From: a virus
Length of the DNA stretch: 35,097 bases
Virus record (IMG/VR): IMGVR_UViG_3300028378_000434
Coordinates: 1-35,097 of that record
Direction: 5' to 3' (one strand)
Positions 1-35,097 of the stretch are shown piece after piece; positions within the stretch are counted from its first letter, which is position 1, and every line of letters starts with the position of its first letter. The translations under genes and the position numbers were made by a program. The notes beneath the pieces were generated by a model. The model did not search any database, had not been told where the DNA came from, and was given only the letters and a program-made list of their open reading frames with translations.

Positions 1-1155
1 TTATTTTGTATCCATTTTGTATCCATGAGTTCCAAATTTATTATTTTTAAGCTTTTTTACAGCATCTTTCTGCATTGAAGGAACTACATGTGAATATATT
101 TTTAAAGTGATGGTAACATCATGATGGCCCAGTCTTTCCTGGACAACTTTTGGATTTTCTCCTAATTGAAGCAACCAGCTGGCGTGAGTATGTCTGAGAT
201 CATGAAACCTCGTTTTGGGTTTGTCCATCTTCTTAACTTTTCTCTTAAATTTTTTAGTTACTAGATCCGGCCTAATTTTCCGACCATCTTCATGTAAAAA
301 TACAACTTCTTCTTTATTATAAAATTTAAATTGTTTTTTTAGGAATCTTTTTAATAAAGCTGCTACATCTTCATCAAAATCAACGGTCCGTTTACTGTTT
401 TCGTTTTTAGGGTCCTTATAAACTAATCCTTCACCCCTAATTTCATTGACCGATCTCCTCACGAATAATCTCTTATTGTCTAAATCAATATCCTTCCATC
501 TCAAAGCTAATAATTCTCCCCGCCTGAGGCCTGTGTATAAAGCCAAATATATAATAGTATAAAAGGCAAATTCATCCTTGAATTTATCAAGTAATTGATT
601 TGCTTCCTGTTGCGAAAGCGGATGGATTTCTGGTTGCTTGGGAGAAGGAGCATTTACTCCCTGACAGGGGTTTTTATCTATTAGCCGATAAGGGTAGACT
701 GCATGTTTTAATGCTTGTGATAAAACTCTATGATGGTATTGAACAGATCTATTAGACAAGCCACCATCACCATCTAAACGGCCATTATTAAGTTTGTCAT
801 TTTGATATTTTATTATATGTCTTTCTTCTAAGTTTTTTAATTTTAATTTTCCTAATGATGGAATTAAATGGTTGTCTATTATAGTCTTATAATCTATAAA
901 GGTTCTTTTAGAGACATCGTTTTTCTTATATTCATAAAGCCATTTTTTAAGATATTCTTCTACTGTTATATTTTCTGCTTCATGAATATTACCTTTTTCA
1001 TATTTTTGAACTAACTCCAACATTTTCTTTTGTGCTTCTTTTTTTGTTCCTTTAAAGGTTTTGAACTTACGTCTTCGTTTACCTGTTTTGGGATCTTTTC
1101 CTAATTCAATAGAAATCCTCCAGGTTTTTGGACCTCTGTGATATAGAGAAGCCAT
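1..1155 (-). CDS. int: Phage tyrosine integrase
   Basis: A 384-residue site-specific recombinase that would integrate and, with a helper, excise the prophage. The N-terminal 60 residues are a basic arm-binding domain (RGPKTWRISIELGKDPKTGK), followed by a SAM-like core-binding domain (about 64-165) and the catalytic domain (about 175-370). Catalytic residues are visible: R211 in TGLRRGEL, H318-x-x-R321 in HDLRHTHAS, H344 in the GHH motif, and nucleophile Y354 in IYSHV. The length is normal for phages of Gram-positive bacteria. The ATG start is preceded by AAGGGGGAATATTTT, a good binding site. The stop codon is the first codon of the window, so the gene points outward and attL probably lies just beyond base 1. 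It is separated from the leftward repressor operon by a terminator-like palindrome. Confidence 0.97.
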   Translation of the reverse strand: MASLYHRGPKTWRISIELGKDPKTGKRRRKFKTFKGTKKEAQKKMLELVQKYEKGNIHEAENITVEEYLKKWLYEYKKNDVSKRTFIDYKTIIDNHLIPSLGKLKLKNLEERHIIKYQNDKLNNGRLDGDGGLSNRSVQYHHRVLSQALKHAVYPYRLIDKNPCQGVNAPSPKQPEIHPLSQQEANQLLDKFKDEFAFYTIIYLALYTGLRRGELLALRWKDIDLDNKRLFVRRSVNEIRGEGLVYKDPKNENSKRTVDFDEDVAALLKRFLKKQFKFYNKEEVVFLHEDGRKIRPDLVTKKFKRKVKKMDKPKTRFHDLRHTHASWLLQLGENPKVVQERLGHHDVTITLKIYSHVVPSMQKDAVKKLKNNKFGTHGYKMDTK

Positions 1156-1252
1156 AAAATATTCCCCCTTCTCACAATTTCTTTAAAATTGTACAAAAAC
1201 TACTACAAAGTATTCAGCGAATGACAAAATATAGTACATATGTTCGGTTTGT

Positions 1253-1283
1253 GGTAAAAAAATAATACTTATTATAATAAGTA
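1253..1283 (-). terminator. Terminator of the leftward repressor operon
   Basis: An 18-bp perfect palindrome (1266-1283, TACTTATTATAATAAGTA) is followed, reading leftward, by a T-rich tail at 1253-1265. It lies just after the leftward gene at 1311. The stem is all A/T apart from two G-C pairs, so it is a weak terminator by energy. A regulator-binding palindrome is the alternative. Confidence 0.5.
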
Positions 1284-1310
1284 CTAAAATAGACTTCAAA
1301 ATTATACTTG

Positions 1311-1616
1311 CTATATAAAAGAAGTACTTTTAAAATTATCTTTTTTAATGATTACAATACGATAATCAATAAAGGTTTTGTTAGAATTGATAATCTTTAA
1401 TGCTTCTTTATATACCCTCCTTATATACTTGCCTGTGAGATCTTCATTAAAAACCACTAGATAATCTGAATTACTGCTTTGATAGACAAAACCCCAAACT
1501 TCATTTTCTAATTCTTTTAATTGAAAATAAAGGTTAAAATTACAGTACTTAATACAACTGTATTTTTTAGAAACTTGGAGCACTCCGGATTCATCTTCTG
1601 GCATCAATTGATTCAC
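1311..1616 (-). CDS. Hypothetical protein in lysogeny module
   Basis: A 101-residue protein that I do not recognise. It starts at ATG with a strong AGGGAG site nine bases upstream and ends just before an AT-rich palindrome. It lies 22 bases downstream of the repressor and on the same strand, so the two are probably co-transcribed. Nothing like the HExxH zinc motif of ImmA/IrrE proteases is present, although such proteases often sit here. The sequence is mixed alpha/beta with aromatic residues in the middle (WGFVYQSS) and no membrane segment. The position suggests a role in maintaining or breaking lysogeny, but nothing in the sequence proves it. Confidence 0.65.
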   Translation of the reverse strand: MNQLMPEDESGVLQVSKKYSCIKYCNFNLYFQLKELENEVWGFVYQSSNSDYLVVFNEDLTGKYIRRVYKEALKIINSNKTFIDYRIVIIKKDNFKSTSFI

Positions 1617-1638
1617 TCCCTATTATGATTAATGTAAC

Positions 1639-2028
1639 TTAAGCCTTATTAGATTCCTCAAATGTTTTAATTATTTCGATGATTTGTTTAATGCTTTTTG
1701 ATGAAAGACCTTTTGTATGTTTGAATAATCTTTTTAATTCCTCATTATTTTTTATGGAATTAAAAAAGTCTAAAAGATCAGGATCATCAGCTATCATTGC
1801 TGCAATATTATCCTCAGATAATTTGCTATCTTTTTCACCAAGGAGGTAGTCTATTGAGACTTCATAAAATTTAGCTAAATTAATTAATGTTTCTTTATCT
1901 GGGAATCTAGTGCCTTGTTCATAATTAGAATATGTGCTTGCTGCAATTTCTAATTTTTTTGCTACTTCAGATTGGGTTAAATTTTTATCTTTTCTTAATT
2001 CTTTTAATCTTTGAGTAAAGTCAGACAA
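1639..2028 (-). CDS. XRE-family CI-like repressor
   Basis: A 129-residue DNA-binding protein, the likely lysogenic repressor. Residues 5-62 form a classic XRE helix-turn-helix (LKELRKDKNLTQSEVAKKL, then STYSNYEQGTRFPD). The C-terminal half is short and helical, and probably serves for dimerisation. There is no LexA-type serine/lysine self-cleavage domain, so induction would not be by simple RecA-assisted autoproteolysis. The start is TTG at 2028, placed six bases after GGAGGT; no better in-frame ATG is available. It is transcribed away from the Cro-like gene at 2190, and the space between them carries four copies of a 14-bp motif that are its likely operators. Confidence 0.88.
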   Translation of the reverse strand: MSDFTQRLKELRKDKNLTQSEVAKKLEIAASTYSNYEQGTRFPDKETLINLAKFYEVSIDYLLGEKDSKLSEDNIAAMIADDPDLLDFFNSIKNNEELKRLFKHTKGLSSKSIKQIIEIIKTFEESNKA

Positions 2029-2052
2029 AATAATACCTCCTCTCTAAACAGT

Positions 2053-2174
2053 ATCATAACACATTATGAGTAATAAATAAATTAATTACACAAAATGAGC
2101 AAAAAATAGTGTATAAACCTTGACATCACTCGTATTGTGTTATATAATAAAGATAGTGAAACACAAAACGGGCA
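2053..2174. promoter_or_regulatory. Lysogeny switch: four operator-like repeats
   Basis: The divergent region between repressor and Cro-like gene contains four related 14-mers. They are ACACATTATGAGTA (2059-2072), ACACAAAATGAGCA (2088-2101), ACACAATACGAGTG on the minus strand (2127-2140) and ACACAAAACGGGCA (2161-2174). The consensus is ACACAnnAyGrGyr. The third copy lies in the spacer of the rightward promoter and the fourth just downstream of its -10 box. The first abuts a leftward -10-like TATGAT (2053-2058). This is the expected arrangement for a CI/Cro genetic switch. The motif is seen directly; binding is inferred. Confidence 0.75.
2120..2148 (+). promoter_or_regulatory. Rightward early promoter
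   Basis: Perfect sigma-70/SigA boxes: TTGACA at 2120-2125, a 17-base spacer, TATAAT at 2143-2148. It drives the early genes starting with the Cro-like gene. An operator-like motif fills the spacer, so repressor binding would block RNA polymerase. Confidence 0.9.
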
Positions 2175-2189
2175 ATAAGGAGGATGAAA

Positions 2190-2381
2190 ATGAATGGAAG
2201 CCGTACTAAATTAAAACAACTACGACTTAGTAATAATTTATTACAAAAAGACATAGCTAATTTACTAGATATTTCTACTTCTTATTATTCTTCAATTGAA
2301 AGAGGCAAACGTAACCCAACATTAAATTTAGCTAAAAAAACAGCAGATTTATTTGGTGAATCAATTGAAAACATATTTTAA
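2190..2381 (+). CDS. Cro-like XRE regulator
   Basis: A very small (63-residue) protein made up almost entirely of one XRE helix-turn-helix (LKQLRLSNNLLQKDIANLL ... SYYSSIERGKRNP). It is the first gene of the rightward early transcript and faces the repressor across the operator region, the normal place for a Cro-type protein. Start choice: an ATG at 2184 directly touches the AAGGAGG site (2177-2183), leaving no spacer. The ATG at 2190, six bases downstream, is therefore the likely start. The ending (SIENIF) is typical of this family. Confidence 0.85.
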   Translation: MNGSRTKLKQLRLSNNLLQKDIANLLDISTSYYSSIERGKRNPTLNLAKKTADLFGESIENIF

Positions 2382-2407
2382 CATAATACTAATCTGGAGG
2401 AATAGAA

Positions 2408-2737
2408 ATGACAGTATTAGAAAAAATATTAATAGAACTAAAAGATTTAAACAACAAGATTGAGTATCTTGAATCATTAAATGATAATAAAAATCCAAGA
2501 ATGTTAGATGGTAAAATAAATTTAAGTACTACTGAAGCAACTGATATACTTGGAATTGGTCGCAATAAACTATTAGAATTAGTCCATTCTAAATCGATAC
2601 CACATATAAAGAATGGTTCAAAATATTTATTCCCAGTTGATCAACTATTTAATTGGATTAATAGTAAAGCAACTGAAAACTATATTACAGAAGATAAATC
2701 CGGTGAAGTAGAAAAAATGTTCAAAACTATATCTTAA
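2408..2737 (+). CDS. Helix-turn-helix (excisionase-like) protein
   Basis: A 109-residue protein with a short N-terminal helical or coiled segment (1-27). From about residue 38 there is an HTH_17/excisionase-type winged helix: LSTTEATDILGIGRNKLLEL, then IPHIKNGSKYLFPVDQLFNWI. This family includes phage Xis proteins and other small DNA-binding proteins. As it lies in the early operon and a tyrosine integrase is present, an excisionase role is plausible, but the fold alone does not prove it. ATG start with a CTGGAGGAATAG site. It ends 73 bases before the next gene. Confidence 0.7.
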   Translation: MTVLEKILIELKDLNNKIEYLESLNDNKNPRMLDGKINLSTTEATDILGIGRNKLLELVHSKSIPHIKNGSKYLFPVDQLFNWINSKATENYITEDKSGEVEKMFKTIS

Positions 2738-2810
2738 TAAAAGAATATCATATATTTTTTATCCTTATAACCAAAAAATGTAACTAAAAGAAAACAAAGG
2801 AGGTGATTTA

Positions 2811-3332
2811 GTGAAAAATATTGGTTTTTTATTAAAAAAAGAAAGAAAAAGAAGAGGAATGACACAACAACAGTTAGCAGATTTAATACCAGGGTTAACA
2901 AGGTCCTCAATATCTAAATATGAATCAGGAGCAAATGTTCCTGAACATAATATGGAAAAAATAATAGAAATTCTTAAAAGTCCACGGCTTAAATTAGCTG
3001 TAAAAGGAACTGTAGTAAATAATTTATTGCTAGACAAAGTTGACCTGAGTCCACTAGCTACTCAACAAAAGATGCTGGAAGAGTTAAAAGAAACTCTTAA
3101 TTCCCTAAAAACTTTAAATTTGATAAATAAGTTAAATTCCAGAGATCTTGATGAAAAAGAGAGAAAATTATTATTTAATGATGTATTAATTCAAATTTGT
3201 GATTTAGATATTTGCAGTAGTTTGTTTATGACTTCAATGGCAGAAAACTTTGATATTGACATTAATGAATTAGAGAAACGTGAAATAAATAAAATGAAAA
3301 GGAAAGGATATATTTCAAGGGGGTTATACTAA
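2811..3332 (+). CDS. XRE-family regulator, early operon
   Basis: A 173-residue protein. Residues 4-60 are an XRE helix-turn-helix (LLKKERKRRGMTQQQLADLI, then SSISKYESGANVPEHN). The remaining two thirds is helical with a coiled-coil-like stretch (about 84-115) and no known enzymatic motif. The start is GTG at 2811 behind AAAGGAGGTGATTTA, a very strong site. It follows the excisionase-like gene in the rightward early transcript and is followed by two tiny genes. It may be a second regulator of the early or late switch; its target is unknown. Confidence 0.75.
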   Translation: MKNIGFLLKKERKRRGMTQQQLADLIPGLTRSSISKYESGANVPEHNMEKIIEILKSPRLKLAVKGTVVNNLLLDKVDLSPLATQQKMLEELKETLNSLKTLNLINKLNSRDLDEKERKLLFNDVLIQICDLDICSSLFMTSMAENFDIDINELEKREINKMKRKGYISRGLY

Positions 3333-3343
3333 TCAGTTACGAT

Positions 3344-3481
3344 ATGAAGAAAAAGACATTTTGTCATGACTGTGAGATGGAAATTAAGGATTGTAGAAAA
3401 AACCCAATAGAGTGCATGAGAAAAAAAGATTCTGATTTATATTTTGAAATGTATGACAAAGGATTAGGGTGGGTTAAATAA
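3344..3481 (+). CDS. Small cysteine-rich ORF
   Basis: A 45-codon ORF whose product has a CHDC pair near residues 7-10 and further cysteines at residues 17 and 24, a pattern compatible with a small zinc-binding knuckle. Its stop codon overlaps the next ORF by one base (TAATG), which supports translation of both. The weak point is the lack of a good ribosome binding site near the ATG: GGGGG lies about 20 bases upstream. It may therefore be read by coupling from the XRE gene ending 11 bases earlier. Function unknown. Confidence 0.5.
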   Translation: MKKKTFCHDCEMEIKDCRKNPIECMRKKDSDLYFEMYDKGLGWVK

Positions 3482-3633
3482 TGATATATATGAATATCGC
3501 AGCATGGACAACAATATGTTTAGGGTATATTTTCATAGGATATGTAGTTTGGAGTGAAGCAAAAGATATAATTGCTGAGACTTGGAAAGACATACTAAAA
3601 AGAAAAAACTCAGCTGATGAGACAGCTGAGTAG
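3481..3633 (+). CDS. Small single-pass membrane protein
   Basis: A 50-residue ORF with one hydrophobic segment at about residues 4-23 (ends CLGYIFIGYVVW). It is followed by a charged, lysine- and glutamate-rich cytoplasmic-type tail. The ATG overlaps the stop of the preceding ORF by one base, so it is probably translationally coupled. Tiny membrane proteins are common in phage early regions (superinfection exclusion, host inhibition), but no specific role can be read from it. The 3' end forms a CTCAGCTG/CAGCTGAG hairpin (3609-3630) without a T-run, so it is unlikely to be a terminator. Confidence 0.5.
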   Translation: MIYMNIAAWTTICLGYIFIGYVVWSEAKDIIAETWKDILKRKNSADETAE

Positions 3634-3682
3634 TTAAAATAAAATTTAACCATTTAAAATTATAACATCTGGAGGTAGTAAA

Positions 3683-4636
3683 ATGCAAGCCAAAAAATTA
3701 CTTAATACTAAAAATCTTACAATTAATGAATGGCTAGAAAAAAGAAATGACTTAGGAATAGGAGGAAGTGATGTATCTGCAATAGTAGGAATTAATCCTT
3801 TTAAGTCGGCTGTTGAAGTTTGGTTAGACAAAACTGGAGATGAAATTGAAAAAGAAGATAATAGTGCAATGTATTGGGGGAGAGAACTAGAAGATAAAGT
3901 TGCTGATGAATTTGCCAAAAGAAGAAGTGAAGAATTAAATAAAGAAGTAAAGGTCTGGCATGAAAATCACATATTACAGCATCCAGAATATGAATTCATG
4001 ATTGCTGATATAGACAGAAGGATTGTAGGGGAAGATGCTTTATTAGAATGTAAAACTACAGTAGATTTCAATAATTTTTGGGATGATGAGAGTTTTCCTG
4101 ATATGTATATGCTACAAGTACAGCATTATCTTGCAGTAACAGGATATCAAAAGGCTTATCTAGCGGTCCTAATATTAAATAAAAGGAAGTTTAAGTATTA
4201 TACTATCGAAAGAGATGAAGAGTTGATTGATCTTATCATAGAAAATGAAAAAGATTTTTGGTATAACCACGTAAAAGAAAATGTGCCTCCAGAAATAGAT
4301 GGATCTAAGGCTTCTAGTGCATTATTAAAAAAGATGTACCCTGAAGCTGAAGATGATAAAAAGATCAATCTTAAAAAAGATGCTGTAAATTTAATTGATA
4401 AACGTAATGAGTACTACGAAATAGAAAAGAAATATAAAAAGAAACGTAAAGAATGTGAAAATAAATTAAAAAACAAACTACAGGATGCTGAACTAGGAGT
4501 TTACCAGGGAGAAGAGATAGTAAAATGGAAAAATATATCTAGTAAAAGAATGAAAACAAAAAAATTCAGGAAAGATCATCCAGAATTATATGATCAATAT
4601 TCATACCAATCAAACTATAGGAGGTTATATGTATGA
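3683..4636 (+). CDS. YqaJ-family phage exonuclease
   Basis: A 317-residue nuclease of the YqaJ/lambda exonuclease class. It would resect double-stranded DNA ends to give single strands for the RecT protein encoded next door. Visible motifs: GIGGSDVSAIVG (residues 25-36), WGRELE ending in E70, IADIDR with D109/D111, LLECKT with E122 and K124 (the D-ExK metal site), and QVQHYLAV (145-152). The C-terminal 100 residues are lysine-rich and helical. ATG start behind TGGAGGTAGTAAA. The stop overlaps a tiny ORF (ATGA), and recT follows within 100 bases, so this is one recombination operon. Confidence 0.92.
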   Translation: MQAKKLLNTKNLTINEWLEKRNDLGIGGSDVSAIVGINPFKSAVEVWLDKTGDEIEKEDNSAMYWGRELEDKVADEFAKRRSEELNKEVKVWHENHILQHPEYEFMIADIDRRIVGEDALLECKTTVDFNNFWDDESFPDMYMLQVQHYLAVTGYQKAYLAVLILNKRKFKYYTIERDEELIDLIIENEKDFWYNHVKENVPPEIDGSKASSALLKKMYPEAEDDKKINLKKDAVNLIDKRNEYYEIEKKYKKKRKECENKLKNKLQDAELGVYQGEEIVKWKNISSKRMKTKKFRKDHPELYDQYSYQSNYRRLYV

Positions 4637-4743
4637 TTCATCCAGATAGTTACTATGAAAAAGCAGATCATGATTATGACAATTATTTAGATAAGAAATG
4701 GGAAGAAGCAAAAAATAATCAGGAGGAATCAAAAAATGAGTAA
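4633..4743 (+). CDS. Tiny ORF between exonuclease and recT
   Basis: A 36-codon ORF (starts MIHPDSYYEKADHDYDNY) overlapping the exonuclease stop by four bases and running eight bases into recT. The product is very acidic and tyrosine-rich. Double overlap with real genes and unbroken spacing support translation. Its start would be reached by termination-reinitiation, because only GAGG inside the upstream gene precedes it. It also carries the AGGAGG site of recT. Function unknown. Confidence 0.45.
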   Translation: MIHPDSYYEKADHDYDNYLDKKWEEAKNNQEESKNE

Positions 4744-5521
4744 AAATAAGCAGAAAGATCTCAAAAATCAATTAAAAGAAAACACAAAAAAGGATAAAAA
4801 AGAACCTGAACCCATTCAAAAAAAAGTATATAATTATCTTGAAAAAATGAAGCCAGAGATCGAAAGAGCATTACCTAAACATATTGGAGCAGAAAGAATG
4901 GCCAGAATTGCTTATACAACAATTCGAACTACACCTAAACTTTTAAAATGTTCAATGGGTTCACTAATGGGGGTCGTCATGCAGGCGGCTGCCCTAGGTC
5001 TTGAACCCAATATGCTCGGCCAGTGTTACATAATTCCCTACGGAAATGAAGCCACTTTTATAATCGGTTACCGCGGAATGATAAATTTGGCCAGGAGATC
5101 CGGAGAGATAAAAACAATTTATGCACATGTTGTAAAAGAGAATGATGAATTTGAATATGAATACGGTTTAGATCCTAAATTAAAACATAAACCTGCTTCT
5201 TCTAATAGAGGAGATATAATTAAAACTTATATGGTAGCTAAATTCAACGATGGAGGCTATTATTTTGAAGTAATGGATATTGAAGATGTATTGAAAAGAA
5301 AAGCAAAATCAAAAGCTGCAAAATCTAAATTTAGTCCATGGAATGATGAGTTAGGTTATGAAGAAATGGTCAAAAAGACTGTTATTAGACATGGGTTTAA
5401 ATATCTACCTGTTAGTATTGAAATAATGAATACAGTTGAAACATTAGATGAAAGCCAAAAAGATATTGAAGAAATGGATGAAAATGAATTTATTGATATT
5501 GAAATCAAACAACCTGCATAA
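4736..5521 (+). CDS. recT: RecT-family single-strand annealing protein
   Basis: A 261-residue homologue of RecT, which binds and anneals single-stranded DNA made by its exonuclease partner. The N-terminal 35 residues are a lysine-rich tail. The RecT core includes GSLMGVVMQAAALGLEPN, then QCYIIPYGNEATFIIGYRG and a second block ending PWNDELGYEEMVKKT. Length and order match the family. ATG start with AGGAGGAATCAAAAA. The core stretch of about 4960-5110 is distinctly richer in G+C than either flank, which suggests exchange of the conserved core with another phage. A hairpin follows the gene at 5541. Confidence 0.95.
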   Translation: MSKNKQKDLKNQLKENTKKDKKEPEPIQKKVYNYLEKMKPEIERALPKHIGAERMARIAYTTIRTTPKLLKCSMGSLMGVVMQAAALGLEPNMLGQCYIIPYGNEATFIIGYRGMINLARRSGEIKTIYAHVVKENDEFEYEYGLDPKLKHKPASSNRGDIIKTYMVAKFNDGGYYFEVMDIEDVLKRKAKSKAAKSKFSPWNDELGYEEMVKKTVIRHGFKYLPVSIEIMNTVETLDESQKDIEEMDENEFIDIEIKQPA

Positions 5522-5540
5522 TCATAATAAATTTAATATT

Positions 5541-5567
5541 GGGCGGTCAATAGGACCGTCCTTTATT
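5541..5567 (+). terminator. Hairpin after recT, weak terminator
   Basis: GGGCGGTC (5541-5548) pairs with GACCGTCC (5554-5561), with one G-T pair and a five-base loop. TTTATT follows. The short broken T-run makes partial termination more likely than complete termination, since the replication gene 30 bases on is read in the same direction. Confidence 0.5.
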
Positions 5568-5593
5568 ACTTAAAATCTGGGAGGTGTAGTTCA

Positions 5594-6442
5594 GTGAGCA
5601 ATGGAAGGTATATTAAAGTTGTAACAAAAATATGGACAGATGAGAAAGTCAGAAAGCTTAGTGATCAGGGACAGAAACTATTTATTTACATATTGACTTC
5701 ACCTCACAGCAATATGGCAGGTTACTATAGACTTCCTAAACCCTATATTCACTATGATCTTAAATGGTCAGCAGAACAGTTAGTAAAACCGTTTTCTAAA
5801 CTGTTAGACATATCATTAATTAAATACTGTGAAGAAAGTTCTGTTGTATTAATACCTAAATTTTTCAAATATAATCCAATTCAAAATAAAAATCAAGCCA
5901 AGGGTGCAGCTAAAAAAACATCTGAATTACCTAAAAACTGTCTAGTTACCAGCTATAAGAAGATCTGCAAAAGCTTTTCAGAACGGTATTATGAACTGTT
6001 AACCAAAGGGTTACCAGAACCCTCACCCAACACAGAAACAGTAACAGAAACAGAAACAGAAAAAGAATATGATGATGCAAAGAATTTTAAAATTAATAAT
6101 AAAAATAAAGAACTTGATAAGGTTATTAATAAATATAAATGTTATTTTCATCATGATATTAAACATAAGCACCTGAAGATATTAAACTCTTATTTAAATA
6201 AAGGTATTAGCTTTAAGGTTATTGCAGAAGCAATTAAGAGATCTGAAGGAAAAGAAATTCCCTTTAAATACTGCTTAAAGATTTTACATAAGTGGGAAAG
6301 TAAGGATGTTTTTACTTTAGAAGATGTTGAAATACTAGACCAAGCTTATGAAACAAAGAAAAACATGACTAATAGTGCTAAACATATAAGAAATGAACTA
6401 AATAAACCTGTTAAAGAATTACTAAATCAAGGATATAAATAA
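5594..6442 (+). CDS. Phage replisome organiser-like protein
   Basis: A 282-residue protein. The first 100 residues (KIWTDEKVRKLSDQGQKLF ... NMAGYYRLP ... LLIPKFFKYNPIQ-like pattern) are the winged-helix N-terminal domain shared by phage replisome organisers and DnaD/DnaB-like initiation proteins. These bind the phage origin and load host helicase. A low-complexity Thr/Glu linker (about 150-160) joins a C-terminal helical domain (about 175-280) that may contact the helicase loader. The start is GTG at 5594 with GGGAGGTGTAG upstream. No helicase loader of DnaC type follows, so host proteins would be used. The family call is from pattern; the exact role is inferred. Confidence 0.7.
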   Translation: MSNGRYIKVVTKIWTDEKVRKLSDQGQKLFIYILTSPHSNMAGYYRLPKPYIHYDLKWSAEQLVKPFSKLLDISLIKYCEESSVVLIPKFFKYNPIQNKNQAKGAAKKTSELPKNCLVTSYKKICKSFSERYYELLTKGLPEPSPNTETVTETETEKEYDDAKNFKINNKNKELDKVINKYKCYFHHDIKHKHLKILNSYLNKGISFKVIAEAIKRSEGKEIPFKYCLKILHKWESKDVFTLEDVEILDQAYETKKNMTNSAKHIRNELNKPVKELLNQGYK

Positions 6443-6460
6443 CAAGGGAGTGCTGTGATA

Positions 6461-6577
6461 ATGATATCAAAATTAACTGACATAAAAGATACTTTCAACT
6501 GTGATGACAAAACTGCAGAAGAAATTAAAGAATATATTATAGAAATGTATGAGAAATACTATGAAGAAGAACTATGA
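6461..6577 (+). CDS. Small acidic ORF after replication gene
   Basis: A 38-codon ORF with an AAGGGAG site ten bases upstream of the ATG. An in-frame GTG at 6455 is an alternative start, with a tight four-base spacer. The product is acidic with a helical C-terminus (KEYIIEMYEKYYEEEL). It lies 18 bases after the replication gene and is followed by a strong hairpin, so it would be the last gene of the early transcript. No known family recognised. Confidence 0.5.
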   Translation: MISKLTDIKDTFNCDDKTAEEIKEYIIEMYEKYYEEEL

Positions 6578-6585
6578 ATAATCTC

Positions 6586-6606
6586 GGGGAAGGTATTCCC
6601 TTCCCC
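6586..6606 (+). terminator. Strong hairpin closing the early operon
   Basis: GGGGAAGG (6586-6593) pairs perfectly with CCTTCCCC (6599-6606) around a five-base loop. There is no T-run after it, so intrinsic termination is uncertain. It could be a processing site or an RNA-stabilising 3' end. It is placed correctly for the end of the early transcript. Confidence 0.45.
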
Positions 6607-6654
6607 TAAACTATATAATATATATTTAAGTTGAAAGTATTATAAAATTAAGCA

Positions 6655-6745
6655 TTTCAAAAACCAAGCTCGATGGCAGTATCTGCCGAGAGGTTAATTA
6701 GAGATCACTTGGTCTATGTGCAGGAATATGATCAGGCAGAATACA
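6655..6745 (+). ncRNA. Candidate structured RNA
   Basis: Within the 289-base gap between small ORF and zinc-ribbon gene, this stretch is clearly richer in G+C than its surroundings and folds well. ACCAAG (6662-6667 region) pairs with CTTGGT (about 6707-6712). Inside, CTCG...CGAG encloses GGCAG/CTGC around a TAT loop. A further TGCC/GGCA pair (about 6719-6740) follows, and CTGCC could alternatively pair with the later GGCAG. The only ORF across it has 19 codons and no ribosome binding site. A phage regulatory RNA, a leader element or a packaging-related site are all possible. No known family recognised. Confidence 0.3.
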
Positions 6746-6866
6746 AAAATTAAGGTTTGTGTAATAAAGATCCTTTTTTAATTGAAGGGTTTTAATAATT
6801 GTAAGTGCATATATTGTTATAAATCATAGCTCTTCAAAGCAATAATATAATTAGGAGCTGATTCAA

Positions 6867-7118
6867 ATGAGTCTTGCTAAGGCAAAAACAATCTGTAAAC
6901 TTCAGGGGATAAAAATGAATATAGAAGTTACAGTATTGTGTCCTTTTTGCAACAATAAAATGTTGAAGTTAGTTATAGGTTCTAATCAAGCCCGATGTGA
7001 TTATTGTAAAAAAGAATTAACTATTGATGATCTTGTTGAAATAACTCAAAGTGATTGGAAAGAAGAACACAATAAATATGATAAATTATTAAAATATAAC
7101 AAAGGGGTAGGTTATTAA
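6867..7118 (+). CDS. Zinc-ribbon protein
   Basis: An 83-residue protein with two cysteine pairs, C25-P-F-C28 and C44-D-Y-C47, forming a compact zinc ribbon (about residues 22-52). A charged helical tail follows. ATG with TAGGAGCTGATTCAA upstream. An internal ATG at residue 17 could also start the ribbon domain but has no better site. Its stop overlaps the next gene by one base (TAATG), so it is coupled to the ArpU-like regulator. Probably a small nucleic-acid-binding protein; the target is unknown. Confidence 0.7.
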   Translation: MSLAKAKTICKLQGIKMNIEVTVLCPFCNNKMLKLVIGSNQARCDYCKKELTIDDLVEITQSDWKEEHNKYDKLLKYNKGVGY

Positions 7119-7552
7119 TGGAAAATACTTATTCGAAAGTAATCTATCTTTTAGTGAATTACAGAGAATTCAAACAGAGATTAAAGATTATTGAAATAAA
7201 ATTAGAAACATTAAATGATAAAGCATTACAAAAAGATATAAAAAACACAGCTATTCAAACTTCAAGAACAAAAGATTATACTGCAGAAATAGCTATAGAT
7301 AAATTAGAAGGTAAACTTAAGGTTGAGTATAATAAAAAGAAGATGTTTGTAAAAAGAGTTGAAGTTGCAAGAGATGGATTAGCTCCTATCGAGAAGTTTG
7401 TAATAAACACCAAGTATTTAAAGGGAAGTATATTACCAGATGTAGAGGTTTATACTGATCCAAAGTTTAAATACGGTAAAACCAAGTATTATGATATTAA
7501 AAATAAAGCCTTAACAAAAATGGGAAGAATTATGGGATACATTAACAAATAA
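7118..7552 (+). CDS. ArpU-like late transcription regulator
   Basis: A 144-residue protein lying directly before the terminase genes, where phages of Gram-positive bacteria commonly carry an ArpU/RinA-type activator of late genes. The N-terminal half is helical and charged. The C-terminal part (YYDIKNKALTKMGRIMGYI, about 122-142) resembles the sigma-70 region-4-like helix-turn-helix of that family. The start ATG overlaps the preceding stop by one base. The following 96 bases contain a small inverted repeat (7576-7600) that could be its target. The call rests mainly on position and C-terminal pattern. Confidence 0.55.
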   Translation: MENTYSKVIYLLVNYREFKQRLKIIEIKLETLNDKALQKDIKNTAIQTSRTKDYTAEIAIDKLEGKLKVEYNKKKMFVKRVEVARDGLAPIEKFVINTKYLKGSILPDVEVYTDPKFKYGKTKYYDIKNKALTKMGRIMGYINK

Positions 7553-7575
7553 GAACAAATTGTGAACATATTATA

Positions 7576-7600
7576 AACACGAAGAGCTTATTTGCGTGTT
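7576..7600. promoter_or_regulatory. Inverted repeat before terminase genes
   Basis: AACACG (7576-7581) and CGTGTT (7595-7600) form an inverted repeat with a 13-base gap, between the late-regulator gene and terS. An imperfect -10-like TATAGT lies about 10 bases downstream. This is a candidate late-promoter activator site, not a proven one. Confidence 0.3.
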
Positions 7601-7648
7601 ATCATATGTATAGTGATTAATAAATTAACTCCTACTGAGGGGAATCAA

Positions 7649-8134
7649 ATGCGGTGTAAAGCAGAAAAAACCAACGGACAACAATGCAGTAGAAAAGCAG
7701 AAGAAGGACAGAAATACTGCTGGCAGCATAAAGATCAAGCTGACCAAGGAGGAAGGCCTAAAATATATACTTCAGTTAAACAAATGCAGAAGGATATAGA
7801 TAAATACTTCCAATCCTGCATCAATCAGAAAAAAGATCCAGAAACAGGCGATATTACATATAAACAGATTAGACCTTTTACCATAACTGGTCTTGCTCTA
7901 GCACTTAATATGGACAGGAGGACATTACTTAATTACGAAAAGGACGATAAGTTTTTTCCCACTATAAAAAAAGCTAAATTAAAATGTGAAAATTATGCAG
8001 AAGAGCAGTTATTCTCTAATGGCACCGTTTCCGGTGTCATTTTTAATTTAAAGAACAATTATGGTTGGAAAGATAAACAGGAAATTGATCACAAAGGAGA
8101 TTTAGAAATAGATGTAACTCTAGAGGATGAATAG
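7649..8134 (+). CDS. Terminase small subunit
   Basis: A 161-residue DNA-recognition subunit of the packaging motor. It starts with a cysteine/histidine knuckle (RCKAEKTNGQQCSRK ... KYCWQH), a module often fused to the front of phage and plasmid proteins. A GGRPKIYTSVKQM basic stretch follows, then the helix-turn-helix core (FTITGLALALNMDRRTLLNY) and the C-terminal segment NLKNNYGWKDKQEIDHKG, which is typical of TerS. A longer open frame begins at 7592, but ATG 7649 has GAGGGGAATCAA in front and starts exactly at the zinc knuckle, so it is preferred. terL begins two bases after the stop. Confidence 0.88.
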   Translation: MRCKAEKTNGQQCSRKAEEGQKYCWQHKDQADQGGRPKIYTSVKQMQKDIDKYFQSCINQKKDPETGDITYKQIRPFTITGLALALNMDRRTLLNYEKDDKFFPTIKKAKLKCENYAEEQLFSNGTVSGVIFNLKNNYGWKDKQEIDHKGDLEIDVTLEDE

Positions 8135-8136
8135 TA

Positions 8137-9387
8137 TTGCCTAGAATCAAATTAAACATATCTAAAAAAGTATTCAATGAAGTATATATATCATACCTAA
8201 ATAATAACACTCCAACCCAGATCTTCTTCGGTGGTTCAAGCTCAGGTAAATCAGTATTTTTAGCTCAGAGAGCTGTCTATGATCTTGCAAAAGGGGGCAG
8301 GAACTACTTGATCCTCCGCAAAGTTCAAAGGGACTGTCGGAAATCTGTATGGAATGAAGTTATAAAAGTAATAAAAAAGTTTGGTTTATATAACCATGTC
8401 CACACTAATAAAACAGAATTAACAATAACATTTCCAAATGGATATCAGATACTATTCGGAGGATTAGATGATTCAGAACGAATTAAATCAATAACTCCCC
8501 AGAAGGGAGTAATTACAGATGTATGGTGTGAAGAAGCGACAGAATTCGAAGAAGACGATATAAAACAGCTGAATAAAAGATTAAGAGGCCAGGCGGATGT
8601 AGTAAAGCGCCTGGTTTTGTCGTTTAACCCTATCATAAAAAGCCACTGGATCTTCAAAACTTATTTCGATCACTGGACAGAAGATTATAATACCTTTAAA
8701 GATAAAAGATTGAGTATCTTAAAAACAACTTATCGAAAAAACAGCTTTTTAACCCCAGATGATATCGACAGATTGCTGTCAGAAGAGGACCCTTATTACA
8801 GAGATGTCTATATAGAAGGCAACTGGGGAGTACTCGGGGATATCATCTTTAAAAACTGGGAAGTAAGAGATCTATCACATATGAAAAACAGGTTAGATAG
8901 GTCCTGCCATGGATTAGACTTTGGATTTAGTAATGATCCAGCAGCTGTTTTAAAACAATATTTCGATAAATCATCTAATACTCTATATATCTTAGACGAA
9001 ATATATCAAAAAGGGCTAACAGATAAGAAATTAGCAGATCTAACACATGAATTAATAGGATTTGAAGAAGTAATATGTGATAGTGCCGAACCGAAATCGA
9101 TTAAACATTTAAACAACCACAATCTGAATGCAAGAGGAGCCAAAAAAGGTCCAGGTAGTATAGAAACCCGCTATCGTTGGTATTCAGGTATCAATATAGT
9201 ATTAGACAAAAAGTGTGTAAATATAAAAAGAGAACTACAGACCCACCAGTGGAAAAAAGATAAAGATGGTAATTCTTTAAAAGTACCTGAAGATAAAAAT
9301 AATCATGCTATTGATGCCAGCATGTATGGTCTAAGCGATTATTGGAATCTAGAACAGCAGTCATGGTATACACAGGATTATATATAA
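8137..9387 (+). CDS. terL: Terminase large subunit (PBSX/T4-like)
   Basis: A 416-residue packaging ATPase/nuclease. Walker A is GGSSSGKS (32-39), Walker B ITDVWCEEA (126-134), and the coupling motif region is around LSFNPI (161-166). The C-terminal RNase H-like nuclease shows D261 (GLDFGFSNDP), D315 (VICDSAEP) and D393 (HAIDASMYGL). All catalytic residues are present, so it looks functional. The start is TTG at 8137, two bases after terS, with GAGG about nine bases upstream. The downstream portal gene follows after 17 bases. Confidence 0.96.
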   Translation: MPRIKLNISKKVFNEVYISYLNNNTPTQIFFGGSSSGKSVFLAQRAVYDLAKGGRNYLILRKVQRDCRKSVWNEVIKVIKKFGLYNHVHTNKTELTITFPNGYQILFGGLDDSERIKSITPQKGVITDVWCEEATEFEEDDIKQLNKRLRGQADVVKRLVLSFNPIIKSHWIFKTYFDHWTEDYNTFKDKRLSILKTTYRKNSFLTPDDIDRLLSEEDPYYRDVYIEGNWGVLGDIIFKNWEVRDLSHMKNRLDRSCHGLDFGFSNDPAAVLKQYFDKSSNTLYILDEIYQKGLTDKKLADLTHELIGFEEVICDSAEPKSIKHLNNHNLNARGAKKGPGSIETRYRWYSGINIVLDKKCVNIKRELQTHQWKKDKDGNSLKVPEDKNNHAIDASMYGLSDYWNLEQQSWYTQDYI

Positions 9388-9404
9388 GGAGCTGAAAAAT
9401 TACA

Positions 9405-10850
9405 GTGACAGGCAGAGAAGTAGCAAAACTATCCTTCTTAGAATGGATATATAGTCAGGATAATTACGAAAGAATAAAACTATATGAAGAAAACGAAAGA
9501 TATTACAATGGTGACATAGACATCAAGCTGCCTGACAATGTAAAAAAGTACCTTGCCCAGGAATATGGTTATACTGGAAATATATGCAGGGCAGTAGTAG
9601 ATGCTAGTGTGGGCTTTTTATCAAAAGAACCTATCTCAATTGAAATACAGGAAGAACAGGACCAAGAAGAAAACATCAAAAAAGCAGAAGAATGGATTTA
9701 TGAAATATTTAAAAAGAACAATTTGTTAATAAAAAACTTCATCAAGGCTTTAAGGATACAGGCTAAAAAAGGAGAATTTGCCTATAAGATTAGCCGAGTA
9801 TTAGACAAAACAAAAACTAAAGTTGTAGATTATAAGATAACTGTGCTAAAGCCTGATATTTGTTTTCCTAAGTGGAAAGATGAGTCCTATGAAGAAATGG
9901 AATATTTTGCAGTAGAATATCTAAGGTATAACAGCAGCAAACAAAAGAAAGAATGGTTTGCTCAGGTAATCTGGCCTGATGTAATAAAGGAATACATTAG
10001 ACCTATAGGTAGTAGTAAAGACCAATGGAAGATGATTAACCAATGGGAAAACAAGTATGGTTTTATCAATGTTGAATGGGTTGAAAACAAGATAGATGAT
10101 TCAGCCTGGAGTGAATCAGACATTACTGATGATCTTAAAGATTTACAGAATGCTTTAAACAAATCAATAACTGATTTAGTATACACCTCTGATAAAGAAG
10201 CATTTACACAGACATTCCTCCTGGGGGCAAATCAGCCAGTGGATCCCGAAACCGGGGAAACCCAAGAAATAGAAACTGGGCCGGGTAAATTGCATATAAT
10301 TCCTGCATCGGCTGATAAAATCCCCAAACTAGGTACAATCGAAGCGGGTAACTTTCAAGGTTTACATGATACCTTAGATAAATACCTTGATTTAGTAAGC
10401 ATTGTAACAAAAGTACCCCGTATTGAATTAAATAGATTAGGAAGCGGCTTTGGAGCAGGTGGAGTACCAACAGGGGTTGCCCTAAGGACAATCTATCAAT
10501 CTTTTATAGGTAAAACTAATGAAAAAGCAAATTTAATTAAATCCGCTTTAGAAAATATTATCAGAAAAACATTTAAAATGGCTGAAATAGATAAACTAGA
10601 TTCAAACTTTAGATTTACAGACTTCAAACCAAGAGTCCATATAAGATCGGGTCTGCCTTCTGATGATAAAGAAAAGATGGAAGTTCAGGAAAAAGAAATT
10701 TCAAATAAAGTCAAGTCCCGTGAAACTGTAATGCAGGAAAGGGGTATAGAGGACGTTCAAAAAGAAAAGAAACTTATTGAAGATGAATCAGATAGTGAAG
10801 ATATTTATAATGACAGGTTAGCAAAAGAACTAGGGATAGAAGAAATGTGA
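9405..10850 (+). CDS. Portal protein (SPP1 gp6-like)
   Basis: A 481-residue portal. It would form the dodecameric ring at the capsid vertex through which DNA passes. Family signs are the N-terminal ERYYNGDIDIK-type segment, NICRAVVDASVGFLSKEP, the wing/stem region, and the crown-side TKVPRIELNRLGSGFGAGG block (about 340-360). The highly charged C-terminus is normal. The start is GTG at 9405; AAGGAG lies 13 bases upstream, a long spacer, and no better in-frame start is visible. The stop overlaps the next gene (GTGA). The stretch of about 10205-10340 is richer in G+C than its flanks. Confidence 0.93.
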   Translation: MTGREVAKLSFLEWIYSQDNYERIKLYEENERYYNGDIDIKLPDNVKKYLAQEYGYTGNICRAVVDASVGFLSKEPISIEIQEEQDQEENIKKAEEWIYEIFKKNNLLIKNFIKALRIQAKKGEFAYKISRVLDKTKTKVVDYKITVLKPDICFPKWKDESYEEMEYFAVEYLRYNSSKQKKEWFAQVIWPDVIKEYIRPIGSSKDQWKMINQWENKYGFINVEWVENKIDDSAWSESDITDDLKDLQNALNKSITDLVYTSDKEAFTQTFLLGANQPVDPETGETQEIETGPGKLHIIPASADKIPKLGTIEAGNFQGLHDTLDKYLDLVSIVTKVPRIELNRLGSGFGAGGVPTGVALRTIYQSFIGKTNEKANLIKSALENIIRKTFKMAEIDKLDSNFRFTDFKPRVHIRSGLPSDDKEKMEVQEKEISNKVKSRETVMQERGIEDVQKEKKLIEDESDSEDIYNDRLAKELGIEEM

Positions 10851-11692
10851 TTATGAATAATAAAACAGAAAATATACAAATAAAATACAGAGAACATTAC
10901 TTAAAGAAAATAAATGGCTTTGAAGTAGATTATAATAAAATTTTAAATAAATACTTAGATAAAATTAGAAAAATTATATTTGATCACTCAAATAACAGTG
11001 GGAATCTAAATAAATCTTCAAAAAACACAGTAGTAAAGAGTATTAAACTACTGAATAACTGGCTTAGAATAGAAACAGAAGATATTATAAGCAACTATAT
11101 ATTACAAACTATTAAAATTGCACTGTTAGGACAAATTAAAGCATTAAAATGGTATGCAGAACATATAGGAATTACTAATAGTGATATTAATAAACTAAAG
11201 AATAAATACAATAAAGAGAAGATAACAAATATTAGAGAAGAGATATGGAATAAAAAATGGAGTGATGGTTTAAACATTGATACTAGATTAGATAAGCTGA
11301 ATAAAACAAATGTAAAAGAGATTAATAATATAATTAATAAAAATTTAAATAGTAATAATACAATAATAGTTTTATTTAATAATATAGTATACCGGACTTC
11401 AAATCCGGAGGGCTTATCCTATAAAAACCAAATGCTAAGGATAGCAAGAACTGAAACTAATTCAGCTTATAGGTTAACTCAAAAACTTATTGGAGAGGAT
11501 GCAGATAATGTAATAGGTATAAAGTGGAACTTATCAACGAGTCATCCTAATTACAGCTATTATGAAGTCTGCGAAAGGTATGCAAAAGAAGATCATGCAG
11601 GCTTAGAACCGGGAGTTTACAAGCCAAAGGACTTACCGGAAGTACCACATCCAGAATGTTTATGTTATCTCACTTTTCTTTTTAAAAATTAA
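10847..11692 (+). CDS. Minor head protein (SPP1 gp7 / MuF-like)
   Basis: A 281-residue minor head/head-morphogenesis protein that usually enters the procapsid with the portal. The N-terminal 190 residues are very lysine- and asparagine-rich and helical. The C-terminal MuF-type domain shows RIARTETNSAYRLTQ, then SHPNYSYYEVCERY and the HPECLCYLTF ending, with the conserved His/Cys residues. The GTG start at 10847 overlaps the portal stop; ATG 10853 is an alternative two codons later. A 374-base untranslated gap with several terminators follows. Confidence 0.85.
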   Translation: MIMNNKTENIQIKYREHYLKKINGFEVDYNKILNKYLDKIRKIIFDHSNNSGNLNKSSKNTVVKSIKLLNNWLRIETEDIISNYILQTIKIALLGQIKALKWYAEHIGITNSDINKLKNKYNKEKITNIREEIWNKKWSDGLNIDTRLDKLNKTNVKEINNIINKNLNSNNTIIVLFNNIVYRTSNPEGLSYKNQMLRIARTETNSAYRLTQKLIGEDADNVIGIKWNLSTSHPNYSYYEVCERYAKEDHAGLEPGVYKPKDLPEVPHPECLCYLTFLFKN

Positions 11693-11819
11693 TATATTTT
11701 TACATAAAATTCACATAATTATAAGACATTTAAAGATTAAAATATAATTGTAAAGTGATTAAAGGTAAGGATTTGATGATCATCCAATTCCCCCTTGATA
11801 AATATAGAGTAAAAAGATG

Positions 11820-11848
11820 GAAAGCCCCTATTTCCTCCGGCTTTTTTT
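11820..11848 (+). terminator. Terminator 1 in late operon
   Basis: AAAGCC (from 11821) pairs with GGCTTT around a 12-base loop, and a run of seven T follows (11842-11848). The stem is short, so strength is moderate. Confidence 0.5.
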
Positions 11849-11867
11849 ATCCCGCTTTAGCGGGGTA
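11849..11867 (+). other. Hairpin next to terminator 1
   Basis: CCCGC (11851-11855) pairs with GCGGG (11860-11864) around TTTA, extendable by three outer pairs including a G-T. No T-run follows, so it may stabilise the end left by the preceding terminator. Confidence 0.5.
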
Positions 11868-11952
11868 ATAAAATAATGGGCTGGTAAGCTCAATTATATA
11901 AATAGTGCATATAAAGAAATATTAAAAAAGCATACCATACAAATTTTCAAAG

Positions 11953-11976
11953 AGCCTCGTTTTCCGAGGCTTTTTT
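11953..11976 (+). terminator. Terminator 2 in late operon
   Basis: AGCCTCG (11953-11959) pairs perfectly with CGAGGCT (11965-11971) with a five-base loop, followed by six T. A textbook intrinsic terminator. Confidence 0.85.
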
Positions 11977-12006
11977 GATGTTTACTTATAAATAATATCA
12001 AACTAG

Positions 12007-12035
12007 AAGTGTCCGCGAGGACACTTTTTCTTTTG
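12007..12035 (+). terminator. Terminator 3 in late operon
   Basis: AAGTGTCC (12007-12014) pairs with GGACACTT (12019-12026) around a GCGA tetraloop, then TTTTCTTTTG. The GNRA loop and T-rich tail make this a strong terminator only 40 bases before the scaffold gene. Confidence 0.85.
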
Positions 12036-12066
12036 TTTTTTATTATTTTGAAAGGAGAGGTAAGAT

Positions 12067-12708
12067 GTGGAAGAGGTAATCAACATATTAAAAGAAAATG
12101 ATATTGAAATAACTCAAGAAATAAGGGATAGTATAAGGGATTTAGTTGAGAAAGGAAGTAATCCCGAAAACTCTTTGACTCAAGAGGAAGTTAATGAAAT
12201 GGTCAAAGAACGCTTAGACCGGGAGAGAGATGCTTATGAAAGTGAGATTGAAGAGCTCAAAAATGAGATGGAAGAGTTGGTAGATCCAGCGAAGATAGAA
12301 AAATACCAGGAGAAGATTAATGAATTAGAAGATACTAAAATTAACATGAGGAACGGGCTGGTCAAGGATTACGAATTGAAGATGGCTGCTTTAGAAGCCG
12401 GGGTAACCGACATCGAATACTTTGAATACCTTGTTGAGAAAAATAAGGTTAAGGATAAACTGCAGTTAAATGATGAAGGTAAGCTTAATTTTACCGATGA
12501 AAGCGGTAATTTTTTAACCGAAAACGATAAAAAGGTGGGCGTGGAAAAAGTAATAGCAGATTTTAAAAAAGAGAAGCCGGATCTTTTTACCGGTAGAGGA
12601 GAAAAAAATACTTCCGGTCCGACCAATCCAGCTGGCAGTGGAGAGTTTGATAAACAGAAACAAGAAAATTCAAAAAGGTTAGCAGAGAAACTAGGTTATG
12701 CAAATTAA
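12067..12708 (+). CDS. Scaffolding protein
   Basis: A 213-residue capsid scaffold. It would act as an internal template for capsid assembly and then leave. It has the normal form: a short N-terminal helix, a long Glu/Lys coiled coil (about 45-105), an ALEAGVTDIEYFEYLV block (about 108-125) found in phage scaffolds, and a Gly/Asn/Lys C-terminal tail that contacts the capsid. It lies just before the decoration and capsid genes. The start is GTG at 12067 with GGAGAGG upstream; an overlapping ATG at 12065 is in another frame. The 3' half is more G+C-rich than neighbouring genes. Confidence 0.85.
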   Translation: MEEVINILKENDIEITQEIRDSIRDLVEKGSNPENSLTQEEVNEMVKERLDRERDAYESEIEELKNEMEELVDPAKIEKYQEKINELEDTKINMRNGLVKDYELKMAALEAGVTDIEYFEYLVEKNKVKDKLQLNDEGKLNFTDESGNFLTENDKKVGVEKVIADFKKEKPDLFTGRGEKNTSGPTNPAGSGEFDKQKQENSKRLAEKLGYAN

Positions 12709-12723
12709 TAAGGAGTGAGATAG

Positions 12724-13296
12724 TTGACACTTAAACCGAGAGAGAGTAAAAAAACAGAGTTCATACAGATATTAAAAAGTAAGCATGCCAGGTACATAGA
12801 TGGAATGGTTGTAGTGGATAGAGATTCAGTAAGTAAAGAATATGTGCCTCCTGGATGTGCCCTGGGTCAGATTAATTCCAGCGGATTATACGGCCCGGTT
12901 ACCAGGGATAAAGTCAATACAGCTGGGGCAGATTCAGCCAATAATTTTATACCTCTGCAGAATTTGGACAATTCAAAATGGCATAACTGGCAGGTTGGTG
13001 ATGAATTAATCTGTGACCCGGGCGGAACGGGAGAAGAAACAGCAGTTGTAACAGCAATAGACCGCGATACCGGGAAACTGGAAGTTGACAGTATTACGGT
13101 CGATCACAGTGAAGGAGTAATCATCCAGAAGAATGACGGTACGTCAAAAGCTGAACTTGTATGCTTAGAAATGATCGATGTAAGTTTAGAAGATGCTGTG
13201 GTAGGAGGCCTCCTTCACGGAGCAGTATATTCTGATCGAATGCCGAACTACGACAGCATCGTGGCTGAGGATATTCCACAAATTAATTTTGAGTAA
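12724..13296 (+). CDS. Head decoration protein (lambda gpD-like)
   Basis: A 190-residue protein that should sit on the outside of the expanded capsid and stabilise it. Family signs are the placement between scaffold and capsid genes, and GTVTA-like beta repeats (GGTGEETAVVTAIDRDTGKL). Others are the C-terminal DAVVGGLLHGAVYSDRMP segment and a PPGCALGQINSSGLYGP motif resembling gpD-type 'initial level' segments. It is longer than lambda gpD, with an inserted beta domain in the middle. The start is TTG at 12724 behind AAGGAGTGAGATAG. G+C content is clearly above that of adjacent genes, which suggests a mosaic origin. Confidence 0.75.
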   Translation: MTLKPRESKKTEFIQILKSKHARYIDGMVVVDRDSVSKEYVPPGCALGQINSSGLYGPVTRDKVNTAGADSANNFIPLQNLDNSKWHNWQVGDELICDPGGTGEETAVVTAIDRDTGKLEVDSITVDHSEGVIIQKNDGTSKAELVCLEMIDVSLEDAVVGGLLHGAVYSDRMPNYDSIVAEDIPQINFE

Positions 13297-13310
13297 AGGG
13301 GTAATATTAC

Positions 13311-14357
13311 ATGAATAAAAACCAGTTAATAGATACGATAGAAAATGAACTAGGCATAGACTATTTGGGTTTTCTAGAAGAGATTGGGGATCCTGAAAAA
13401 TATATAGGGTCCAGGTATTTACCTACTAAAAATGAACATGACTATGATTGGGTATATCATATATTTGATAATACAGTTGCAATGGCAAAGATGATGGCAA
13501 GGGGAGATGCAGAAACACCAATTGTAGGTGGACCAGCTGTTAAAAAAGTAGCAGGTTCTGTTGCTCCTTTTGGACAGAAGTTTGAAGTTAATAAATCCAT
13601 ATTAAATAAAATATTTAATCCTAGGAATGATAATGAACTTAAAGCTAACTTGAGAAGAATACTAGACCAGTCAGCAAGAAATGTAAGGTCAGCTCAGGCT
13701 AGAAGAGAATGGCTGAGGTTTCAAGTGTTAGCTAAAGGCTCAATAACTCTTCAGGATCGCAATGATAACAATGTAATATCAGTAGACTTCGGTCTGCCTG
13801 ATAATCATAAAATAGATTCAACAGCTCTAGAAGGTGATCCTTGGGATGGGGCTTCACCTAAACCGCTTAGTGATCTAATAAATGCATGTGATATTTATTA
13901 TGAAACAAATGATGAGATGCCTGATGAAATATTACTAAGAAAAGCACAGGCTAAACAGATTACCGGTTCTACTGAAGTAGCAAGTGAATTTTCAGATAAT
14001 GCTACCAGGATATCATTAGGAGAAGTAAATGATTATCTTGCTGAGTTAGGGTATCCTCCTATTAAGATTCATGATGTTAAAGTCAATACAGAGGGCCCTA
14101 AAGGCAGACCAACTAACAGTGAGTATTTAATCCCAGATAATAGAATTGTATTAGTTAAAAGGGCAGATGGGCAGGAAATAAAAGATACCGGTAGGCTGGT
14201 AATGGGTCCTGTTTCTGAAAACAATTTTAAGCCGGGTATTTTTACCACTATGTATGAAGAATTTGATCCAATGAGATACTGGCACTTCATGAAAGTAGAG
14301 ATGTGGCCGGCAGTCTATAATCCAGAATATATTTTATTTATGGATGTACAAGCTTAA
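13311..14357 (+). CDS. Major capsid protein E (lambda gpE-like)
   Basis: A 348-residue capsid protein of the lambda gpE family. Recognisable features are the early KYIGSRYLP segment, the AKMMARGDAETPIVGG region, and an LRRILDQSARNVRSAQARRE helix (about 115-134). The C-terminal KPGIFTTMYEEFDPMRYWH block is also present. The combination with a gpD-like gene directly upstream is the expected lambda-type head cassette. ATG behind AAAGGGGTAATATTAC. No N-terminal delta domain of HK97 type is seen, which agrees with a separate scaffold gene. Confidence 0.92.
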   Translation: MNKNQLIDTIENELGIDYLGFLEEIGDPEKYIGSRYLPTKNEHDYDWVYHIFDNTVAMAKMMARGDAETPIVGGPAVKKVAGSVAPFGQKFEVNKSILNKIFNPRNDNELKANLRRILDQSARNVRSAQARREWLRFQVLAKGSITLQDRNDNNVISVDFGLPDNHKIDSTALEGDPWDGASPKPLSDLINACDIYYETNDEMPDEILLRKAQAKQITGSTEVASEFSDNATRISLGEVNDYLAELGYPPIKIHDVKVNTEGPKGRPTNSEYLIPDNRIVLVKRADGQEIKDTGRLVMGPVSENNFKPGIFTTMYEEFDPMRYWHFMKVEMWPAVYNPEYILFMDVQA

Positions 14358-14379
14358 GGATAGGAGTGGCAAATAATAT

Positions 14380-14652
14380 ATGATGCTGGTAAAAGCAGAG
14401 TGGAAGGTAGGTTACCCTACTGGTAAAAAGAGAGTTATATACAGCCCAGGAGATAAATTTAAGTGTGATAATAACTGGGGAGAAAAGAAAGCAGAAGCCG
14501 GTAAGGTAACCATTATAAAAGAAATTATAGTAAGTAAAAATATGTCAGTCAAAAAACTTAAAGAAAAGGCTAAAGAGTTATCTATAAAAGGTTATTCTTC
14601 AATGAAAAAGGATGAGTTATTAAAAACAATTAAGGAAAAATCAAATGGATAA
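14380..14652 (+). CDS. Small head protein with SAP-like C-terminus
   Basis: A 90-residue protein. The N-terminal half is beta-rich (KVGYPTGKKRVIYSPGDKF). The C-terminal 35 residues (SVKKLKEKAKELSIKGYSSM, then KDELLKTI) match the Rho-N/SAP-type helix-loop-helix that binds nucleic acid. Such genes occur just after capsid genes in several phages, but their role is not well defined. Two adjacent ATGs (14380, 14383) are possible starts, both 13-16 bases after TAGGAG. The stop region overlaps the next gene by eight bases. Confidence 0.6.
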   Translation: MMLVKAEWKVGYPTGKKRVIYSPGDKFKCDNNWGEKKAEAGKVTIIKEIIVSKNMSVKKLKEKAKELSIKGYSSMKKDELLKTIKEKSNG

Positions 14653-14929
14653 TATTAATAAACTTAGACACTTGATCTGGGATGTCGATAAAAATGTATT
14701 TACTGATGATGAAGTATTATCAGAGTTTCTTGAGGATTGTAATGATAATGTATATAAAGCTGCAGCCCTGGTATTAGATATAGTAAGGGCAAATCCTGAA
14801 AGGATCACGGATTATAAGCGTGGTGGTGTAAAGGTGAGCAAGCAGAACTTAGATAAAGCTGTTAAAAAATATGAAGAAATAGCAGGAAGTAAAATTACAA
14901 CTATAAATATAAAGAGGTCCATAAATTGA
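14645..14929 (+). CDS. Head-tail connector (adaptor) protein
   Basis: A 94-residue helical protein. The pattern FTDDEVLSEFLEDCNDNVYK followed by AAALVLDIVRANPERI and a YKRGGVKVS turn is typical of the small adaptor ring that joins the portal. The position after the capsid gene also fits. It overlaps the preceding gene by eight bases and its stop overlaps the next TTG start, so translation is coupled through this cluster. Confidence 0.75.
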   Translation: MDNINKLRHLIWDVDKNVFTDDEVLSEFLEDCNDNVYKAAALVLDIVRANPERITDYKRGGVKVSKQNLDKAVKKYEEIAGSKITTINIKRSIN

Positions 14930-15264
14930 CTTTTCCTAAAGACAGTAATTTTACAAGTGTGTCAATTGAGCGTTTTACCGGTGGTAGTATTAATGAAACT
15001 ACTGGTAATTGGAATGATTCTGAAACTGATATAGTAGCAGAAGCTGATATAGATATACAACCAAAAACTGGAAGTGAAACTAACAGTTTTAGAGGTTTAA
15101 CTTACAATAAAACTTTAACAGGATTTCTCTGTATAGATGATATTAATTATAACAATGGATTTACTAAAATAATGCGGGGAGATATAGTTGATCAAAAGTA
15201 TAAAATAAAAGATATTAAAGACTGGCTTACCCATTATGAACTACAGTTAGAACAATTGAAATAA
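14926..15264 (+). CDS. Putative head closure protein
   Basis: A 112-residue beta-rich protein (SIERFTGGSINETTGNW ... IKDIKDWLTHYELQLEQL). It has the size, position and ending of the stopper proteins that close the connector after packaging. The start is TTG at 14926, overlapping the previous stop, with AAAGAGGTCC upstream; no in-frame ATG gives a full domain. The call is from context and fold style rather than a clear signature. Confidence 0.6.
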   Translation: MTFPKDSNFTSVSIERFTGGSINETTGNWNDSETDIVAEADIDIQPKTGSETNSFRGLTYNKTLTGFLCIDDINYNNGFTKIMRGDIVDQKYKIKDIKDWLTHYELQLEQLK

Positions 15265-15274
15265 GGGTGTCTGA

Positions 15275-15700
15275 ATGGATATTAACATAATTTTAAATTC
15301 AGCAGTATTAAGATTAGTTGCAGATGAAATTTTACAAAATATATTAGAAGAGATAAATGTTGTAAAAGGTTCTAAAAAGCACAATAAAATGAGTAATCCC
15401 TGTTTTACAATAGAAAATAGAGATTTAAAAGTAAGCCCCGGTAAAGATAGATACCAGGGGTCTTTTTTTATAACTTTTTATATTGATGACTATAAAACTG
15501 GTAATGCGAATGTAGAACTATTAGGTCAGGTGATGGATAGGATAAAAGGAATTTTTAATTTCAAACCATTTAAGTTAGACAACTATAAAAATTATCACCT
15601 GGTAGTAAAAGATATTAGTAAAGCAAAGTATGATAAAAACATTCCAAATCAGCATTTCATAAAAGCAGAAATAGAATATAAAACAGTAAAAACAGCATAG
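15275..15700 (+). CDS. Putative tail terminator/completion protein
   Basis: A 141-residue alpha/beta protein (FFITFYIDDYKTG ... FIKAEIEYKTVKTA) with the length and position of a tail-terminator protein, the ring that ends the tail tube and joins it to the head. It begins ten bases after the head-closure gene. In a normal siphovirus the next genes would be the tail tube, chaperones and tape measure. Here the next gene is a small tail-tip protein instead. Confidence 0.6.
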   Translation: MDINIILNSAVLRLVADEILQNILEEINVVKGSKKHNKMSNPCFTIENRDLKVSPGKDRYQGSFFITFYIDDYKTGNANVELLGQVMDRIKGIFNFKPFKLDNYKNYHLVVKDISKAKYDKNIPNQHFIKAEIEYKTVKTA

Positions 15701-15707
15701 GAGTGAA

Positions 15708-16127
15708 ATGATGCCGGGAAGTTTATCGAATTACTGTGAAGAATTAGCACTAGATATATTGTTTAGAAATTCAGGTATTTCACCACCAGGTACATATTTG
15801 GGGCTCTCTACATCTGAAATAGTTGATGATACATTATTAGATTCTATTATAGAAGAAAATGATGCTAACTATGAAAGGAAAGAACTGCTTTTTACTTCTC
15901 CTTCTCAGATAGATGAAACTGCAGTTATAAAAAACAGTAATAAGATAGTCTTTGGTCCCTGGAGTTTGGATGCTGCAGCTGCAGTAACACATGCCTTTAT
16001 CTGTGATGTACAGAGTGGTATTGAAGGAAATATACTAGCATATTTCAAGCTGCCTAATATCCGACAGCCTTCAGCTGGAGAGACACTTACAATATTGGTA
16101 GATGATTGTACTTTAACGATAGGTTAG
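15708..16127 (+). CDS. Small tail protein, paralogue A
   Basis: A 139-residue protein clearly related to the one at 16946. Shared blocks are GSL(S/T)N near the start, YLGLSTS / YVGLSTS, IIEE(N/D)DANY, and a C-terminal SAGETLTI / ASGDKLYI then LTI / VITL ending. This pattern (a 'xGLST' strand, a 'YxR' block and a beta-rich tail) is found in small proteins often annotated as phage tail-fibre or minor tail proteins. ATG 15711 would be an equal choice because two ATGs are adjacent; TAGGAGTGAAATG lies upstream. The same leader recurs before its paralogue. Confidence 0.7.
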   Translation: MMPGSLSNYCEELALDILFRNSGISPPGTYLGLSTSEIVDDTLLDSIIEENDANYERKELLFTSPSQIDETAVIKNSNKIVFGPWSLDAAAAVTHAFICDVQSGIEGNILAYFKLPNIRQPSAGETLTILVDDCTLTIG

Positions 16128-16137
16128 GAGAATTAAG

Positions 16138-16926
16138 ATGATATTAAAATGGGAGTCAGCTGCTGGAGAGATAATAGACTTTAGTGATAAAAATAAATAC
16201 TTGTTAGAGGAATGGAAGGGATTTGGTTATCCTTCTAATGATATAAAAACAGTAAAATCACCTTATCAAATTGGTAATACTCTTATTGGACAAGTAATTA
16301 ATCCCAGAGATATAGAAATTGATTTTACTATTATCACAGATGATCAAGATGATTTATATACACTAAAAAGAAAAGTAATCAAAGCATTTAATCCGATTAA
16401 TGGTGCTGGTAAATTAACATATAGTAATACAAATAACATTTATAAAATCACAGCAGTTCCTAAAAAGTCTCCGGTTTTTCATAAAAATAATAAAACTTAT
16501 CAAAATATTAGATTAAAGTTATATGCACCAGATCCTCGCTGGTATAATCCAGATGAAATTAATATATCTTTAAACCAGAGTAATGAGATCATAAATAATG
16601 GTGATACATTTACTGCTGTGCAGTTTACTTTAGATGGACCAATGAGTAACCCAGTAATACTTAATATGACAACTGGAGAGAAAATCCAGTTAAATCAAAC
16701 AATTGGCAGTAATGAAAAAATAGTCGTCAATACTAAGTTTGGAAACAAGAGCATCCAATTATATGACAGCTACGATAGAAAAAGAAATACTTTCTCCTTA
16801 CTTTCTTTTGATTCAAGGCTATTTGGACTTGAGACTGGTAGTAACTTAATAGATTTTAGGGCTAGTAACATGAATGATCAAAGTGAGGCAATAATTAATT
16901 ATAAGGAAAGATTTCTTGGTATATAA
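16138..16926 (+). CDS. Distal tail (Dit)-like protein
   Basis: A 262-residue protein resembling siphovirus Dit proteins. These form the hub between tail tube and baseplate. The N-terminal domain shows PYQIGNTLIGQVINPRDIEI, then the FTIITDDQDDLYTLKRKVI helix (about 62-80) and GAGKLTYSN, the normal Dit order. A galectin-like C-terminal half contains GPMSNPVILNMTTGEKI. In complete siphoviruses this gene directly follows the tape measure gene; none is present here. It sits between the two paralogous small tail genes, 11 bases after the first and 20 before the second. Confidence 0.75.
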   Translation: MILKWESAAGEIIDFSDKNKYLLEEWKGFGYPSNDIKTVKSPYQIGNTLIGQVINPRDIEIDFTIITDDQDDLYTLKRKVIKAFNPINGAGKLTYSNTNNIYKITAVPKKSPVFHKNNKTYQNIRLKLYAPDPRWYNPDEINISLNQSNEIINNGDTFTAVQFTLDGPMSNPVILNMTTGEKIQLNQTIGSNEKIVVNTKFGNKSIQLYDSYDRKRNTFSLLSFDSRLFGLETGSNLIDFRASNMNDQSEAIINYKERFLGI

Positions 16927-16945
16927 ATAAACTAGGAGTGAAAAC

Positions 16946-17353
16946 ATGGCGGGCAGTTTAACAAATGCCGGAGAAGTACTTGCATTAAATACTGTATTTA
17001 GAGGAACAGATGATATATATGTTGGTCTTTCTACCTCGACAATTGCAGAAACTGATGACTTGGCAACAATCATAGAAGAAGATGATGCAAATTATACAAG
17101 AATGCTAGCTAGTTTTACAGCACCTGTAGATGATGGAACAGGTATATTTAAAATAGAAAATGATGGTATTATAGAATTTCCAGCTTATAGTGCTGATACA
17201 GATAATGGAATCATTTATTCTTTTATCACAAAAGAAGCTACAGCTACATCAGGAGATATAATAGCTTTTGCTGATTTGGGATCAGAAAAACTACCAGCTT
17301 CTGGAGATAAGTTATATATTCCAGATGGTGGTTTGGTTATTACATTAAATTAA
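16946..17353 (+). CDS. Small tail protein, paralogue B
   Basis: A 135-residue paralogue of the product at 15708, sharing the GSLTN start, YVGLSTS, IIEEDDANYTR and the beta-rich ending. It lacks the four-residue insertion before the YxGLST strand. Its leader (TAGGAGTGAAAACATG) is also similar, so an entire gene with leader was duplicated or acquired twice, with the Dit-like gene now between. Probably a minor structural protein at the tail tip or fibre; the exact position in the particle is unknown. Confidence 0.7.
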   Translation: MAGSLTNAGEVLALNTVFRGTDDIYVGLSTSTIAETDDLATIIEEDDANYTRMLASFTAPVDDGTGIFKIENDGIIEFPAYSADTDNGIIYSFITKEATATSGDIIAFADLGSEKLPASGDKLYIPDGGLVITLN

Positions 17354-17368
17354 AAGGGGATTTAAAAG

Positions 17369-18613
17369 ATGGCTCTAGGTGATATTACAGCATCATACAC
17401 TGATAGTAATTATTATATCAGGACATTTGCTTTTTTTGATAATAATAAAAAATTAGCAATTAATGATGTTAAAGGTGCAGTAGTTTTAAACTTGGAAACA
17501 GATGAAATAGTAACGAATCTAACACATCCTGACTATGTAAATGAAGTTAAGGTATCTAATGATGAAACAATGTTAGTGAGTTGTGATGATTTTTATATAA
17601 TTGTAAGAGATCTAAATACAAATGATATGTTAACTATGTTTGATGAACATACTGATGATATTAAAAAAATAGCTATTTCAAATGATGATAGCAAAGTTAT
17701 ATCGGCATCAAGAAATGAAATATATGTATGGGAAATAGATACAAAGAATATATTAGTTACTTTTACCGAACATTCATCAGAAGTATCAGGTTTAGATATT
17801 TCTCCAGATGGAACAAAGATAGCTTCAGCTGGATATGACCAGAACATACAAATTTGGGATATTACAACAGGTGAGATCATACAAACAATAGTTTCTGCAC
17901 ATGATTCACAGATATTTTCTCTGAACTTTCATCCAGATGAAAATAAAATAATTTCTGGTGGTGGTAATGAAGTAAAAGTGTGGGATTTAACAACAGGAGA
18001 AGTAGAAAAAATATTTTCAGGGCATAATGGAATAGTTAATGGCTGTAAGTATTTTCCAGATGGTAAGAGAGTAGTTTCAGGAGATGAAAATAATCAAATA
18101 TACATATGGGACATAGAAAAAGATGAAGTTGTTTTTAGTAGTAACAAACCTGATCCAATAGATGCAGTTGCTTGTAGTTCTGATGGTTCAAAAGTAGCTG
18201 TGGGATATTATAAGAATGCAGAAGTAATGGAAATTGTAGATTCAAATGGTTTGGTTTTAACTAATAAATACGGGCAGATATACAACACTAATCCAGACTA
18301 TTTATCAATTCCTGTTGAATTAGGCAAGGTATTAATAACAGATAGCTCTGAAATATATGAAGTTCAATTTAAAAACAACAAGAAAATGTCAGTAAAAAAT
18401 ATTACCATCTCTGCTGGTGATGAAAAGGCAGGAACTGATCTTACCTTTAGTAAAACTAAGAGCCCTTTTAATGAGCTTCAGTCAATAACTTATTCTGGTC
18501 CCTATAATCCGGGCGAGAAAGATTCATTTTATATAAAGTTGAATACTGATGTTGATGCTGTAAAAGGAGAAGATAATTTATCTATCAATGCTGAAGCGGA
18601 ATTTGTACAATAA
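17369..18613 (+). CDS. WD40 beta-propeller tail protein
   Basis: A 414-residue protein. Residues about 13-290 contain seven WD40-type repeats, each with a (I/V)(Y/Q/K)(V/I)W(D/E)I strand and a preceding H or D turn (EIYVWEID, NIQIWDITTG, EVKVWDLTTG, QIYIWDIEKD). They should close into a seven-bladed propeller. The C-terminal 90 residues are a separate beta-sandwich (ITISAGDEKAGTDLTFSKT ... GPYNPGEKDSFYIKL) of the sort seen in phage adhesins. No signal peptide. It lies between a small tail gene and the Gp37-like gene, 15 bases after the former. A propeller here suggests receptor or surface binding; that role is inferred. Confidence 0.8.
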   Translation: MALGDITASYTDSNYYIRTFAFFDNNKKLAINDVKGAVVLNLETDEIVTNLTHPDYVNEVKVSNDETMLVSCDDFYIIVRDLNTNDMLTMFDEHTDDIKKIAISNDDSKVISASRNEIYVWEIDTKNILVTFTEHSSEVSGLDISPDGTKIASAGYDQNIQIWDITTGEIIQTIVSAHDSQIFSLNFHPDENKIISGGGNEVKVWDLTTGEVEKIFSGHNGIVNGCKYFPDGKRVVSGDENNQIYIWDIEKDEVVFSSNKPDPIDAVACSSDGSKVAVGYYKNAEVMEIVDSNGLVLTNKYGQIYNTNPDYLSIPVELGKVLITDSSEIYEVQFKNNKKMSVKNITISAGDEKAGTDLTFSKTKSPFNELQSITYSGPYNPGEKDSFYIKLNTDVDAVKGEDNLSINAEAEFVQ

Positions 18614-18648
18614 TCATGTGTTAGTATTTGAATCAGGAGTGTTAAGGA

Positions 18649-19899
18649 ATGGAAATTACAGCTACTATAGAGATTCAAACGAATACTTCATGTGATGTAA
18701 AATTAAATTTGAAACCAGCTGAACAAGTTTTAGTAAAGTATGAAAACATAGATTTTAAATTATCTCCAACAATATCAATAATCAGTACAACTACAGTATC
18801 ATTAGTTATGATTACAGTTGATGAGCTGTATAAAACTGTAAAAGCTGATTATAAACTTATAAATGGTATTTCATTTTCCTTTGATATTAATATAAATACT
18901 GGAATAACCAATGAATTAAAAGAAACAAATAAACCCATTTTAAAGGTTAATAGTAATTATGAAATATATACTTTGAAAATAATAGCGGATATATCTGCTA
19001 GTAGTGATGTAGATGTAGAATTTGATTTTGCTAAAAAAACTAATGTCATCTCTAAAGCTAATTATTTACTTGAAGATTATCCGAATTTAATAAAGGTGAA
19101 GATAGGTACTGATATAAAGAGTTCACTTTCTATAACATCTGTAAGTAGCAGTGATTCAATAATGGTTTTGGATCCTGATCTTAATTTGTTAACTTATGTT
19201 GATAATTTAGAATACTTCTCTTGGACTAGAAGGTGGAGAAGACCAGATAGTTTTGAGATAAAGATAAATAGATATAAAGAGAATGCAGAGTATCTAAAAG
19301 TAAATAATTATCTAGTGAAAAAAACTGGAGATTTATTAAGAGGCGGAAGAATTAAAAATAGAGTGATCAAAGTTGATGAAAATGGAAGAAGTTCAGAAAG
19401 GCTTGAGGTTAAAGGCAGAGGTTTTGGAAATATATTTAATCAAAGGATTGCTCTTAATGGTGTAAATCAAACTGATGGATTTGATACAATTGAAGCTCCT
19501 GCAGAAACCGTTATGAAATATTATGTTGATGTCAATATTATTAATCCTGTCGATGATAAAAGAAAAATTACTAATTTAAAAATAGAAGAAGATAAAGGGT
19601 TGGGTAAAACTGTTAAGTATAAAGCTAGATTTCAAAAATTATCGGATATTCTTTACGATATCTCGCATATATCGGGTTTAGGTTGGGATATAAAATTTGA
19701 CCTTAAAAATAGAAAATTTATCTTTCAGGTATTATATGCAGAATTAAAGCCAGAGATTAAGTTATCTACCAATACTGATTCTGTTAAGAGAATAAAATTC
19801 AAGGAAAAGCATCTGGATTCTATAAATACTGCTGTTGTAGCCGGTCAGGGAAAAGGAGCAGATAGATTAGTCGTAAAAGTTACCGAGGATGATCTTTAA
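18649..19899 (+). CDS. Gp37-like tail protein, N-terminal part
   Basis: A 416-residue protein. The first 160 residues are beta-rich and unknown. From about 180 it matches the siphovirus ReqiPepy6 Gp37-like tail family: a YFSWTRRWRRPDSFEIKINR strand pair, the KRTGDL-like KKTGDLLRGGRI turn, LEVKGRGFGNIFNQRIAL, and AGQGKGADRLVVKV at the end. In the usual family the chain then runs on into a 'REVFVDARDL' block. Here it stops right after the GKGADR block, and that block occurs in the next ORF. The stop overlaps the next start (TAATG), so the two products may form one functional tail-tip complex. Confidence 0.75.
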   Translation: MEITATIEIQTNTSCDVKLNLKPAEQVLVKYENIDFKLSPTISIISTTTVSLVMITVDELYKTVKADYKLINGISFSFDININTGITNELKETNKPILKVNSNYEIYTLKIIADISASSDVDVEFDFAKKTNVISKANYLLEDYPNLIKVKIGTDIKSSLSITSVSSSDSIMVLDPDLNLLTYVDNLEYFSWTRRWRRPDSFEIKINRYKENAEYLKVNNYLVKKTGDLLRGGRIKNRVIKVDENGRSSERLEVKGRGFGNIFNQRIALNGVNQTDGFDTIEAPAETVMKYYVDVNIINPVDDKRKITNLKIEEDKGLGKTVKYKARFQKLSDILYDISHISGLGWDIKFDLKNRKFIFQVLYAELKPEIKLSTNTDSVKRIKFKEKHLDSINTAVVAGQGKGADRLVVKVTEDDL

Positions 19900-21143
19900 T
19901 GGTTTTAGATAAAAGCTTAAAGGTTCACTATGACTTAGTCGATAGAATTTATTTATTAGGTAATATAGACTACAAAGTAAATGTTGAATTTACAGAAAAT
20001 AGATTAAAAGTAAGAACTAATTTAACAAATAGAGCACCTGATGGAAGTTCAATGGTTCTTTCAGGTATATTACTTGATATAGGACCTTTTCAAAAAGTAT
20101 ATGATAACGGAGAAGTTTACGGTTTTTTTCAGTATAAACCAACCTATATTAATTCTTTTGACGATGTTAATATTATAGAAACTGATTTGGTAAGACTTTC
20201 AGCTACTGAAGATAACTGTTGGAACTTTACAGCTGATAATATAGAAGTTAATAAAGATTACCAGTACAGAGCCTGTGTTAGAGTCCAAACGGGAGAAAGT
20301 ATTTATCATATATACGGTAAGACTTATACAGTATATAAGCCTCAAAATCTAGAGTTGAGCGGCCTAGAGTTGAGTGAAATATTTGTTGATGCCCGAGACT
20401 TAACAACAGAAGCTGGATTGGTAAACCGCGGATTAGAAAAGATTGTTGATGAAAAAGTTGAAAGTTACAATGAAAAAGAATTTAAACACTGGGTTTGGAA
20501 TAAGTTAAAAAACATTATCAATGCAGAAGAGATGGATATTAATTATCTAGATTATAACTCAATGACAGTTGATGAATTAAGCAGCCTTTTGGCTGCTTTT
20601 ACATCACTTACTGTTTCTGATTTGTCTGAATTAAATAGGATTGAGGTCATCATTCCATTGAATGATGAGGTCAATGAGCTAACTCAAGAAAAAGTTGATC
20701 AATTAAATGATTATGAGTTGAGATTACTCGCAAGACTGCTTACGGGAGATACCAAGGGAGTATATAGAGATTGGAGTACTTTAGAGTTGAGAAGCCTTGT
20801 AGAAGTAATACTATTTGATCTTTTAAGCTTTAAAGAATTTCTATCAGCTTTTCCTTTCGATAAATGGGATAGGATTATAAAACAAAAACTTAATATTACT
20901 GAAATTAATAACTCCACAATTGAAGTTGAATACATGGAAGCTGGTCCTTATGAATATATGAAAGACTTTGATATAGGCGATGTAATTGCAGTTGAATATT
21001 CAGGAATATTTACTACAATTAGCAGAGTGGTGGCAGTGGAAGAAAGATATAATGAATATGGTAGAGAGTATAAAATAATATTAGGTAAAGAAAGCAAAGA
21101 AATTACACGAAGGCAGAAAGATAATGTGGGAAGTAGGCTGTAA
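19899..21143 (+). CDS. Gp37-like tail protein, C-terminal part with insertions
   Basis: A 414-residue protein starting by a one-base overlap with the previous stop; GAGGATGATC precedes the ATG. Residues about 1-150 form an unrecognised beta-rich domain with Fn3-like character (GFFQYKPTYINSFDDVN ... YRACVRVQTGESIYHIYGKT). Then comes the block typical of the second half of Gp37-like proteins: LSEIFVDARDLTTEAGLVNR. A long helical insertion follows (about 200-320, leucine/glutamate rich). Last comes GPYEYMKDFDIGDVIAVEYS with the strand ending EYKIILG. Thus a family normally on one chain is here on two, with an extra domain at the break. Confidence 0.7.
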   Translation: MVLDKSLKVHYDLVDRIYLLGNIDYKVNVEFTENRLKVRTNLTNRAPDGSSMVLSGILLDIGPFQKVYDNGEVYGFFQYKPTYINSFDDVNIIETDLVRLSATEDNCWNFTADNIEVNKDYQYRACVRVQTGESIYHIYGKTYTVYKPQNLELSGLELSEIFVDARDLTTEAGLVNRGLEKIVDEKVESYNEKEFKHWVWNKLKNIINAEEMDINYLDYNSMTVDELSSLLAAFTSLTVSDLSELNRIEVIIPLNDEVNELTQEKVDQLNDYELRLLARLLTGDTKGVYRDWSTLELRSLVEVILFDLLSFKEFLSAFPFDKWDRIIKQKLNITEINNSTIEVEYMEAGPYEYMKDFDIGDVIAVEYSGIFTTISRVVAVEERYNEYGREYKIILGKESKEITRRQKDNVGSRL

Positions 21144-21178
21144 ACAAACTATTAATAAACAAATTGAGGTGTGAGTAT

Positions 21179-21421
21179 TTGGGTAACGGTAAGAGCGAAT
21201 TAGATAAAGTAGGGTGTGAGTATGGCCGTCATTTAAATCAGGAAGTTGAGAATGGTGATAAAAAGTTAGACGAAATTGCTCAAAAGCAGGAAGAAATATT
21301 AGATGTAATTACAAATATGAAAATTAATTATGAGAAAAATGATGTTTACAATAATATAGGAAGATATGTCATTACAGCTGTGATAGCAGCTGTTATTGGT
21401 TTTATTACTTCGATATTTTAG
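21179..21421 (+). CDS. XhlA-like hemolysin/holin partner
   Basis: An 80-residue membrane protein in the lysis cassette. It has a hydrophilic helical N-terminus (LDEIAQKQEEILDVITNMK) and one C-terminal membrane segment (YVITAVIAAVIGFITSIF), the layout of the XhlA family that helps release endolysin. Start choice: the open frame extends to TTG 21164, but that would put the GAGGTG binding site (21166-21171) inside the coding region. TTG 21179, seven bases after the site, is the likely start. The endolysin follows after 18 bases. Confidence 0.75.
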   Translation: MGNGKSELDKVGCEYGRHLNQEVENGDKKLDEIAQKQEEILDVITNMKINYEKNDVYNNIGRYVITAVIAAVIGFITSIF

Positions 21422-21439
21422 TAATCTGGGAGTGGTTGA

Positions 21440-21961
21440 GTGTATTCCAAAAGATTTAATGAGATATTTGATAATTTACTTGAGATAGAAAAGAGGTATT
21501 CGAATAATAAATATGATTCCGGTGGGGAGACGATGTTTGGGATAACCAAAAGGGTAGCTAGAAACTACGGATATTATGGGAATATGAAAAAACTATCGGT
21601 AGAAAAGGCAAAAGAAATTTACTTTAAAACTTACTGGCAGCAGCCGGTGATATGTGAGATTAAGAGCAGAGAGATTGTGGAAGAGCTTTTTGAACAGGGA
21701 GTTAATATGGGACCAGGAGTTGCAGTTAAAAACCTGCAGAAAGCTTTAAATTTGCTGTTGGAGCAGGAGATAAAAGTGGATGGGAAGATTGGTCCTAATA
21801 CATTAGAAGCTTTGAATAGATGTGTATATAAAGAAGATTTGCTGAGATTACTCAACGGTTATCAAATAAAGAGATACATAGAGATATGTGAGGCCAATCC
21901 CAGGCAAAAATTATTTATAAGAGGTTGGTTGAAAAGAGTAGAGATAAGGAGGAAGATATAA
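21440..21961 (+). CDS. GH108-type endolysin (muramidase)
   Basis: A 173-residue peptidoglycan hydrolase. The glycosyl hydrolase 108 domain is recognised by the N-terminal catalytic Glu region (LLEIEKRYSNNKYDSGGET) followed by FGITKRVARNYGY. The C-terminal peptidoglycan-binding part is marked by GPGVAVKNLQKALNLLL and VDGKIGPNTLEALN. The family usually reads EGGY at the catalytic Glu; here it reads EKRY, so the Glu is kept but the two glycines are not. The start is GTG at 21440 after CTGGGAGTGGTTGA. No signal peptide, so it needs the holin. It abuts the holin gene with no gap. Confidence 0.88.
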   Translation: MYSKRFNEIFDNLLEIEKRYSNNKYDSGGETMFGITKRVARNYGYYGNMKKLSVEKAKEIYFKTYWQQPVICEIKSREIVEELFEQGVNMGPGVAVKNLQKALNLLLEQEIKVDGKIGPNTLEALNRCVYKEDLLRLLNGYQIKRYIEICEANPRQKLFIRGWLKRVEIRRKI

Positions 21962-22366
21962 ATGAACTTAACGGAAATTTTAACTGGAGCAGTGAAACCG
22001 GTTACTGATCTGGTTGATAATTTACATACATCAGAAAAAGAAAAAGCAGAAATTAAAAGTTCTATTTTTGAGATGAAGAATAATTTAATGAGCCAATTGA
22101 TAAAGTCTAAAGGTGAAATTATAAAGGCAGAAGCAGAATCTGAACATTTCTTGACTTCAACCTGGAGGCCGATTACTGCTTTGGTTTTTGTTGTAATTAT
22201 CGCGAACAATTATATTATTGCTCCTTACATGGAAGCCTTTATGGGTACAAAGATAATATTAAAGATCCCACCTCAAATGTGGGATCTTTTAAAAATAATG
22301 ATTGGTGGTTATGTAGTTGGTAGATCGGCTGAGAAGGGTGCTCGGGTTTGGACGGGGAAAAATTAA
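21962..22366 (+). CDS. 3TM-type holin
   Basis: A 134-residue inner-membrane protein of the 'holin of 3TMs' group first noted in gene-transfer agents. It has an amphipathic N-terminal helix, a charged coiled segment (about 25-55) and the diagnostic STWRPITALVFVVIIANNYI (66-85). A second and third hydrophobic stretch (WDLLKIMIGGYVVGRSAEKG) follow. It forms the membrane lesion that frees the endolysin. The ATG has AAGGAGGAAGATATA upstream and follows the endolysin stop directly. The coding region contains a perfect 11-bp hairpin resembling a terminator (22261-22289). Confidence 0.85.
   Translation: MNLTEILTGAVKPVTDLVDNLHTSEKEKAEIKSSIFEMKNNLMSQLIKSKGEIIKAEAESEHFLTSTWRPITALVFVVIIANNYIIAPYMEAFMGTKIILKIPPQMWDLLKIMIGGYVVGRSAEKGARVWTGKN
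22261..22290 (+). other. Terminator-like hairpin inside holin gene
   Basis: AAAGATCCCAC (22261-22271) pairs perfectly with GTGGGATCTTT (22279-22289) around a seven-base loop, and only four T follow. It lies 76 bases before the holin stop, in frame. It could trim read-through or protect the 3' end of the late mRNA. No other terminator precedes the converging DUF3800 gene. Confidence 0.5.
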
Positions 22367-22375
22367 TAATATATA

Positions 22376-23257
22376 TTATTTAGTTGGTGCTTTGTCATAA
22401 TAACCTTGAGGTTCATAAAACCAATAATTAATATTGTATTTGGATGGCTGATAAGTATACAAGTAAGAATTGGAATTTATACTGACTCCCATACTATATC
22501 TTTTGCAATGTTTAATTAGATAATTAAGTATTTTAAATTTTGATTTCTTTCCTCTTGATAAATTTAGATTGTTATCACATGTGTCAAAAAGCATCATTTG
22601 ATTTTTTTCTTTTTTATCCTGAAGTTTTTTCCAACTAATGAAGGTAGATCCTTCTTTAAGACTAAACCTACCTAATCCTGTATATATATCAATTAATTGG
22701 GTTAAAGGATCATTATCTGAAATAGATTCATTAAATTTTACTATATTTGGAAAATCGGGTAGATTATAATTTGTGAACAGAGTTCCGGGTTGATTTTTAT
22801 TTAAATTGGTAGCTTCAATAAAATATTTTAAATTTTCCCAATTCATAGAGGTTTTTTGATCAGGATGGAATTCCCAATCAGGACTTATTGATAGATATTG
22901 TGAATTAACCCATTTAATAAGGTGATAATACATTATTTTGAAGTTTTTTTGATCGTCTCGTCTTAAAATTTTATGTCTATCATCTTGAGTATCCCAACTA
23001 AGAATGTCTAATCTAATTTTATCTTGGTAACAATATTTAATACTTTTTTTAATATAATCTTTCGCAGTACTTTCTTTTCTATAATCACCCTTTAGTTGTT
23101 TGAATTCAACCTTGCTTGTATCATATTTTTTTAGGGAATTTTCTAATATGTTTCTTAATTTTTTTAGTATTTTTTTAGGTCCACTTAGTGATCCAATAGA
23201 ATGGTATTGGTTACTAGGTGAACCTGATTCATCACTAAAGATGCAATAATTATCCAT
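22376..23257 (-). CDS. DUF3800 protein
   Basis: A 293-residue protein of the DUF3800 family, marked by the N-terminal FSDESGSPS (acidic DES motif near residue 9), followed by GSLSGP and a later SDNDPLTQLIDIYTG (an Asp-rich helix). The fold is predicted to be RNase H-like, with acidic residues placed as a metal site. Members are frequent on prophages and near defence genes, but no activity is established for this type. Start choice: the frame opens at 23272, but that ATG is part of the ATGGAGGA binding site, so the ATG at 23257 is preferred. It converges on the holin gene with a nine-base gap. Confidence 0.75.
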   Translation of the reverse strand: MDNYCIFSDESGSPSNQYHSIGSLSGPKKILKKLRNILENSLKKYDTSKVEFKQLKGDYRKESTAKDYIKKSIKYCYQDKIRLDILSWDTQDDRHKILRRDDQKNFKIMYYHLIKWVNSQYLSISPDWEFHPDQKTSMNWENLKYFIEATNLNKNQPGTLFTNYNLPDFPNIVKFNESISDNDPLTQLIDIYTGLGRFSLKEGSTFISWKKLQDKKEKNQMMLFDTCDNNLNLSRGKKSKFKILNYLIKHCKRYSMGVSINSNSYLYTYQPSKYNINYWFYEPQGYYDKAPTK

Positions 23258-23356
23258 ATAAAAGTCCTCCATAAAAATTCAATAAGTTCAAAATATTAGA
23301 ATATCAATGATAAAATAATTTAATATGATGATACCAGGCAAATTCACAAGTATTAT

Positions 23357-23557
23357 TTAACCGTAAGAAGTCATTCTCCAAATTGCACCCTTATCACAAG
23401 AATTGATTGGAGGAAATCTTTCTCCTTTTTCTAAATTAATCCTTCTTTCCTCATTAGTTGGAGGTGGTGTTTTAGTGCCATCAGTATACTTAACCCATTT
23501 ATAATATGCATTTGCAGGTGATATTCCGCCTGTTTTGTAAGTGTCACCAATACCCAA
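23357..23557 (-). CDS. YjzC-like small protein
   Basis: A 66-residue basic protein resembling Bacillus YjzC-type proteins: a GDTYKTGGISPANAYYKWV beginning, a glycine-lysine-rich middle and a GERFPPINSCDKGAIWRM ending with the conserved FP and W. Start choice: GTG 23566 lies inside the AGGAGTG site, so TTG 23557, eight bases after AGGAG, is the likely start. Function unknown; such proteins often act as small stress-related or surface-associated factors. Confidence 0.55.
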   Translation of the reverse strand: MGIGDTYKTGGISPANAYYKWVKYTDGTKTPPPTNEERRINLEKGERFPPINSCDKGAIWRMTSYG

Positions 23558-23666
23558 ACTTATCACTCCTAAGGATATAGTTTGAATTTACCTGATATCA
23601 AGTTCAAATTATATATAAATATGAAAACTCCTTTTATTATGAAAATCATTAAATTAAGATAGAAAA

Positions 23667-23706
23667 AAGACCCCACTGCAGATATGGGATCTTTTAAAAA
23701 TAATGA
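23667..23706 (+). repeat. Degraded copy of a holin-gene segment
   Basis: Bases 23685-23706 are identical over 22 positions to 22280-22301 in the holin gene. The preceding 15-18 bases are similar with several substitutions, including the first hairpin arm (GACCCCAC against GATCCCAC). Similarity stops on both sides. This looks like the remnant of a second holin copy, or a moved terminator-like hairpin. No ORF is kept. Confidence 0.5.
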
Positions 23707-23786
23707 ACTTATTTAAACAGATAATTACTAGATGAAAAGGTTAGTTATATTAGGAAAATAATATATTTAGTGGGTTTAAATTTATT

Positions 23787-23993
23787 TTAACTTGAATGAC
23801 AATTTGGCGAGCAAAATAGACATCCATCTGCATTTTTGTCTATTATTTTGGCCTTTTCTAAAGCTTTATGACAATCAGCAAACAATCCTAATTCGTATTG
23901 ATTTTCTTCTTTGGGTAGATGATTACAACTAGATTTATGTATTTCATGATCATTATTTTTTTGTGGATTTTTGTTCATGATGTATTTATCCAT
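23787..23993 (-). CDS. Small Cys/His-rich conserved protein
   Basis: A 68-residue protein with a probable zinc site: HKSSCNHLP (about 19-27), FADCHKAL (about 38-45) and DGCLFCSPNCH at the end. I recognise the overall pattern (EIHK..C..LP...N...LG.F..C..A...DGC..C...CH) from small uncharacterised proteins of anaerobic bacteria, without a known function. ATG start with AAGGGGGATAAC. It is the first of several leftward small genes in the accessory region. Confidence 0.6.
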   Translation of the reverse strand: MDKYIMNKNPQKNNDHEIHKSSCNHLPKEENQYELGLFADCHKALEKAKIIDKNADGCLFCSPNCHSS

Positions 23994-24021
23994 GTTATCC
24001 CCCTTTCATTTTAAAAAGAAT

Positions 24022-24246
24022 TTATCCCTTAGTAGATTTTGAGTCATCAGCTCTTTGATAAGTTCTTTCTTCCTGATATTTACCATTTTTCTTATGAATT
24101 TTTACTGAGCCAGTTTTGTTTTTCATATATCCTTGCATATATTTAACTAAATCTTCTTTATTATTTGAATTTTTAATAGAACGTTCAGAACCTTGTTTCT
24201 TAAATTTTCATTTATTTTTTGTATAAACTATATCAAAATTATCCAC
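24022..24246 (-). pseudogene. Small gene broken by in-frame TGA
   Basis: An open frame of 74 codons in which codon 13 is TGA. The pieces are MDNFDIVYTKNK and, in the same frame, KFKKQGSERSIKNSNN ... NKTGSVKIHKKNGKYQEERT ... DDSKSTKG. A strong AAAGGAGGT site lies 11 bases before the GTG. Preservation of frame on both sides of one stop suggests a recent TGG to TGA change. Selenocysteine use is the alternative, but no convincing SECIS-like stem follows and the neighbouring residues are not redox-like. Product unknown; the ending is basic and hydrophilic. Confidence 0.55.
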
Positions 24247-24285
24247 TACAAAAAGATACCTCCTTTCATATTTCATAAATATAGA

Positions 24286-24327
24286 CAAAAAAATCCTGCT
24301 TAGAAATACTTAATTTCTTAGCAGGAT
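24286..24327 (-). terminator. Terminator of the toxin-antitoxin operon
   Basis: Reading leftward, ATCCTGCTAAGAA pairs with TTCTAAGCAGGAT (24293-24327, 13 pairs with one mismatch), followed by seven T (24286-24292). A strong intrinsic terminator 24 bases after the Panacea gene. Confidence 0.9.
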
Positions 24328-24351
24328 CATTATTAATATTAAAAGAGTATA

Positions 24352-25353
24352 TTATATAGTGATATCTCGAGCATAATTATATGAAATTAGTTGATTATGA
24401 ATTGTTTCTTGGTAAGCCCTTTCAGAATGAGTTTTGTCAATAATATCAGAAGCAGTTGTGTCTTTAAAATGATTTGTTATTGATTTCATAGTTTCAAGTT
24501 CTTCTTCTGAAAATAATGAACTGTTGAATGATTTTTTATTTTCTATTATTTCCCCTTCATAATATTCTATCATTTCTTCAAGTTTAATTACCCCATAATC
24601 TTCAATTAAAATATCTAACAAAGCATAAATGTGTTTTGGTACAGGTCCAAGTTGCCAATGAACAAATGGTGTACCTGCAATTGAAATATTATTATTTTTA
24701 AAATTAAGAAACTCAGAATAGAATATTAATTTAATAAGTTTAGTTTTCCATAACTTTTCAATATTTTGAGAAAAATAAAGAACCATGTTACAAAATTTGT
24801 CAATATCAAAATCTCTATTACCTTTAAATTCATCCTCTATATTTTGTAACTTTCTAACATAAATATTATCTGTAATTGATTTTTTCATTAAAAGGTCTTT
24901 TGCTTTTTCTTTTACATTTTTATATAATTCATCCGATATATTATTCTTGTTTTTTTGTAGAAAATCAAGCATATTATCAGGTTGTTTAATAAACGATAAC
25001 ATTTGATCATGAGCTTTACCTTGTAAAGCACCATTTTCATATCTATGAATAGTAACTTGTCCCCAACTTAGTAATCTAGAAAATGCACGTTGACTTAAAT
25101 CATATTTATTACGAATTTCTGTAATTTCTTTTGGCAACAACATATTGTATTTTTTTCGATAGAGGTTATATGCTTTTTCCAATGAATTATCAAAATCAGC
25201 GTCTTTGATAATTTCTTCCCCGCAATTATTACAAATATATTTTGTCGTTTTAATCTCAAAAATATCTCCTCTAATATCATGATCTATAACTTCTTGTTTT
25301 TTTTCAAAACTATTATCATTAAAACATTTAGTGCAAAAAATTTCTTTATTCAA
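24352..25353 (-). CDS. MqsA-HTH-Panacea antitoxin
   Basis: A 333-residue antitoxin with three parts. Residues 5-50 are an MqsA/HigA-type zinc finger (C7-x2-C10 and C41-N-N-C44). Residues about 74-125 are a helix-turn-helix (LSQRAFSRLLSWGQVTIHRY). Residues about 185-300 are a Panacea (DUF4065) domain, recognised by KLIKLIFYSEFLNFKNN and VHWQLGPVPKHIYALL. Panacea domains are known to neutralise many unrelated toxins. The gene lies 22 bases downstream of a small toxin-like gene and shares its promoter, which carries a 22-bp palindrome that this HTH may bind. Confidence 0.85.
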   Translation of the reverse strand: MNKEIFCTKCFNDNSFEKKQEVIDHDIRGDIFEIKTTKYICNNCGEEIIKDADFDNSLEKAYNLYRKKYNMLLPKEITEIRNKYDLSQRAFSRLLSWGQVTIHRYENGALQGKAHDQMLSFIKQPDNMLDFLQKNKNNISDELYKNVKEKAKDLLMKKSITDNIYVRKLQNIEDEFKGNRDFDIDKFCNMVLYFSQNIEKLWKTKLIKLIFYSEFLNFKNNNISIAGTPFVHWQLGPVPKHIYALLDILIEDYGVIKLEEMIEYYEGEIIENKKSFNSSLFSEEELETMKSITNHFKDTTASDIIDKTHSERAYQETIHNQLISYNYARDITI

Positions 25354-25375
25354 AGAAATACCCCCCTCCAGGTAT

Positions 25376-25732
25376 TTATTTAAAAGGATAGTGAATAGGC
25401 TTTTTACTTTTATGAATTTTAAAACATACTATATATTTCTTGTGGATTCTAAATTTAATATAAATTACTTGATTTCTAAAATTAAATCCAAATTCCCATA
25501 CGTGACCTGGATATCCATCTCTATCTTTGCTAGGTCCATAATGATAATTTTTGATATTAAATTTCTTTATTTCTTTTTTTATTGTTTTTCTGTATATATA
25601 ATGTTTCTTTACAAAATGATTAGTAGAGTTTGCAAAATTCAGACTATATTCTGACTGAAAATTATCATTAGCACCATCCTTCAATTTTCTTAAAAAATCT
25701 GATGTCAATTTTTTTCTTTCTTTTTTGTTCAA
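25376..25732 (-). CDS. Putative toxin paired with Panacea antitoxin
   Basis: A 118-residue, strongly basic protein encoded directly before the Panacea antitoxin. The ending CFKIHKSKKPIHYPF and the middle GYPGHVWEFGFNFRNQVIYI have the beta-sheet pattern of RelE/MqsR-like ribonuclease toxins. No exact family is recognised, and catalysis is unproven. The start is TTG at 25732. The AGGAG site is 14 bases upstream, a long gap; a TTG seven bases nearer is out of frame. Toxin-first order and shared operator are typical of MqsRA/HigBA-type pairs. Confidence 0.65.
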   Translation of the reverse strand: MNKKERKKLTSDFLRKLKDGANDNFQSEYSLNFANSTNHFVKKHYIYRKTIKKEIKKFNIKNYHYGPSKDRDGYPGHVWEFGFNFRNQVIYIKFRIHKKYIVCFKIHKSKKPIHYPFK

Positions 25733-25765
25733 TGATCAATTTAACACTCCTTTGAACTAATTTCA

Positions 25766-25820
25766 ATTATATTACATTTAATACTATTTTTCAAGCAAAA
25801 CGCTATCAATTGATAACGTT
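25766..25820 (-). promoter_or_regulatory. Promoter and palindromic operator of toxin-antitoxin pair
   Basis: Leftward boxes TTGAAA (25789-25794) and TATAAT (25766-25771) with a 17-base spacer. Five bases upstream of the -35 box lies a 22-bp palindrome with one mismatched pair (25799-25820, core TATCAATTGATA). The core resembles the operators bound by antitoxin HTH domains, so autorepression is likely. Confidence 0.75.
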
Positions 25821-25873
25821 TATAGGGAGAGGGGCAAGATGTTGTTTAAGATGTAAACTTAGATATTAATAAA

Positions 25874-26641
25874 TTAATCAAAAGATAACTGGTATAACAC
25901 TACTTCGAAATCAACAGCTCTAGCTGCTTTGATAAGTTGTTCATCTATATTAAAAGATAATATGATCCCTCTAACTTTTTGAGTTGGTTTAGCAAAGTGT
26001 TCTCTAACATCATTAATATAACGAGCAAGTTGACCAATAACTCGATTTGCACTTCCTTTTTTTAGTTCAACTACTACTATATCACCTTTTTCATCTTTAC
26101 AAAGAAGATCAATTATATTATTCGGAGAAAATGATACTTGACGATTGATAATATCAAGACCTTTTGATTTTAAAGTATTTTTGGAATCTAATAAGTTTTC
26201 TATATCTTCTTCATTAATATTGATTTTCAATCTATTTTTATAATTCAATTTAAGATTTTGGGTAAAATTTCTTATTCCAATCAATTCATAGAAATCTTTT
26301 TCGGTAATATCTGTTGAGGCACTTCTACTTAGTTGTTCAGTATATTTTTGAGGTAACAAATTTTGATTAACAACAAAATCCCATTCATTTACTTTTTCTA
26401 AGGGGTACCAAATGTCATCGTTCTCATCTTTCCGTTTAGAATCAGCAATTTTAAAATCGCCAATAAAATCTTGTGCACCAAAAACTTTAAGAATACATTT
26501 ATCCCCCTTTTGAAATTCATCTTCTCTCACTGAAGGATAAAATTTTCTAGATCTTAAAAAATTATCAGCTGTCCATTTAGAATCCCAACCTGACGTGTCA
26601 TAATCTCTAGAATGTTTTGAACTTACTATCCAATAGCTCAT
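25874..26641 (-). CDS. PUA/EVE-like plus NucS-type nuclease
   Basis: A 255-residue two-domain protein. Residues 1-110 begin MSYWIVSSKHSRDYDTSGW and contain KGDKCILKVFG, the pattern of EVE/PUA-like domains that read modified bases. Residues about 140-255 are a NucS-like PD-(D/E)xK nuclease with D178 (NNIIDLLC), E192-L-K194 (VVVELKKG) and the QLARY motif at 204-208. The active-site residues are complete. This predicts a modification-dependent DNA endonuclease used against phages with altered bases; that is inference from the domains. ATG start behind a TAGGGAGGAATAATATG-type site. It is a single gene in its own transcription unit. Confidence 0.75.
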   Translation of the reverse strand: MSYWIVSSKHSRDYDTSGWDSKWTADNFLRSRKFYPSVREDEFQKGDKCILKVFGAQDFIGDFKIADSKRKDENDDIWYPLEKVNEWDFVVNQNLLPQKYTEQLSRSASTDITEKDFYELIGIRNFTQNLKLNYKNRLKININEEDIENLLDSKNTLKSKGLDIINRQVSFSPNNIIDLLCKDEKGDIVVVELKKGSANRVIGQLARYINDVREHFAKPTQKVRGIILSFNIDEQLIKAARAVDFEVVLYQLSFD

Positions 26642-26779
26642 ATTATTCCTCCCTAATATTTATAAAATAGAATAATTCATATTAATTTATAATTATTGAT
26701 AAAGTATATATATCCTTTATATGAAATTAATATTTGAGAAGTATAACAAAGTAAGAAAAATGATTTTGTAATTATAAAA

Positions 26780-26827
26780 TCCAACAAAACCTGCAGGAAG
26801 CACGAAAGTGCGGCAGGTTTTATTGGA
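26780..26827. repeat. Long imperfect hairpin with GAAA loop
   Basis: TCCAA/TTGGA, then AAAACCTGC/GCAGGTTTT, then GCAC/GTGC around a GAAA tetraloop: three stacked stems within 48 bases. It could act as a terminator on either strand (it has T- or A-rich arms), or it is a dispersed repeat unit. Confidence 0.7.
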
Positions 26828-26880
26828 CTGCTTAATATTAATACAAATCTAGTCTTTTCTTCGAGAGCAATGTGAAAACA

Positions 26881-26908
26881 CATCTAAAATGATGCGTCAT
26901 TTTAGATG
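26881..26908. repeat. 12-bp perfect hairpin
   Basis: CATCTAAAATGA (26881-26892) and TCATTTTAGATG (26897-26908) are exact inverted copies with a TGCG loop. No T-run follows. It is part of the repeat block. Confidence 0.75.
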
Positions 26909-26962
26909 GTTTCAAATGTTGTCCACCAAGTTGCCTTCCCCCATTAAGATGCAACCTTATAT

Positions 26963-26984
26963 GGACGGCTGGTCATTGCCGTCC
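26963..26984. repeat. GGACGGC/GCCGTCC hairpin
   Basis: A seven-base G+C-rich perfect stem (26963-26969 with 26978-26984) and an eight-base loop, directly before the G-run cluster. Confidence 0.65.
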
Positions 26985-26993
26985 TGTTTGAAA

Positions 26994-27035
26994 GGGGGTT
27001 GATGGATGGGGGTTTGGGGGAAGGAATTTGGGGGG
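26994..27035 (+). other. Potential G-quadruplex
   Basis: Four runs of guanine on the plus strand: G5 at 26994-26998, G5 at 27008-27012, G5 at 27016-27020 and G6 at 27030-27035, with loops of nine, three and nine bases. In DNA this AT-rich, such a cluster is not expected by chance. It lies about 110 bases upstream of the AbrB promoter. Folding is predicted from pattern only. Confidence 0.6.
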
Positions 27036-27146
27036 AAACATGTCATTGCGAAGGAGAAAAGGCGGTGTAATAGTAAAAAGCTTTCTGCTATTGTATATCT
27101 AATAAACAAAAGTTTTCTAATTGATAGTTTAGCACACATTTTTATC

Positions 27147-27176
27147 TTGCATGATATTACCAATAATTGTTAAAAT
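27147..27176 (+). promoter_or_regulatory. Promoter of AbrB-like gene 1
   Basis: TTGCAT (27147-27152), an 18-base spacer containing ATATTACCA, and TAAAAT (27171-27176). Spacer and boxes are nearly copied at the second AbrB gene. Confidence 0.65.
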
Positions 27177-27211
27177 AATATACAAATAGAAATAAATTAG
27201 GAGTGATAATA

Positions 27212-27454
27212 GTGGAAAGTACAGGAATAGTAAGACAAATTGATGAACTAGGAAAGATAGTAATACCGAAGGAACTAAGGGAAAAAATGGAACTTAGACA
27301 AAAGGATTCAATTAAGTTTTATGTTGAAAAAGGAAGATTAGTTTTAGAAAAATATGAAGATGGCTGTTTTTTCTGTGGTGATTTGGAACAAACTTTTGAG
27401 TTTGCAGGAGTTACTATATGCAAGAATTGTTCAGATAAGATGAATGAAAAATAG
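27212..27454 (+). CDS. AbrB-type regulator with zinc finger, copy 1
   Basis: An 80-residue DNA-binding protein. Residues 1-48 are the AbrB/SpoVT swapped-hairpin domain (ESTGIVRQIDELGKIVIPKE, LRE, then KFYVEKGRLVLEKYE). Residues about 50-75 are a small zinc site, CFFCGD ... ICKNCSD. Start choice: a frame opens at 27203, but GTG 27212 has TAGGAG eight bases upstream and gives the usual xxSTGIVR beginning. It is followed by its own terminator at 27478 and then a paralogue. It may regulate nearby accessory genes or itself. Confidence 0.85.
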   Translation: MESTGIVRQIDELGKIVIPKELREKMELRQKDSIKFYVEKGRLVLEKYEDGCFFCGDLEQTFEFAGVTICKNCSDKMNEK

Positions 27455-27477
27455 TAATATAACATATTCAATATTTG

Positions 27478-27507
27478 AAACTGTCCTTTTTTATAGGACA
27501 GTTTTTC
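27478..27507 (+). terminator. Terminator after AbrB-like gene 1
   Basis: AAACTGTCC pairs with GGACAGTTT around a T-rich loop, then a run of T. It separates the two AbrB paralogues into different transcription units. Confidence 0.85.
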
Positions 27508-27603
27508 ATTTTACTTATATGTGGTTTTTACAGTTTAAAATTAATTTTATTGTTGTTTCATCTAAAAAAGTAAATAAATTAAGAAAGCAGGCACATTTAA
27601 AAC

Positions 27604-27633
27604 TTGCAAAATATTACCATTTATTGCTATAAT
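27604..27633 (+). promoter_or_regulatory. Promoter of AbrB-like gene 2
   Basis: TTGCAA (27604-27609), 18-base spacer with ATATTACCA, TATAAT (27628-27633). Matches the promoter of copy 1 in boxes, spacer length and the downstream AAATAGAAATA. Confidence 0.8.
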
Positions 27634-27668
27634 AATAAATAAATAGAAATACAATAAGGGTGGTTATA

Positions 27669-27935
27669 ATGAAAAGCACAGGTATTGTTAGAAAAATTGA
27701 TGATCTTGGAAGAATTGTTATTCCAAAAGAGTTGAGAGAAACCATGAATTATAAGAAAGGAAGTCCTGTTGAAATATTTGTTGAAGAAGGCAAAATATTT
27801 TTAGAAAAATATGAACCAGGATGTATTTTTTGTGGAGAGATGGATGATATTTATGAGTTTGAGGGAGTTATGATGTGCAAAGGTTGTTTGAAAAAGATAT
27901 ATGATAATGAATTAAAAGGAGAAAATGAATGGTAG
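27669..27935 (+). CDS. AbrB-type regulator with zinc finger, copy 2
   Basis: An 88-residue paralogue of the previous gene: KSTGIVRKIDDLGRIVIPKE, then VEIFVEEGKIFLEKYEPG and a CIFCGE ... MCKGCLKK zinc site. Start: ATG 27669 with AAGGG eight bases upstream; the frame runs back to GTG 27660 but that lies at the binding site. The two copies have clearly diverged in the middle (MELRQKDSIK against MNYKKGSPVE), so the duplication is not recent. Their shared promoter type suggests a shared control, possibly mutual. Confidence 0.87.
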   Translation: MKSTGIVRKIDDLGRIVIPKELRETMNYKKGSPVEIFVEEGKIFLEKYEPGCIFCGEMDDIYEFEGVMMCKGCLKKIYDNELKGENEW

Positions 27936-28215
27936 GTTATAGAATTGTAAATTTATGTGTGTGTATGGAATAATGATGAATAAAAGGTTTATTTTGGTTG
28001 AAATAATTATTTTTATTCAAAAGACTTATGTATTAAGATGGTAAATAACATTGAGTAATTAAAAAGTTGTAAATTTAATATTGAACTTAAATTAATCATT
28101 ATATAAAATCAAATTTTTAATGGAAATATTTAGAAATATTTTGTTAAAAACCTTGTTATGACAACTCTTGTGTGGTATAATAATTTCAATAAAAATGAAA
28201 ATTGAAGTGAATTAA
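27936..28215 (+). other. AT-rich gap after AbrB genes
   Basis: No supported ORF in these 280 bases. The last 60 bases carry a promoter (28153-28181) for the broken small gene that follows. Confidence 0.6.
28153..28181 (+). promoter_or_regulatory. Promoter of broken small gene
   Basis: TTGTTA (28153-28158), 17-base spacer, TATAAT (28176-28181); four of six and six of six matches. A live-looking promoter in front of an ORF with an early stop. Confidence 0.6.
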
Positions 28216-28434
28216 ATGACAAATAATTTTGAAGCTGATGACACATATAAATAAAAAAGTTATTTTGAATCTGGTTATAATTTTCTAGATGGTGAATATA
28301 AAAATAAAGAAATTTCTGATGGTTTTTCAATTAATCCACATAAAGAAAACATTGAATTAAGATCACCAAAAGAGCAATGGTTAGAAGGTTTTGAAGATGA
28401 TGTAAGAGAGTATCATAAGACATATAATAATTAA
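28216..28434 (+). pseudogene. Small acidic gene broken by in-frame TAA
   Basis: A 72-codon frame with TAA at codon 13. MTNNFEADDTYK precedes it and KSYFESGYNFLDGEYK ... NIELRSPKEQWLEGFEDDVR follows in the same frame. It ends at TAA 28432. The downstream part is clearly protein-like (acidic, aromatic-rich). Only a weak GAAGTG site precedes the ATG. In a shifted frame just after, LDFPEKNHFEWITEEVMEE (ending at about 28515) looks like another coding remnant. Together they suggest a decaying accessory gene or genes upstream of the restriction operon. Family not recognised. Confidence 0.5.
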
Positions 28435-28597
28435 GTGGTATTGTTTGGATTTTCCAGAGAAAAATCATTTTGAGTGGATAACTGAAGAGGTTATGGAAGA
28501 GTCATTTAAAAAGTAAATTCTATAGAGCTTTATTATTTTTAAGTAATTATTGTTAGTGTTAATTATAGAATAAGAAAAGTGAACTGGATTATTAAAA
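28435..28597 (+). other. Degraded region before restriction operon
   Basis: AT-rich sequence with a short coding-like remnant up to about 28515 and nothing recognisable after it. Confidence 0.45.
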
Positions 28598-28641
28598 GTT
28601 AAAAGTTTTTTATTGATATAAGGTTAAAAGTTTCATATAAT
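28598..28641 (+). promoter_or_regulatory. Restriction operon promoter with direct repeats
   Basis: TTGATA (28613-28618), a 17-base spacer and TATAAT (28636-28641) form a strong promoter about 100 bases before the methyltransferase. GTTAAAAGTTT occurs twice, 25 bases apart (28598-28608, 28623-28633), the second copy within the spacer. This suggests an operator for a controller or the methyltransferase itself. Confidence 0.65.
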
Positions 28642-28745
28642 GGTTTTTAAGTAATTTGAGATTAAAAATTACTATTTTTAAATAAATATATAATTTAGAA
28701 TATAATGCAATATTAATTAAAAACAACATAATTTGAGGGGATATA

Positions 28746-30614
28746 ATGAGATATTTAGGAAATAAGACTAAATTATTAGATTTTATAGGAAAAGTAATAA
28801 AGAATCATGATATCGAAGGAGAAACATTTGCTGATTTATTTGCTGGAACTGGTGCCGTAGGAGACTATTTTAAGGATGATTATAAAATCATAGCAAATGA
28901 TTATATGTATTATTCAAAAATATTAAATGAAGCTAAATTATTAAACAATAGTATACCAACATTTAAAAAATTCAAAGAGAAGTATGACGTTGGTCCATTT
29001 GAGTGGTTAAACGCAAAAAAATATAAGGCTCAAGATAATTATTTTATTTATCAAAACTATACTCCGGTTGGCAATCGAAAGTATTTAACTGAAGAGAATG
29101 CTATTAAGATCGATGGGATTCGTTTAGATATTGAAGATTTTTTTGAAGAAGAAATTATTGATTATAATGAATATGTTTTTTTATTAGCTTCTTTGATTGA
29201 AAGTGTTCCTAGTGTTTCAAATACATCAGGTACTTATCAAGCTTTTTTTAAATTTTGGGAATCACGTTCTTTAAAAGAATTTATTTTAGAACCATTAGAA
29301 ATGAAAAAAGTTAAAAATATAGATGAAAATAATAAAATATTTAATGAAAATACTAATAAGCTTGTTAGAGAAATATCTGGGGATATTGCTTATATTGATC
29401 CTCCTTATACTACTACTCAATATACGGTTGCATATCATTTGTTGGAAACAATAGCAAGATATGATTATCCTGAAATTTTTGGAAAAACTGGAAGACGTGT
29501 AAAACGTGAATTCTCTAATTACTCTAATAAATCTAAAGCAATAAAAGAATTTGAAGATTTATTTAGACAAATTAATTTTGATCATGTGTTTTTAAGTTAC
29601 AGTAATCAATCTATTATACCTTTAGAAGAAATGGTTGAATTAGTTAAATTATTTGCAAAAAATGATGAGGTATATGTAGAAAAAAATAATTATCGTGAAT
29701 ATTCAACTAATAATTCTAGTCAAAAAGGGAATGGGAAAAAATTAAAAGAAGCTATAATTTATTTCAAAAAGGATAATGAAATTAATAAATCTCCTCTTAA
29801 TTATTCTGGTAGTAAGGATGATATTCTTCCGGAGATATTTAAGCAGCTTCCTAAACATGTAGGAACTTTCGTTGATGCAATGGGAGGAGCTTTTAATGTT
29901 GGGGCAAATGTTTTTGCCAAAAATAAAGTTATTTACAATGAATATAATCCATATATATATGAAATTGTTAACATGATTATTACTAAAGGAAAAGAAGAAT
30001 TAATTAAAGAGGTTGAGGGAGTAGTAGAAAAATTCAATTTGGAAAAAGAGGCAAAAGAAGAATATATATCTTTAAGAAATTACTACAATAATAAAGATAA
30101 GTCAGCTTTGAATCTTTTTACTTTGCAAATATATGCTTTCCAAAATATGATAAGGTTTAATAATTCCCAAGAAATGAATACACCTGTAGGAAATAATGAA
30201 TTTAGTGATGGTATTATGGAGCGTATTATAAAATTTAAAATTAAGTCACCAAAGTTTGAGTTACGAAAAGGCAAATATCAAGAATTGAATATAGATGAAT
30301 TACCTGATGATACAGTTTTTTATTTCGATCCTCCATATTTTGTTACTAAAGCTGAGTACAATGATGGGAAAAGAGGATTTGATGGATGGGGAGCTAATCA
30401 AGAATCTGAATTACTTAAATTTTTATCATCTGTTCATAATAAAGAATATAAATTTATGTTGTCAAATGTGCTTCATCATAGAGGTAAAAAAAATAATTTG
30501 TTAATTGAGTGGCTTGAATCTAATGAGTTTAATGTTATAAATGTAGGAACAACTGGAATAAAATATCCAAGAAAAGAAGTTTTGATTACAAATTACAAAT
30601 TGTTTAAAAAATAA
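28746..30614 (+). CDS. Two-domain M.FokI-like adenine methyltransferase
   Basis: A 622-residue fusion of two D12-class (Dam-like) N6-adenine methyltransferases. Domain 1 (1-345): MRYLGNKTKLLDFIGKVI, SAM-binding FADLFAGTGAVG (28-39), catalytic DPPY (218-221). Domain 2 (346-622): LNYSGSKDDILPEIFKQLPK, SAM-binding FVDAMGGAFNVG (375-386), catalytic DPPY (528-531). Both active sites are complete. In M.FokI and LlaI-type enzymes each domain methylates one strand of an asymmetric site, so self-protection of a type IIS-like sequence is expected; which sequence cannot be read. GAGGGG lies eight bases before the ATG. Three restriction genes follow after a structured gap. Confidence 0.9.
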   Translation: MRYLGNKTKLLDFIGKVIKNHDIEGETFADLFAGTGAVGDYFKDDYKIIANDYMYYSKILNEAKLLNNSIPTFKKFKEKYDVGPFEWLNAKKYKAQDNYFIYQNYTPVGNRKYLTEENAIKIDGIRLDIEDFFEEEIIDYNEYVFLLASLIESVPSVSNTSGTYQAFFKFWESRSLKEFILEPLEMKKVKNIDENNKIFNENTNKLVREISGDIAYIDPPYTTTQYTVAYHLLETIARYDYPEIFGKTGRRVKREFSNYSNKSKAIKEFEDLFRQINFDHVFLSYSNQSIIPLEEMVELVKLFAKNDEVYVEKNNYREYSTNNSSQKGNGKKLKEAIIYFKKDNEINKSPLNYSGSKDDILPEIFKQLPKHVGTFVDAMGGAFNVGANVFAKNKVIYNEYNPYIYEIVNMIITKGKEELIKEVEGVVEKFNLEKEAKEEYISLRNYYNNKDKSALNLFTLQIYAFQNMIRFNNSQEMNTPVGNNEFSDGIMERIIKFKIKSPKFELRKGKYQELNIDELPDDTVFYFDPPYFVTKAEYNDGKRGFDGWGANQESELLKFLSSVHNKEYKFMLSNVLHHRGKKNNLLIEWLESNEFNVINVGTTGIKYPRKEVLITNYKLFKK

Positions 30615-30643
30615 TTTAGTAAGTTTTTTATTTCGTAAGAATT

Positions 30644-30730
30644 AAAATAATATTGAAAATTTGAGCGACTATATTTCATATGTGGAAAAGAAGTTGCTAC
30701 TTTTATAAATTTTCAATATTATTTTTTTAT
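30644..30730 (+). terminator. Large stem-loop between methylase and restriction genes
   Basis: AAAATAATATTGAAAATTT (30644-30662) is repeated exactly in inverted form at 30707-30725: 19 perfect pairs. T's run on after the second arm. Inside the 44-base loop AGCGAC can pair with GTTGCT. It sits between modification and restriction genes, so it may cap the methylase transcript or attenuate read-through into the nuclease genes. Confidence 0.7.
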
Positions 30731-30798
30731 ATTTAATTCACATATTTATAAATAATTAATAGTAAAATGTTCTTTTATAACACTTTATTGGAAATAAT

Positions 30799-30828
30799 TT
30801 CACTTTTATGATAAATTATATATATAAT
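30799..30828 (+). promoter_or_regulatory. Candidate promoter of restriction genes
   Basis: TTCACT (30799-30804), 18-base spacer, TATAAT (30823-30828), 24 bases before the next start codon. It would let the nuclease genes be expressed separately from the methylase. The surroundings are very AT-rich, so false matches are possible. Confidence 0.5.
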
Positions 30829-30851
30829 TTGTTATGGAGGTGTGAAATAAT

Positions 30852-31769
30852 ATGGGAAAAATTTTACTATTAGATAAACGTGGATTTCCTGAAAAATTTG
30901 AAAAAATTGATTGTGATCCAGATGGAGGTTTAACTAAAAAAGAATATATTGAGAAAGAAATCATAAATTCAATAAACACATATAATTACAAAATGGATAT
31001 AACTAAAATTGAATATAAAAACATAAATGATTCTTTTTCAAGAGTTTCTACTGGTAAATTTATGGGATTAATTGTAGAAAATAATAAAAAAGAAAAAAAT
31101 GATGATATATGGAATGGAAGAAAAATTGTATCTTATGTTTTCATGTCACCTACTTCTAATCAAGGGCGTAATACATTTTGTTCTCAAAAAATATTTCCTG
31201 AGATTATTGACTTGATGTCATTCTATCTCTCTTCTCCAACATTTAAACTTTTAAATCATCCTATTCAGTTTATTAACATCTCAGGTGAAAAATTATCTTC
31301 TAATAAAATATTGATACAGTTCGCTTATTTAGTATTAATGGGAATTGAATATATTGAGGTCTTTAATGAATCATTTAACCCTAAAGATGTTCCTCCAGAT
31401 ATTAAAAAATTTTTTGAAACTTATGAACCTCAATTTGAGGAAAAAGAAGGATCTATTTTTTCATCTGATTATTATAATATTGATTTTTCATCGAAAAAAT
31501 TAAAAATCAAGACTGATAAATTAGAAGTTGGTGATCATTTAGAAAAACATGGTGATAAATTTTCATTTAAAGGAAGTTATGAAAAATTTTATTGGATTGT
31601 AATTCTTCCAACTATTATATTAGCATATGAAAATGGTTATGATATAGATTATTCTAATTTGAAAGATTTTTATGATTCATATAGAGATAAATTTGGTGGT
31701 AGTGAAAAAATAGAACGCTTTAATGTACTACTTAGTTATATAAAAAAATTACTTTCTAAGGCAAGGTGA
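30852..31769 (+). CDS. LlaI.1-like restriction operon protein, function unknown
   Basis: A 305-residue soluble protein that I cannot assign to a domain. It starts MGKILLLDKRGFPEKFEKI and contains KFMGLIVENN, a serine-rich MSPTSNQGRNTF turn and a helical C-terminus (about 230-305). No nuclease, ATPase or methylase motif is visible. The position (after a M.FokI-like methylase, four bases before a McrB-like gene) matches the first of the three genes needed for restriction in the lactococcal LlaI operon. It may give sequence specificity or assembly, but this is context inference. Strong ATGGAGGTG site. Confidence 0.65.
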   Translation: MGKILLLDKRGFPEKFEKIDCDPDGGLTKKEYIEKEIINSINTYNYKMDITKIEYKNINDSFSRVSTGKFMGLIVENNKKEKNDDIWNGRKIVSYVFMSPTSNQGRNTFCSQKIFPEIIDLMSFYLSSPTFKLLNHPIQFINISGEKLSSNKILIQFAYLVLMGIEYIEVFNESFNPKDVPPDIKKFFETYEPQFEEKEGSIFSSDYYNIDFSSKKLKIKTDKLEVGDHLEKHGDKFSFKGSYEKFYWIVILPTIILAYENGYDIDYSNLKDFYDSYRDKFGGSEKIERFNVLLSYIKKLLSKAR

Positions 31770-31773
31770 AAAA

Positions 31774-32769
31774 ATGTATCAATATAAACAGATTATTTAC
31801 TTTGGTGCACCAGGCACAGGAAAAAGTTATAATGTAAAAGAAAGACTAAAAGATGTCAGAAATGATAAAATTTTTCGTGTAACGATTCATCCTGAGTATA
31901 CATATTCTGATTTTGTTGGTCAACTATTACCCGAAGAAAATCCTACAACTAAAACAGTAGAGTTTTCATTTAAAAAGGGACCATTTACTAGAGCTTTGGT
32001 TGAAGCCCATGAAAATTATGCTGAAAATGTTTATCTGATATTGGAAGAACTATCTAGAGGAAATGTTGCTGCTATTTTCGGAGATATATTTCAATTGCTA
32101 GATAGAAATGAAAATTTCGAAAGTGAATATCCAATTCGTAATAAAGATATAGCTGATCAAATTGACGTGTTACCTACTAATGAAATTACTTTACCATCAA
32201 ATTTTAATATTATTGGGACAGTAAATACAAGTGATCAAAGTGTATATCCTATGGATACAGCTTTTAAAAGACGTTTTGAATGGAAATATGTAACAAGCCG
32301 ACCTGTAAAAGATGAAGATGGTAATTTTCTAAAAAAATTGAATAACCCCAAAGTAATAGTATTAACTAACAAAAATAAGATTGAAACAACTTGGCATTCA
32401 TTTTATTCAGCATTAAACTTATTTATAACTGATAATGAAAATGGTTTAGGAAAGAGTGAAGATAAACAAATAGGACAGTTTTTTGTAGATTTTGGTAAAG
32501 TTCTTACTGAAAATTCTCATTCTACTAATACTTCAAAAGCAGATAAAGCTAAAAGAAACATTACTAAAAAAATCAAAAACAAATTGTTACTCTATTTATG
32601 GCAAGATGTTCAAGGAAATTCTTCGTTTAATATTTCATCAAAACTTTTTTCAAGAGAAATTAAAAGTTTTGATGATTTATATTCAAAGTATGGTTATGAC
32701 AAAGTTTTTAGTGATATATTTATAGAAGATTTTTTAGAACCCCATACTGATGAATATCCTTATGATTGA
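31774..32769 (+). CDS. McrB-like AAA+ GTPase subunit
   Basis: A 331-residue AAA+ motor of the McrB family. It should use GTP to drive DNA translocation for the nuclease subunit. Motifs: Walker A GAPGTGKS (11-18), the HPEYTYSDFVG block (39-49), Walker B VYLILEEL (86-93), the McrB signature GTVNTSDQS (148-156) and the FKRRFEW arginine-finger region (164-170). It has no N-terminal DNA-binding domain of the kind found in E. coli McrB: the protein starts ten residues before Walker A. Specificity must therefore come from another subunit, perhaps the preceding gene. The intergenic gap is four bases. Confidence 0.9.
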   Translation: MYQYKQIIYFGAPGTGKSYNVKERLKDVRNDKIFRVTIHPEYTYSDFVGQLLPEENPTTKTVEFSFKKGPFTRALVEAHENYAENVYLILEELSRGNVAAIFGDIFQLLDRNENFESEYPIRNKDIADQIDVLPTNEITLPSNFNIIGTVNTSDQSVYPMDTAFKRRFEWKYVTSRPVKDEDGNFLKKLNNPKVIVLTNKNKIETTWHSFYSALNLFITDNENGLGKSEDKQIGQFFVDFGKVLTENSHSTNTSKADKAKRNITKKIKNKLLLYLWQDVQGNSSFNISSKLFSREIKSFDDLYSKYGYDKVFSDIFIEDFLEPHTDEYPYD

Positions 32770-32782
32770 AAGTGGTGTTTAA

Positions 32783-34030
32783 ATGATACTTAATTATGCT
32801 AGAGATGGACAAGAATTTAATAAAAATAATCTTATTGATAATGGATTTAATATTGATGAAAGAGATTTTCAAATAAACCAAAAGGGAATAAGCGAACAAG
32901 GAATGGAAACAGAAGGTCATGAATATGTCCTAAATTTTGTAGGTTTTTTGACAAATCATAAAGGAGACATTTTTTCAGTGTTTCCTAAAAATTATAAAGT
33001 AGAAAATCTTAAGAAAGATTCTATTAAATTATTTAAAGTAATTGCAAAACATATGCAAAGAAGACCAGAAATATATTTAGGAAATTATTATGGTGATAAA
33101 TTTAAATCAAACTACCCTTTCGCTGCCTTTTTTGGTATATATGAATATTATTCTAAATATGGGCTATACTTTGAGGAGAATATTCACATTAAACCTAATA
33201 GTGGGAAAAAAGTAAATTGGAAAGCAACAATTCGTCTTTCAGATAAATATATTTTCGATAACAATTTAGTATTTCTTCCTATTTATTATGAAAAAAAGTA
33301 TTACTTCAAAGAATTTTTAACTAAATGTATGATTTTTGCTATCGATTATACTATTGATAAATTTAATATGTTTATCGATTTAAATAAAACAGGACAAGCA
33401 TTTCCGGATTTTAATTTTTTTAATGAAAAAGAAGTTATATTAAATAAACTCATTTCCTTACGTCAACAGACTTTCAAAGATAATTTGATAGAATTAATTG
33501 ACCACTTAATAAATTTTTTTAAAAAATTGAATGAAGGTGGAGATTATTATTTAAAGCATTATTCATTTCGTTTCATTTGGGAAGATATGGTGATGAACTA
33601 TTTAAAAACATATTATAAAGAAGTAAAAGATAATAAAATTGTTTTTGATAAAAAAAATTCTAGTAGTAGTATAGATTTTACAAAAAAATCTTTTTACCCA
33701 AATCTTGCTAATAAAAAAGATTATTTTACTCCAGATCATTATTATTGTGAAAAAAAGAATCAGTTAATATTTGATGCAAAATATTACACTAGTATTCAAG
33801 GCATGAATTATAAACAAATTGCATACCATTTATTTTTAAATGAATATAGAGAAGATATTGATGATGAACCTAAATTTTCAAACACATATTCTGCTCTTAT
33901 TCTTCCAGCAGAAAAACGTAAAAGCAAGATTCATTTCAAAATGGATCCAAAATTTAATAAATCCAATAGTGATATAGAAATTTCAGAAGAATATATTGAT
34001 ATTCGTGAAGTTATAAATGCATATTTATAA
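32783..34030 (+). CDS. McrC/LlaJI-like restriction nuclease subunit
   Basis: A 415-residue partner of the McrB-like motor. The N-terminal half (about 1-200) is the likely AAA+-contacting region. The C-terminal PD-(D/E)xK nuclease domain shows IWEDMVM (E267), TPDHYYC (P317-D318) and IFDAKYYTS (D331, K333), followed by the YKQIAYHLFL helix. This arrangement resembles LlaJI-family and McrC nucleases. The catalytic residues look complete. It starts 14 bases after the McrB-like gene with AAAGTGGTG upstream. It ends the operon; no clear terminator follows. Confidence 0.82.
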   Translation: MILNYARDGQEFNKNNLIDNGFNIDERDFQINQKGISEQGMETEGHEYVLNFVGFLTNHKGDIFSVFPKNYKVENLKKDSIKLFKVIAKHMQRRPEIYLGNYYGDKFKSNYPFAAFFGIYEYYSKYGLYFEENIHIKPNSGKKVNWKATIRLSDKYIFDNNLVFLPIYYEKKYYFKEFLTKCMIFAIDYTIDKFNMFIDLNKTGQAFPDFNFFNEKEVILNKLISLRQQTFKDNLIELIDHLINFFKKLNEGGDYYLKHYSFRFIWEDMVMNYLKTYYKEVKDNKIVFDKKNSSSSIDFTKKSFYPNLANKKDYFTPDHYYCEKKNQLIFDAKYYTSIQGMNYKQIAYHLFLNEYREDIDDEPKFSNTYSALILPAEKRKSKIHFKMDPKFNKSNSDIEISEEYIDIREVINAYL

Positions 34031-34232
34031 GCATGTTCTCATATTCTAAATTGTTATTATATATTTTATATCTTAACTTTTTAACTTATATAATTATAAA
34101 AAAAGAAATTTGAAATTTATTCATAAAAATCACCTCAAATAGTTAATTAGAAAATGAAATAATTTATACCCATTTAAATGCTGTAAATGCTGACCTACCT
34201 TGTTCTGAATTATATAATCGAGAAATAATAGA
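34031..34232. other. Non-coding gap with coding remnant
   Basis: No start-to-stop gene. From about 34150 to 34269 one frame stays open without a start codon (ending NREIIEWLLKKSTIQVL) and overlaps the next ORF in another frame. This fits a frameshifted remnant of a lost gene at the junction of accessory DNA and chromosome. Confidence 0.4.
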
Positions 34233-34391
34233 ATGGTTATTGAAGAAATCAACTATTCAGGTGTTATAACCACTATAAACGGATTTAAAAGACCATTTGA
34301 TCTTGATAATAAAGAGGAAGTGCTTGAATTTCGTATAAGAATAAAAAAGACATTAAACTATCTAAATGTCCTTAAGAAGCACAGAAAATAA
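34233..34391 (+). CDS. Short ORF, possibly remnant
   Basis: A 52-codon ORF (MVIEEINYSGVITTINGFKR ... LNYLNVLKKHRK) with no recognisable ribosome binding site. Basic C-terminus, no known motif. It overlaps the start-less frame mentioned above, so it may be the tail of a broken gene rather than a gene in its own right. Confidence 0.3.
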   Translation: MVIEEINYSGVITTINGFKRPFDLDNKEEVLEFRIRIKKTLNYLNVLKKHRK

Positions 34392-34424
34392 TCTGGAAAA
34401 TTATGCTAAACTAGAGTAATGTTT

Positions 34425-34451
34425 TTGACAAGCGAAAATAGTAAATATAAA
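34425..34451 (+). promoter_or_regulatory. Candidate promoter upstream of S-box
   Basis: A perfect TTGACA (34425-34430) is followed after 15 bases by TATAAA (34446-34451). The spacer is short by two bases. It would give a leader of about 160 bases before the riboswitch. Confidence 0.4.
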
Positions 34452-34615
34452 GAAACAAATAAAGTAAATAATAGTTTAACTGATGTTTAGTGAGATTTAA
34501 AGTGCAAGTCAGTATCTAAGAAGTCTTAGGAAAAGTCAGGAAACAGAGAAAAAAGGAATAAAATACAACAAAGAACAAATTATGTATCTCAAATTCACAA
34601 AAACTTAATAAAAAT

Positions 34616-34768
34616 CTCTTATCAAGAACGGTGGAGGGAACGGACCCTATGAAGCCTAGCAACCCCTGGAAACAGGAAGGTGCTAAATTCCGCAGCTGTA
34701 AAGTTGGAAGATAAGGGAAGAGTGTCACTTTATGCCTCTTCTCTTATGAGAAGAGATTTTTTTATTTT
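34616..34768 (+). promoter_or_regulatory. SAM-I (S-box) riboswitch
   Basis: A textbook S-box aptamer. The P1 arm CTTATC (34618-34623) is followed by AAGA, GGTGGAGGGAACGGACCCTA (conserved core), TGAAGCC, the GCAACC segment, the GGTGCTAAATTCC block and the P1 partner GATAAG (34710-34715). The expression platform is a terminator (34736-34768). Its 5' arm CTCTTCTCTTAT can instead pair with the P1 3' side (ATAAGGGAAGAG), so SAM binding and antitermination exclude each other. High SAM should stop transcription of the gene at 34786. Confidence 0.95.
34736..34768 (+). terminator. Riboswitch-controlled terminator
   Basis: CTCTTCTC (34736-34743), TTAT loop, GAGAAGAG (34748-34755), then ATTTTTTTATTTT. 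It forms when SAM is bound to the upstream aptamer. Confidence 0.92.
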
Positions 34769-34785
34769 AGAGAGGAGGTGTAATC

Positions 34786-35097
34786 GTGAAAGGAGATCTT
34801 CATAGATGTTATGATTTCTTTATGATAAAGCCTGGCAAAAAAGAGGAAGTATACTGCAGAGTATGTGGAACAAAATGTGAAGCCAGCAGAGGAGTTGAAG
34901 GTCATGTAAGTATGGCAACATCTATGGCTGGAATTAAAGTTAAGCATGATCAATTTACCTGTCCACATTATGAAGAGAAATGGCACTATAAAGCCTATAA
35001 ATTACTAAAAGAATTAGAAGAGACTGAAAGTAAAAGAGTAGGTGAATTAATAAGACAAGATTTGGATGAAATGTTAGAAGAGAATATGGGACAATAA
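34786..35097 (+). CDS. S-box-controlled small zinc-binding protein
   Basis: A 103-residue protein with C24-R-V-C27 and C31, H40, then C59-P-H61 and H67, compatible with one zinc site. A helical, charged C-terminus (about 66-98) ends the chain. No membrane segment or signal peptide. The start is GTG 34786 with GAGGAGGTG upstream, and the stop is the last codon of the window. I do not recognise the family. Because transcription is under a SAM riboswitch it should be made when SAM or methionine is low, which suggests a role in methionine/SAM or methyl-group metabolism. This is inference from regulation only. Confidence 0.75.
   Translation: MKGDLHRCYDFFMIKPGKKEEVYCRVCGTKCEASRGVEGHVSMATSMAGIKVKHDQFTCPHYEEKWHYKAYKLLKELEETESKRVGELIRQDLDEMLEENMGQ

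Follow-up and report, generated by a model that had tools for sequence, protein, structure and literature searches.

The motor protein of the LlaJI system, R1, has a unique N-terminal half and binds the LlaJI site specifically, and the second subunit, R2, holds the nuclease centre (PMC1459862). Other members of the motor family carry B3, YTH or DUF3578 domains at the N-terminus (PMC7680126, PMC12707154). In LlaI, the motor subunit LlaIB has only 337 amino acids (PMC1459862), and the literature apparently offers no settled account of how unmodified DNA is recognised when, as in LlaI-type systems, the motor has no recognition domain. The original prediction for the locus described here held that such systems are few and poorly understood, which is fair, although a three-gene restriction cassette with a short McrB-like protein has been described since 2006. 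The reading that we favour, at a probability of about 0.7, is that the locus is a complete, phage-borne LlaI-type restriction-modification system, in which the LlaI.1 protein would supply target recognition to the motor in trans.

Results

The cassette and its host element

The window, by which we mean the whole stretch of DNA that was analysed, has 35,097 nt (IMGVR_UViG_3300028378_000434, positions 1 to 35,097), and the cassette studied lies at 28746-34030. The window is a contig of a temperate siphophage or prophage; besides an integrase, genes for a CI-like repressor, RecE/RecT, terminase, portal, capsid, tail, endolysin and holin are found up to 22.4 kb, after which, beyond the structural and lysis genes, an accessory region starts. 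Megablast with the phage structural region found no relative. G+C content is 23-28% in the four cassette genes and 34% in the head genes, and the low value in the cassette is consistent with its acquisition as cargo. Four genes had been proposed for this interval, and ORFs of 622, 305, 331 and 415 aa are present exactly where they had been placed, all intact and all on the plus strand. The features considered here are:

1-1155, minus strand: integrase
28746-30614, plus strand: bidomain N6-adenine methyltransferase, LlaIM homologue, 622 aa (D12/Dam domains, 64% identity to LlaIM of Enterococcus genome L008, DPPY motifs)
30644-30725, plus strand: AU-rich hairpin with U tract between the methylase and the restriction genes (folding energy compared with shuffles)
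30852-31769, plus strand: LlaI.1 homologue, 305 aa, proposed target-recognition subunit (tblastn, structure model)
30852-31364, plus strand: LlaI.1 N-terminal domain, about residues 1-171 (weak PD-(D/E)xK-like structural matches)
31365-31769, plus strand: LlaI.1 C-terminal domain, about residues 172-305 (model)
31774-32769, plus strand: McrB-like AAA+ motor without N-terminal domain, LlaI.2 homologue, 331 aa (homology, motifs, McrB structures)
32783-34030, plus strand: McrC/LlaJI-type PD-(D/E)xK nuclease, LlaI.3 homologue, 415 aa (43% identity to LlaI.3 of L003, motif)

Several other genes of the accessory region were noted. At 25874-26641 (minus strand), a 255-aa protein has a C-terminal NucS PD-(D/E)xK domain (Pfam 7.6e-13) and, judged by eye, an EVE-like N-terminal half; lying near a restriction-modification cassette, it is possibly a modification-dependent nuclease. 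At 24352-25353 (minus strand), an MqsA-type HTH and zinc-finger region is fused to a SocA/Panacea antitoxin domain. Two small AbrB/MazE-like proteins, each with a CxxC..CxxC tail, are encoded on the plus strand at 27203-27454 and 27660-27935, between the phage genes and the cassette and 0.8-1.5 kb upstream of the methylase, and are possible regulators. Between them and the methylase, at 28200-28500 (plus strand), broken but coding-like frames are possibly the remains of a decayed gene.

The methylase and its spacing from the restriction genes

The prediction of a two-domain methylase was borne out, in that the 622-aa protein contains two MethyltransfD12/Dam domains of the N6-adenine class (Pfam 1.7e-68 in two stretches; TIGR00571 5.5e-38), each with a DPPY motif (at 218 and 528), and matches PADLOC MTase_II over its full length (2.4e-236). 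It aligns end to end with the intact LlaIM of the Enterococcus genome, also of 622 aa, at 64% identity, and a tree places it in the same clade as the LlaI methylases. Close homologues of the methylase are not normally found alone: relatives of at least 49% identity with known context carry LlaI genes, and the sole exception is a phage with only the N-terminal half of the methylase. More distant relatives, at about 38% identity or less, were paired, in those opened, with MAG4270-type, HNH or FokI-type endonucleases or with another gene set. The exceptional phage, Lactococcus phage C41431 (L044), encodes at 2783-4092 an XRE regulator and the methylase half, which is annotated as LlaI methylase and is 65% identical to the window methylase; the half gene was likely acquired for anti-restriction.

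The restriction genes are closely packed, with gaps of 4 and 13 bp. In the window, the methylase and the LlaI.1 gene are separated by 237 bp containing the hairpin, in contrast to a spacing of at most 113 bp in the other complete cassettes. The predicted folding energy of the hairpin (30644-30725) is -27 kcal/mol, compared with a shuffle mean of -17.1 (z -3.33); a G+C-based terminator scan of the window did not list it. This element is a possible terminator or attenuator, and may allow the methylase to be produced without the restriction genes. Accordingly, the proposal that all four genes form one operon is doubtful, because the strong hairpin and 237 bp set the methylase apart from the three packed restriction genes.

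LlaI has an upstream HTH regulator gene, llaIC. The Enterococcus genome has an HTH-like ORF in the corresponding position (5882-6118). Directly upstream of the window methylase an llaIC-like HTH gene is absent, and the interval 28100-28745 contains no plus-strand ORF of at least 25 aa. We judge llaIC to be accessory rather than defining for LlaI systems.

Motor and nuclease

The 331-aa protein is, as had been proposed, a McrB-like AAA+ protein without an N-terminal recognition domain. It matches AAA_5 (5e-14), PRK11331 McrB (2e-12) and solved McrB GTPases (6ut3, E 6.6e-17; 6hz4, 6.6e-12), contains the motifs GAPGTGKS, LILEELSR, GTVNTSD and AFKRR, and is 58% identical, end to end, to LlaI.2 of the lactococcal plasmid pUCCL629C (L003). 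Its Walker A motif begins at residue 11, leaving no room for an N-terminal domain. That GTP drives the motor, as the original prediction took for granted, is an inference; R1.LlaJI itself showed no intrinsic GTPase activity (PMC1459862). The McrB-like motors closest to LlaI.2 (L028 and L029) are a sister lineage of it, with a different N-terminal domain fused to the motor and an m5C methylase adjoining.

The expected PD-(D/E)xK nuclease was likewise recognised in the 415-aa protein, which has an intact PD..FDAK motif (PDHYYCEKKNQLIFDAK, residues 317-333), matches a PHROG restriction endonuclease (3.9e-11) and is 43% identical, end to end, to LlaI.3 of pUCCL629C, annotated as a LlaJI family restriction endonuclease. 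The PD..DAK site of LlaI.3 is intact in all five complete copies.

Relatives and distribution of the cassette

The 305-aa protein proves homologous to LlaI.1, and the order of methylase, LlaI.1, McrB-like LlaI.2 and McrC-like LlaI.3 is collinear with LlaI, as the original prediction had it. The similarity of the 305-aa protein was detected both to a hypothetical-protein ORF of pUCCL629C (31.6%, tblastn E 2e-23) and to LlaI.1 of the Enterococcus genome (34% over residues 5-299, tblastn E 2e-46; about 36-37% in end-to-end alignment). In pUCCL629C the LlaI operon adjoins the abiA gene, and the methylase and LlaI.1 frames are broken in the record; the Enterococcus genome holds an intact cassette of 622, 334, 337 and 464 aa. 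Both encode a motor of 337 aa, the size given for LlaIB. The same gene order was seen in three more cassettes, in Lactobacillales genomes (L034, L035, L036), and in a partial cassette (L026) on a virus contig, with a shortened motor and no nuclease. Across six LlaI.1 cassettes, that incomplete one among them, the layout is a methylase (616-633 aa), LlaI.1 (296-334 aa), an AAA protein without N-terminal extension and a nuclease (409-464 aa). One genome (G421) has three cassette copies, one intact (L034) and two (L037, L038) in which stops and frameshifts mark decay.

Among genomes sampled from the order to which the Enterococcus genome belongs, 4 of 295 have a cassette, counting that genome as the seed; in a sample of 398 from its phylum, only the seed does. 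Because LlaI.1 profile searches of 399 Bacilli and of 201 genomes of one family returned only genomes already known, the LlaI.1 family is rare. Single-protein scans of viral contigs with the 305-aa, motor and methylase proteins gave no match, nor did a LlaI.1 search of phage records.

Since broken LlaI copies are common (pUCCL629C, L037, L038) and a lactococcal phage keeps only half of a LlaI methylase, the window cassette might itself be a decayed or silent phage relic, with the methylase alone retained for anti-restriction. We regard this as very improbable, because all four frames and all catalytic motifs in the window are intact.

Predicted structure of LlaI.1

The original prediction could read no domain in the first restriction gene, and LlaI.1 indeed matches no family significantly in Pfam, NCBIfam, PADLOC or PHROGs; run against PDB sequences, the LlaI.1 profile yielded chance matches only. 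Structure prediction of the 305-residue protein alone gave a model with pLDDT 81.3 and pTM 0.81, which is confident considering that the alignment held six sequences. Residues 1-173 resemble EME1, ERCC1, FANCM, XPF and BstEII, with VIA Z scores of 5-6.4, all below Z 8, and a best Foldseek E of 0.035. The fold assignment is weak, because a common arrangement can give scores at this level; the argument for it is the consistency of the top structural matches, nearly all of which are PD-(D/E)xK-like. The C-terminal domain was modelled as beta strands and helices (pLDDT 83.9, pTM 0.77) with an invariant GS motif, and matched nothing in the PDB with E below 1; the best BFVD match, to a Megaviridae protein, had E 4.7e-3 and TM 0.40.

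The likeness of the modelled N-terminal domain to XPF/Mus81-family and restriction-endonuclease folds raises the idea that LlaI.1 is a second catalytic PD-(D/E)xK subunit, paired with the nuclease in a heterodimer such as XPF-ERCC1 or Mus81-Eme1 but with the active site in LlaI.1. This is highly unlikely in our estimation. The predicted core strands of seven aligned members contain no conserved catalytic acid and (D/E)xK set, EME1 and ERCC1, both inactive partners, are among the best structural matches, and, as described above, the catalytic site of LlaI.3 is uniformly preserved. The polar residues conserved among the seven sequences are N42, R106-N107 and Q112. We prefer to view the N-terminal domain as a putative degenerate nuclease fold that would bind DNA, like those of ERCC1 and EME1.

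LlaI.1 and the motor N-terminal domain exclude each other in the sample

In a sample of motors gathered by motor sequence alone, six had a neighbouring LlaI.1 gene and 18 did not. All six motors with LlaI.1 nearby start directly at the AAA domain without an N-terminal domain, and all 18 without LlaI.1 carry 133-546 aa ahead of the motor. As the motors with a separate LlaI.1 form one clade (100/98), this mutual exclusion counts as one event.

A second arrangement was found on the Lactobacillus amylovorus plasmid p2_CACC736 (L039), where a 590-aa ORF comes after the methylase gene; it spans the record origin and is absent from the gene table. With the LlaI.1 profile, the first 308 aa of this ORF, ahead of the motor, reach 19.7 bits, compared with at most 0.1 bits for the 18 other N-terminal extensions and at most 11.9 in 5000 shuffles. 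Of the non-members in a set of 660 ORFs, this domain scores highest (E 1.1e-4), and it outscores 1000 shuffles with every leave-one-out profile; identity to LlaI.1 is about 18%, and single-sequence comparisons gave a phmmer E of 0.004 and an hhalign probability of 21%. On this sequence evidence, the plasmid apparently carries a remote LlaI.1-like domain fused to the motor N-terminus, the place where McrB and LlaJI have their DNA-recognition domains. L028 and L029, considered as further LlaI.1-motor fusions owing to their long N-terminal extensions, were rejected, as neither scored with the LlaI.1 profile.

The methylase of the amylovorus plasmid groups with the LlaI methylases (100/99), whereas grouping of its motor with the LlaI motors was rejected (AU p 0.0005), as was grouping of its nuclease with the LlaI nucleases (AU p 1e-81); motor and nuclease lie on long branches, and the evidence for the swap comes from one plasmid. 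Methylase and LlaI.1-like domain thus appear to be one co-travelling pair, and motor and nuclease another, a pairing that would be expected if LlaI.1 reads the methylase's site.

A different role for LlaI.1, as an assembly, bridging or regulatory factor, with the target recognised by the methylase or the nuclease, has to be weighed here. It is in keeping with the lack of a recognisable DNA-binding domain in the LlaI.1 sequence, with a C-terminal domain that matches no known fold, and with the ability of methylases to give specificity to restriction complexes in other restriction-modification types. Against such a role, LlaI.1 occurs exactly where the motors' N-terminal recognition domains are missing, a LlaI.1-like domain is apparently fused at the recognition-domain place in p2_CACC736, and in LlaJI the motor subunit R1 alone suffices for specific site binding (PMC1459862). 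We consider it unlikely, if a good deal less so than a catalytic LlaI.1. The suggestion in the original prediction that LlaI.1 may be the missing specificity subunit receives indirect support from the mutual exclusion, the one fusion and the motor swap.

Discussion

Target recognition by LlaI.1 leads to the following scheme, in which the cassette would be accessory cargo of a temperate siphophage. The bidomain methylase would place N6-methyladenine on both strands of one site, probably asymmetric, with one domain acting on each strand. The 331-aa AAA+ protein would act as the McrB-like motor, which the 415-aa nuclease would join as McrC joins McrB. LlaI.1, probably through its dead PD-(D/E)xK-like N-terminal domain and the small C-terminal domain lacking a known fold, would bind the unmethylated target and load the motor-nuclease assembly, by analogy with LlaJI (PMC1459862) and McrBC (PMC7680126). 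Unmethylated incoming DNA, such as that of other phages, would then be cut and the DNA of the lysogen spared.

A wider proposal, which we offer tentatively and rate at somewhat less than even, is that LlaI.1 represents a new class of exchangeable specificity modules, each a degenerate PD-(D/E)xK-like domain with a novel C-terminal domain, that read the methylase's site, occur free or fused to the motor, and have moved with the methylase between unrelated McrBC motors; they would be comparable to HsdS, which sets the specificity of type I systems. Should LlaI.1 be a free specificity subunit, McrBC-type motors could change target by swapping a small subunit together with the methylase. The fused relative and the incongruence of methylase and motor make the recognition question testable, with the natural chimaera as a guide.

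Compared with known systems, the window cassette resembles the FokI-type bidomain methylases, which accompany HNH, MAG4270 or FokI nucleases, in that two m6A methylase domains are fused, but those methylases are only 30-38% identical to that of the window and their single-gene endonucleases are unrelated. McrBC, a type IV system, has the AAA+ motor and PD-(D/E)xK nuclease in common with the window; it differs in cutting modified DNA, in having no methylase and in carrying a recognition domain at the McrB N-terminus, whereas in the window a methylase is present and the motor N-terminal domain absent. The methylases of BsuMI from Bacillus subtilis are m5C enzymes, unlike that of the window. BsuMI does resemble the window in that its restriction cassette has three genes and includes a short McrB-like protein (PMC1459862). 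LlaJI of pNP40 shares a McrB-like motor and a McrC-like nuclease that cut unmodified DNA, but has two m5C methylases, a motor to which the recognition domain is fused, and no LlaI.1, in contrast to the single bidomain m6A methylase and the motor of only 331 aa in the window.

The closest counterpart is LlaI, known from the Lactococcus plasmid pTR2030 and represented here by pUCCL629C and the Enterococcus genome, in which gene content, order and orientation are the same: a 622-aa bidomain methylase, a LlaI.1 homologue, a short McrB-like protein and a PD-(D/E)xK nuclease. The window differs from LlaI in a LlaI.1 that is only 36-37% identical, in the 237-bp gap with its hairpin after the methylase, in having no llaIC-like HTH gene directly upstream, and in its carrier, a temperate phage. 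It adds such a phage to the carriers of LlaI cassettes, which agrees with a report of prophage-associated LlaI in Listeria (PMC12006667); the cassette is new and phage-borne, and belongs to the LlaI kind, which was already known.
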